DNA of 64,000 nt from Mytilus galloprovincialis (lineage: Eukaryota > Mollusca > Bivalvia > Mytilida > Mytilidae): the NCBI RefSeq assembly GCF_965363235.1, contig NC_134845.1:82413913-82477912 (forward strand). Reading direction: 5' to 3'. The notes under the pieces are model-generated. The model ran no database searches, was not told the origin of the DNA, and was given only the letters and a program-made list of their open reading frames with translations. Shown one piece after another: positions 1-64,000 of the stretch (position 1 is its first letter; every line of letters starts with the position of its first letter). The position numbers and the translations under genes are program-made.

Positions 1-499
1 CGGCAAAAATAAAGGGGGGGGGGTTGCGCAGCCCCGGAACATGGATCCGCCCCCCCCCCTGGATCCGCCACTGAATTTTCTGAATTTAAAAAAAAATCAA
101 GTCTTGTGGCCATCCACACTTCATTATGTTTTTAAAAAACATACGAAATATTTAAGTTGTTCTTTAAAAACTGTAGGAGGAAATTGCCAGACAAACAATG
201 TCTACTCCGGACTGCAGGCAGACGGACAGGGGTAAATTTTATCTGCCCCTCGACGTTTTGTTGCGGGAGCATAAAAAATAGTCAAATAGATAATTCATAT
301 AATTACCCGATTACAAATTAAGCAATTATTTTTGTTTTATTTTGAAATTTTACAACAAAGTAGTCAAAGACATGATATGCCTTATTTTTTTGTTTTTGAA
401 TCGGTTTTCGATTGATAGAAACTTATGACTAAAGTACAAATATCTCCAAACCTGCCTCTTTTCAAAACTAAATATGGTGTGTATGTTTTGACCTTGTAT
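1..499. other. Low-complexity start, no gene
   Basis: G-rich and C-rich runs with GGATCC flank (1-75), then AT-rich DNA. I see nothing else. Confidence 0.6.
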
Positions 500-800
500 C
501 ATCACAATAAAAGTGAGAATGGAAATGTGGAATACGTCAAAGAGACAACAACCCGACCAAAGAGCAGATTACAGCTGAAGGTCATCCATCAATAGGTCTT
601 CAATGCAGCGAGAAAATCTCACACCCGGAGGCGTGCTTCTACTGGCCCCTTAACAAAGATGTATACTAGTTCAGTAATAATGGACGTCATATATACTAAA
701 CTAAACTAAAATTAAAACTAATTCAAGACTAACAAAGACCAGAGGCTCCTGACTTGGGTCAGGCGCAAAAATGCGGACGGGTTAAACATTTTTTTATATA
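500..800 (+). mobile_element. Dispersed repeat (family C)
   Basis: Starts near AATGGAAATGTGGAATACG, runs through CAATGCAGCGAGAAAATCTC and ends near ATGCGGACGGGTTAAACAT. Widespread non-coding Mytilus-type repeat; continues with shared flank to about 1390. Confidence 0.65.
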
Positions 801-1457
801 TCTTAGCCTCACTCCCCTATACCTGTAGCTAATTTAGAAAAAAACAAACACACAACAATACGCTTAGTAAAACTCAGTTTAAAAGAAGTCCGGGTCCGAT
901 GTCAGAATATGTAATAAAAGAAACTAAAATGACAATGATGCATAAATTAACTAAGGACTACTAGCAGTTACTGACATGTAGTTCCAGACCTCAATTAAGC
1001 TGATTAAAAGATTATGTCTTCATCATATGAGCACAATCCCTCCCGTTAAGTTATAACACAAATAAAACAAACACAAATGAAAGGAATCACATAAGGCTTC
1101 TTTACATTGTATAAAAACTACCAGATTGCAAATTAGACGGTCATGAACTTCAAAGTTGGTCATACATGTAGCAAGCGAAGAGTTTACCTTCTTTTGTAAT
1201 AATGATGTTCGCATCTTGTTTGAAGAAGAAACATATAAATATACTTTGACTCGAAGATTTGATATAAAATGTGTCACATCACATTTATACACAAGTATCA
1301 TAAACATTATAAGACCAAATACAGATAAGGAATAATTTGAACATATGTATTTAGAATAAACCTGTTATTTATTAAAAGAAATCTGACTACGTAAAACATA
1401 GGTTTTCCTGACATCGCATGAATATATAGTTAAACCTTGACATCGCATGAATATATA

Positions 1458-1712
1458 GTTATCAAAGGTACCAGGATTATAATTTAATACGAAATACGCG
1501 TGTTTCGTCTACAAAATACTCATCAGTGACGCTCAGATCAAAATAGTTATAAAGCCAAACACATACAAAGGTGAAGAGCATTGAGGCAATTTCAAAATGT
1601 TATAATTGATATTCATGTCAACACCAAAGTGCTGACTACTGGGCTGGTGATAACCTCGGGGACGAAACCTCCACCAGCAGTGGCATCGACCCAGTGGTGT
1701 AAATAGTTATCA
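1458..1712 (+). mobile_element. Dispersed repeat (family D)
   Basis: Landmarks: CCAGGATTATAATTTAATAC, GTTTCGTCTACAAAATACTC, TCAGTGACGCTCAGATC and GGCATCGACCCAGTGGTGTA. Internally shortened. Same site as 27370-27706, so older than the duplication. Confidence 0.7.
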
Positions 1713-2154
1713 AGTTATGAAGATTGTTTTGGGTGAACGATGTATTTTTTTTGTTGATCATCAAAGAAATCACATTCAATTCAAGACGGCGACTTTCGTA
1801 TGTTACATAGAGGTAGATTAAGATTAAAGCGTTGTTCTCTAACCGGACTCGTTGAAAAGAAATATTGGATTTAGAATTTTGATTTAGTATCTTTAGTAGT
1901 GACAAAACTTTAATTTGAAAATAAATCAAAGACTAAGACAAAATGTAATACACCCAGTTCGGGTATTTGGATGCCTTATAAAATATGAAAGAACTTCTGC
2001 TCAAATATAAGTCTACAAACTTCATAGTTATTATCACCGAAGAGCTTATAATGACTTAACACATTTAAAACTGATTTCTCCCGTCTAGTAAGTACGAATC
2101 TTTAATCGAAATTCATTTAAAAAAACGAATTCACAAAACATGTTATACAGATAA

Positions 2155-2320
2155 TTTTAGGGGCCCTTTATAGCATTCTGTTCGGTTTGAGCCAAGGCTC
2201 CGAGTTGACGGCCGTACCTTGACCTATAATGGTTTACTTTTTGTAAATTGTTACTTGGATCATGTGGATGGAGAGTTGTCTCATTAACACTCATACCACA
2301 TATTCCTATATCTATTCAAT
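2155..2320 (+). mobile_element. Retroelement tail repeat (family H)
   Basis: Ends in GGAGAGTTGTCTCATTAACA and CATACCACATATTCC, the same 3' end carried by the RT element at 25598-26350. Other copies: 3850-3985 and 30230-30360 (minus, in intron 1 of copies 1 and 2), 4905-5040 (plus, intron 2 of copy 1), 25155-25275, 44015-44085, and 61565-61650 (minus). Confidence 0.6.
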
Positions 2321-2430
2321 GTAACCACAGATTTAGATTCACTTTTGCGTGAACACAAAATGAACTCAATGAGTTTGTTTATACACTTATTATAAATATA
2401 TAATTAAACTGTCAATAATTATTATGATTG

Positions 2431-2722
2431 TATTGATCCATATAACGCCACTTCGTCCACTGACGGTCATTTTTTGGCGGTCAGTTTTAATTGATAGAGA
2501 AAGCCGGTGTGCCCGGAGAGAACCATCCACCATCGTCAGAAAAAAAACTGACAATCGTTGTCGGTTAAAATTTTAGTCGAGCAGATATGCGACGTGCGGC
2601 GTTCGAACTTGACGTACAACCTCGGTGTTAAAAAGTAGATGATAAATTAGTTGAACAACTTAGACCACTCGGCCACAGAGGGTCCTGAGGCCACAGAGGG
2701 TCCTGAGGCACGAATACAAAGG
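2431..2722 (-). mobile_element. tRNA-derived SINE, unit 1 copy
   Basis: Read on the minus strand, a tRNA-Leu-like head carries an A box (GGCCGAGTGGTCTAAG) and a B box (AGTTCGAACGCC), followed by a conserved middle (GGTTCTCTCCGGGCACACCG). The head is locally duplicated (two copies of GGCCACAGAGGGTCCTGAG). Same site as 28448-28715, so it predates the segmental duplication. Confidence 0.75.
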
Positions 2723-2867
2723 TTATATGTACAGTTTATTCTACGTTACGAATATTAATAGCGAACGTTTTGATTAAAATTTAGATAAAGACATCATAAA
2801 CAATTTCAGTCATAGAGCTCAGTTTGAGGTTTAAAATTTATTCTTTACTCTTTTACTAGAACTGACC

Positions 2868-3052
2868 TATTCGGCTTTTCAGAATCTAAAGAAACATGGG
2901 TAATTTCATTGTTCGTACCCCAAAATGAAAATAACGTCACGTCTTTGGTTCAATTTTCATTGTTTATGACATTTTTAACCAATCACAACGTTTTGGTGTA
3001 CACTTTTGAAAATATTACCCAGGATTCATTAGATTCTGAACCGGTGAATTGT
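2868..3052. mobile_element. Inverted-repeat MITE upstream of copy 1
   Basis: About 185 bases with inverted ends TTCAGAATCTAA and TTAGATTCTGAA and inner arms GTACCCCAAAATG and CGTTTTGGTGTAC. Related copies lie at 4140-4318 and 29213-29400. Confidence 0.7.
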
Positions 3053-3458
3053 CACTTACCCTTTTCCGCGTTCCGTTTCATTTGAATTTATTCATTTATA
3101 CACATGCTAAAATATCACCATACTTGAATATATTGGACGGACAATTATGTCGGATTTTCGGTTTAACTGCCAATTCAATGTCTATTTTGTTTATTCGTTG
3201 AATTGTTCACTTATTCAATACAGTATAATATAACAATGATACCTAACCGTACTTGTTCATGTAAAATCAAATAGATAGTTTGTTATTTTTAGAACTCACA
3301 TCTGTTGCTTAAAGACAAAACTAATTCAAGCATCGTTAAAGGTTTTTTTTGGACATGATTAAGTTGCTATTAGAAGTATATTTACATGTTATACATGTTG
3401 TATAACTCTTTCGTCAGAAGTCAAAGACAAACGTACTTATTTGGGGGTTGTTAAACAC

Positions 3459-3605
3459 ATATGGACCAATCAAAAACCCACAACAATGCAACTCCCATAA
3501 TGCAACATAGTTTCTTCATTGGTCCATTGATCCGACTTATTCAGATATAAAGCTATCATCGTCGTTGTTTCATGCTATCTCTGAATTACCTCTCAGATAG
3601 CAAAT
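3459..3605 (+). promoter_or_regulatory. Proximal promoter and 5' UTR of copy 1
   Basis: The 145 bases before the start codon are nearly the same in all three gene copies. A CCAAT box lies at 3466-3470 and an inverted one (ATTGG) at 3518-3522, about 50 bases apart. A TATAAA-like box follows at 3546-3551, about 55 bases before the ATG, which suits a TATA promoter with a short 5' UTR. CCAAT pairs are typical NF-Y sites; that factor is inferred. Confidence 0.6.
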
Positions 3606-6600
3606 ATGGTAAAAACTGTTCTACTCGTTTTGGTTCTGGCAATATCAATAATTCATTGTAAGCATGGTTTGTAATAATTATAAATAAATTTAAAAAAATG
3701 ATTGTCAAAGTGGACAGAGGTTAAATAAATTGTATTGGGAATGAATTACAAAATACAAGCATCATGTTTTATTTATGTCAAGTATGACACGGTTTTTAAC
3801 AAAAAATAATAAATGCACAAATGTTTCACATTAGTACACCACATACTCCTTTCAAATAAAAAAAGAAGATTTAATATGATTGCCAATGAGACAACTATAT
3901 GAGAGACCAAGAGACACAGAAATTGAAAGATATAGGTTACCGTACGGCCTACAAAAATTATCAAAGCCCATGCATGTTTCTTTTTCAGCAGTTGTTCTGT
4001 TTTATGATAATTGGATCAAAACTGCAATCGTAATGTAAATGGGTATTTTTCTGAAAAATTGTTAGGTCATTTCATGCCGAAATCTAAATCATATTGTAAA
4101 ATAGTGTTGTATTGATTTGTTTTTTTATTTTAATTTGCCATTTCAAAATCTAAAAGACTATGCGGAATCTGATTGTTCGTACACCAAAATGAAAATAACA
4201 TTACGTCATTGGTTTAATTTCCATTGTTTAGAATTTGTTTAAGCAATCACAATATTTTGGTGTACGATTTAAAAATAGTTACCACGAATGCATAAGATTC
4301 TGAAACGGCGAATTAATTTATTGAGGTTAACTATTTATTTTCATTCTTTTTTTTTTTGGAAAAGGGGGGGGGGATACAAGCACATAATATTATTAAAATG
4401 CTCAACAGAAATAATAAGCACTGGATGATATTTGAAATTTATTGATCGTGTTTAAGTATATGACATGTGGATTCGTGTTTTTAATTCTTTTTTTTCTGTG
4501 AAAAGATTTGTGGATTTTGGATTGTTGTTTAATTTTTCGATGATTTTTTTCTCGTCGTTATCTTGAATATGTAGTTAAAACAGTTGATATATTAAACAAT
4601 AATATATAATATCTGTTAAAGATTTTTGTAGCATAGGGCTTTTTTCATATCGTGCTTATATTGATTTTCAATCTTATTTCTTATAAAATTACAGGCGAAC
4701 GAAACTTTGCATGTACCAAACGAGGTGGATACTGTTCAGACTCTGATACATGTACGTCATTAGGAGGTGAGGTGGAAAAACTATCTGTTAGGTGCAAGTG
4801 TGGGAAAGCATGTTGCAAATGTACTGGTAAGTAACGAATTTATTTCTGTCATTATCATCGTCGTATTTTTAACCGCAAATTCTATTCATTTTGAAGATAT
4901 TCTTTCAGACTATGCGATATGGGCTTTGTTCATTGTTGAAGGCCATATGGTGGTCTATAGTAGTTGGTTTATGTGTCATTGTGGTCTCTTGTGGAGAGTT
5001 ATCTCATTGGCAATCTTTTTTTATATGTCGTCCAAAATTTCAAAATATCTCAGATGATTGCAAAAAAGCAAAGGAAATAACTGTCATATTCCTTACTTGA
5101 AAAATGCAGTTTCCGACTAAATAAAGGCAACAGTAGTATACCGCTGTTCAAACTCATAAATCCATGAACAAAAAACAAAATCGGGGTAACAAACTAAACT
5201 TGAGGGAAACGCATGAAATATAAGAGGAGAACAACGACACAACACTACAATGTAACACACAGAGAAACGGACCAAGCATCAGACAAAATCCCAAGAGAAT
5301 AACAAATATAACATAAGAACCAACTACATGAATTTGGGATAGACAAGTACCGTGACACGTCTTATCGCAATGTGAATTTACACTCAAAAGTAAGAGAAAA
5401 CAAACGACGCAACGTTACAATGTAACATACACAGAAACGAACTATAATATAACAATGGCCATATTCCTGACTTGGTACAGGACATTTTCAAAGGATATAC
5501 CATAAAATATACCAGTCTTATGATTCCATTATTTATCAACAAAGCCGCTCGTCGCCAATTATGACTTATTTTAAAGGATTTTACCGTAAATATAGATAAC
5601 ACTTAAACGGTGTTCCATACATATAACGTTTTGATTTTCTATTTCTTACAACTGAAGAAAACCACAGTGTATGGGTATTTGTATCATGAATAGGAGTAGT
5701 ATAAAAATATTGTATTTCAATAAAAACAAAAACCGCCATATATACACAAACTTCATTCGTGTCTCCTATGCATTAGGGAAAATAGAAAAGGGAACTTGTT
5801 ACCCCCAGTAAAGCATTGAGTACATCTGAGTTCATGATTTAGTTTTTTTTCAGTCTTTTCATTTTAGTGTAGCTTTAGAAGACTGATGTTTTTGCTGAAT
5901 CTTGTTATCTTCTTTTTCTGTCATTTTGATATCTCTGTTTCTCCGAAATATGAATTTAGATATAGTAATGTTTTGTTTCATGTCTAATCATTCTCTGCTG
6001 TGAGAAATCTCATCACCGTGTTCTATTTCATTCCTAAACACATGTCCTGATGGCTCTACGTGTATGAGTGAAGGGGAAAACTGTGATGGTACCAAAGATA
6101 CAAACGGTTGTTGTGGTAACAGGTTTTGTTGTTTACCTACTCCAGTAACGATACCACCACCATGTAAGTTATATGGCTATAACAACTAATGATAAAAATG
6201 TAAACGAACATGTATTTTAAAGTGCAATTGATTGAAAAATAGTACTATAGACATACATAATCAATTTCGAAATATTTTATCAAAAACGCATATTTTTTAT
6301 TTAGTTTTTTCACTGAAATTTCTGCATATGTTTTGATTAGAATAGTTTTTGTGGAAACATACCTACTTTTTTCGTAGAACGATAGATATATAACAGTAGA
6401 TGAAAGATAAGAAGACAGACAACAGTAAAATTATGCTGTGCTAAAAATTTAATATTGTGATTAATTTACAGGTGTACCAGACTGTTTCATTCAATGTAAG
6501 GACTCTTGTAATATGGGCGAAAAAGAAATCGGAGCTGAGTGCTGTGGGTTGAAGTGTTGTACGTAAGTTAAAGTTAGAAGCAGGATTTTGACTATTTACA

Positions 6601-8813
6601 CCACTGGGTCGATGCCACTGCTGGTAGACATTTCGTCCCCGAGGGTTTCACCACCCCAGTAGTCAACACTTCATGAATATGTAGACGAAACGCGCGTCTG
6701 GCGTACTAAATTATAATCCTGGTACCTTTGATAACTATTTCGTGTAAACACAAATGTAAATATTTACTATGATCAATACTATAAACTGATAGATTGAAAT
6801 GGGAAGTATTAACAGAATTATGATACATTATGTACAGTTAATTTAACAGAAAACCCAAACATTGAGCATGTCGATATAAGTGGAACAAACCATATCCAAA
6901 TATATGACGTTAAATTCAGACATATACCATACTAGAGAGTTTATTGTCCTATTCAGAAAACGAGCTGCAAATTGGCTCCCGAACCTAGGTTTTATGAATG
7001 TGCCTCTCAAGTACATGATTAGCGGTTGTCTCTGGTTGTAGCTTCGTATGGTAGTTTTGGAAGATACAAATGATTCAAAAGATTTGAAAGCCTCTTTCAA
7101 AAAAATCACATTTGTTAAAAGACGTCGTTTTACATGAGCTTTACATATTTACCTATCGATTATGTTTAACTCATCGATGTATTATCAATCACCCTTTAAT
7201 CAATAGCTGAATGTGGTATTTTGTTAAAATGTTGTGTAGAATTGAAATGAGTCTTTTAAAATAAACACATTTTGCCAGTTCCAAGGTAATAATTTTTAAA
7301 TCAATACATTTCTGATGTTTTCACATTTCACAAATTCTTCTGAATGAATTTTAGATTAATAATTGAATTGTTATATTGAAAAGCGCTCACTAGTATCTAT
7401 TTTAAGACAAGTTTGTAAATAGTATATAGTTTGTAAACAATGATACACGTGTAGCTGTAAACAATGATACACGTGTAGCTGTAAACAGTTTAATAATCGT
7501 CGTCTTCGTCGGATATATCACCTCCTAGGTCTCTGATTTACACCACTGGGTCGATGCCACTGCTGGTGGACGTTTCGTCCCCGAGGGTATAAACAGCTCA
7601 GTACTCAACAGTTCGGTGTTGACATGAATATCAATAATGCGGTCATTTTTATAAATTTCCTGTTTACAAAACTTTCAATTTTTCGAAAAACTAAGGATGT
7701 TCTTAACCCAGGCATAGATTACCTTAGCCGTATTTGGCACAACTTTTTGAAATTTTGGATCCTCAATGCTCTTCAACTTTGTACTTGTTTGGCTTTATAA
7801 ATATTTTGATATGAACGTCACTGATGAGTCTTATGTAGACGAAACGCGCGTCTGGCGTACTTAATTATAATCCTGGTACCTATGATAACTATATATCCTG
7901 GTTACACGAAATAACGATATAATCCTCCGATTCTGGTGTTTCGTTACCTATGATTTTACCATCATGGGTCCAAAAAAAAAGATTTTTTTCGGCGAACCGT
8001 AGGACATTTAAATGTTTCAGGAGCCCATAGCGGTATCTTATTAAGTTTTCTGAAATGAAAAGTTTATCTTCGTTGTTTTTTTATAGTTTCCTTCTGTTTG
8101 AGAAAACCAATTGACGTGTTCTATAAGACAGGAAACGAACTATAACAGACATTTTGCCATTCCTTTTTGTCAGCATGCACTTATTGCAGAAATAACAGTT
8201 ACATTCGTACTATTATATTTACTATAAATTCACTGTAATGGTCTGACCATTAAGTATAAATGACGAGTAGATTCAAGCAGAAAAAAATACCAGGTACTTA
8301 TACTTTAATCAAGAACCAGTCCAGCAAATGGTAAAAATCTGAAAATACAAAACAAAATACAATTTATTATGTGTTAAATTTATAATATAATGTATGGAAT
8401 GTTATTTTTAGACAATAATAGCACAGCCCTTTTAACGCAAAGTAAGGCTGTAATCATAAAGGTAAAAATTCCGTTAAATCACGAATAAAGAGTTCAAATA
8501 TGTGATAAATGGTTTGAAGGCATGAATTAGAAAGTTATTAATGTAGCTCACGCTGTGGTTAGTCACACATTGTGTCCAAGATGACGTTTGATCTTAAATG
8601 TTCTCCAGTTCTGAATTTACCATGCACTGCAGGTCGGGATACGTGTAAGGAAAGGAACAAGTAGCGATATTTTAAAGGGAATGAACGGTTCAAAGATGAA
8701 TAATCATAAAGTATACTTGAACAGACTAAGAATATAATCCAACGAACTATATGTATTGAGAACGAGGTAACGTAATATCAACAATTCTATTTAATTATTT
8801 CAGTGAAAACTAA
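3606..8813 (+). CDS. Three-module cysteine-rich secreted peptide, copy 1
   Basis: Predicted precursor of 139 residues from five exons: 3606-3666, 4695-4826, 6038-6163, 6472-6562 and 8804-8813. Exon 1 encodes a hydrophobic signal peptide (MVKTVLLVLVLAISIIHC). Exon 2 encodes module A with eight cysteines (C-x6-C-x5-C-x13-C-x-C-x3-CC-x-C). Exon 3 encodes module B (C-x5-C-x6-C-x8-CC-x4-CC) and a short Pro-rich linker. Exon 4 encodes module C (C-x3-C-x3-C-x3-C-x10-CC-x3-CC). Exon 5 adds two residues and the stop. Module exons 2 and 3 begin and end in phase 1. The peptide should be exported and held by disulphides; by analogy with mussel cysteine-rich peptides it may be antimicrobial or defensive, which is inference. 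Module B resembles granulin or cystine-knot peptides only loosely. The reading frame is kept across all exons, but one splice boundary (before exon 3) is non-canonical and the exon 1 donor is weak, so expression of the full product is uncertain. It lies in duplicated unit 1, followed by a minisatellite. Confidence 0.72.
4140..4318. mobile_element. Inverted-repeat MITE in intron 1 of copy 1
   Basis: Same family as 2868-3052 (GTACACCAAAATGAAAATAA against ATTTTGGTGTACGA), more diverged. In unit 2 only an end fragment remains near 30395-30425. Confidence 0.65.
4905..5040 (+). mobile_element. Retroelement tail repeat (family H)
   Basis: GACTATGCGATATGGGCTTT and GGAGAGTTATCTCATTGGCA show the tail; present in copy 1 intron 2, absent from copy 2. 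Confidence 0.6.
5115..5490 (-). mobile_element. Dispersed repeat, retroelement-like tail (family B)
   Basis: Contains GGCAACAGTAGTATACCGCT and TTGGTACAGGACATT, shared with 39525-39960, 41515-41945 and 53870-54285. Lies in intron 2 of gene copy 1. Non-coding and of uncertain class. Confidence 0.65.
6594..6740 (-). mobile_element. Dispersed repeat (family D), core deleted
   Basis: Both ends of family D (CCACTGGGTCGATGCCACTG and GACGAAACGCGCGTCTGGCG) joined without the middle; sits 30 bases after exon 4 of gene copy 1. Confidence 0.7.
7537..7895 (-). mobile_element. Dispersed repeat (family D), full length
   Basis: Runs from CCACTGGGTCGATGCCACTG to ATCCTGGTACCTATGATAAC; about 350 bases, lacking any supportable gene. 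Found in intron 4 of gene copy 1 and not in unit 2. Confidence 0.75.
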
Positions 8814-8874
8814 AGACACTGTTCTGAACGTTGATGCCAACAGAAGACAATTTTATTTGAAAATATCTAGTTAT

Positions 8875-8880
8875 AATAAA
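8875..8880 (+). terminator. Polyadenylation signal of copy 1
   Basis: A canonical AATAAA lies about 60 bases after the proposed stop codon at 8811-8813 and supports the tiny exon 5. Confidence 0.55.
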
Positions 8881-9361
8881 TTGATAAAAAAAAAATGTAT
8901 AATTTTGTTGTTGTTAGTATGACCATCAATGTTTCTCGAATAACATGAATAAATTTCGACCATAATTAAACACCAAAAAACGACATTGATATTTTAAACC
9001 CCTCAAAAAACAACACAAAACGGTTTATCTAGAAGTTATCGTAAATGCCATCTATTGGTTGTCCATTTCTAAGGCCTTCTCCACATTTTCTTACTTCAAA
9101 AATGCCATACATGAATTTGACTCTACCAGAAGCCAAGTACGTAGTCTTCAGCGATCCCTTAGCTTGTCAACAAAGAGGTTGCGACTTTATTGACTAGTGT
9201 TTTAAGCTTTCCAGCATAAAACCGATGGTTCTCTCCATGCATTCTGACTCTTTCCACTAATAAATAAAAGTTCGCCATGAAAGAGTGCTGAAAGTGAAAT
9301 TAAACAACCAACAATTAATAAAAAATTTATCGCGCTTGTGAATTGAAAAAGATAGCTGAAG

Positions 9362-10085
9362 CCTGTCTGATGTACAAGTTATGCCTTAAGTCACTTCTTG
9401 TGTATGGTAGATAGAACAAGTTATATTCTGACGTCACGTCTTGTGTATGATGGATAGTACAAGTTTAATCATGATGTCACTTCCATTGTATGAAGGATAA
9501 AACAAGTTGTATCGTGAAGTCTCATGTGTATGATGGATAGTATGAGTTATATCCTTATGTCACTTCTTGTGTATAGTAGATAGAACAAGTTATATTCTGA
9601 CGTCACGTCTTGTGTATGATGGATAGTACAAGTTAAATCCTGACGTCACTTTTATTGTATGAAGGATAAAATAAGTTGTATCGTGAAGTCTCATGTGAAT
9701 GATGGATAGTTTGAGTTATATCCTTATGTCACTTCTTGTGTATAGTAGATAGAACAAGTTATATTCTGACGTCACGTCTTGTGTATGATGGATAGTACAA
9801 GTTAAATCCTGACGTCACTTCCATTGTATGAAGGATAAAACAAGTTGTATCGTGAAGTCACATGTGTATGATGGATAGTTTGAGTTATATCCTTATGTCA
9901 CTTCTTGTGTATAGTAGATAGAACAAGTTATAATCTGACGTCACGTCTTGTGTATGATGGATAGTACAAGTTAAATCCTGACGTCACTTCCATTGTATGA
10001 AGGATAAAACAAGTTATATCGTGAAGTCTCATGTGTGTGATGGATAGTATAAGTTATATCCTTAAGTTAATTCTTGTGTGTAGTA
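9362..10085. repeat. Minisatellite downstream of copy 1
   Basis: Tandem array of units of about 42 bases containing CTTGTGTATGATGGATAGTA followed by CAAGTTATAT and a TGACGTCA-like core. Four units form a higher-order repeat of 169 bases, seen by the start of the same block at 9561, 9730 and 9899. Each unit pairs ACTTGT with ACAAGT around a 14-base loop. Confidence 0.85.
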
Positions 10086-10319
10086 CAAGAAGCAAACTTA
10101 ACTTAGTACGTAGTCTACAGTGATCCCTTAGCTTGTCAACAAAGAGGTTGTGACTTATTTGACTAGGTTTTCAAGCTTTCCTGCAAAAGCTGATGGTTCT
10201 CTCCATGCATTCTGACTCTTTCCAGTAATAAATTATAAATTATATCATGAAGTCTCATCTGTATGATGGATAGTACAAGTTAAATTCTGACTTCACTTCC
10301 TTTTGTGTAAAAAAAGAGC

Positions 10320-10880
10320 GGCGAAAGGTACCAGAGGGACAGTCATACTCATAAATCGGAAATAGCCCGACAAACTGGGGTGATCTCAGGTGCTTCGGAA
10401 GGGTTAGCAGATCCTGCTCCACATGTCGTGTTGCTCATGTTATTACAATCCGGATAAATAGTCTAATTCGGTAGGTCACATTCTTGAAAAGGGGAGGGAT
10501 TGTAGTTACTACATAAGAAACATATCCGATATCATCTGTTGAACGGGTATTACATAACGGTCACCCAAATCAAGATGGTGTCCGTAAAATTTACGATGGG
10601 ATGATTTTAACTACACCATTAGGAAATCTTTGTTTTATAAGTTCCTTGTGAACAGAAACCCTTTATAAAGAAAAATCATGATCATAAATACAAGCCCGGG
10701 AATATCGTATCAATTGGGATACCTATACTTCGTATGCAGGCACTACTGGAATGTTACTTCATACATGTAGAAATGGAAAGTTAACAATTGAGAAGCTGAA
10801 ATCATCCATTTTGTCGAGAAGTTTTGTTTTCAAGTTACCATCTTTGTCTATTTCTAGATGTAAGTCAAAATATGAGACAG
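10320..10880 (-). mobile_element. Retroelement relic, RT C-terminal end (family A)
   Basis: The minus strand reads remnants of the text LYDKRDDF and AYGVYIS-like motifs found in the C-terminal end of the same class of reverse transcriptase, preceded at 10320-10370 by the family A 3' tail. Broken in several places. The tail is shared with 34785 in unit 2, so the insertion predates the duplication. Confidence 0.55.
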
Positions 10881-11404
10881 ACTAACTGTATCTGTTGTAT
10901 CCTTTACCGCTAGTAAGATGGGATAGATGTGTCTAACATAGTCACCAAATTTTGAATTATTTTGCGAGAGAGAACGTCAATTATATAGTGACAAGTAAAG
11001 TTAACGGATATTGCTATTTTCTAATAAATTTTCCTAAGAATCCTGTATGGTGTAAGCCTCATAATAATGAAGAAAGAAGAAGGCACACTTGGTCCCCATT
11101 GGAATGCAGAATCAAGCACCTGGATAATGCCAGTTTCATTGACTTTTTTGTTTGAATCAGAGTGTTTATCCCTTTCTAAAACAAACTTCTTGTATTAACG
11201 TTGGCCAATCTTTTTTTATGAAACAAAGCAATACAAACTCTTTCAATTTGTCTTTTAGTTAGGAATGGGGAATACTTGTGTAAAGTGTAGAAAGTCAAAC
11301 GTTTTAATACAATTGCAAGATGAAAGAGTCTTAGATTGAATGAAATCTAAAAGATCTTTATAACTTTTTAGTATCCACATCTGATTCACGCCACCTCTAG
11401 AATA

Positions 11405-11740
11405 GTCAGTTTCACAATAACAGCCGGACTTTGATTGCTGATATTATAGAGGTCAATAATTTAGAAAGAGGTTTCGCGGAGCACTTGGAAGACCCACCAA
11501 TATACCGTTGTTTGCAAGGACACTTCTGTGGTTTATGTATCCCATACAGTGATGGAAGATCCAGTTCTCTATCTTTGGTTGAAATTCCAAAGGAACTTGG
11601 AACAGACCTATGATTATCCAGGATTTCTTCTTTGGTAAGCAACGTGAGAGTATATGTTGAGTTTCCAAGTGAATTGTCAATACCGAATGCATTTATCAAG
11701 CATGTTATGTAATGAGATTTACACACAAAATGATGTTGTT
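11405..11740 (-). mobile_element. Reverse transcriptase fragment
   Basis: The minus strand encodes about 100 residues with LPSLYGIHKPQKCPCKQRYI and KCSAKPLSKLLTSI, a signature of Penelope-like or related reverse transcriptases (template-grip region). It is a short fossil with no neighbours of its own. Confidence 0.65.
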
Positions 11741-11979
11741 TGGGGCTTTATCTGCGGGGACAGCATTCGCCTTGGGTTAACAATCTTCTCTATCACCCTT
11801 TCAGCTATGTATTATTCGTATACTATTTGATGTCGTTTGTTGTTTTTTTTTGTCTCGTATGTTTTGTGTTGTATTGTTATATTTTTTATTTCTTATTATA
11901 AGGTATAAGGATTAAATTCTCGGTCTCGTGTCCTCCCCGGAAATAACACAATTCTACAGTACTGTGAAACTGAGCCTTT

Positions 11980-12425
11980 AATAGTCCGAACGGACATATG
12001 ATTAAAAAGTGAAATCATTAAAATGCTGAACTCCCGCGGAAAATTCATAACGGAGTGTCCCTAATCAAATGGTAAAAAAAAAGCTCAAATACATCAAACG
12101 ACTAGATAATAACTGTCATGGTCCTGACATCGTACAGGCATTTTCAAATGTAGAAAATGGTTGCTTGAACCTGGTTTTATAGCTAGCTAAACCTCTCACT
12201 TCTATGACAGTAGCATCATATTCCATTATATTGACAACGATGCGTGAACAAAAGAAATAGACATAATATTAGGTAAAAATGTCAATAATACAGCAGTTAA
12301 TATTGTGCTATAATCCTTATCACAGATTAAGCATATAAGTAAAAATGAATCACAAGAATACACAAACTTAACATAGTACAATTACACAATGACAGGATGT
12401 ATAAGTACAGAGCCACGTCATACGG
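11980..12425 (-). mobile_element. Retroelement 3' end (family E)
   Basis: Non-coding tail shared with 55375-55530 (same strand) and 55550-55985 (opposite strand); landmarks are CAAATGGTAAAA, TGACAGTAGCATCATATTCC and GATGTATAAGTACAGAGCCA. Confidence 0.55.
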
Positions 12426-12479
12426 TTTGGATAGTATGATCAGCATTTATTGACAGTGCAGTCTATTATTCAAGTTGGA

Positions 12480-12700
12480 TAATCTCTGCTGAGATAAGAT
12501 AAACCAGTAAAGTTTGAAGCCTTGAACAACAGTGTCACCGTAGTAGACAATGACACCGCTTTTTAATCGCTTCTTTCTATTTTACAGGAAGATTTGCTTG
12601 TTACTAAAAATGCATTCCCGATATAGCAACTATTGCAAAGTATCTATCTTATTTTTTTAATCACATCACCAAGACCTTCCTGATTAAAAAATACAGGACA
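12480..12700 (+). repeat. Conserved segment X, unit 1 copy
   Basis: Contains GTGTCACCGTAGTAGACAAT and GCAAAGTATCTATCTTATTT. Matches 35225-35440 (plus) and, inverted, 34045-34255. The frame is broken in this copy. Function unknown. Confidence 0.6.
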
Positions 12701-12799
12701 AACCTGAAAGGTATTACAGCGCTTTAATTATTGTGTTATCGCAGTTGCTCAAGAGATTTCAAACTTGATACATTTTTCACAATTAAGAGCATAGACTGA

Positions 12800-13219
12800 A
12801 ACAATAACTTTGTTGTACCATTGGAGAACTGATTTTAAGAAATTAGTTCTATTTCAGGAAATCAAGTTAAAATACATACTATTTTCTTATTTGTACAAGG
12901 TTTGGAAAAATGTAGAAAACGAGGCTTTGCCGAGTATTGCCATCCTGTTTCGAGGTCAATACAAATAAAAGTTATGTTTCAAGTCAATTTATGGTTATTC
13001 TTAATATACTGTAACTCCTATCACTGTTCAAAATGAGACATTTATGGTAAAAATTATCATTATTTTTTTGGATCGGACTAAAAATTCCGCGATCCTGCAT
13101 ACAACTTCATTACTTTTATATTAGATATAGAGTTAATATTTACAATAACAAAGTTTACATCCCAGCTCCTTTGTTCTAACAGGGATGATCTGAGCCGGAT
13201 CACCCCAGTTTGAGTTTCT
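12800..13219. other. AT-rich DNA before the recombinase gene
   Basis: Unique to unit 1. An N-terminal exon of the recombinase could lie here but none can be supported. Confidence 0.5.
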
Positions 13220-15941
13220 TTGGTATGCATGCTTTCCTTTGTTCTGAAACATTTTGCTGTTAAAGTTTTGTCAGATTTCATTGTTGAAAGAGGTATGGAA
13301 ATTGACATTTTGGAAGCCACAAAAGATGAAATCGCAAACTTATTGCAAGATTTTTATGCCAACATCCGAAATAAAAGTCAAAAATATTACAAGAAAAATA
13401 CTCTTCTAGCCATACGACAGAGCATAAATAGATATCTGAAGGAGAACGACAGGTTTTTTGACATCATAACCGACCCCGAATTTACCCGAGCGAACGGCAA
13501 CTTTACTTCCCTACTCAGGAAAACGAGAGAAGAGGGAAAAGGAACTGTTACCCACCATGAGGCTATCTCCCTAGAGGATTTGAGAATGCTTTATGAACAC
13601 CCACTAGTTTTTAACACGTCAACTCCCCAGGGCCTTCTAAATAAAACTATATTCGAGACAATCTTATATTTCTGCAGAAGGGGTCAAGAAAATCTCTCAC
13701 AATTGAAGGTTGATGAATTTAAAGTTGACTCGGATCAAAAAGGGCAGATGTATGTCCGTAAACTTACAACAGAACTAACAAAAAACCACCAAGGTACTAC
13801 AAATGAGCCAGAGGGTTCAGGGGGAATGATGTATGCTACTGGCACAGATAGATGTCCTGTTAAGTCTTTTGTAAAATATCTAAAGAAACACAATAACGCA
13901 AGCAATAGATTATTCTTGCATCCAAAGAATTCATTCAGTGAACAAGATGATATGTGGTTCAGAAATGAACCAATTGGACAGAACACCATAAAAGTGTTTA
14001 TGAAGAATTTGTCGAAGTCAGCAAAATTATCTAGAGAATACACCAACCACTGTATCCGGTCAACATGCATAACCTTGCTGGACTATAGTGGCTTCCAATC
14101 CCGTCACATCAAGACTATCAGTGGACACAGAAATGAGGCATCTTTATCAAGCTATTGTTATGATACTTCAGGTAAATGCTATACACAAATATTTAATATT
14201 CATTGTGCAATTGCTAAAATTTTATTACAGTTATTTAAGGAATGACTAATATTTTTTCTGTCTATGAAGAAATAACATAAAAAATGTGGTATATTACAGT
14301 CATTTCTTATAATTTAATTCTAAATTTCATTTCAAACCGTAGAAAACCATGAAAAAAGGTTGACGTCACGGTCACATGACTAAATTATGTCTATGGGCTG
14401 ATAACAAAATAACGTCAGCCAATCAGAAGATGCGTTACATCCAAAATTAAATTATATCTATATATATCTTATGCAGTACATCATTTGTACATATAATAAC
14501 AAAAATATACATTGAATTACAACAATATTGTAAGAATATTTCTGCTTTTAATATCATAATTGAGTTTATCCAAAATTTGTATGTAAAATCTCAAAAAGGT
14601 ATTGGGTTTAATGTGTGAAATGACTGAGTACAATATTTATATATTCTTTATTCTAATGACTATTCTTGTACATTTCTTTATTTTATTGTGCATGTTTATA
14701 AATTAATTTTACTGTCTGTCAATCATTTTCTGAACTCATATAAATGCTTTCATTGTTTTTTTATAAATACATTTCAGATAAACAGAAAAAGAGTATGTCT
14801 GATGCATTAAGTAAATGTACCTATGGCACATTACAACAGACAGAAAGTAGGAGTGTAACTAGTAAGTATAATCATGTAAACTATAAAATTAAACAAAATA
14901 ATCAAAGAAATGCAAAGAAAAAATAACCTAGGAGAAATGCATGTATTTATCGTCTTGTTGGTACCATGAAATATAGCACACTACATTGTTGCATTGACTC
15001 CCCTCAAATATTATAGCACAATAAAATCACATCGAAAATTGTATTCTAATATTTGCCACTAAACTTGGGTTGTACTGTTTAAAGATACTGATAAGACAAC
15101 TTTTCATATGGCTCCTAAGTCCTTTTGTACATATAGTCTATATAATATATAAATAGTTCTCCTTACATGCAAGATAGTGTAAAAACAAACTGAATTCTTT
15201 TTATTACAGTTAGCTTGTCCCAGGAAAAGACTGTTTCTACCTTCACGTCGGATGAGAATGAACAGCCAATACCTCTACCAGTAATAGAGACTGTTTCTGC
15301 TGTTAGAAATAGTAAGAGACAAGGTATTTTTTTTTGTATTCAGGTACTATTGAAATAGTATTAACTATTCAACATATATTTTGGGTCAACAACATGAAAT
15401 AAATGACAAAAGGTTTGTCACATAGTCTTCAACAATGAGATCTTCCTTAAAGTCACTCTCCTACATGTCCCGTTACATATAATGGAGTTCATGAACAAAA
15501 TGGCATTCAGGTGAATTAATTGCATATTTAACACATGTAAATACATTTATGTCTCAACATTCTTCAGTACATTTTAAAAATGAAAGTACGCTTTTACTTG
15601 TTTTTGATAGTACAAATGATGGTACCGCTGGATGTGTAAATATGGCCAAGAACTATTTGTGCAACTTTTTTTTATGTTCAACTAGAATAATTTGTTACCT
15701 AATAGTATTGGTACTTTGTTCACACTCAAAAGCTGACTTTATTTAAATTATTTCAGTTGAAACTGCACCATATGATCCAGATATCATTGACTTTTTGGGA
15801 CTACCTGATGATGTTTTGGTGGACTATTGCCAATCAGTCGAGAATTCTGACCACCAAATAAGTGCCCCAAAGCAAATGAAGATGATGCCATTGATGAATA
15901 TTTCAAATTGTACTGTTAATATCAACTATTACAATAATTGA
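13220..15941 (+). CDS. Tyrosine recombinase, Crypton/DUF3504 type
   Basis: Four exons join in frame with GT-AG borders: 13220-14171, 14778-14861, 15210-15323 and 15757-15941, giving up to 444 residues. Exon 1 holds a helical core-binding part (from about residue 30) and the catalytic domain. I can see a candidate first Arg in FCRRGQENL, an H-x-x-R box in NHCIRSTCI, a second His in SGHRNEAS and a candidate nucleophile Tyr in SSYCY, the R-H-R-H-Y pattern of tyrosine recombinases. The C-terminal exons are low complexity and end near NCTVNINYYNN, as in the large invertebrate family akin to ZMYM/QRICH1 proteins, which derives from Crypton DNA transposons. The first residues are unsupported: the N-terminal exon or exons are probably missing or unrecognised. 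No reverse transcriptase lies beside it, against a DIRS element. Intron 1 carries an inverted-repeat element. The block is absent from duplicated unit 2. Whether it is mobile or domesticated cannot be told here. Confidence 0.8.
14292..14458 (-). mobile_element. Inverted-repeat element, ATTACAGTCATT family
   Basis: Lies in intron 1 of the recombinase gene. Shares ATTACAGTCATT, the TGATTGGCTGACGTTATTTT segment (here on the minus strand) and GTCACATGAC with the elements at 54640-55240. Non-coding. Confidence 0.7.
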
Positions 15942-16329
15942 ATTTGAACAATAATGGAAAATACATTGTAGTAGATATTACTTGAATTATAAGGACATTT
16001 AAGAGACTTTAAGATACCTTAGTTTCTGTTAAAACTTTATTTTATATTTGTTAACATATGTTTACTGCTATTGAAACCAAAATAGTCATTTGTTACAGAT
16101 AAATTGTAATAAATGACATTTACTGTTACTATTACTTGTTTTTTTTTTAAGTTATAGAGTACTGTGAAGAAGGTTAATAAATGAAATGGAAGAGGTTTGG
16201 AGTACACCTTCTTGAGAAAAATCCAAAATAATACAGAGACAAATCTAGGACATAATGCTTTAATTGTACTTCTTCATCTTGAAGTGAACATGAGTTTAAG
16301 CTTTCAACAATGAGCAAACCGCTGGAACC

Positions 16330-16435
16330 TGTTTTTCTGTTTGTCTTTTTCATTTTTAGCCATGGCGTTGTCAGTTTGTTTTAGATTTATGAGTTTGACT
16401 ATCCCTTTGGTATCTTCCGTCCCTCTTTTATAGCA
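16330..16435 (+). mobile_element. Retroelement 3' tail fragment (family A)
   Basis: Contains TTTTTAGCCATGGCGTTGTC and ATCCCTTTGGTATC, the same tail as at 48060-48155. It lies after the recombinase gene. Confidence 0.6.
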
Positions 16436-16700
16436 AGTTTAACACAACTTCTAGCACCAGGCCAACCAGTATTCTATTGTATGTCAGTAATGATTTATAT
16501 TCAGATACAGAGTTAAAATCAATCATTTCACCTCAAAACATACTATTGAATCAATCCCTTTGATAATCTTTCTTGCAGCTATAAAGACAAAGTCAAAGTC
16601 TTTTTAAGAGAGCAAATATATGTTGATAAGATTACATAAAAGGCATATTTTTTATATTGAAATACACTATTGTCACTATTCAAAATAGTACACAGTCAGT

Positions 16701-16855
16701 ATAATAATGATATTAATGTTGTGTTTAACATTGACTATGGAAAATAGTAGCCAGGGTTTGAGACAATAGTGCACTCCCCTTCGGGTCGTGCACTATTGTC
16801 TCTCACCCTGGCTACTATTTTCGCATAGTCAATGTTAAACACAACATTATTATAT
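16701..16855. repeat. Long palindrome with CG-rich loop (P1)
   Basis: Left arm about 16701-16774 and right arm about 16788-16855 are near-perfect inverted copies (AGACAATAGTGCAC against GTGCACTATTGTCT) around the loop TCCCCTTCGGGTC. The end of the palindrome coincides with the point where similarity between the duplicated units resumes. Confidence 0.85.
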
Positions 16856-17679
16856 AATTATTAAAATTACCCTAAGCGCTTTACAAGACATATCCATTCA
16901 TAAATATACATATAAGTATTTAAAAAAAATAAAAAAAATAATTAAGTCACCTTGTCAAAAACAAAGTAAATGAAAAGGTGAAGGTCGAAGTATGCCTTTA
17001 GCATGTTTAGTCTAGCCATGAATAGAACTGCATACATATTTATAAAGGACATGTATTTGAAATTATGTAAGACATTTGCAGAAATGTTGTTAATACGGCA
17101 GTAGCAAACGAGAGAATGATAAGACTTTCAAAAGATTATGGATTATAAAAGGTTGTTGGGTCAATAATGTGTAGCTCGCACAATAAAAAAGAAATCACAA
17201 AACTGAGAAGGAAATCTAGTTCACAAATTTTAGAACTTGCTAAATTTTGTTATTTCAAAATATTGTGTTTTCTATCGACATAAATTTAGAAAGTTCTGCA
17301 GATGATATTTGCTCTGGTTTTTATTTTGTGGCAGTCATTCATGGATTAAGGAATATGTTTCCCTCATACATAGGTCTGGTCCCGTATGCATAAAACATCT
17401 TAACTTAAGTGTTCCTTTAACTAAGATTTCACCAAAAAATCCCCTAGCTATTTAAAATTCATCAGTCATTATGCATAAAATTACTTAACTTAGGAATACT
17501 TAAATCGGAATCTTTCTCTTATTATCGTATGCTATATATAAGCTTATCGCATGTTCTCATCCGTGAAAAAGTTTGTTTTGATTATCAAAATTGATTGACC
17601 AATACACATTTTATCAAGAACTTAGGTTGAATTGATGTTGGCGTGTTAAACATGTCAATTAAAAAATACGTAACCAATT

Positions 17680-18350
17680 ATAACAGAGGAACGAAAGATA
17701 ACAGAGGAACAGTCAAACTCATAAATCGAAAATAAACTGACAACACCCAGGCTTAAAAGGAAAAAGACAAACAGACAAACAATAGTACACATGACACAAC
17801 ATAGAAAACTAAAGAATAAGCAACACGAACCCCACAAAAGATAGAGGTGATCTCAGATGCTCCGGAAGGGTAAACAGATCCTGCTCCACATGTGGCACCC
17901 GTCGAGTTGCTTATGTGATAGCAAATATGGTAAATAGTCTAATTCGGGAGGTCACATTCATGAAAGGGAAGGCGATTGTAGTTACGATGTAAGGAACATA
18001 TCCGATATCATTTGTGAAACGGTTATTCCATAACGGTCAACCAACTCGTGATGGCGTCCGTAAAACTGACTAAGGGATCATCTCAACTTCAGCATTTGGA
18101 AGTCTTGGTTTAATAGCTTCCTTGTGAGCAGCAACCATCTATCAAGGAAAGTATGATAGGAAATGCAAGCACGGGAAAATCGTATCAATTAGGAGATATA
18201 TACCCCGTATGCAGGTGCTGCTGGAATGTTGCTACTTAGAAATGGAAAGTTAACATTTGGAAAGCTAAAATCATCTCTTTTGTCGTAAAGTTTTGTTTTC
18301 AACCGACCCTCATTGTCAATTTCTAGATGTAAGTCAAGATATGAGGCCGA
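17680..18350 (-). mobile_element. Retroelement relic, RT C-terminal end and tail (family A)
   Basis: The minus strand encodes recognisable text DLHLEIDNEGRLKTKLYD and NIPAAPAYGVYIS, the C-terminal end of a bivalve reverse-transcriptase family, then the family A tail at 17690-17850. It is broken in several places. It marks the right-hand edge of duplicated unit 1. Confidence 0.7.
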
Positions 18351-18359
18351 CTTAACCCT

Positions 18360-20124
18360 TTTGTTGCCGACCGTTTTTCAAGGTTGCATTTCATATGACG
18401 AAAAATACGACAGCTCAACGTCTGTGACATAACATGCAAAACAACGACGTCATTCGATATATGACGTCACGACATAATGACCGTTGCATATGGGACCAAT
18501 TGAAGAAAAACATAGCACTGTTTAAATTTGTTTCTAGGGAAAAGGCCCAAGAAAATAAATTTATTGAGATCTACACATACATGTATTTCAAATTTGCACA
18601 TTATGTTAAGAAATTCATAAGATCAAGAAATATGAATAAATAACACAATATGTTTGATGTAATAACGTCACACTATGTAATAATATGCAACCAAGAAACA
18701 ACAAAATAATTTTACAGAAGCTGCATTATAGATATTTACATAATCACACCAAATATAAAGTTATTTCTTTGGTGCACACATGGTTTTCCAATCCAAAATA
18801 TACATTAAAGGTTGATGGAAAATATGCAAATTTCGTCATGGTTTGTTGCCATGGTTATTTGTCAATATGAAATTTGTTTTTATTTTCCTTAGTATAGTTA
18901 GGACAAATTTAAGAACTTGTATGGTTACTTTTTAATTTGTACTTATATTTGGGCCATATATGACGTAATGTATATATAGACTACGGTCTATTGTTGAAGA
19001 CTTGTTTGTTGACCTTAAGTATTTTGTCTTGGGGCTTCTCTCTCACTGACTGATACCATTGATTTGTGTTTGAATCAATGCATAATGTAGTTTTTTTTAG
19101 CTTGGAGTCTTAGTTAGTTTGAAAGGCCTATTGGTCCACAGGCACATACAAGTATGGTCAAATTGAAGATCAATGGGTCTTTTAAGATATATTTAATTAA
19201 ATACAGATTTAAGCACCACCAAAAACGAACTAAGCACCACAGAAGGTAGCCTCCCTCCTTTCGGTCCAATAGAACATGACACTCCATAATTAAATGTTTA
19301 ACGATATCAAAAGACTGTTTGTTACATAAATGGCTGCCGATACTAAAGCCACAAGTACTAACAGTTCGAGTTTTGCATCGGGATATAAAACTGTCAACTG
19401 AATTGATCTATGTTCACAGAGGGTAGGATAAATTTTGGAATACCGTTTGAGTTCATTTCTATTTTCTAAATTACTTTTCCATCTGTTCTCTTCTTTAGAG
19501 TATGGCCACGAAGTGCCTACATTGGCCCTGTGAAATGACAAAAAATAAATATAAACAAGGTGGATCCATTATAGTTAAAACATATCTACCAATATCGTTT
19601 GTTATTTTGTTAAAAAAAAAATCATATTTTCATGACGTCACTAATGTGACGTAACACCCGAAGTCGAACCGGAATGCTCAAAACATCAAAATTTTCGAAG
19701 AATTTCACACTTCTTGGCTCAATTTCGCATTGGCCACATGCCTCGACCAAAGTAATTCTAATCTCATTTTAATTGTTTGACAATTTGAAATCGTTTGCAA
19801 CAATTTTTAGCGTGGTCGAGGTCTGTGGCCACATCGAAAAATAAACTTTTGCAAACAAGCAAATCAGGATTCGACAATGTTATTTCCGAGGTACGATAGA
19901 TTTTGTGGCGAAATGTCTTATGCATATACCACGAAATTATATTAAAATAGAAACAATTTATATAGTTCATCTTCTTTTTATAATATTTTGAATAAAATCT
20001 ATCATATTTCTGTTATTTTGTATGTATTGAAATTACATGGCGCATGTTTGTTGCACTTACCAACAGAAATATGGATGCAGGCAGTTTTGCCGGACGGTGA
20101 CATATTCGAATTTGTATTTTCTCT

Positions 20125-20126
<2 letters not shown>
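18360..20126. other. AT-rich DNA, no gene
   Basis: Holds TGACGTCA-type sites near 18450-18475 and 19635, and scattered short open frames without family features. Nothing else is recognised. Confidence 0.5.

Positions 20127-20160
<34 letters not shown>
20127..20160. repeat. TA microsatellite
   Basis: About 17 TA units. Confidence 0.95.
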
Positions 20161-20167
<7 letters not shown>

Positions 20168-20493
20168 CCATTATGTAAATCTTTTCTTGCAACTGAAGTA
20201 TGCCTTTCTTTGAGATTACGTATTGAGGTAAGTCAAAATTAATTTATAGATTTAAATAACAAACAAAAATTGGAATAAAAAGTTCCGTAGCTTCGTCAAC
20301 TGCCGACGGAGATTTTCCCGTAGTTTATACAACGTTTTATTCTATTATTGGAAAATAAAATGAGAGTTCATTTCAAGGTTATTGTAACGCTTAAAAAGGA
20401 TTTTGAAATGTTATGTTTAAGATTGGTCGGCTTTGCTATAAATTGTTTGTATATGCCTTCAACCCCCAGGGGTATAAATGTGCATTTCATGAA

Positions 20494-20553
20494 TTAAAAA
20501 AAAAAAAAAAAAAAAAAATAAATAAAAAAAAAAAATATAAAAAAAAAAAAAAT
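20494..20553. repeat. A-rich run
   Basis: Nearly pure A, broken by a few T. It follows GGGGTATAAATGTGC text and could be the tail of a dead retroelement. Confidence 0.8.
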
Positions 20554-20559
20554 GGGGCA

Positions 20560-21360
20560 GCTTTAAATTAAAGCCGAATTTATTCTAAAAAAACCGTCTT
20601 AAAAATATCATAACTTTGCTAAAGCAGTAATACATCTTTACTCATTTTAAAAACATAAAAACAAAAATTAAACAAAATCAGACGACTAGTTTAAGTACCG
20701 CCTTGTAACTTATATACCTCTTGTTTTCCTTCTTTGGAATGTACGACGATGTGGTGTAATGGTTAGAGCGTTACGCATTAGACCGACATGGTATAGCTAG
20801 TACGGGTTCTTAAAAAGTATTTTTAATCTTCTTTTTTTGTATACTTCCATTAAACCTAATGCATTTCTTTCATTTCTGTGATTGTTTGAATGGATCCACT
20901 GATATTTTTATATTTTCTAGACTTACTGATTAATTGATGACATTATTTTGAAACATTTCTATTTGGCATTTGATTTTTTTTAAGAAGAAATTGTTATCTA
21001 ACAATTTTTCTATATAGAACTTGCCTTTCTGATGAGTAATAGAAATTAAACAAGTTAAGATACCTGCATATTCAGTCCCCCATAAATTATCAAATATGAT
21101 ATATGATCTATAAATACTGTTTGTAGTGTGACTCCTAGTGGCAGTGAGTTAGGACTGGAAACTAAATTATTTTATTACACATTGTTGTTCAATTTTCATT
21201 CCTGAACACATATGTTTATACACAATAATTAAAAATAAGATGTGTTATAAAATTGTTGCTCTGTTTTATATTGTTGGGTTGCTGTTCATTATCGCATGCA
21301 TCAAATCTCCTGTTCTAAACTGCAATCGTGGTTTGCGTATTAAGATTCATTTCTTTATTT
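20560..21360. other. AT-rich DNA upstream of the transposase
   Basis: Only the weak tRNA-like stretch at 20745 stands out. The transposon's left end should lie here but I could not see it. Confidence 0.5.
20745..20815 (+). pseudogene. tRNA-like sequence, degenerate
   Basis: TGGTGTAATGGTTAGAGCG fits a tRNA A box, and CGGGTTCTT about 45 bases later is a poor B box. Arms do not pair well and no clear anticodon loop can be drawn, so this is at best a tRNA relic or SINE head. Confidence 0.25.
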
Positions 21361-21369
21361 CACTTCAGA

Positions 21370-24300
21370 ATGCCTGGAAGCGGTCCACAGTATTACCCTT
21401 GCGTTCTATGCAATAAAAGAACTAAACCACATGAAAGAAGATCAATCAATAAATCTGTAGCAAATTTTTAAGCATTTGAAGAAGACTTTTTTGATAGCAC
21501 ATAAACAAGAAGACAAAATATGCAATACGTGTAGACACAAATACTATGTTCAGGAAACTAGACAATCCTCTGTTGTACAGCACATATTATCTGACGATGA
21601 AGATTATGCTCCACCAGCAAAACGTAGATCTACTGTTTTATCCAGTCCACCATCAGTATCTCTTTCAATACCTTCTACATCAAAAAGCCATTCATACTGT
21701 TTCATATGCAAAAATCCTGGACCAAAGCTAATTGTTGTTCCATCACAAGCACGATTTTCTGCATTTCTTCAAAAAGAGGTTATAATTCCTGCAGGATGTC
21801 GCTGTTGTCCGGGACATTTGACGGAAGATAATTTTACAGAAGATGCAATAACATGAATTAACACATGACATGGGCAAAATCTCTTTGTTCTTACTGTACT
21901 ATAATCTGGATAATGCACAGCAAAGGTGTGCATTAACTACCTCAGATCTACTGCACAGTTCAAATCTATTTTTACCTTTAGGGGCGGTTCCTAGATTTTG
22001 ACAGGGGCGTTATTCTATCAAATTAAAAAAAATATATCACCGAGTGTAGCGAGACTAAAACAATATTGACGATTTTAAGGCAAAACACGTAGTTTCAAAA
22101 TAGGAAAAAACAAAGGTTTCTCATTTCTTTTTTTCATCTTACCTTGAACATTAAATTTTTATTATATTTTGCGTACAACATAAATCTTAAATTAGTGTTT
22201 TAAAACCAGAAGAAAGATAGTTAAAACAATTTTTGGTCATTTCCGCCAAAAAAGAAATGTAGCTAAGAATATCCGAATAAAAGAAATCTGATTTGGATTA
22301 GTTTTAGACTCAATGGAATTTATAACGACTTTTTCAATATCTATTCCCTATATTTTTGGATCGAATTTAAAGGGGTCATATTTAAGTTTGTTTTAAAACA
22401 AGGAGATTAGCTGGAGATCAATCAGACTTCATTTAGATGGACGTGTTTTAAAAATTAATACAGTAGATACAAAGAAATTTGGGGGAGGGGGAGGAAAAGA
22501 TTGGAAAGAGAAACGTATTTTCTGTTTATTCAACATTTAAAATTTAGGTAATATAACATCTTCCTCGGTTTATCTTTCTCTATTGAAGCATATCATTGAT
22601 TGAAAGAAATTCAAAAGCAATTAATCTAAACTCAATAACCCTTTCAGTTATGATTTTTTTTTCATACAACGATTTGAAAGTACTCAATTTGTCAAAGTCT
22701 TAATCGTCACTTATTAAATAAAAAAATGGGAATAGATTAAACAGAAACATTAAGAAAAAATCTGCCATTAAATCGCAAAAGTCTAAACCCCAAAAAAGTT
22801 GTCAATTTAAAACTTACCAATGAAAGTCGTATTTCCCCCTTTCTTAGGATCCGTGGATTGCGGAAAATCGTCCACATCTAAAACATTCACGTAAATTAAT
22901 GACGTCATGTGTTAAAACAGTTATTGGGCCAATCAAATCGGTATATAGAATTTAATCTGCACGCGCTCAGGATGACCCTTTAACCCGAACTCCTACGTCG
23001 TTCGGGTTAATAAGGGTCACCTGAGCTGTGCAGATTAAATTCTATATACCGACTTGCTTGGTCAATAACTATAACTAAGTAAAATAAACTGTACAAATGA
23101 TAATGTCATCCTTAACAGATCTACAATTATGGATCTTTTGAAGAAGTTAAGATACACAGCCTTACAAAATGAACAATCAAGAATTGACTTTGATACAGAT
23201 AAAGTGTTATCTGACTCTGACTTTATCAATTTAACCGGTATAAATAAGGACAATTTTAATGATCTTCATTCCTACATCAAAAATATAGTAAGAAATACAC
23301 CTACACGAAGCACAAGAACTTCTCTTAGAATTTTCCTTTTTAAATTAAAATCTGGAATTTCAAATAAAGTGCTATCTACCATTTTCAACATATCAAGATC
23401 AAGTTTACGCCGAGGTATTTCATGTGTCAGACAAGCTTTAGTTAAGAATTTCGTACCTGAAAATTTGGGTTTTAATCACATCAGCCATGATGAAGTCGTT
23501 AATCTGCACACACGACCACTAGCTCAGACTTTATTTGGGGATGGAACAAACAAACAGGCCGTCTTAGTGCTTGATGGCACCTATATGTATATTCAGAAAA
23601 GCGGAAATTTTCATTTTCAAAGACGGTCATATAGTTTACACAAGGGACGACCGCTTGTTAAACCAATGGTAGTTGTTACTACTACAGGGTACTTTGTGAC
23701 TGTTCTTGGACCATACATGGCCGACTGCAAAAATAATGATGCGGCAATCCTCAAACATATGTTTAACACAGATGTAGAAGATATCAAAGAATGGCTACAA
23801 GACAATGATATATTTGTAGTTGACAGAGGAGTCAGGGACTCATTGGAGCTTCTTGATGATTTGGGGATAAAGGCACAGATGCCAAGCTTTTTAACGAAAG
23901 GCCAAAAACAGATGACAACAGATGAAGCCAATGCAAGCAGATTAGTTACTAAGGTTTGTACCCCTACAGCCAAAATACTGTAGTATAATTCTCAAAACAA
24001 ATTTTGAAACAGCGTCACTTTATATATAGTATTATGTTAAGATATTTTTATCGCTACACATAAAATGCTCTTATTCATACGAAGCACACCCAACTCACAT
24101 ATGCACATAGTTAGTTACTACTAAGACTATGACTATTGTGCCACTAATAAAAATAAAGAAAAGTAACTTATAGGACTGCGTATTTTTAGTTTTCCCCTAT
24201 GAAGTTTTTTTACACATAAATATCAATTAAACAAACCAATAACGAAAAAAAGGTAGCACACCTTCCATAAACGTTTTATATTCTTCACACGTGACGGTAT

Positions 24301-25619
24301 TGTTGTTACTGTTCGCAAAAATGACAATGTATTTAACATAATTGACATTGACAAACATAGTTTTAATTGCAACCGATTATAAATTTCAGACCTTATGTTT
24401 AGAGCTATTTTTCTAATGCATGTAGTTCGAAGGTTTGGTTGGATTTCTTGCTTTTATCGTATATATGTTTGCTCAAGCATCCAATAGCATTATATTAACT
24501 GAAGCCCTACCTATGTATTAATTGCAATTGTAAAACTTTATTTCAATGTTTGAGCAAACAGTTATATAAACACAGTAAGCAAGCCAACCAAACCTTTTAT
24601 CTACAAGCTGTAGGAAAATAGCCCTAGAATACTATTTTTCTCATTCTAGGTCCGTTGGGTAGTAGAATCTGCTAATGCAAGAATCAAGAGATGGAAGTAT
24701 CTGAGCCATGTTTTACCAAATAAACAAGTTCCATATATCGGAGATTATGTTTGCATTGTATTTGGAATATCAAATAAATATTTACCGCCGTTGTCTCCAG
24801 GTAAACATTCTCACTAAGATAGCTCGTATTGATAACTGTGATAAGTATACTATGTATATCATGAAATCATAAATAGTGATCAAATCGAATTTGCGATATT
24901 TTAAAGACACATTTTTTTTCACAAGGAAATTCGCACTGTGAGAGCTGTCATTTTCCACTAAGTTAAAAAAATATATTTTTAAGAAAATGAACGAAGAAAA
25001 AAAACTTTCTCTAAAAAGTATTAATCACTTTTCCATAACTATTCATTAGAAAGCAAATTAACCAAACAAGCAATCTAAACAAAATCTATAAGACAAATGA
25101 TAAATAATACCACATGATAATATAAAACATTAATTATTATTGTTCTTTTGCATATACATATAGATGTGGAATAAGTGCCAATGAGACAACTCTCCATACT
25201 GCGACTAAGAGTTGGTAATTTTTGTGTCATTTGGTAAACTTGTAAATAGTTGTCTCATTGGAAATCACACCACACTTTTTTTTCATATTTGATTTAAAAA
25301 TTGTGAAACTATTTACTTGTATTATAATTGAAATTTTCTTGTTTAAAAAGGATGTGACAATGAAGAAGCATTGGCTGCAAAAATGCTCCATCTGTCGAAA
25401 AGAGTCAATACACTGAAACAGAGGGTAGAAGAAGAAAATTTGGAGAGGCGTCAGACAATTTGGAAAGAGCCAGATAATCATACTTTAGACGATTTTCCAC
25501 TTCTTGATGAAGAAGATCTGAGAAACATAACGTGCGGTGTCTATCAACTAAAACTTAGCACTAGCTACATTCAGGAACACTTAGAAGGCAATTGTCAAAT
25601 TCTTATATTTAGATGGTGA
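21370..25619 (+). CDS. DDE_Tnp_4-type DNA transposase
   Basis: Main exons 23129-23953, 24650-24800 and 25351-25619 join in frame (about 414 residues from the internal Met at 23129). The catalytic acidic residues are visible: Asp in [11 protein letters not shown], Asp in [10 protein letters not shown] and Glu in [14 protein letters not shown], the last reached only after splicing at 23953/24650. An N-terminal helical region (LTGINKDNF, then [10 protein letters not shown]-like text) precedes the nuclease core. Upstream, 21370-21856 encodes zinc-finger-like text (CVLC, CNTC, CFIC, CRCC-x-GH), the usual leader of this bivalve transposase family. That part has one apparent frameshift near 21470 and is not joined to the next exon by a clear splice pair. 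The last residues are foreign: from about 25598 the DNA belongs to a truncated retroelement, so the C terminus is cut off. Terminal inverted repeats of the transposon were not found. Likely a dead or dying copy. Confidence 0.75.
21860..22920. other. Intervening DNA in the transposase gene
   Basis: AT-rich, with GGGGCGGTTCCTAGATTTTG (a common dispersed repeat) near 21980. Intron or insertion between the zinc-finger-like exon and the nuclease exon. Confidence 0.5.
22921..23068. repeat. Long palindrome with CG-rich loop (P2)
   Basis: Arms of about 69 bases pair (TCGGTATATAGAATTTAATC against GATTAAATTCTATATACCGA) around the short loop TCCTACGTC, flanked by AACCCGAAC and GTTCGGGTT. Outer ends read TTATTGGGCCAA and TTGGTCAATAA. 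It lies just upstream of the main transposase exon. Confidence 0.85.
24400..24627. mobile_element. Inverted-repeat MITE in transposase intron
   Basis: Imperfect terminal inverted repeats of about 75 bases, with AGGTTTGGTTGG on the left and CCAACCAAACCT on the right, ends TAGAGCTATTTT and AAATAGCCCTA. No coding capacity. Confidence 0.7.
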
Positions 25620-26350
25620 TGTTCTTTTGGCACCATCTTACGGTGTTTATATTTCACAGCTCGTTCGCTATGCCCGTGTCTGTTGTGACGTTTTTGATTT
25701 TAACGAACGCAATCAATGTATTACTAGTTAATTATTAAACCAGGGATATCGTTACTTAAAACCTTTACTAAATTTTTCCATAGATATAACGATTTAGTTT
25801 TGAAGTTTGGTTGTACCTGTAGAAAACTTATTTCAAACGGGATAGCTCATCCTCATTTTTACGGAAATGTTGTTAACCATGCCCGAAAATTTAGAAATGA
25901 TCCTTGTAAACTTATCGCTCCTTTAAATACACTTATTCTAAAAGGTTACCAACTCAACACTGTAATAAGATCATTGAATATTGTTTTTATTGGTATAAAT
26001 ATTGATTTTGTTATCAGTATATTAAAAGCAAACTAAATATTACTAGTATGTTATATACATATACAGATTAATGGATCTACAATCTGTCTGTAATTCAGTG
26101 GTTGTCGTTTGTTTATGTGTTACTTATTTGTTTTTCGTTCATTTTTTTTAATTCAAATAAGGCAGTTAGTTTTCTCGTTTGAATTGTTTTACATTGTCAT
26201 ATCGGGGCCTTTTATAGCTGACTATGCAGTATGGCTTTGCTCATTTTTGAAGGCCGTACGGTGACCAATAGTTGTTAATGTCTATGTCATTTTGGTCTCT
26301 TGTGGACAGTTGTCTCATTGGCAATCATACCACATCTTCTTTTTTTTTAT
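25598..26350 (+). mobile_element. 5'-truncated retroelement, RT C-terminal end and 3' UTR
   Basis: Starts abruptly next to the transposase with text encoding SYGVYISQLVRYARVC, and runs to ILKAN and a stop at 26036. This is the C-terminal part of a Penelope-like or non-LTR reverse-transcriptase family common in bivalves; the two cannot be separated from this piece. The 3' UTR follows and ends in the widespread GTTGTCTCATTGGCAATCAT tail and a T-rich run at 26340. It is broken. Confidence 0.65.
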
Positions 26351-26351
26351 A

Positions 26352-26660
26352 TAAAAGAGCAGATAACAGCCGAAGGTCACCAATGAGTATTTAAGCAGCG
26401 TGAAATTCCGGACCCGAAGGCGTGCTTTAGCTGGTCCCTAAACAAAAAATGTGTACTAGTTCAATGATAATGGACGACATACTAAACTTCAAAATATATA
26501 TAAAAGAAACTAAAATTAAAAAGCATATCAGACTTATAAAGACCAGAGGTTCCTGACTTGGAACAGGATGTATAGCCAGTCAAGGTCGTTAAAAACTTCC
26601 ATTTGTTGGAACAGGCTTAAAAATGCGGCGGGGTTAAACATGTGTTTTTAGATCTCACCC
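26352..26660 (+). mobile_element. Dispersed repeat (family C), left-truncated
   Basis: Begins inside the family at AGAGCAGATAACAGCC directly after the truncated retroelement, and otherwise matches 556-800. Confidence 0.65.
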
Positions 26661-27369
26661 CATTTATACCTCTAGCAAATGTAGAAAAACAAACACACAA
26701 CAATACGCATAATAAAACCCAGTTTAAAAGAAATCCGTGTCCGATGTCAGAATAGGTAATAAAAGAAACTAAACAAAATGACAATGATACATAAGTTAAC
26801 AAAGGACTACTAGCAGTTACTGACATGTAGTTCCAGACCTCAATAAAGCTGATTGAAAGATTATGTCTTCATCATATGAGCACAATACCTCTTGTTAGTG
26901 GTTTAGTATTGTACCATCATAAAATATATGAGAAGAACAGAACTTAAATAAAACAAACACAAATGAGAGGAATCACATAAGACTTCTTTACATTGTATCA
27001 AAACTACCAAATTGCAAATTAGACGGTCAAGAACTTCAAATTTGGTCATACATGTAGCAAGCGAAGAATGTAGTTTCTTTTGTAATAATGATGTTCACAT
27101 CCTGTTTGAAGAAGAAACATATAAATATTCTTTGAAGCGAAGAGATGATATAAAATGTGTATATATATATATATATTTCATATTAATACACAAGTATCTA
27201 AACATTATAAGAGAATGATTCGATTTAAAATGAGCGGTTTCATTTTGAACCAGAACGTAGAATGAATAATTTGAACATAGGTATTTAGAATAAAACTGTT
27301 TTGTATTAAAAGAAATCGGTTTTCGTTTCATCGTGATTTACATAACGATTGTTCTTTGGGTTTGTTTAT

Positions 27370-27706
27370 GAATAGTTATCAAAGATACCAGGCTTATAAT
27401 TTGATACGCCATACATGCGTCTATATAAGACTTATCAGTGACGCTCAGATCAAAATAGTTTCAAAGCCAAAAAGGTACAAAGTTGGAGAGCATTGCGGAC
27501 CAAAATTCCAAAAAGTTGTACCAAATACGGCTAAGGTAATATATTCCTGGGATCAGAAAATCCTTAGTTTTTCGAAAAATTCAAAGGTTTGTAACAGAAA
27601 ATTTATAAAAATGACCAACATCGAAGTGTTGACTACACGGCTGGTGATACCCTCGGGAACGAAACATCCACTAACAGTGGCATCGACCCAGTGGTTTTAA
27701 TAGTTA
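27370..27706 (+). mobile_element. Dispersed repeat (family D)
   Basis: About 335 bases with the same ends. A 114-codon open frame crosses it by chance; the other copies do not keep it. Confidence 0.7.
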
Positions 27707-28247
27707 TGGATATTGTTTTGGGTGAACGATGTATTTATTCGTTTATCCTAAAAGAAATCACATATCAAAATTGTTTTTAACTTCAAAATGGCGACTTTCG
27801 TCTGTTACTTAGAGGTAGATTGAGATTCAACGCTTGATGTTGTCTAACCGGACTCGTGGATAAGAAATATTGGATTTAGAATTTTGATTAAGTATCTTTA
27901 GTAGTGACAAAACTTTTATTTGAAAATAAATCAAAAACTAAGATGTAGTGCACGCAGTTAAAGTATTTGAATACTATATGAAAGTATTTCTGCTTAAATA
28001 TATATGTCTACAAGCTTCATAGTTATTACCACAGACGAGCTCATAATGGCTAAACAAATTTGCAATCGATTGTCCCGACTAGTAAGAATAAATCTTTCAT
28101 CGAAATTCATTTTAAAAATACGTATTCTAAAAACATGTTATACAACTATTCAATGTAATCACAGACTTAGATTGACTATTGCGTGAACACAAAATGAACG
28201 GAATGAGTTTGTTTATAATCTTATTATAAATATATAATTAAAAAAGA

Positions 28248-28392
28248 GGGACGAAAGATACCAGAGGGACAGTCAAACTCATAAATCGAAAATAAACTGA
28301 CAACGCCATGGCTAAAAATGAAAAAGACAAACAGACAATCAATAGTACACATGACACAACATAGAAAACTAAAGAATAAACAACTCGAATAG
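28248..28392 (-). mobile_element. Retroelement 3' tail fragment (family A)
   Basis: Near-identical to 17690-17830: GGGACAGTCAAACTCATAAA and AACAATAGTACACATGACAC-like text. It is present in unit 2 only at this position, so it inserted after the duplication. Confidence 0.65.
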
Positions 28393-28447
28393 ACTAAATA
28401 ATTTTATTATTGTATTGATTCATGATGTTTTTCAACTGAGGCACATG

Positions 28448-28715
28448 GATTGATTGATTGATAAGTGTTTAACGCGACTTCCAGCACTGGCGGTTATTTG
28501 TTGGCGGTCTGTTTTTATTGATGTAGGAAGCCGGAGTGCCCGGAGAGAACCATAAACCATCGACATAAAAAAAATGACAATCGTTGTCTGTTAAGATTTG
28601 AGTCGAGCAGACATGCGACGTGCGGCGTGCGAACTTGACTTACATCTCGGTATTAACAAGTAAATGATAAATTAGTTGAACTACTTAGACCACTCGGCCA
28701 CAGAGGTTCATGAGG
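28448..28715 (-). mobile_element. tRNA-derived SINE, unit 2 copy
   Basis: Same SINE with a clearer tail: the minus strand ends in GCGTTAAACACTTATCAATC and ATCAATC repeats, the usual mollusc SINE end. A box GGCCGAGTGGTCTAAG and a conserved GGTTCTCTCCGGGCACTCCG middle are intact; the B box is slightly changed. Confidence 0.8.
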
Positions 28716-28719
28716 CACG

Positions 28720-29090
28720 AATTAGGAGATAACTGTATTGTATTTTAAGCTCCGACGGCATCAATTGGGGATTTGATGGTCGCAAATTAACATGATTAAG
28801 TTTACTGGCGACGCGTTAGCGGAGACAGTAAACGGGTATTTGCGACCATCAAATCCCCAATTGATGCCGTCGGAGCTTAAAATACAATATTGTTATCTCC
28901 ATTCTAATGAAACTAACAGAAAACAACTTTAAAACATGTATTTAAAATCTGTCATATGCCGTCTGCGCTTGCGCGTACGTCCCATAGCATCAATTGTCAA
29001 TTGATGCCATATAAATAAGTGATGTTATCCAATCAAAATGAACGTTACAAACGTTGTTGCATTAGAATACAAATTTTATATATATACATT
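28720..29090. mobile_element. Palindromic insertion (P3), absent from unit 1
   Basis: 28724-28900 is a near-perfect palindrome: arms contain TTTTAAGCTCCGACGGCATC and GATGCCGTCGGAGCTTAAAA, loop GGCGACGCGTTAGCGGAGAC. A second CATCAATTGTCAATTGATG core follows near 28987. Unit 1 runs straight from the SINE edge (2722) to the shared ACGAATATTAATAGCGAAC (2748), so this block was inserted here after the duplication or removed from unit 1. Confidence 0.75.
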
Positions 29091-29212
29091 TTAACTACGC
29101 TACGAATATTAATAGCGAACAGTTTGATTAAAATATAGATAAAGACATCATAAACAATTTCAGTCATAGAGCTTTGAGGTTTTAAATTTATTCTCAACTC
29201 ATATTTTACTAG

Positions 29213-29402
29213 AACTGAACTATTCGCTTCTCAGAAAAAAAGAATCATGGGTAATTTCATTGTTCGTACCCCAAAATGAAAATAACGTCACGTCTTTGGT
29301 TCAATTTTCATTGTTTATGACATTTTTAACCAATCACGACGTTTTGGTGTACACTTTCGAAAATATTACCCAGGATTCATTAGATTCTGAACCGGTGAAT
29401 TG
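29213..29402. mobile_element. Inverted-repeat MITE upstream of copy 2
   Basis: Counterpart of 2868-3052 in unit 2, nearly identical, so older than the duplication. Confidence 0.7.
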
Positions 29403-29836
29403 TCACTTACCCCTTTCCACGTTCTGTTTCATTTGAATATATTTATTTATACAAATGCTAACATACCACCATGCTTGAATATATTGGACGAACAATTATG
29501 TCGGATTTTCGGTTACACTGCAAATTCAATGTCTATTTTGTTTATTCGTTGAATTGTTCACTTATTCAATACAGTATAATATAACAATGATAACTAACCG
29601 TACTTGTTCATGTAAAATCAAATAGATAGTTTGTTATTTTTAGAACTCACATCTGTTTCTTAAAGACAAAACTAATTCAAGCACGGTAAAGGTTTTTTTT
29701 AGGACATGATTATGTTGCTTTTATAAGTATATTTACATGCTATATTACTCTTTCTTCAGAAGTCAAAGACAAATGTACTTATTTAGGGGTTGTTAAACAC
29801 ATTCATCAGCATTATGGAACTCGTACTTTAACCTTA

Positions 29837-29982
29837 TATGGACCAATCAAAAACCTACACCAATAAAACTCCCATAATGCAACATCATTTCTTCATTGGT
29901 CCATTGGCTCGACTTATTAAGATTTAAAGCTATCATCTTCGTTGTTTTAGGCTATCTCTGAAGTACCTCTCAGATATTAAAC
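29837..29982 (+). promoter_or_regulatory. Promoter of copy 2
   Basis: Matches the copy 1 promoter: a CCAAT box at 29843-29847, an inverted CCAAT near 29894-29898 and a TTTAAA box near 29922-29928 replacing TATAAA. It is preserved although the gene behind it is decayed. Confidence 0.5.
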
Positions 29983-32900
29983 ATGCTAAAAACTGTTCTA
30001 CTCGTTTTGGTTCTGGCAATATCAATGATTCAATGTAAGCATGGTAAGTGTTTATTTCTAATGATTTTGTTATAATAATAAAACGATAGATAAAGTAGAC
30101 AGAGTGAAATGAATAAAAAAAAACCAAGTATCATGATTTATTTTTGTCAAGTATGACACGGTTTTAAAAATATATATGGAATTCACATATGTTTTACACA
30201 CCACGTACTACCAATTTGTAATACTTTAAAATAAAAAAAAGATATAGTATGATTGGTAATTCGACAACTCCCAGAGAGAATGAACGACAAAATTATATAT
30301 AACTATAGGTCACCGTACTGCCTTCCAAAATTAGCACAGGCCATATATGTTTCTTTATTAGCAGGCAGTTGTTTCCTTTTATGATAAATTGATGCATTAG
30401 ATTCTGAAACGCCGATTTATTGAGATTAACTATTTATCATCATCCTTTTTTGGCGGCGAAAACACAAGAACATTACAGTATTTACATTTTCAACAGAAAT
30501 GTGAAGCACTGGACGATATTCAAAATTTATTGATCTTGTTTTATTTGATGATTTGTGCTTTTCAATTCTTATTTTTCTGTGAAATGATTTGTAGATTTTG
30601 GATTGTTGTTTGATTTTTCGATGATTTTCTTCTCGTCGTTATCTTGAATATGTAGTTAAAACAGTTGATATATTAAAGAATAATATATAATATCTGTTAA
30701 AGATTTTTGAAGTATAGGGTTTGAAGAAAAGTAGACTTTTTTCATATCATGCTTATATCGATTTTCAAACTTATTTCTTATAAAATTATAGGCAAACAAA
30801 ACTTTGTATGTACCAAACAAGGCGGATATTGTTCAGACTAGAATACATGTCCTTTCTCAGGAGGCGAGGTGGAAAAACTATCTGTTAGGTACAAGTGTGG
30901 GAAAGCATGTTGCAAATGCACTGGTAAGTAATGAAATGTTTTCAGTCATTATCGTCGTTATCATCGTCGTATTCTTTAACCGACCGACATAACTATTGTC
31001 AGGGTCTTTATACAAGTGATAGACAAAAAAGCTGTATAACATAATGAAGATATGCTATGTCTTTTTTCAAAAATTCTGAGATGATTGCAAAAAAAGTCTA
31101 TAAAAACTGCTGAAACAAACGCTCGACTAATAGTATATCAATCAACGGAATCACCGAAAGATAACTGTCAGATTCCTCACTTGAAAAATGCATTTTTCCG
31201 ACTAAAATATACCAGTCTTATGATTTCATTATTTATCAACAAAACCGGTCGTCACCAAATATGACTTATTTTAAAGAATTGTATTGTAAACATAAATAAC
31301 ACTGAAACGGTGTTCTATACATATAGGTATTAGATTTTCTATTTCTTACAACTAAAGAAAACCACGGTGTATGAGTATTTTGTTCATGAATAGGAGTAGT
31401 ATCAACATATTGTATTTCAATAAAAACAAAAACCGTCATATATACACAAACTTCATTCGTTTCTCCTATTATGAGGGAAAAGAGAACCAGGAACCTGTTA
31501 CCTCCAATAAAGAATTGAGTACATCTTATTTTATGATTTAGGTTTTGTTTTCAATCCTTTCATTTGAGTGTACCTTTAGATGACTGATGTTTTTGCTTAA
31601 TCTTGTTATTTTCTTTTTCTGCCATTTTGATATCTCCATCTGTTTCTCCGAAATATAAATTTAGATATAGTAATTAAAACGTTTAGCTGACTTTACAGAG
31701 TTATCTCCCTGTAGTGTTAGGTACCACCTTAAGATACATTAATGTTTTGTTTCATCTCTTATCTTTCTCTGCTGTGAGAAATCTTTTCATCGTGTTCTAT
31801 TTTATTCCTAGACACATGTCCTGATGGTTCTACATGTACATGTATGAGTGAAGGTGAAACCTGTGATGGTACCAAAGATACAAACGGTTGTTGTGGTAAC
31901 AGGTTTTGTTACCTACTCCAGTAACGATACCACCACCATGTAAGTTATATGGCTATAACAAATAATGATAACAATAATGATAAAAATGTAAACGAACATG
32001 TATTGTAAGCGCAATTGATTGAAAAATAGTACTGTAGACATACATAATCAATTTCGAAATGAATTTATCAAAAAACGCATATTTTTTTTTAGTTCTTCAC
32101 TGAAATTTCTGCATATGTTTTGATTAGAATAGTTAGCTGAGCGCTGTGGGTTAAGGTGTTGCGCGTAAGTTAAAGTTAACAGCATAATTTTAACACGACG
32201 GGTGCCGTATACGGTGCAGGAAATGTTTACCCTTCCGGAGCACCTGATTTCATTCCCGGTTTTAAGTGGAGTTTGTGTTGTTTGTCATTTATTATTTATG
32301 TTTACTGTTGATGTAAATGCCCCTTGGTTTCGTGAGTCTTTGTTTACTCCTTGGTTTTGATTGTTAATGTCTTTCGTGCATACAATACACCAATCTTGTT
32401 CAGTAACGTCAACAATTACGCTCTAAGTGAGTAAACACAAATGTTGATATGTACTATGCTCAATACTATAAACTGATAGATTGAAATGGGAAGTATTTAC
32501 AGAATAATTATACATTATGTACAATCATTTTAACAGAAGACCCAAACACTGAGCATGTTGAGATAAGTGGAAATAAACATATCCAAATATATGACGTTAA
32601 ATTCAGACATATACTAGACAATTTATTGTCCTGTTCAGAAAACGAGCTGCAAATTGGTTCCCCCAAACACAGCTTTTATAAATGTGTCTATCAAGTACAT
32701 GATTAGCGGTTGTCTCTGGTTGTATCTTCGTATGGTAGTTTTGGAAGATACAAATGATTCAAAAGATTTTAAAGCCTCTTTCAAAAAAATCTCATTTCGT
32801 TAAAAGACGTCGTTTTACATGAGCTTTACATATTTACCTATCGATTATATTTAACTCATCGATGTATTATCCATACGCCCATTAATCAATAGCTAAATGT

Positions 32901-33850
32901 GGTTAAAATGTTGTTTCGAATTGAAATGAAGCTCTTAAAATAAAACCATATTGTCAAGTTCCAAGGTAATAATTTTTAAATCAATACATTTCTGATTTTT
33001 TTCACATTTCACAAATTCTTCTGAATGAAACCGAAATTGTAATATTCTTATATATCAATGTTTTAGAATGCTTTTGACTGGAAACGTAGTTTCATAAATA
33101 AACTACAACTTCATATTAATTATAAGTTATTCAACTTTAAATTAGTTTTGGATTGTGGATATTGAAATATTTTGGCTTCAAGCAACACTGAAGAGATTTT
33201 TTTTGTCAACATTGCAGAAATAACAGTTACATTCGTAATATTATATTAAGTATAGATTTACTGCTACGGTCTGACCATTAAGTATACATGACAACTGGGT
33301 TCAAGCAGAAAAGAATACCAGGTACTTATACTTAAATCAAGAACCAATCCAGCAAATGGTAAAAATCTGAAAATTCAAAATAAAATACAATTTATAATGT
33401 GTTGAATTTATAATATAATGTATGGAATGTTTACTTTAAGCAATAGCACAGCCATTTTAACGCGAAGGTGAAATTTCCGTTAAATCACGAATAAAGAGTT
33501 CAAATATGTGATAAACGGTTTGAAGGCATAACATACAAAGTTATTAATGTAGCTCACGATGTGTTTAGCCACAAATGTTGTCCAAGATGATGTTTGATCA
33601 TACATTTTCTTCATTTACGTGTAAGAAAGGGAACAAGTACCGATATTTTGAAGTTATTAAACGGTTCAAAGATGAAAAATCATAAGGAATACTTGAACAT
33701 ATTAGGAATATAATCCAAATAAACTATATGTATTGAGGAACAAAGTAACATAGAAGTAACAAATCTATTTTATCGTTTCAGTAATTTCAGTAGTCTCTAA
33801 AGACTCTGTTCTGAACCTGATGGCAACAGAGAGAAATTTCTTTAAACATA
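29983..33850 (+). pseudogene. Cysteine-rich peptide gene, decayed copy 2
   Basis: Counterpart of copy 1 in duplicated unit 2, with the same order of parts: signal-peptide exon (29983-30043, with a strong donor), module A exon (30792-30925), module B exon (31812-31939), a remnant of the module C exon (about 32130-32166) and a region matching the last exon (about 33780-33850). Promoter and introns align with copy 1 over several kilobases. The copy is broken, with at least three disabling differences including loss of much of the module C exon, so I read it as a fossil. Its exon 1 would still encode a good signal peptide. Most of its flanks, including the minisatellite downstream, are still recognisable, so the duplication is older than the decay. 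Confidence 0.75.
32200..32375 (+). mobile_element. Retroelement 3' fragment in decayed copy 2
   Basis: ACGGGTGCCGTATACGGTGC, CTTCCGGAGCACCTGATTTC and CCTTGGTTTCGTGAG are tail-region text of family A type. It sits just after the module C remnant, where copy 1 instead has a family D repeat. Confidence 0.5.
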
Positions 33851-34044
33851 TCTAGTTATAAAAAATGATAAAAAAAATGTATAATATTGTTGTTGTTAAT
33901 ATGACCCATGTTTTTCGAATAAATTTCGACAAAAATAAAACACATAAAAAACGACGTTGATATTTTAAACCTAAAAACCTAAAAACCACAGCACAAAACG
34001 TTTAATCTAGAAATTGTCTTAAATGCCGTCTATTGGTTGTCCAT

Positions 34045-34255
34045 CGATAGTATCAGGAAGTTGATGTTATCAAAAAGAAATAAGACAGATACTTTGCAAC
34101 AGTTGCTGCATTGAATAATGCATTTTTAGAAACAAGCAAATTTTCGTGTAATCGCGAAAATAGCGATTGAGAAGCGGTGTCATTGTCTACTACGTTGACA
34201 ATGTTGTTCAAGGTTTCAGACTTAACTGTTGTATCCTTTCTCATCTGTACTTTCT
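34045..34255 (-). repeat. Conserved segment X, inverted copy with open frame
   Basis: On the minus strand it reads a 63-residue open frame (MRKDTTVKSETLNNIVNVVD onward, ending FFLITSTS). I do not recognise it. The same segment occurs directly at 35225-35440, giving an inverted pair about 1 kb apart in unit 2. Confidence 0.5.
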
Positions 34256-34544
34256 GACTTCGAAAATGTCATATCTGCATTTACCTCTACCAGAAGCCAA
34301 GCTAACTTAGTTTGTAGTCTGCAGTGATCCCTTGGCTTGTCAGAAAAGAGGTTATGACTGCATTGACTAGGTGTTCTAGCTTTCCTGCATAAAGCCGATG
34401 GTTCTCTATGCATTCTGTCTCTTTCCATTAATTAATAAAAGTTCGCCATGATATATCAAGGAGTGCTTAAAGTGGCATTAAAGACCAACAACCATTAATG
34501 TTTTATAGCGATTGCAAATCGAAAAAGATAACTGAGGCCTGTCT

Positions 34545-34775
34545 TATGTACAAGTTATACCTTAAGTCACTTCTTGTGTATGATTGATAGAACAAGTTAT
34601 ATCCTGACGTTACTTCTTGTGTATGATTGATAGTAAAAGGTATATTTGAAAGTAACTTCTTTGGTATGATGGATTGTACAAATTATATCCTAAAGTCTCT
34701 TCTTGTAAAGATTGATGGTACAATTGAAATTCTGACGTCACTTCATGTGTATGGTGGATAAAACTTAAGTCACTT
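34545..34775. repeat. Minisatellite downstream of copy 2
   Basis: Short, degenerate array of the same unit (about five copies) at the same place relative to the gene as array 1. No clear 169-base higher-order period remains. Confidence 0.75.
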
Positions 34776-34784
34776 CTTATGTTA

Positions 34785-34925
34785 AATATAAAGAGCGGCG
34801 AAAGATACCAGAGGTACAGATATACTCATATATCGAAAATAACTCAACAACGCCATGGCTAAAAAAAACCCCAAAAAACAGACAAATAATAGTACACAAG
34901 ACGCAACATAGAAAAATAATGTACA
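34785..34925 (-). mobile_element. Retroelement 3' tail fragment (family A)
   Basis: Same tail as at 10320 and at the same place after the minisatellite, joined through AAAGAGCGGCGAAAG in both units; an insertion older than the duplication. Confidence 0.6.
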
Positions 34926-35224
34926 ATCGTTTGTGTTATACATTATACACTAACAGTCACTTCAAAGCTTAATTTTGCAAACACATTGTCCGAGCAAACG
35001 AGGGCAGCCGCTGGAACTGACATACCAGGGATGCATGTTCAACCTATCTGCCAAGTTTAAAATTGGCATCTTTCTTTTTGTGAACAGAAGACATTAAAAA
35101 TAATCGTAAGAGACACAACATAGAATATGACCAAGACCATACATTGTAGTTCAAGGGAATATCACGGATCGAATAGTATGATTAGCATATATTAACAGTG
35201 CTGTCTATTATTATTCAAGTTCAA

Positions 35225-35440
35225 CAAAATCTCTGCTGAGAAAAGATACAACGGTTAAGTCTGAAACCTTGAATAACAGTGTCACCGTAGTAGACAATGA
35301 CACCGCTTTTCAATCGCTATTTTCTCAATTACACGAAAATTTGCTTGTTTCTAAAAATGCATTTTTCAATCCAGCAACTATTGCAAAGTATATTTCTTAT
35401 TTCTTTTTGATCACACCACCAAGACCTTCCTGATAAAAAA
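35225..35440 (+). repeat. Conserved segment X, unit 2 direct copy
   Basis: Counterpart of 12480-12700 in unit 2. GTGTCACCGTAGTAGACAAT is identical. Amino-acid-level resemblance to the inverted copy holds over about 55 codons. Confidence 0.55.
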
Positions 35441-35554
35441 AAAATACAAGACAAATCAGAAAGGTAGTACGGCGATTTAATCATTGCGCTATCGCAGTTG
35501 CTCAAGAGAATGCAAACTTGATACATTTTTTACATTTAAGACTTGGACTGACTT

Positions 35555-36221
35555 TCCCGCCTAAAATGTTGTTTATACCTCACACTATGCAAGTATTTAG
35601 TATACAGGTATCAGCTACTAGTATTATTTATTGCGTTCATTTTTAATGAAAGTCAATAGAGAATTAATTTTATTTTTTTATATTACACTAACTAACTTCA
35701 AAATACATTTAAAAAGAGTCTAACATACCGTTTACCCTTTTTTTTTAAGTATTGAATTTATCTTTGTAAAGATTTTATATTTATGGCCTTTATGTTTACG
35801 CAATTTTTAGATAAGTAATTATTATTATCGGTCGTTTCACTGTCTATAGCACTATCCCCAGCCCTTAATACAATTGCATATCACGGCTTTATGACGTCAA
35901 ATAATTTGACCCGGCCTCAATAACTATGACCCAGACTTATCTGCGACGTCATAATGTTTACCTGACGTTGATAAGTTTGACCCAAAGCTATCATGGCATC
36001 TTCCGGTTGCTGGTTAAACTAAGAAAATACTTTAACAAGACGCAAATACGTCCCGATAAATCGATTATCAGCTGCGAGTCACAATATGAAGCTTTTTGTC
36101 GAGTGAGCGCAGCGAATATAAGGGGAGAACAACGACACAACAGAAACACAACATTGAAATGCCTTCATATTGTGTAATCAGTACTTATTATACAATATGT
36201 ATAAGAGCGCAGTATATAATA
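35555..36221. other. Unit 2-specific DNA at the recombinase site
   Basis: Replaces 12800-16856 of unit 1. Includes an inverted pair TCACAATATGAAG / CTTCATATTGTG (36080-36175) with a GAGTGAGCGCAGCGAA middle, similar in style to the CG-loop palindromes. Confidence 0.55.
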
Positions 36222-37090
36222 TTAAAATTACCCTAAGCGATTTACAACACATATGCATTCATACATATATATATATAAGTATTAACAAAAAAAAAAAATA
36301 ATTACGTCACCTTGTCAAAAACAAAGTAAATGAAAAGGTGAAGGTCAAAGTATGCATTAGTTTAGCCATGAATAGTACTGCATATATATTAATGTAGGAC
36401 ATGTAGTTGAAATTATGGAAGTCATTTTCAAAAATGTGGTTTAAATTTAGGATCAGTTCGTTGATTGTTAGTTATTACGGCAATAGCAAACGAGGGATTG
36501 AAGAAGTTCAAAAGATAATGGGTTATAAAAGAATGATGGGTCATTTAGAATAATGTTTAACCCGCTTAATTAAAACGAAATCACACAACTGAGAAAGGAA
36601 TTAAGTTTACAAATTTTTTAGTTTGTATTTTTTTTATATATATATTTCAAAATATTGTGTTTTCTATCGACATAAATTTTTAAAGTTCCGTAGATAATAT
36701 TTGCTCGTTTTTTTTTTTCTTTTTTTTTCTGTGGTAACCATTCATCGAATAAGGAATATGTTTATCTCATACATAAGCCTCGTCCCGTATGCATAAAACA
36801 TATTAATTGATGTGTCCCTTTAATTTAGATTTCACTAAGAATTCCCTTAGTTAAATAAAATTCATAAGTCATATGTCTAAAATTACTGAAGTCTTCACTT
36901 TAGGAATACTTAAATCGGAATCTTTCTCTAATTACCGTTTGCTATATGTTAGCTCATCGCATGTAATCATCCTTGTAAAAGTTTGTTTTGATTATTAATG
37001 TTGATTGACCAATACACATTTTATTAAGACCTTGGGTTGAATTGATATTGGCGTGTAAAACAATCAAAAAATACGTAACCAATTATAAAG

Positions 37091-37962
37091 GTCACGTCAA
37101 GAGAACGAGGCACTCTCTCTACACGAGGCATCTGTATTAACGTCCCCATTCTGAACGGACGTGGCTGCGAACTTATACATCCGGCACAGTCAAACGGACG
37201 CCAAGTGTTTTACTGCCTGTCGGCAGAATATCAATCTGACCGTATTTATATTCACTAGTCACCCATGGGGATATGGGGGATAGAAGGTAATAACAATAAG
37301 TACAGAAAATTTCATTAGGAGAGATTCTAAAGAGATCAAAAGGCGTGGGGGCTACTTATGCATGGAATGATAAAAGTTAGAGGGGCACTAGCTACGAGAT
37401 ATATAAAAAATCTAATATATTATTTTTCTTTGCACAATCATAAAAGAAATGCAAATAGTGAAATAATAATTCGCTTTTTGCAGCCAGTATGGTTCAATTT
37501 TGTCAAAATAAGCTAAAAAAACGCTGATTATGAATTATTCACTTGCCACTGAATAATTCGACCTCATTGAATCCGTATTCATGTGAACTTTTAACCCCTT
37601 AGCCTGAGATGGATAACACTTGAAGTATATGTGTAAAGTTATTTACAGGAAAAGAATGTCAACATTGAAAGTGAAACAAATAAAAGGTTAATCATTGATT
37701 GACTGATTCGATCCACAAAAAAATCATTCTTATACAGGTAAATACAATGATAAACATTTATTTTCATCTATAATATGAAATTAAATAGACCTAGAATAAT
37801 TCAACAGCACGAGTTTGCTTAATCTATTCATATCTGTATTTATGTTTACATCGCTTATATGGTCATCGGATGACTTTATATGTCAACTCGATAATTAATT
37901 AGATGGCGTTTAGACTGAAATACACACGAAACGAAGCTACGTTTTTTAATGCCCGTGCCCTG
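37091..37962. other. No gene recognised
   Basis: 37090-37280 has a GC-richer block (CACAGTCAAACGGACGCCAA) that looks like a dispersed repeat; the rest is AT-rich. Confidence 0.4.
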
Positions 37963-38360
37963 TTAAGGGAGTTCGCTTCTCAGTTTCAAAGTAATTAACT
38001 TTTCAAAACACTAGTTTATATTGATAAGGGATTAATAAAGGAATCCAAAGAGCAAAAAAAATATATAGGTCACCGTGCTTGTTTTCGTGATATTAGCCAT
38101 TGAAATTTTGGCGGGCAAATATTCTCTCTTGGCTTTTCATAGCTTTATCATTGACAAGTTGAAGTTCTCAAAAACTGTTAAAAAGTAATTAAAATTTTAT
38201 AAGACTTTTACAGATGGCTTATCATTATACATGTAAAAGATTTACAAAAAGAAAAATGAGGGTCACCGGGCAAATTTTTTCAAGGCATTCAAATGGATAA
38301 AACCAGAGGATTCCAAAAATCTGACAAAAAATCCAAAACATGACAAGCCAGCTTCCTTAA
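37963..38360. mobile_element. TTAA-flanked inverted-repeat MITE
   Basis: About 398 bases bounded by TTAA on both sides, with imperfect inverted ends GGGAGTTCGCTTCTCA and (reversed) GGAAGCTGGCTTGTCA. TTAA targets are used by piggyBac and Kolobok elements; class inferred. Non-coding. Confidence 0.6.
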
Positions 38361-39524
38361 TTGTTTATTTTAGACTTTTAATAGTTTGGATAAATGTTTT
38401 ACTTTGTTATTAATCAAACATGAAAATTTGATTAAAATTGGTGAACATGAATTTAAAAGCTAGTGCCCCTTTAAAATATCAAAAGAAGTTGAAATTAATC
38501 ACTACCATTTTTTTTATTTCGATTTAAATCAAACTTTTTTTCACTTACCTTCTGGCAACCATTATAAAGAGGGTTAGGATCAATTTTCCATAAATTTCAA
38601 TCAAAACAGGGTCATTTTTAAATTAAAGTCCTCCAATCTTGACTAGAACACACATTATCCGTTCTTATGTTTACTGTAAAATATTATCATCATCATAGCA
38701 TATATCAGAATATTTCAAGTTCGTTTGAAAGTTAGCGATGCATTTAGATGACTTAAAACCGTATGCACTCTTTCTAGATTTAAGAAAAAATTAAGCAGAC
38801 ATACAAATTTAGTCGAATTCTTCGAATAGACCATGCTTTATTTAGATTGAATGCGGTTTAGATATTATAAGTATGGTATATCGACTTCGAATTCCACGGA
38901 GTAGGTCTTAAAAACTTTTTGATTTTGTACCAGTGAGTGCAACAAATTCATGGAAAATTTGCCCTTTATCTTTAGAACAAAACAACATATTTGAAAATTA
39001 AACCGATGTCCCCAGTTCCTCCAGTAAACAGGATTTTGCATGCCGAAAGACCATAATCGCTCCCTTTTTTCCCTCTTTTGTACTAACAATCGATACCAGA
39101 CGGTGTATTTTAACTAAAACGTTCAATTTTATCTATGTAAGAATGCATGAACAGGGGAATTAAAAGAAAAATAATTGAATGAATTCCGTGAGTGTAAAAA
39201 CTGTGAGTATTGTATGATTACATAATAGCGAGATTGAAACATAAGGGTAGAATGAAATTGTTTAATTTTCCTCTGTTATCCTTGGTTTTTATGATTATAC
39301 GTGAATTTAAGAAAATTCTAATTTTCATTAATATTGAGCAATAAACAAACGAAATATTACTGATATAGTTATTGATGATTAAAGAACAACGAATGATTTC
39401 TATTAATAACAACCAAGAGAGCAAAGCACTATCATGATCAAAACTCGTAAATTTTTTATTTTATATATGAACGTGGTAAAGATTTTATATTTTGAAGACA
39501 TTTCTTTTTTACATAATTATACGC
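38361..39524. other. No gene recognised
   Basis: AT-rich DNA with short chance open frames on both strands. Confidence 0.5.
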
Positions 39525-39985
39525 ACAGTTAAATAAAGGCAACAGTAGTATACCGCTGTTCAAACTCATAAATCCATGGACTAAAAAAAAATCGGGGTAA
39601 CAAACTAAAACTGAGGGAAACGCATTAAATATAAGAGGAGAACAACGACACAACACTACAATGTAACACACACAGAAACGGACCAAGCATCAGACAAAAT
39701 TCCACGAGAATAACAAATATAACATCAAAATCAAATACATGAATTAGGGATAGACAAGTACCGTGACACGTCTTATCGCAATGTCAATTTACACTCAAAA
39801 ATAAGAGAAAACAAACTACGCAACGTTAGATTGTAACACACACAGAAACGAACTATAATATAACAATGGCCATATTCCTGACTTGGTACAGGACATTGTT
39901 AAAGGAAAAAATGGTGGGTTGAACCAGGTTTTGTGGCATGCCAAACCTCGCACTTTAATGGCAATGTTAAAAACTATTGTTATAC
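39525..39985 (-). mobile_element. Dispersed repeat (family B)
   Basis: Near-identical to 5115-5490 over most of its length (GGCAACAGTAGTATACCGCT, then AACAATGGCCATATTCCTGA) and extends further to AACCAGGTTTTGTGGCATGC. Confidence 0.7.
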
Positions 39986-40769
39986 TGTATTGTTATGTCG
40001 TTTTTAAATTTCCATTAAATTGTTATGATTCGGCAATGTATCCGTAATAAAAAAAAGACATATTTGTACTTATTATCAAGTATGTAACTGAATTTCATTG
40101 AAGTAAAATGACAAAGGATTAGGGGCAATAAGGCCCTTTTTTGGCCCAAAATTTACTGCAAATTTAAAAGTTATCATAATTATTCTTTAATTACTGAAAA
40201 CTTGACTCAGGTACAAAGTCTTCAAAAAAAAAAAAAAAAAAAAAAAAAAATCAAATTTGACATTGAACGAGTTACCATGGCAACAAATCATGACTTAATT
40301 TGCATATTGTGCAAAATGTTGTGATTTTCAATGTTTTTCATAAAATTTTAAGTATATTTTAGATTGAAAAAGTAGGTGCGCACCCGAGAAACAACTTTAT
40401 ATTTAGTGGGATTATGTCAATAGTTATAATAAAGCTTCTGTTAAATTATTTTGTTGTTTCCTGGCTGCGCACGATGTTTCCACAATGGAAATAAAGTTAG
40501 AAAACTGCATAAATTCTGTATTTTTCATCATTTTTGTGAAAACAGTACATATTATGACGTAATTGTGGCGTCATCAGATAAAAATCTTTATATTTTTTAT
40601 TTATGTTTCTCCACAGTATGCATTTTTTAACACTATGTGCCAATTTGAAATAGTTATCAAATGTTTTATTTTCTTGGGCCAAAACCAGACATTAATGCCC
40701 CGCCCCTACTCCTTAGGACCACACCTCCATTTACATAGTAATTTACAAATATAGGGGGAGCGTTCAGAT
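39986..40769. other. No gene recognised
   Basis: Poly-A run at 40226 and AT-rich DNA. A 61-63 codon pair of opposing frames near 40500-40750 has no family features. Confidence 0.5.
40226..40251. repeat. Poly-A run
   Basis: Roughly 24 consecutive A bases in otherwise unremarkable DNA. Confidence 0.9.
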
Positions 40770-41070
40770 AAAAAAAAAAACATGTCTTACCCCGCCGCAT
40801 TTTTTGCGCCTGTCCAAAGTCAGGAGCTTCTGGCCTTTGTTAGTCTGGTTTGATTTTTAATTTTAGTTTCTTGTGTTAATTCGGAGTTTATTATGACGTC
40901 CATTATGACTGAACTAGTATGCATATTTGTTCAGGGGCCAGCTGAAGGACGCCTCCGGGTGCGGGAGTTTCTTACTACATTGAAGACCCATTGGTGGCCT
41001 TCGACTGTTATCTGCTCTATGGTCGGGTTGTTGTCGCTTAGACACATTCCCCATTTCCATTCTCAATTGC
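40770..41070 (-). mobile_element. Dispersed repeat (family C)
   Basis: Reverse copy: CCCCGCCGCATTTTTTGCGC, CTGAAGGACGCCTCCGGGTG and TCCCCATTTCCATTCTCAA. Confidence 0.7.
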
Positions 41071-41514
41071 ATGCATTTGAGCAGATGCAATTAATCTAAT
41101 GAATGAATTAACATTTTGTTTGCAAAAGCATAAATAACTTGCTATGACAATAAATAGACAGGTATATACAATGTGACAAAACGACATATAGTAGAGAACG
41201 ACACATAATGTAATAAAGGTAGTCTACAATCAATTTACAATACATGATCTAATTTCCCATGCATGTTTTAGATAGTTACACAATTTAATTGTAATTGATT
41301 TAAAGTTTGCTTGAACAAATGTAAAAGTTTTAAAGTATTTGGTCAAGAACAATATTTTGGCAGAATGTCTTTTTAAAATCAATTAAATTGCCAAGAAAAA
41401 ACTAAAAAAAAAAACAAAAAATGTCAAAATAACATACAGAATAGGAAAACTAGAAAACCGCAGAAAAATTATATCGACAGTTTTGTATTTCATGTGTTGC
41501 TTCATGTCAATTAA

Positions 41515-41945
41515 TTGCATCAGAGCAGTACCAGGTTCAACCCACCATTTTTTCATTAAAAATGTCTTGTACCAAGTCAGGAAAATGGCCATTGTTATAT
41601 CATAGTTCGTTTCTGTGTGTGTAACATTTTTACGTTGTGTTTCCTTTGTGTCATTTGTTTTCTCCTATTTTTGAGTGTGAATTCACTATACTATAAAACG
41701 TGTCACGGTACTTTTTTATCCCAAATTCATGTATTTGGTTTTAATGTTATATTGGTTATTCTCATCGGATGTTGTCTAATGCTTAATCCGTTGCTGTATA
41801 TGTTACATTTTAATGTTGTGTCGTTATTCTCCTCTAATATTTAATGCGTTTCCCTCAGTTTTAGTCTGTTACCCCGATTTTGTTTTTTGTCCATAGATTT
41901 ATGAGTTTTGAACAGCGGTATACTACTGTTGCCTTTATTTATTCA
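41515..41945 (+). mobile_element. Dispersed repeat (family B)
   Basis: Opposite orientation to 39525-39985; runs from GGTTCAACCCACCATTTTTT to AGCGGTATACTACTGTTGCC. Confidence 0.7.
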
Positions 41946-42161
41946 ATTTGTTTGACTGTGGTCGATACCTCTGTTGGTCGAAGAAATGATTATATCATCG
42001 TTAACATAAGTATGTTGTTATTAAAATTATCGCCTGTAGAAAGTAATGTTATATTTCTATTTTAAGTGTTCATAATGAGAACAAGATAAACGTCCTTTGA
42101 CTTTGGTTGTCAAGAACGTTCACACGTACATCATCATCATGCAATTCCTTTGTTAATGAAG

Positions 42162-42308
42162 TATGGACCAATCAAACACTCACAACAATAACAATCCCAT
42201 AATGCAACATAATTTCTGCAGTGGTCCATTGATCAGACTCCTTTAGATGTTTAAGCTATAACCATCGTCGTTTCACGCATTCTCTGAATTACCGTTCACG
42301 TAGCTAAC
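42162..42308 (+). promoter_or_regulatory. Promoter of copy 3
   Basis: Diverged version of the conserved promoter: a CCAAT box at 42168-42172, a changed inverted partner (GTGGTCC) near 42221, the shared block CCCATAATGCAACATA, and a TTTAAG box near 42250. It shares the CATCGTCGTTTCACGC stretch with copy 1 just before the ATG. Confidence 0.55.
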
Positions 42309-45300
42309 ATGGGAAAAACTACTCTGGTGGTTTTGTTTGTGGCAATAACAATGATTAATCAGTATAAAGGTAAGTGTTAATTTTTCAGGACTTTTTAATA
42401 ATAATAAAAGAAGTTTACAAATATACATCGATGTAGGTAGAGGTTGTTACATTCGCATACCTCAAATTTGTAAAACTTCCATGTTCAATTTCTCAACGGC
42501 CGTTAAATAATTGATAGTCTTTGAGGGATATGCCTTTTGGGGTGTGTCGTGTAGTTTATTTGTTATATTTTTGTGAAGTGATTTTGTGGATTGTTTCTTG
42601 TTTTCGACGCTTTACTTCTGGTTTGAAAGATAATGAATTTAGCCAAAATTGGAATTCTATCGAAAGGAAAGTGTTGTTCAGTATGGCTTTTCTAAAACCT
42701 ATCAATTTGATGGGTGAAAAAATTATTTTCATCCTATTTTTACGAAACACTAACACATTACTGTGTCAAAATGTTCTTCAACATAAATTGTTAACACATA
42801 GCACATTTATAATTTATTTTATTGTTGTGAAATAATTAAAAGTCTTTAAAAAAATTGATTTTTTTTTTGGGGGGGGGAGGGTCTTATTGCTATTTTTTTA
42901 TAAGTGATTTTGTGATTTTTTTTCGTCGTTTTATCTAGTTAAAGCAGTGATTCATTTTACAAGAATATAATATGTTACATATTAAAGATTTTTATTTACC
43001 TAACTCTAAAATAATTTGTTATGAAATTACAGGCGAACCGAACGTTGCATGTACCGGTCGAGGTGGATATTGTTCCGATTCTAATAGATGTTCATCATCA
43101 GGAGGTTATGTGGAAAAACTAACTTTTAAGTGCAAATGTGGTATTGCATGTTGCAAATGTACTGGTAGGTAACGAACTCATTTAAGCAATAATATTTCAT
43201 GTATACCGACTGGTATGATTATTGCTCAGGCCTATTTGCTAGTCATGAATACAAATTTGAGAGAAAAAAAAACTGTACGCATACGCAAAATTGATTCATT
43301 TGGAAAATATTCTGTGTGGTCCAAATTTTCAACAACTATTCTGAATGAATTGAAAATAAACTAAACATAGATACCAGGACTAAATTTTGTATATACACCA
43401 GACGCGCGTTTCGTCTTCAAAAGACTCATCAGTGACGCTTGAATACAAAAACGTTAGAAAAAAAAAAATAAAGTCCAAAGTTGAAGAGCATTGAGATTCA
43501 AAATTCCTAAAAGTGTTGCCAAATACAGCTAAGGTAATCTATGCCTGAGGTAGAAAAGCCTCATTATTTCAAAAAATTCAAAATTTTGTAAACAGTTAAT
43601 TTATAAATATAACAATATCAATGATAATTCATGTCAGCACAAAAAGTGCTGACTACTGGGCTTGTGATACCCTCGGGGAAATAAATCTCCACCAGCAGTG
43701 GCATCGACCAAGTAAATAAGTTCCATGACATAGAATATTTCGAAATACTTTTTTTTCACAAATATATCTAATAAATCATTGTGAATACACATACAGATCT
43801 TGTGTTTTTTTCCTTCCTTTTTTTATACATGACTTTTCCTGAATCCACTCCGCTATCGATATGATCATATGATCCGTGTTCCATTTATAGTTGGTCACGG
43901 TGCTTCTTCATCAAACATGTGAGAATAGACTTTATTTCTCTACACTATAAATTAATCATCGTGAAGGTACATGTATATCTTGTTTTTTGCATAATGTTTG
44001 TGAATCACACAATATGAAATCTAAATATACCGTATATTACATGTCGTGACTTGACCTATCATGGTTTACTTTTATGACTTGTTTCTTTCAACGCTATTCC
44101 CTATGTACAATTTCATTCTTTAATTGACCCTTTTTAATTTTTTTCATTCCAGCGTCACTGATGAGTAGTTTGTAGACGAAACGCGAGTCTGGCGAACACA
44201 TTTGTAATCATGGTATGTTTTATGGGTTTATTACATATAACTCATCATACATGTAGATACCAGGAATAACATTTAACGCGCGTTTCGTCTACAAAAGACT
44301 CATCAGTGACGCTCGAATAAAAAATCTTATAAAGGCCAAATAAAGTACGAAGTTGAAGAGCATTGATACCACTATAAGGATGTCACAAGTAGAAATGGAT
44401 TTGATTATCTATTCCTTAGCAATGCAGGAAAACCCCGGGGAAGTTTGTTTTATGATTAAAACACATATCAACAACGCATCTTATAGCAATACAAACGAAA
44501 ACCGTCCCATATCAACAAACTTCACTCAAACAGGTATTCCATTATTTCTCCGTATTCGAGTTATAATAAATGTATCAGAATATGTTTATCCACCTAAGCA
44601 ATTGATTACATCTCTGTTTACGATGAAAGTCTTTTTTTCGATGAAACTCTAGAGCACTGGTTTATTAGACTTTTGTAACCCTTTTTTGCCAGTTTGGTAT
44701 CTCTGCTTCTTTAAAATATGAATTTAAATTTCTTTTTAATTTATCACAAAGCAGTCTCTGCTGTGATCAACCTGTTAATCACTCATCCGTTTATTCATAG
44801 ACACATGTTCTGATGGTTCTACATGTATGAATGACGGTGAAACATGTAATGGAATAAAAGATACAAACGGATGTTGTGGCACCAGGTTTTGTTGTACACC
44901 TATTATGAAAACAACACCTGAACCAACGACACCTATAATAACAACAACACCTATTATGACAACGACACCTGAACCGTGTAAGTAATTTACATGTAGCTTT
45001 CACAGATAATAAAAAAAATGATATGCGGAACATTTATAATTAATCATAATTTACTGAAAAATAGTCTACTTTCTAATCTTTGAAAAGTTCCAACAGAATC
45101 GATTATACATGATCCTAGGTTTTTATCAATTAAAAGTTGTACGTCTCAAAACGTCCCGAAAGATCGACCTCAGGTGATCCATGATCCTGGGTCGTTATCA
45201 CTGAGAAGGTTGACGTTATGGGTGTTGCAGTTCTAGTTCGTTTTATAAGCTCTAAAAATGAAAACACGTTATCAATTTCATGCGTCCGAAGTGATTTTTG

Positions 45301-47107
45301 GATTTACCTTCATCAGGAACGCTCAACGCCGAATATTTGAAAGGCAAGGACATATAAGAACCGGAAACATTGAAGAGCTATAAACCAAAAATCTAAATAT
45401 TCAATATAAGGTCGTCAGTTATAGCAAAAAATATAGACCATTTGAAATAAATGATAATGACAACTACTAACTTAAAATCAGAAATATGAGAATAACATGA
45501 CTTATCCAACTCGGGTTCATTTTTTTTTTGGGGGGGGGGGGGGGTGACTTTTTAATAAGATGAGAACAAATGGGCTGATATTGATACAAAATTATAAATC
45601 ATTTAATATGTGATATGTCTACTGGTTGACTGTAAGTTGTTGAGGGTTTCATCAGACCCGTAGTTCAACACTTCTAGACTGGCATGACAATATGGATATA
45701 TTGGTTTTATTGAAATTTGTTGTAGTTATAAATAAAATAACAAAAAAATATTTTTGAATAAAACAAAATGTGTCTCTCTCATACACCGCTCTTAATCCAT
45801 GTCCGCGTTTGTAAATACAATGGTACTTTTTAATATAATAGTTTTCAAAAAATGTATTAAGATTTTGAAATTTCAAATCTTATGACTTCCAATTTCACTG
45901 AGGAGACATTAATTGAAGAAATGCACATCGGAAGCTGTGCAAACAGGTTACGTGCCGTTACTGTTATTAAATTAAGTCAATAAGATAAAAAGCAAGTCAT
46001 CAAGTGTGTTATTTTACAGGTGTACCAAACTGTGCTGGGACTTGTAGGAACAAGTGTATACGTGGTGAAGATTTTTCTTATTCAGGATGCTGCGGATTGA
46101 AATGTTGCATGTAAGTTTAAGTTAGGGTGGTACAAATTATCTTGACTAAAGTCAATTTGGCTCGTTTAATTTTCATAAAATTTTATAAATACATATAATT
46201 TGACCTTTTGACAAAAGTATAAACATTTCAGAAATTTGAATCACACACTTCATCGAAAAAAAATCACTGTTCAGAAACGAGCCGCAAATTGTCTCCCAAA
46301 TCTTTGTTAGTTAAAAAAAAAATTAAAAATATGCCTGTCATAAACATCGATCATTAGCGGTTGTCTATTACCGTATCTTCGTGTGGTAGTTTTAGGAATT
46401 GAAGATTATTCAAAACCTTAGAAGGCCTCGGTTGAAAAAAATCACATTTGGTTTAAAGCCGTGGTTATTTAAAGTTTGACATAATCGTTGTATTATCCAT
46501 ATCAATTAATAGCTGAATCGAGTATTTCGTTCAAATGATGTATAGAAACAAAAATTACAAATAAAGCTCTGATTAAAATAAAACGACATTTTCAAGTTCC
46601 AAAGTAATAATTTTATATCAATACAATTCACATTTCACCAGTTACCCCGAATGAAACCCTGTTATTTGTAATTTTCTCGGTTTTACATGTATTGGTTCAA
46701 CGTGTCAATATGCTTTTGAATTGAAAAGTGTGTGCAAAGCCAAACTACAAATTTATATAAAAGTCATTTCTTCGACAAGTTATGCATGTTTAAAATTCAA
46801 TCAAAACAAGCTTAATAAAATGCTTGATTTTTTTGTTTTAGTTTAAACGTAAATACTTAATTTACTTTATAGTCATTGATAAACTATATATATTATGAAC
46901 TGCATGTCCTTAAACGTTTGATGAGCTCTTCATATTTTAATGTTGTTTTTTTTTTTTTATTTTCAAATTTTTGGGCTTCAAGCAACACTGCAAACATTTT
47001 AAATTAGCATTCGCACCCATTGCGCTGAGTGCAGTAAAATTTTAACAGGTACAGTTATTATAAATTAACGAAAACAATCTTTTTATTTCAGTTATAATGA
47101 TGACTGA
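42309..47107 (+). CDS. Three-module cysteine-rich secreted peptide, copy 3
   Basis: The most complete member: 158 residues from five exons at 42309-42369, 43033-43164, 44801-44977, 46020-46110 and 47092-47107, all with GT-AG borders and in frame. Exon 1 gives a signal peptide (MGKTTLVVLFVAITMINQ). Module A keeps all eight cysteines and the same spacing as copy 1. Module B (C-x5-C-x6-C-x8-CC-x4-CC) is followed by a Thr/Pro-rich linker of about 25 residues with repeated TTP units, which could carry O-glycans; this linker is much longer than in copy 1. Module C is C-x3-C-x3-C-x3-C-x10-CC-x3-CC. The protein ends KCCIYNDD. An AATAAA follows the stop. There is no transmembrane segment after the signal peptide, so a secreted disulphide-rich peptide is expected; a defence role is inferred from mussel peptide families. 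I do not recognise a named family for the whole layout. Confidence 0.85.
43365..43720 (+). mobile_element. Dispersed repeat (family D)
   Basis: In intron 2 of gene copy 3: ACGCGCGTTTCGTCTTCAAA to GGCATCGACCAAGTAAATA. Confidence 0.7.
44150..44370. mobile_element. Two facing family D end fragments
   Basis: 44155-44220 (minus) and 44250-44370 (plus) both carry the GACGAAACGCG/CATCAGTGACGCT end and face each other in intron 2 of copy 3. Confidence 0.6.
45120..45440. repeat. Dispersed repeat (family G) in intron 3 of copy 3
   Basis: TTGGATTTACCTTCATCAGG, AACGCTCAACGCCGAATATT and GCAAGGACATATAAGAACC look like a relative of family D ends. No second copy is in the window, so this rests on recognition only. 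Confidence 0.35.
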
Positions 47108-47152
47108 AGAAAAAGTTTATTGGAGAACAATTACTGTATGTGTAACAGTTAA

Positions 47153-47158
47153 AATAAA
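47153..47158 (+). terminator. Polyadenylation signal of copy 3
   Basis: AATAAA lies 45 bases after the stop codon of copy 3, fitting a short 3' UTR. Confidence 0.6.
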
Positions 47159-47589
47159 ATGATTAAAAATGGTATAATATTGTTGTTGTGCGTAAAAAAA
47201 TCCGCATAGAAACCACAGGGATACTTCAAACTCAAAACGCACAGATACAAAACGGTTCATCTAGAAATAATCGTATGCCGTTTATTGTTGTCCATTGCTA
47301 CGTCCTTCTTTGCCATATTTTACTTCTAAAATGCCATACCGTATTTCGTTTCAAGCTACAGTGATCTCACACTGGTGTTGTGAGTTTGATTGCCAGTTTG
47401 GGATAAGGTTAGTTTGACTCATATCTTAACTAAATAGGTTTGCTAGTTTCCCATTAGAAAGTTCTTTTCGGGCATTCCGACCATCTCTTCTAATAAAAGT
47501 ACTGCCCACAATGATATACACACTAGTGGTGAAAGCGAAATTTATGACCAATAAAAAATAAAGGAATTATAGTAATGATAGCTGAGACC

Positions 47590-49000
47590 TATCTGAGTAC
47601 AAGTAATGCTATAAGTCTCTTCGTGATTGTGATGGACAGTACACGTTATATCATTACGTTACTTCTTGTGTAAGTTATATTCTTATGTCACTCTTGTGTA
47701 TGATTAATAGTATAAGTTATATTTATACGTCAACACTTGTGTATGATTGATAGTACAAGTTATATTCGTACGTCAATACTTGTGTATGATTGATAGTACA
47801 AGTTATATTCTTACGTCAACACTTGGATATGATGGATAGTACTAATTATATTCTTACGTCAACACTTGTGTATGATTGATAGTACAAGTTATATTCGTAC
47901 GTCAACACTTGGATATGATGGATAGTACTAATTATATTCTTACGTCAACACTTGTGTATGATTGATAGTGCAAGTCATATATCACCCCTAGTTTTTGGTG
48001 GGGTTCGTGTTGTTTATTCTTTAGTTTTCTATGTTGTGTCATGTGTACTATTGTTTGTCTGTTTGTCTTTTTCATTTTTAGCCATGGCGTTGTCAGTTTA
48101 TTTTAGATTTATGAGTTTGACTGTCCCTTTGGTATCTTTCGTTCCTCTTTTATATGCTTACGTCAACACTTGTGTATGATTGATAGTACAAGTCATATTC
48201 GTATGTCAACACTTGTGTTAGATCGATAGTACAAATTATATTATTACGTCAACACTTGTGTAGAATGGATAGTACAAGTTATATGCTACGTCAGCAATTG
48301 GATATGATGGATAGTACAAATTATATTCTTACGTCAACACTTGTGTATGATGTATAGTACAAGTAATATGCTACGTCAACAATTGGATATGATAGATAGT
48401 ACAAATTATATGCTCACGTCAACACTTGAGTTAGACCGATAGTATAAGTAATATTCGTACGTCAACACTTGTGCATGATGTATATTACAAGTTATATTCT
48501 TACGTCAACACTTTTGTATGATGTATAGTACAAATTATATTGATACGTCAACACTTGTGTATGATTGATAGTATAAGTTATATTCGTACGTCAACACTTG
48601 TGTATGATGTATAGTACAAATTATATTCTTACGTCAACACTTGTGTATGATTGAAAGTACAAGTGTTACCATAAAATCACTTGTTACAAGTTATATATTG
48701 AACTCAATTCTTGTGTATGATGGAATGTACAAGTTTCACCCTAAAGCCACTTCTTGTGTATGATTGATAGAACAAGTTATATAATAAAATCACTTCTTGT
48801 GTATGATTGATAGAACAAGTTATATAATAAAAAAATATTGTGTATGATTGAAAGTATACAAGTCTTACCCTAAATTCACTTCTTGTGTTTGATTGATAAT
48901 ACAAGTTATATTCTTACGACAACACTTGTGTTTGAAAGATAGTACAAGTTTCACCCTAAAGTCATTTCTCGTGTATGGTGGATAGTAGAAGTTATATGCT
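47590..49000. repeat. Minisatellite downstream of copy 3
   Basis: The longest of the three arrays: about 25-30 units of roughly 43 bases with TACGTCAACACTTGTGTATG, a GATTGATAGT spacer and ACAAGTTATATTC. It is split by a retroelement 3' fragment at 47975-48158. The later units, from about 48700, drift toward the version found at copies 1 and 2. Confidence 0.85.
47975..48158 (+). mobile_element. Retroelement 3' tail inside the minisatellite
   Basis: A 5'-truncated family A tail (from TTTTTGGTGGGGTTCGTGTT to CGTTCCTCTTTTAT) interrupts array 3, with normal units on both sides. Confidence 0.7.
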
Positions 49001-49004
49001 ACAA

Positions 49005-49265
49005 GTCTGTGCGTCCGTCCGTTCGTTCGTTCGTCTGTCCCGCTTCAGGTTGAAGTTTTTGGACGAGGTAGTTTTTGATGAAGTTGAAGTCTAATTAACT
49101 TGAAACTTAGTATACATGTTCCCTATTATATTATTTGCCTAAATTTAATCCCATTAGAGTTTTTGCTCATTTTCATGGTCCACTGAACATAGAAAATGGT
49201 GGTGCGGATTAGGCATCCATTTACTATGGACACATTCTTGTTATTAGTTATTTCTACCTGCTAGC
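49005..49265 (+). mobile_element. Dispersed repeat (family F)
   Basis: GTCCGTCCGTTCGTTCG repeats, CTGTCCCGCTTCAGGTTG, AACTTGAAACTTAGTATACA and CATTTACTATGGACACATTC. Very common bivalve-type repeat; follows array 3 directly. Confidence 0.65.
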
Positions 49266-50839
49266 ATTGTTTACATAATTATTTCAACTAAACGTTGTAA
49301 ATAACGGTTATAAAGATTTTTTTAATATCTTCCAAATTACACGGTGTGGGAATATTGGTTTTGCTAGCTATAAATTGAGCTTTATTCCACCAACATAAGT
49401 AAATGTATGCACCATACAGTGGAGATCACTTCTAACCTCTCATTAGAACTGTAAGGAGAACTGTCATAGAACTGTTCTAACCTGTCCTAGAACAGTTCTA
49501 CCTAGAACAGTTCTACCCTAGAACTGTTCTAAGTAGAACTGTTAGAATCAGTTCTAGGTAGAACTGACTAAATCAGTTCTAGGTAGAACTGTCAGGATCA
49601 GTTCTAGGGTAGAACTGTCTAAATCAGTTCTAGGTAGTCCTGTCCATATCAGTTCTAACCGTAGAACTGTCAGCAGAACTGACTAAATCAGTCAGGACTG
49701 TAGAACAGTTCTAAACTGACGTCACTGCAGTAAGGTCACTTTAGAATTTAGAAGAAATAAATCACTTCCAATTACTTTGCTATATAATAGCAGATTTTCT
49801 ATATTTCTTTCTGATCATACGTTACATGTAAAAATATCGAAGTGAATAGGAGGTTATCCAACTCATCGGAGAAATATTTTTATAAGATTGCATAGGAAAC
49901 ATCATTGTTTACGTTTCTTCGTTCCCCGTTTTTAACAGTCTCTTCATACATGTCATAAATATATCTCTGCATTTAATTCATGGAATTTTAATCTTAATTT
50001 ACCTTGTTTGCCTTGGATTTACATTCATTTAAGATTCTGTTTTGACAAATGTTCATACGAAAATTGTACAGTGGATGAATTATGGGATATTAATGATAAA
50101 AGTGTTGTATTATAACGTAAAAAAACTATATATACATTTGCACCATCTCGTCAATTTAGCCAAACTTATCCATAACGATTATAAATGATATCTGGGAGTC
50201 TGAAACTCAGAAAAAATATACTCATCTGAACATGAATGAAGCATTTGCCACTGGACGTTCGACTACAAACAAAATCATGCATTTTTCTTTGCCTTCTTCC
50301 GTTTGTCTTCAAATTATATTAACAGTATACTATTCCAAGAAGAGAACTTCCCATACATGTACTTTTTATTTTAAAATAAAGTATATGAATCAGTCATGTG
50401 AGTGTTGGATGATGCCGTAAAATAGTTTTGTTTAAAAAAAAACATCACAAACTAACTGACTTAAAAAGTCACTTTAGTGACGGTTCATTATTATGGATAC
50501 AGAGAGAAAATAAGGGTGCGCTAAATTTTTAGATATGGTATAAATACATCTTACCGCTATTTGTCTGCCATTACTGGATATCGCACAGGTTCCCGTAAAA
50601 ATTTGACATCATAAAACAAAATATCTGACGCCACAATGGAAAAGTGATTGTTGTATGCTTCAAAAGTTCAAGAGGCCGGGTCAGCCAGGATTAGCAATAT
50701 AGGTGTATTGTGTTCCAAAGTTGGTGTCATTTTTATCATACGATCCGTCCTGACATAGAAATATTATTGGTTTACAATGAGGCCATATATATTTACATGA
50801 TAAGTGTAAATAAGTTCAGTTTTGGACATGCTGGCACTT

Positions 50840-51880
50840 TAAACTGATGTGAGCATAATTTTGTTTTCCAATGTTGCTTTCCTTTATCATGTTTATATTG
50901 AACAATCCATCCTGATATAAAAATATAAGCACGTGCAATATAAAATTCTACTCGGAACAATATTCCCCAATATTAATGCAATAACCCTATAATATAGATC
51001 ATTTGTATTATAATGATAATACACTCCATCCTTACATAAAAATATTACAGATTTACTATGCGACTATAAGAGTTGTATAAAAAAAGAGCAAATATGGTCA
51101 GTTTTGGTTGATGTGGTCAAATATGGTCAGTTTTGGTTGATGCTGTCAAATATGGTCAGTTTTGATTGATACAGACAAATAATTTTGTAACATGAGTCAG
51201 TCTGAGGTATGAAAACTACTGATATTTGTTTCTGATGCGATATCTTGAATAAAAATAGGAAATGCTGGCACCCTCAATTAATGCGAAAAAAAAATTTGTG
51301 GTCATTGATTTCCAATATTGCAGTTATTTATATACTACAGTCCCTCTCGAACTAAAATTATAACTGAATTGCTGTGCAGCTATATAGATTTACATAATAA
51401 AAAGCAAATATGGTAAGTTTTGGTTGATGCAGTCAAAAGATTTTATTACACGACTCAGTCTGAAGTATATAAACTACTGATATTTGTTTATGATTCAATA
51501 TTTTGAATAAAACAAGGACATGCTCATTGGAGGATCAAGGGGAGGGGGTCCAGGGGTTGGAACCCCACTTTTTTTTAACATCAATGCATATGAATGGGAG
51601 CATATAGTTGGACCCCCAGCCTGGATATAGCTGCCCCTGCATGCTGGCACTATAAATTGATGTGAACAATTACATTTTTTTTCCAAAATTGCTGTTACTT
51701 GTATATATTACAGTCCCTCTAGACCTAAAATTAAAACTGAAGTACTGTGCACCTATATAGATTTGCAGAAAGAAAAAGCAAATAAAGGCAGTTTAGATTG
51801 ATGCGGTCAAAAGATTTTTGTTAAACAGGTCGTCCGAGGTATGGAAACTACTCGTAAACAGATATTATATTGGTTATTGA
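50840..51880. repeat. Degenerate tandem repeats inside the foldback element
   Basis: At least three copies of a 300-370 base unit with AGCAAATATGGTCAGTTTTG, GGTTGATGCAGTCAAA, GACTCAGTCTGAGGTATG and TACTGATATTTGTTT, starting near 51083, 51402 and 51775. Part of one copy contains a three-fold 33-base repeat at 51090-51170. Non-coding. Confidence 0.65.
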
Positions 51881-52024
51881 GGTCCGATAATTTTGTTATG
51901 TGATAATGAGCCATCCTGACTCCCGGAATAACAAATGTAAAACAATTCAAATAATAATGCCCCCCCCCCCCCCTAATACTAACGGCCTAATTTATGTAAC
52001 ACATCAACAAAAGAAAATCACTGA

Positions 52025-52110
52025 ATTACATGCTCCTGACTTGGAACAGGCACATACATGCAGAATATGGCGGGGTTAACAGGTTAAACATGTTCTCTAA
52101 GGCAGCAACC
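52025..52110 (+). mobile_element. Family C end fragment inside the foldback element
   Basis: GCTCCTGACTTGGAACAGGC and ATGGCGGGGTTAACAGGTT match the family C end only. Confidence 0.45.
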
Positions 52111-52722
52111 ATTTGATTTTCTGGGGGGGGGGGGGGGGGGCTATGGGTTTTTATTCTGTACAAACTTTTTTTTTCGACTTCGGCGAAGAACAATCTATTT
52201 TTTGAGCGACAAACCGAAAACAATTTTTTTCTTTCAATTTTAGCATTACATATAGTGGCAGCTGAGGATGAAACAAACTTTTTTTTTTCTCAGGGTCCAA
52301 ACAAATTATTTTTTTCACCAAAAACTGGAAACAAACTTTTTTTTCAAAAAAAAAACCATAGCTATCAATTTTAGCCGTAGAATTTATAAATCAATTCTGG
52401 CCGTAGAATTTATAAAAATCAATTCTAGCCGTAGAATTAGAAATCAATTCTAACCGTAGAACTGTTCTAGAAGTAGAACTGACCAAATATCTGGTCAGTT
52501 CTAGCTAGAACTGTCAGGATCAGTTCTAGGGTAGAACTGTCAGGATCAGTTCTAGGTAGAACTGTCCAAATCAGTTCTAGGTAGAACTGACCAAATCAGT
52601 TCTAGCTAGAACAGTTCTAACCTAGAACTGACTAAAAGGTGTCAGGCTGACAGTTCTACGTACTGTTCTAGAACAGTTCTCCTGACAGATTTAATGAGAG
52701 GTTAGAAGTGATCTCCACTGTA

Positions 52723-53284
52723 TCTGCAATGTGACAGATTTCTACCATTCGTTAGGTGTGTTTGTGCTTTAAACTTTCCCATTCTATAAAAGACTTTCCG
52801 TTTTGAATTGTCCTTAAATTTCATATTTTATGTAATTGTACCTTTTGGTATATGCAAAAAAAAAAGTGTCAAAGTTACACATTTGAAAATTTATAACGAA
52901 CACATCAAACTGTGTCTCTATTGAATTATCTCTCTTTTGCCAGTTCAAAAGTTTTTTTTTAATTCATGACTGTTTAAAATCTTTTACAATCTTTAAAAGC
53001 TTGTATAATCTTAACAAAATATCCACATCAATCATAAGCATGAATACATCAATTTATAATATTGACAAAATAACAAGTGGGTGGGTGTGGGGGGTCAAAT
53101 AGTCAGACAGAACTGTCCGAAATGCAAGCGTCGAATGACACACATATTTACCGTTACAATTCTTCCCGCTTGTATTAGCTCGTGAAATACTCATTACTCT
53201 AGAATATACCTTAAACCGGTATGTATAGTCATGTGACAAATGTCACATCAAATACACGTGTTCTTTATAACATTGATAAATACA

Positions 53285-53285
<1 letters not shown>
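52723..53285. other. No gene recognised
   Basis: AT-rich flank of the foldback element up to the ATT microsatellite. Confidence 0.5.
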
Positions 53286-53323
<38 letters not shown>

Positions 53324-53339
53324 GTATTATTATGTATTA

Positions 53340-53370
<31 letters not shown>
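53286..53370. repeat. ATT microsatellite
   Basis: Interrupted run of about 27 ATT units, with two TATGTATTATT interruptions. Confidence 0.95.
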
Positions 53371-53696
53371 AAATATAGAATAGTGGAATAAATTATTTCT
53401 ATTTTAGGAGAATAAATATATCTTTATATTCGGTATACATCAATTTGCAAATTTAATTATTTTTAAGGTGTTTAAGGTAACTAACTGTTGTACATGTATG
53501 TGGCTTAAACAATTTTCTATATAATTAATCGACTAGCAAGTTTCAACTAATTGTGAACACACAAATGTAATAATTCACATATAAGATCTGTTTAGGCGTT
53601 CGTTCATTAGTTAACACATGTTCCGTATGCTCTGTATCGGAACCTTAATAAAAAAAAAAGATATAAAAGAAAACATGGCATTGCTTATGTTTTGCG

Positions 53697-53815
53697 GCAG
53701 TCGTGTGTTTCGTCTACATAAGACAAATTACTAACGACCGAATCAAATCCGAAGTTAAAGAGACGAAACGCGCGTCTGGCGTAAACACAAAAGTTTATCC
53801 TGGTATCTATGATGA
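53697..53815 (-). mobile_element. Family D end fragment
   Basis: GACGAAACGCGCGTCTGGCG followed by TTTATCCTGGTATCTATGAT. Confidence 0.5.
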
Positions 53816-53844
53816 ATTTATTTGGAAACCAACCTTAAAAGTAA

Positions 53845-54285
53845 TATGGCATCATGTAGTTCTTTTGTCTCTGCGATGTTTGGTAGAATTGATACTTATT
53901 AGCATGTCGTAATGTCCTATTGTAATGTTTATTTGTGTATGTCTTTGTCCTGAATGTGTTTCCGTTTATTTGTACAGTAATCTTGCCATATAGTGTTGTC
54001 ATTTTAATGTTATATTTAACATTGCCATTAAAGCGCGAGCTCGAGGTTTGGTAAGCCGAAAAATCAGGTTCAACCAACCATTTTTTCTTAAATGTCCTGT
54101 ACCAAGTCAAGAAAATGGGCATTGTTATAATATAGTTCGTTTCTGTTTATGTAACATTTTAGTATTGTTTTTCGGTTGTATCGTAGTTCTCTTATATTTG
54201 ATGTGTTTCCCTCAGTTTTAGTTTTTTTCTCGATCGATTTATGAATTTCGAACAGCGGTATACTACTGTTGCCTTTATGTTGTAT
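53845..54285 (+). mobile_element. Dispersed repeat (family B)
   Basis: Fourth family B copy: GGTTCAACCAACCATTTTTT, TTGTGTATGTCTTTGTCC and AGCGGTATACTACTGTTGCC. It contains no supportable gene. Confidence 0.65.
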
Positions 54286-54639
54286 CGCATAACATCGGCG
54301 AACTACGAGTGACTCTGTTTACCTCGAGCTCCATATATCTGTTAATTGAAGGTACGGAATTATCCGAGCTGTGACGAATAACATATCATACCATACTCTC
54401 TAGGTTTTTTTTGAAGGACTGCTATGCATGATACAACAATGCCATAACATACCAATACGTTTACAAAACCATAGGATTACAGGATGTATGTATACTGTTT
54501 TTATCATATCTCTTATAATATTGTCGAGTTTTCATTATGTTTGATCATGTTTGTTTTGTCAATGTATTTGCCATAACCAAAATTGGTTTTTGTCTGTTTT
54601 GCAAATAAAGAATTATTTTATTTCTTCATAGAAAGAAAA
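54286..54639. other. No gene recognised
   Basis: CGAATAACATATCAT-type text near 54375 is echoed in 63130-63180 (GAATGACC after a GAGTTATGA), so part is a dispersed repeat. Confidence 0.4.
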
Positions 54640-55240
54640 AAATATTACAGTCATTCTTTAAATAATTTAATTTTGGATGTAACACGACTTCTGATTGGCT
54701 GACGTTATTTTGTTATCAGCCCATTGACATAATTTAGTCATGTGACCGTGACGTAATCAACGGTTTTTCATGGTTTGCTCCGGTTTAAAATGGAATTTAG
54801 AATTAAATTATAAGAAACGACTGTAATATGTTTTCTGTCTATTCGAAATAACATACAAAAATGTGGTGCACACGGTTAAATAACCCGCTACGCACGTTCT
54901 TCAGTGTGCACCATTTTTTTAATTTTATTTCTTCACAGACAGACAAAATATTACAGTCATTCCTTAAATAATTTAATTTTGCATGTAACGCGACTTCTGA
55001 TTGGCTGACGTTGTTTTGTTATCAGCCCAAAGACATAATTTAGTCATGTGACCGTGACGTCAACAATAATTAAATTATAAGTAATGACTGTAATACTTTT
55101 TTCTGCCTACTAGAAATAACATAAAAAAAGTGATGCATACTTTAAATAACCCGCTCCGCAGGTTGTTAAGTGTGCACCACATTTTTTATATTATTTCTTC
55201 ATAGACAGAAACAATATTACAGTCATTCCTTAAATAAAAT
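54640..55240. mobile_element. Two tandem palindromic elements, ATTACAGTCATT family
   Basis: Units at 54640-54935 and 54945-55240. Each has ATTACAGTCATT against AATGACTGTAAT arms around TGATTGGCTGACGTTATTTT and CATGTGACCGTGACGT, followed by a second hairpin with GAAATAACAT against ATTATTTC arms, GTGCACAC against GTGTGCACC, and a loop AACCCGCTACGCACG. A relative lies in the recombinase gene at 14292-14458. Confidence 0.75.
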
Positions 55241-55374
55241 ATGCAACAGTTATGTCAAACACCTGTTCGGAGGTGCAGGTATATAAATATACAGTCACGT
55301 TGCGAATGGAGATTGCATATTGAACAACATTATGTTCAATCATGTTAGACAAATTAACAAAAATACCTTACTCC

Positions 55375-55985
55375 GAGGAAAATTCTAAACTGAATGTCCC
55401 TTAATATCAATGGCAAAATCAAAATCCCAAACACATCAAACGGATGGATTATGAGTGTCATATTTCTGACTTATTTTGGGGTAGAAAATTGTTGATTTAA
55501 CCGGGTAGCATTGACACATATAATCTCTTTGTGAAACGTCTGCCTTGTTTGTTGCTTGTCTTTCAATTTTTTATTTGTGCTTTGTCTATGTGCCTTTTTA
55601 TGTTTCTTCGTTACATATATGACGTGGCTCTGTACTTATACATCCCGTCATTGTAATATGGCAAATTATGTTTTTTGTTATATTTCTCTGTTACATGTTT
55701 TGGTTTTTTTTATTGGGATTGTAGAGCAGTATTGACTGTTGTGTATGTGACATCTTTACCTATTATGTCTGTTTGTTTTGTTCACGCATTGTAGTCAATA
55801 TAATGGAATTTGATGCGACTGTCATACAAGTCATAGGTTTAGCTAGCTTCGAAAACAGGTTAAGCCCATTAAACATGCCGATACCATGTCAGGAATATGA
55901 CAGTTGTTATCCATTCGTTTGAGCTTTTGATTTTGCCATTTGATTAGGAACTTTCCGTTTTTAATTTTCCTCGGAGTTAAGTATT
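55375..55985. mobile_element. Two facing family E retroelement tails
   Basis: 55375-55530 matches family E on the minus strand and 55550-55985 on the plus strand (GACGTGGCTCTGTACTTATA, CCATTTGATTAGGAAC). Together they form a loose inverted pair, probably two insertions. Confidence 0.55.
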
Positions 55986-56154
55986 TTTGTGATTTTACCC
56001 TCTACACGAGCAAACTATATAAATAAAATTAAATAAACAGCCAAGCTGCTGTGAAGGGATAATAATACCACACCCTTCAAATTCGCATGTTTGATGACAT
56101 TTGAGGGGTATCACTTAATTTGATCGTTGAAATGTATAGTGGATGTGGATGATA

Positions 56155-56450
56155 ATAAAATTGAGAATGGAAATGGGGAATATGCCAAAGAGACAACAAC
56201 CCGACCATAGAAAAAAACACAACAGCAGAAGGTCACCAACAGGTCTTCAATGTAGCGAGAAATTCCCGCACCCGGAGGCGTCCTTCAGCTGGCCCCTAAA
56301 CAAATATATACTAGTTCAGTGATAATGAACGCCATACTAATTTCCAAATTGTACACAAGAAACTAAAATTAAAATAATACAAGACTAACAAAGGCCAGAG
56401 GCTCTTGACTTGGGACAGGCGCAAAAATGCGGCGGGGTTAAACATGTTGG
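56155..56450 (+). mobile_element. Dispersed repeat (family C)
   Basis: Forward copy: TTGAGAATGGAAATGGGG, CGCACCCGGAGGCGTCC and GCGCAAAAATGCGGCGGGGT. Confidence 0.7.
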
Positions 56451-56669
56451 TGAGATCTCAACCCTCCCCCTATACCTCTAGCCAATGTAGAAAAGTAAAC
56501 CCATACATACGCATGTATGACTGAACGATTCGGAACTACTAAGCCAGAACCGAAATGGGATCATATGACGTCATCCTTGTACAGGGGATCGATATGCCAT
56601 GTCATCTTATGGTTAGAATGTATAGCGGCTTATATAAATACATTTATGCCCCATTTACGGGCATTATGT

Positions 56670-56885
56670 TTTCTAGTCTATACTTCAGTCCGTCTCTTCG
56701 TCCGTCTGTTCCGCTTCAGGTTAAAGTTTTTGGTCGAGGTAGTTTTTGATGAAGGTGAAGTTCAATCAACTTGAAACTTGGTAAACGTGTTCCCTATTAT
56801 ATATATTATCTTTCTAATTCTAATGCCAAATTAGAGATTTTATCCCATTTTCACGGTCCACTGAACATAGTTTGTCTAAAATCTC
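56670..56885 (+). mobile_element. Dispersed repeat (family F)
   Basis: Second copy: TCTGTTCCGCTTCAGGTTAA, CAACTTGAAACTTGGTAAAC and CACGGTCCACTGAACATAG. The open frames across it are chance. Confidence 0.65.
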
Positions 56886-56959
56886 CTTTTCTCAGTCCCA
56901 GTCAAAATATCATGTCCTTCTTCGTGGTCGATTTCTTTTGCAGAACCTGCGTATGATAG

Positions 56960-57789
56960 GTTTGATAGGTGGGAGTGTTAATTACTCCAAATTCTCAACA
57001 ACAACAACAAAAAAAAGAATTCTTTTCCGGATTAAAAAAGTAATCATTAATTATTCCTGAGTCCCGATTAGGGTAAAAACAAAATCCCGCAAAAATAAAG
57101 GCACGATGCCAAATTACCACAATCGACTACTCCCAACGCCCCCAAAAAAGGTTCTCTCGTTCCTCTATTTTAAAAAAATATATTGTTACTTTCGTACTGC
57201 CCTGGATATGAATGAATTATTCCCACGGGATGGTGATCAAGACACATAGTGAATGGTTGTTTCGCTAAAGTTTAGTTGACAATTGAAGATACCTAAGTAA
57301 ATGTTGAATTGTATGGATACAAAATATCTGAATATCCTAATGATTGAAAGGAGTAATAGTATATAGATAGATACTGACACCTTTTCTTCACTCCTATTAT
57401 AGTAACCCATGCTTAATTTTTGGTATTAATTTTGTGTTTAGGGAAATACGCTGCTATACGTACGGTGGACATTATGATGTTACAAATTATATGCCTGATG
57501 TAGGTAGTGTATTGTTGAATCAATCCATACAATAGTTGATTGTGGATTACAGACAGTATTGGTGACCTGTTGCAAGCAAAGCTTTTCGGTCAACGCACTT
57601 CCTTTCTCAAGCGGCTATTTGTTGAATACTGCATAGACAACATTCTAACAAACTTTCAGCAAAAAAAAAAAAAAAAAAATGAATCACTGATTGTTTATAT
57701 AGGAAAAGAACAGGTATGTCACTGAAAAAAACAGGTGTGGCATTAGTGGAGCCGGAAATTCTGAACTTTTAATACTGAGTGCATATCAC
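56960..57789. other. No gene recognised
   Basis: AT-rich, with a 19-base poly-A near 57661. Confidence 0.5.
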
Positions 57790-58250
57790 CTTTTTTGCTG
57801 GAATTTAAAGATTATTGTGAAGTGATCTGCTAATTTTTTTTTTTATCTTTGATATTCTTTCACAAGACATTGTCTTTTTTGGTTCATAGCATTTTTCCTG
57901 AGATTTGTAATAAATATTTAGATTATTGAATGTTCTGTTAATTTTATTTTTTGTTAATCTCTGGTCCTTGCACATTGTCTTCTTTCGTAGATAAAAAAAA
58001 TGTATATGTATGTTATATGTTTTCCCTCTTTCTACTAACTATTCATAATAATTAAGGTCAAGATTATTTTGTGGTTCATAGACTTTTTTTCTAGGATTTG
58101 TGCTAATATTTTAGATTATTGTGAAGCGTTCTGTTGATAATGTTTTTTCAGCTTTGATCTTTGAACCGGACATGGTCTGTCCTTCGAAGTTATGCATATG
58201 TATTGTGTTTCCTTTTTTACTTATTATTCATAAATAATAATTCAGGTTAA
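57790..58250. repeat. Degenerate 190-200 base tandem repeat
   Basis: Two to three units share TTTAGATTATTGTGAAG, GGTTCATAG followed by TTTTT, GATTTGTG/AATAAT text and TCTTTGATCTTTG/CACATTGTCTT. Non-coding and T-rich. Confidence 0.5.
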
Positions 58251-61200
58251 AGAACACTTAAAGAGCTAAAATCGGTGTTTTATTTGGACACCAATTTCGC
58301 TGCAAGGTGATGCATTACAGGTAACACGTAACCACTGTACTAGGTACCTAGGTACTTACATTTTACGTCCTTCATCCTGGTTTACCGATCTTTACCCTCT
58401 CGGCTGGACAGTATGTAAATTGCTATGATGGACATAAGTGTTTCTACTTTATATACAAAGAGCAGAAAAACTTTAAAAGTAACAGTGACGGTGTCTAATT
58501 TTTTTTTTTGCATCAGACGTTGAACTCTGATCGAAAATTGTGTGTTTCATAATTATTCATTAAACATCATATCTCCTTTAAATGCATGCCTATTGGAAAA
58601 TTGGGTTGCGAATTGCTGTAGTGAGTTAAGCATGTGATAACATAACTTTATGTGCAAAGGGAAACATTGTACATATTATCCATGACTTTCCTATTTGAAT
58701 TTTCTAGGAGTTCAGTATTTTTAGGATTTTATTTTTTTGCTAGATGTATAAGCATCCGTCCACGTCAACTCTGTGTGTTTTGTTAGATATTGTTTTTGTA
58801 TGAACTAATCTGAGAAGTGGATAGATATAATAAAAGGATTTGGTATGAGTAACAATGAGAGCCTTTTTTATTGTTTATTCTTGTGTTGTATTGTTACACC
58901 ACTGTCCTAGGATAGGAGGAGGATAGAGCGCTAACAAAAATGTTTAACCCAGGCACAATAAAGTGGCCTGTCTCAAGTCAGAAGCCTGTAGTTCAGTGGT
59001 TGACGGCGGTTCATTATGCATTTCTTAAAATAAATCAAAGATATTATATTGTTTATTTGTTCAACAAAATGTGAATATAATTATCCACAGTCATAACAAC
59101 ATTTTTCTCCACTATATGGATGTACATATACAACTGAACATAAAAAAAAAGGTTTACCTAAGGCCACACAAAATGATGTTTTCGACAGAATGTTCACACT
59201 GTGTGTTTATGCTACAGTATAAAATTATTTTTTTGTAATGATGTCTTTTAAAGAGATAAAGGATCATAATTGAAAACGAACGTGCTAAAAGTGAATTGTT
59301 TTGGGTTTTTTTTTTGCAATAATTATTATAACATGTTCATATTTTGCATTTGTATTAAATATTAAAAATCAAACATTATATCAATTCAATATTAGGATTT
59401 ATACTTAAAATAAATTGATTAAAAAAATAATTTGATAAAATAAATCTAGTCTTTCAATCTGCAAAAAAATCGTTTTGTATTTTTGAGAGAAAAGATAATA
59501 CAACTTATAGTGTGGCCTTAGAAGAGATTCAAAATAATAAATAATTATTAATAATTCATGACTTTACAACTATAATAATTTACAGCACCAAAAAATATTT
59601 GATATCTTAACTTAACAATATTTTTTTTTATATAAAATTCCTTAAATACCGATATAAAATTCTTAAAAACTTGAACACCAATAGACTATATTTCTTAGAA
59701 TATATAACATGTAACTACTATCCATCTAAAATGCCCTCAGACAAAAGAGCAAGGTATGCGAAAATACAATGTACTGGTGTTTTATTGGGAAACACAAGAC
59801 TCCCTTTATGGAAAAATGTTCATTTTGAGGCAAACCACGATCACACAAACTGCGAATCGGAATTTAACCCCAAGAAAAAAATAAAAATGGTGGCATTAAT
59901 AACAAACTTGCACATTGAATTCTATTGTTCATTCACTAGACATGGGAATAAGTCATACACAGATTTTGAATTGAAAAAGACATTGGCTGTTAGTTTCATG
60001 AGCAATGAGCAAGGCATTTAATTTCAACTAATGCTTACAATGCTGGTCCAACTTCATAAATCCGATTTATATAGAATATATAACCACCTAAAACTCATAA
60101 ATAATAAGATAAATAAATAGAATCAAAAGTAAATTTTCTATATGATGCTTTGCTTAAGTTTAACTGGTTTTGGTCATAAATGTTTTGTTGGAAAGGGTTG
60201 AAGTCATAGAACTTTTCTCAGTGCTCGGAGCACAGATATCATGTTCGAAAAATGAAATCCAGCATTTTCATTGGTTGATTTTGGAGTATGAGTACAAAAA
60301 ACTGACTCTAAAGTTTTATGACTTTAAGTCAAGGTGGCATCTATGTGATAATCCTTTTTTTAAAATCATCACGACATTGTAAACACTTTAACGACTGAAT
60401 TTTTTTTAATAGAAAAAATATACAGACATCGACATTTTTTCACGATATCTGATGAGGTTTTATTGCTAAATCAAAAAACTAATGTTTTCATACTTTGATA
60501 TATAACTATTTTTATGTAATTGTTGGCAATTATTATTATTCCGTTCATTATAGGTGTAGTTTGTCAAAAAATAGATATCTGTTGTGGTTGCGAAATACAA
60601 ATGTGTTGTACATACTTTTCATAGTGATACATTGTGAGTTGTTGACAATGATATTACTCGAGATATGGATAAACTCAGAAAATTATACGAACACGACTTG
60701 GAAAGTCAGAGATATGATATCACGCTAGGTATGGACATATCCATAAAAAGTTATTTGAACATGAATCGGTAGATCAGAGATGAGATATTACGCGAGTTAT
60801 GGACAAACCCCTGGATTTTGGGAGTTGTTTTATTGTCCATCTTTAGTTTTCTGTGAATAGTATTTTGCGAAATGTTTGTCTTTTTTACGTGGTATTGCCT
60901 GTTTTTATCAGACGAAAGGATGTTGTAGAATGTATAAACAAAGTCAGAAATATAATTCCATTACAATGTTATACAAAAATGTAGAAATAGTATTTGGTAC
61001 AATTGTCAGTATTTAAAGGTTAAACTTCCAAACATTAACCACAAAAAAAAAAAAAAAAAAATGAAACTGTGTGATCTTCTTAAAAGAGAGAAGTAATATA
61101 CCAAACTAAAAATTCGAAAACCAACTTACTATGCCATACGGAAAACTATCAAAACACAATAAACCGTCTCCAACAGAACACAACATGGTAAACAAAAGAC

Positions 61201-61254
61201 TGGGCAACACGAACCTCATTTAAATCCCGATATCAACTTAAACTCAATCTGTTT
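58251..61254. other. AT-rich DNA, no supported gene
   Basis: 58935-59020 resembles dispersed-repeat text (TTTAACCCAGGCACAATAAA, GTAGTTCAGTGGTTGACGG). A 97-residue frame from 59731 to 60021 (MPSDKRARYAKIQ onward) has no family features that I recognise and no partner exons, so it is left uncalled. Poly-A near 61045. Confidence 0.5.
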
Positions 61255-61560
61255 GTGTCTTGTTCCTTTCGTTTACTTGTTGTGTCTTGTTCCTTAAGTT
61301 TACTTGTTGTGTCTTGTTCCTTAAATTTACTTGATGTGTCTTTGTTGTGTCTTGTTCCTTAAGTTTACTTGTTGTGTCTTGTTCCTTAAATTTACTTGAT
61401 GTGTCTTTGTCGTGTCTTGTTCCTTAAAGTTACTTGTTGTCTTGTTCCTTAAGTTTACTTGTTTTGTCTTGTTCCTTAAGTTTACTTGTTGTGTCTTGTT
61501 CCTTAAGTTTACTTGTTGTGTCTTGTTCCTTAAGTTTACTTGTTGTTTCTTGTTCCTTAA
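61255..61560. repeat. 27-base minisatellite
   Basis: Eleven or so copies of TTGTTCCTTAAGTTTACTTG with a TTGTGTC spacer. Because the unit is 27 bases, the minus strand reads a repeated nine-residue KEQDTTSKL, which is a by-product of the period, not a gene. Confidence 0.85.
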
Positions 61561-61564
61561 TTAG

Positions 61565-61650
61565 TTGTAGGAAGATGTGGTGGGAGTGCCAATGAGACAA
61601 CTCTCCATCCAAATAACAATTTAAAAAAGTAAACCCTTATAGGTCAGTTT
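61565..61650 (-). mobile_element. Retroelement tail repeat (family H)
   Basis: AAGATGTGGTGGGAGTGCC and ATGAGACAACTCTCCATCC, the reversed tail, abutting the 27-base minisatellite. Confidence 0.5.
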
Positions 61651-64000
61651 ACATGTTGTGTCTTTTTGCATTGATTTTATTTACTTCTATGCAGAGTACT
61701 ACAATAATAGTGTTCTACTTACAAAGGTTCGCGTCATCATTGTCGAGAAATTTATTTAAGACCAGCTTTTTATAAAGTTAGAACTCCTTAGTTTTAACAA
61801 GAATATTCAAACAAATTGAAGTTTTAACGACCTTGACTGCCTATACAGCCCTTGCATGGTCGGCTCACACAAGAATATTATCATATAAATACTTAACTTA
61901 TTGATTAAGGATAGTACATGTATACAAGATTGAACAGGCAGTTTCTTGTTCCCTTTTATCGAACCAATATAAGAGCCATATAATAAGCAAAAAATACTAT
62001 TAAGGTAATGCAACATTTAAATTAAAAACATATAATGCCAATCCTCACATATTTAATTCAAAAACTACATGCTCTTGGTACCTTCGTCTTTGGAGTTTTA
62101 GTAACGTTCAAATGACTGTTGAAGTTAAAATGTATACTACATATCAAATAAAATAGACACAATGAAATTGGAATAGAGAATGTGTCAAAGAGACAACAGT
62201 CCTATCATGGAGCAGGGCCACAAATGGGTAACGATGATATATCACGCTTTTTTATATAAATTATCACTTTTATCAGTTAAAAATTTGAGAATTGTTAGCT
62301 TTTCGTCCACATGAGAAACAATAAAAGTACAGCTGTAGAAGGAAGCAAGGTTTGTCGTACATATATAAATTAAGTAAAAATATATTAGAAATAAGTGAAA
62401 GAAATTAGAATTATTTAAATGCACGGTAAATGCACATGACGTACTGAGACAACAGCATAACACAGAAACTACAAATAATTTAAAGGTATTACTTATAAGT
62501 GAGACCGTATACTTATAATTTATAATTCTGCCTTTATTTTCGTTCAGAGATGACAAATTATTCAATGTATTTTCTTACTACGAGCTCTATTTTTTTTTTA
62601 CAGATGCACACCTTACAGATTAAAGGGACATAAGCCAGTGTAACCTAAAGTTTATTTATGACAAAAAAGATGAGTTTGTTTAGCCTTACGAATTAGGCCA
62701 TGCTTACTTAGTCTTGGTTCTTGTCCTGCAACAGATCATTAGATTCCTCTATCTGTTATAGATTGCAAGTTAATTGTTAAGGTGGTACCTAATACAACAG
62801 GGAGATAATGTAAAATCAGCTAAACGTTTTAATTCAGTTGTGTTATTAAGGGAATATTAAGCTTCTCAATGATCAAAATTAGTGATTGTCAAACTGCTAT
62901 CTACTCAGTGATTTTTTTTTGAAAAAATGGTTTGTTCAAATTTTTTGAAAATTTTATATTCTTGTCAAAGGGTCAAAGTAAATACTTTGTCAAAATTTCA
63001 TACAGTAAGTAGATGTTGACATTCCATTCATGTCTTCACCGTCAAATGTTCTATGTAGCGATATAAACGATAACTAACGATACCTACATTTCACACCTTA
63101 TATACAATCGGCAATCCTCGAATGACTCCGCTTCTCTCTTACGGAATCGGCCGAGTTATGACGAATGACCTTATATAATGTTCTATTTATTTTTAAGCGG
63201 CCATGCTGTTTAGCAGGTGAGATCATCGGATATTTGTGTATGTGTTTTACTAGAAACTCCAACCAGAACTGCGGTAAAATTGATCCAAATTAGCAGAGTA
63301 GTTTCGTGAAAACGATTTAGTAAAAGTTAGTCATAGTGGAAGACGACAGACGGCCAAGTGACGAAAAATCTCACGTACCCTTAGAAATTTGAGGGAACGA
63401 AAACAATGAGTAACAGCATAGTGTCTTCTCTTTATTCCACAATGTAATCTCTTCAATTATTTTTAATTTTTGACAATCTGCACAAAATAGTGCACAAAGG
63501 GTGCCACAAATCGACAAATGTAACCTTCAGACAACACATTCCATTTACAAAGTAGATCTTTAAATGATGAATTGTATTAATGTGCATGTGCATCAAGATT
63601 ATGGGTCAGGCGGTCAGTCAGACAAATTAACAAAGATATTCATAATGTCTTCACGTTCTTTGCCAATTGACCGTAGGAATTTATACTTTTTCGCGAGAAA
63701 ATATAAATACACAAACATGTTAAAATACTTGTAAAAAATCGATATTGAGAAATGAAAATGTACAAATACATAACAAAAAGTTAACTCTTATATTAATCAC
63801 CTTTTTTATTCTTGAATTCTGAGGAATCACAGAAGTCGAACAGGACTTCTAAAATTATGCTTACTGAGTACGTCTATTAATTATCATATCACATATATCA
63901 ATCTAGACATATAAATATATTTTAATATCACTTATGTCTGTCGGAGATTCGTTCCGTTATAATAAAAAAGTTTCACACTTTGTCATTTAATCATTGAGAT
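61651..64000. other. Repeats and AT-rich DNA, no gene
   Basis: 62160-62225 matches the start of family C (GAATGTGTCAAAGAGACAAC). 62755-62835 (GGTGGTACCTAATACAACAG, GCTAAACGTTTTAATT) is the reverse of 31670-31735. 63090-63380 looks like another dispersed repeat (CTTACGGAATCGGCCGAGTT). Confidence 0.5.

What the first reader, a model, noticed from the sequence alone, without database searches (positions are those of the whole stretch)
42309..47107. A five-exon gene built of three different cysteine-rich modules, each on its own exon
Seen: copies 1 and 3 join across five exons in one frame, with conserved cysteine spacing in modules A, B and C. The intron before A, between A and B, and between B and C all fall in phase 1, the pattern of exon shuffling. 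Known: mussels carry many families of disulphide-rich defence peptides, usually with one cysteine domain each. Inference: a composite peptide with three distinct folds, possibly a family not yet named. This is my best candidate for something undescribed.
Basis: partly seen in the sequence, partly recalled or inferred. Interest (0 to 1): 0.75.

Follow-up and report, generated by a model that had tools for sequence, protein, structure and literature searches.

The report
Mussel three-module defensin-like gene family
A mussel gene joins three small disulphide-rich modules, each on its own exon, into one secreted protein; it belongs to a family of about nineteen loci and may be a chain of defensin-like units, a design described in birds and lizards.

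Summary
The five-exon gene at 42309-47107 is real: its exons join in one frame (158 codons, intron phases 1-1-1-2, GT..AG sites). The window's own genome, probably a Mytilus (myticin genes), holds 20 neighbouring module A + module B units at 19 or 20 loci. A third cysteine-rich exon was found at 15 of 19. A and B are under purifying selection; outside its cysteines C changes about as fast as silent sites (pN/pS 0.98 against 0.45 and 0.43).

No Pfam or NCBIfam family matches. Weak hints point to the beta-defensin (trans-defensin) fold: A's model draws 7 of 8 PDB hits from beta-defensins (three distinct proteins), B's model only crotamine, C of copy 3 a sub-threshold ovodefensin match. None is significant, and profiles show no homology among the modules. 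Best reading: an invertebrate 'polydefensin' with a conserved A-B pair and a fast-evolving third module, probably a secreted defence protein. The predicted mature protein is slightly acidic, against a classical cationic peptide. Expression is untested.

The parts
42309..42369 (+). copy 3 exon 1: signal-like peptide, phase 1 donor GTAAGT
   Evidence: exon 1 homologue seen at 11 other loci
43033..43164 (+). copy 3 exon 2: module A, 8 Cys, net charge +3
   Evidence: selection
44801..44977 (+). copy 3 exon 3: module B, 7 Cys, net charge -3, followed by a T/P-rich linker
46020..46110 (+). copy 3 exon 4: module C; its first Cys comes from a codon split over the B/C junction
   Evidence: fast evolution
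47092..47107 (+). copy 3 exon 5: last residues (YNDD) and stop TGA
   Evidence: similar starts at 5 of 11 other loci examined
47153..47158 (+). AATAAA, possible poly(A) signal of copy 3
3606..3666 (+). copy 1 exon 1, donor GTTTGT (non-consensus)
4695..4826 (+). copy 1 module A
6038..6163 (+). copy 1 module B; acceptor reads AA instead of AG
6472..6562 (+). copy 1 module C
8871..8900 (+). copy 1 likely exon 5 (begins TTATAATAA; end not settled)
29983..30043 (+). copy 2 exon 1 (pseudogene)
30792..30923 (+). copy 2 module A, with an internal stop codon
31812..31935 (+). copy 2 module B, frameshifted (end approximate)

Best explanation
Copy 3 is an intact-looking member of an unnamed mussel family of proteins made of three disulphide-rich modules. 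Shown: gene structure, family, pairing of A and B, contrast in selection. Inferred: each module takes a beta-defensin-like (trans-defensin) fold, so the product is an invertebrate polydefensin. The conserved A-B pair would be the constant part (A mostly cationic, B mostly acidic), tethered, often by a T/P-rich and perhaps O-glycosylated linker, to the fast-evolving module C, which would meet a changing target. Likely role: host defence at a mucosal or haemolymph surface, by multivalent binding of microbes more than by charge-driven lysis.
For: Gene structure. 20 neighbouring A-B units. A and B distances correlate over 14 genes (r 0.86, 1 of 5000 permutations as high). In seven matched genes pN/pS outside conserved Cys codons is A 0.45, B 0.43, C 0.98; C exceeds A in 99.5% and B in 99.55% of 2000 bootstraps. 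Best model of A: short helix and three strands; 7 of 8 PDB hits are beta-defensin chains. Model of B: three strands; only hit crotamine, TM 0.66/0.57; that crotamine has the beta-defensin fold is recalled. C of copy 3: only Pfam match Meleagrin/Cygnin, E 0.035. AvBD11 (Gallinacin-11) is both a fold hit of A and a very weak profile hit (E 9.2). Six-cysteine spacing with usual beta-defensin ranges (recalled): 13 of 14 A, 10 of 12 C; shuffles of the first row fit in 1.0% and 0.4%, or 3.3% and 3.6% with the last CC fixed. B fits only a relaxed pattern, 16 of 16, against 0.9% or 3.8%. A phase I intron before the cysteine region is shared by big defensins and beta-defensins (PMC7203481, passages).
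Against: No fold hit is significant (best E 0.92 for A, 7.2 for B); A's seven beta-defensin chains are only three proteins (hBD-1 mutants, hBD-2, AvBD11). For A one model of five has pLDDT above 50, and each model used two sequences. A's two best PDB profile hits are nanobodies; C's are an insulin-like peptide and a pollen allergen. Meleagrin matches 1 of 12 C modules, E 0.12 for the trimmed one. A, B and C profiles align only over short stretches, at best 9 columns, probability 32%. B fits 0 of 16 with the usual spacing and also hits knottin toxins and an LDL-receptor repeat (E 8e-4). The narrower avian ranges are not met by A. Pfam Defensin_beta and Meleagrin list no family locus in the genome, nor does Defensin_big, though that search also missed the big defensins expected in Mytilus, so it has little power. 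The predicted mature protein is net -1, pI 5.4. The relaxed spacing was set after seeing the data. No expression evidence.
Confidence: 0.45

Rival explanations
1. Three unrelated small folds (A defensin-like, B a knottin or LDL-receptor-A-like module, C something else) put together by exon shuffling into a secreted defence or toxin-like protein.
For: Profiles of A, B and C do not match each other. B hits knottin spider toxins (Covalitoxin-I and ADO1; Toxin_34 for 4 of 16 rows) and an LRP2 LDL-A repeat at E 8e-4. The 5' borders of A, B and C are phase 1 in copy 3.
Against: No convincing A or B module outside the family in searches that score only the best candidates. The model of B resembles crotamine, weakly. 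All 42 aligned modules carry a relaxed six-Cys spacing, chosen after the fact. PF00057 (LDL-A) is not listed for B.
Confidence: 0.3
2. A secreted structural or matrix protein (mucus, egg coat, shell or byssus) that uses the modules as disulphide-locked building blocks, with no direct antimicrobial role.
For: Slightly acidic predicted mature protein with 23 cysteines, an odd number that could allow cross-linking; T/P-rich linker of variable length.
Against: Fast evolution of one module only and a large dispersed family with several broken copies, more usual for defence genes (general knowledge).
Confidence: 0.17
3. A protease inhibitor or venom-like toxin family.
For: Disulphide-rich modules; weak profile hits of B to spider toxins.
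Against: No inhibitor family was listed in the Pfam scans; mussels have no venom apparatus (general knowledge).
Confidence: 0.06
4. A decaying pseudogene family with no protein product.
For: Copies 1 and 2, L041, L053 and L055 carry lesions.
Against: 14 of 19 loci show no visible lesion in A or B; pN/pS well below 1 in A and B.
Confidence: 0.02

Closest known systems
Avian double beta-defensin AvBD11
   Same: More than one beta-defensin unit in one chain, each on its own exon; units differ in cysteine spacing and charge; first unit begins Cx6Cx5C as module A does (PMC9138766, passages)
   Different: Two units, not three; a bird protein; no positive selection detected there; the mussel modules have extra cysteines and a longer third interval in A
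Lizard polydefensins such as Gila monster helofensin
   Same: Several defensin units in one chain (PMC9138766, passages)
   Different: Four units thought to come from internal duplication; the mussel modules show no sequence homology to one another by profile
Big defensins
   Same: Trans-defensins present in bivalves, with a phase I intron before the cysteine region (PMC7203481, passages)
   Different: One defensin unit after a hydrophobic domain; copy 3 has no such domain between signal-like peptide and module A
Mussel CRP-I (sCRP-I and mCRP-I)
   Same: Mytilus family of cysteine-rich peptides, some with several cysteine arrays (PMC10138031, passages)
   Different: Knottin array C-C-CC-C-C; all arrays in one final exon; dibasic propeptide cleavage site
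Ovodefensins (Pfam Meleagrin/Cygnin)
   Same: Spacings Cx5Cx3Cx11Cx3CC and Cx3Cx3Cx11Cx4CC are near module C; sub-threshold Pfam match of copy 3's C
   Different: 14.4 bits against a cut-off of 25; 1 of 12 C modules matches

Membership tests
Trans-defensins (beta-defensin fold) | Six cysteines in beta-defensin spacing, modules A and C | tested here: met
Trans-defensins (beta-defensin fold) | Six cysteines in beta-defensin spacing, module B | tested here: not met
   0 of 16 with the same ranges; 16 of 16 only with a pattern relaxed after the fact
Trans-defensins (beta-defensin fold) | Three-stranded antiparallel sheet | tested here: inconclusive
   Three strands in the best models of A and B; hits mostly beta-defensin chains but none significant; C not modelled
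Trans-defensins (beta-defensin fold) | Disulphide pairing 1-5, 2-4, 3-6 | not testable with these tools
   No model coordinates were in the box; no chemistry possible
Trans-defensins (beta-defensin fold) | Match to a Pfam defensin family at its cut-off | tested here: not met
Trans-defensins (beta-defensin fold) | Phase I intron before the cysteine region | tested here: met
   literature
Polydefensin | Two or more defensin units in one open chain | tested here: inconclusive
   Three modules in one spliced frame, but the defensin nature of each is only suggested
Big defensin | Hydrophobic N-terminal domain before one defensin unit | tested here: not met
   Exon 1 codes only for a short signal-like peptide and module A follows
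Mussel CRP-I | C-C-CC-C-C knottin array(s) in a single last exon | tested here: not met
   Different arrays on separate exons; definition
LDL-receptor class A | Match to Pfam PF00057 | tested here: not met
   PF00057 not listed for any of 16 B modules; one PDB profile hit, E 8e-4

The most novel reading that the evidence does not exclude
Mussels have their own polydefensins: a dispersed family in which a conserved pair of defensin-like exons is coupled, often by a T/P-rich linker, to a third defensin-like exon that evolves near-neutrally or under diversifying selection and can be replaced or lost. My ten paper searches found no polydefensin outside vertebrates, so it may be the first such family, and it would allow a test of what linking defensin units gains.
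Probability: 0.36. Interest if true: 0.72.

Novelty: new variant of a known kind. Interest (0 to 1): 0.55.

Why it matters
Why some lineages link defensin units is called an open question in the AvBD11 paper, which treats such proteins as rare in vertebrates (passages). A multi-copy mussel family with intact and broken copies, apparent two- and three-module loci and one fast-evolving module would give many natural comparisons. It also adds a family, undescribed as far as my searches show, to the many mussel cysteine-rich proteins.

Tried and rejected
Searched without a decisive result: Pfam and NCBIfam with the whole protein and modules (NCBIfam is made for bacteria and archaea); PDB sequences with the protein and three profiles; papers for peptide strings (0 papers), linked defensins (2 papers), tandem defensin domains in mussels (0 papers), trans-defensins in mussels (5 papers, listing only). 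The LDL-A idea for B was set aside but not excluded. Homology among A, B and C was tested and not shown. A weak B-like hit on C6 (E 0.67; locus L056) found no support. The first module scan covered the window only, because loci are stored several to a file; it was repeated on all loci. The donor finder picked wrong places for exon A and was replaced.

Mended while checking this report: I first took L054 for one gene A-B-A-B plus a third module. A scan of the gap found a signal-like exon before the second unit (donor GTTTAA, weak), so it may be two genes; I withdrew the duplication claim and lowered the novel reading from 0.38 to 0.36.

Rows left out: alignments A1-A3 hold 14 A, 16 B and 12 C rows; broken or near-identical copies and L045's A were left out, though copy 1 and L053's B are in. 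Selection used 14, 14 and 8 rows and 7 matched genes, copy 1 among them. In A3 the first Cys of 11 rows was typed from the codon split over the B/C junction (row 12 begins at a Cys inside the exon), and the last Cys of four rows (L041, L042, L043, L047) assumes that exon 5 begins with T; invariance of those columns and the C spacing counts rest partly on this. The selection counts do not use these residues.
Full report
Observation. The window lies in a 1.38 Gb genome with 17 matches over the Pfam myticin cut-off, so Mytilus is the likely source; that myticins are known from Mytilus is general knowledge. At 42309-47107 five exons join in one frame into 158 codons with GT..AG introns of phase 1, 1, 1 and 2. 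Exon 1 codes for a signal-like peptide, exons 2 to 4 each for a cysteine-rich module (A, B, C), and exon 5 for the last residues and the stop. A possible poly(A) signal follows at 47153.

Family. Genome searches with the protein and single modules, which score only the best candidates, and a reading of the loci gave 20 A-B units. Counting the two neighbouring units of L054 as one locus, these are 19 loci: eight within about 0.3 Mb on contig C8 (three of them in the window), three elsewhere on C8, three on C5, two on C13, one each on C11, C3 and C14. Every A has a B downstream on its strand, in one case (C5, L048 and L049) about 7.5 kb away and assumed to be the same gene. The A donor is GT at the same phase-1 place in 20 of 20; the B acceptor is AG in 18 of 20, the exceptions being copy 1 (AA) and the truncated L041. 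A third exon of type C was found at 12 of 19 loci and a divergent cysteine-rich candidate at 3 more (L039, L046, L054). L050 and L051 seem to end inside the B exon, and none was found for copy 2 and L053 in the stretches scanned. Exon 5 is recognisable after its acceptor at 5 of 11 other loci examined: TTATAAT at four, TTATTAA at L045. L054 has two A-B units in a row and a third module after the second; a signal-like exon stands before each unit, the second with a weak donor, so one gene or two is open.

Condition of the copies. L041, L053 and L055 also carry lesions. Fourteen of 19 loci show none in A or B, although L045 has lost one Cys of A.

Selection. The median dN/dS is 0.26 for A (14 rows), 0.20 for B (14) and 0.61 for C (8), or 0.35, 0.34 and 0.97 without conserved Cys codons. 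In seven genes that have all three, pN/pS outside the conserved Cys codons is 0.45, 0.43 and 0.98, bootstrap 95% ranges 0.26-0.72, 0.27-0.69 and 0.70-1.36. The cysteines of C are largely kept while the rest changes about as fast as silent sites. Distances of A and B agree between 14 genes (r 0.86, 1 of 5000 permutations); A-C (r 0.65, 21 of 5000) and B-C (r 0.44, 218 of 5000) over 7 genes less so. These are small sets of related paralogues, so the permutation figures are rough.

What the modules are. No Pfam or NCBIfam family passes a cut-off. From two window sequences each, A was modelled as a short helix and three strands (best pLDDT 72, the other four models 38-49) and B as three strands (79, 78, then 57, 55, 51). 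Against the PDB, A drew eight hits, seven of them beta-defensin chains of three proteins (E 0.9 to 2.4), and B one, crotamine (E 7.2, rmsd 1.5 over 33 columns). C was not modelled; its only Pfam match is the ovodefensin family Meleagrin/Cygnin for copy 3 (E 0.035, below the cut-off; 1 of 12 rows). Beta-defensin cysteine spacing with wide, recalled ranges occurs in 13 of 14 A and 10 of 12 C but 0 of 16 B; a pattern relaxed after the data were seen fits all 42. Shuffles of the first row of each set fit in 0.4-1.0% (usual) and 0.9-2.4% (relaxed), or 1.8-3.6% and 3.8-9.1% with the last CC fixed. Each line is weak; that they point to one superfamily for three modules is the argument. Against it: the best PDB profile hits of A are nanobodies and those of C an insulin-like peptide and a pollen allergen; profiles of A, B and C do not align to one another beyond short stretches; B resembles knottin toxins and one LDL-receptor repeat as well; Pfam defensin models list no family locus in the genome, though one search also missed the big defensins reported for Mytilus and so has little power.

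How it may work. Inferred: the protein is secreted. In copy 3 module A carries +3 and B -3; over the rows counted A is +1 to +6 in 13 of 14 (-3 in L054), B 0 to -6 in 14, C +2 to -6 in 8. Assuming cleavage before residue 22, the mature chain is net -1 with pI 5.4 and 23 cysteines. A T/P-rich linker of variable length stands between B and C in several genes and would suit O-glycosylation. A constant A-B pair with a fast-changing C suggests recognition of changing targets, most likely microbes, more than lysis by charge. An odd number of cysteines would leave one free for a dimer or another link. None of this was tested.

Comparison and novelty. Linked defensin units are known as polydefensins in birds (AvBD11, two units on separate exons) and lizards (PMC9138766, passages). 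Big defensins, reported for Mytilus, have one defensin unit and a phase I intron before it (PMC7203481, passages). CRP-I peptides of Mytilus may have several knottin arrays, but in one exon (PMC10138031, passages). Ten paper searches showed no description of this family; the library holds open papers only, the other papers were seen as listings, and no transcript collection could be searched, so it may be known elsewhere. I rate it a new variant of a known kind, with membership in the trans-defensins plausible but not shown.

Noticed in passing
window 47586-49031: Array of about 43-bp repeats just downstream of copy 3, with two copies also at 34554-34734.
   Followed up: no
window 13220-14245 (+): ORF of 341 aa with DUF3504, QRICH1 and phage-integrase (tyrosine recombinase) domains over their cut-offs.
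   Followed up: partly
window 23129-23983 (+): ORF of 284 aa with DDE transposase similarity, just below the Pfam cut-offs.
   Followed up: partly
L054 1562-8700: Two A-B units in a row on the plus strand with a divergent third module after the second; a signal-like exon precedes each unit (1562 and 4432), so one five-module gene or two genes.
   Followed up: partly
L046, about 3470: The third-exon candidate codes for a quite different cysteine-rich module (C-x4-C-x5-CC-x3-C...) in place of module C; no Pfam match.
   Followed up: partly
L042, donor after module C: The donor reads GC instead of GT (GCAAGT).
   Followed up: no
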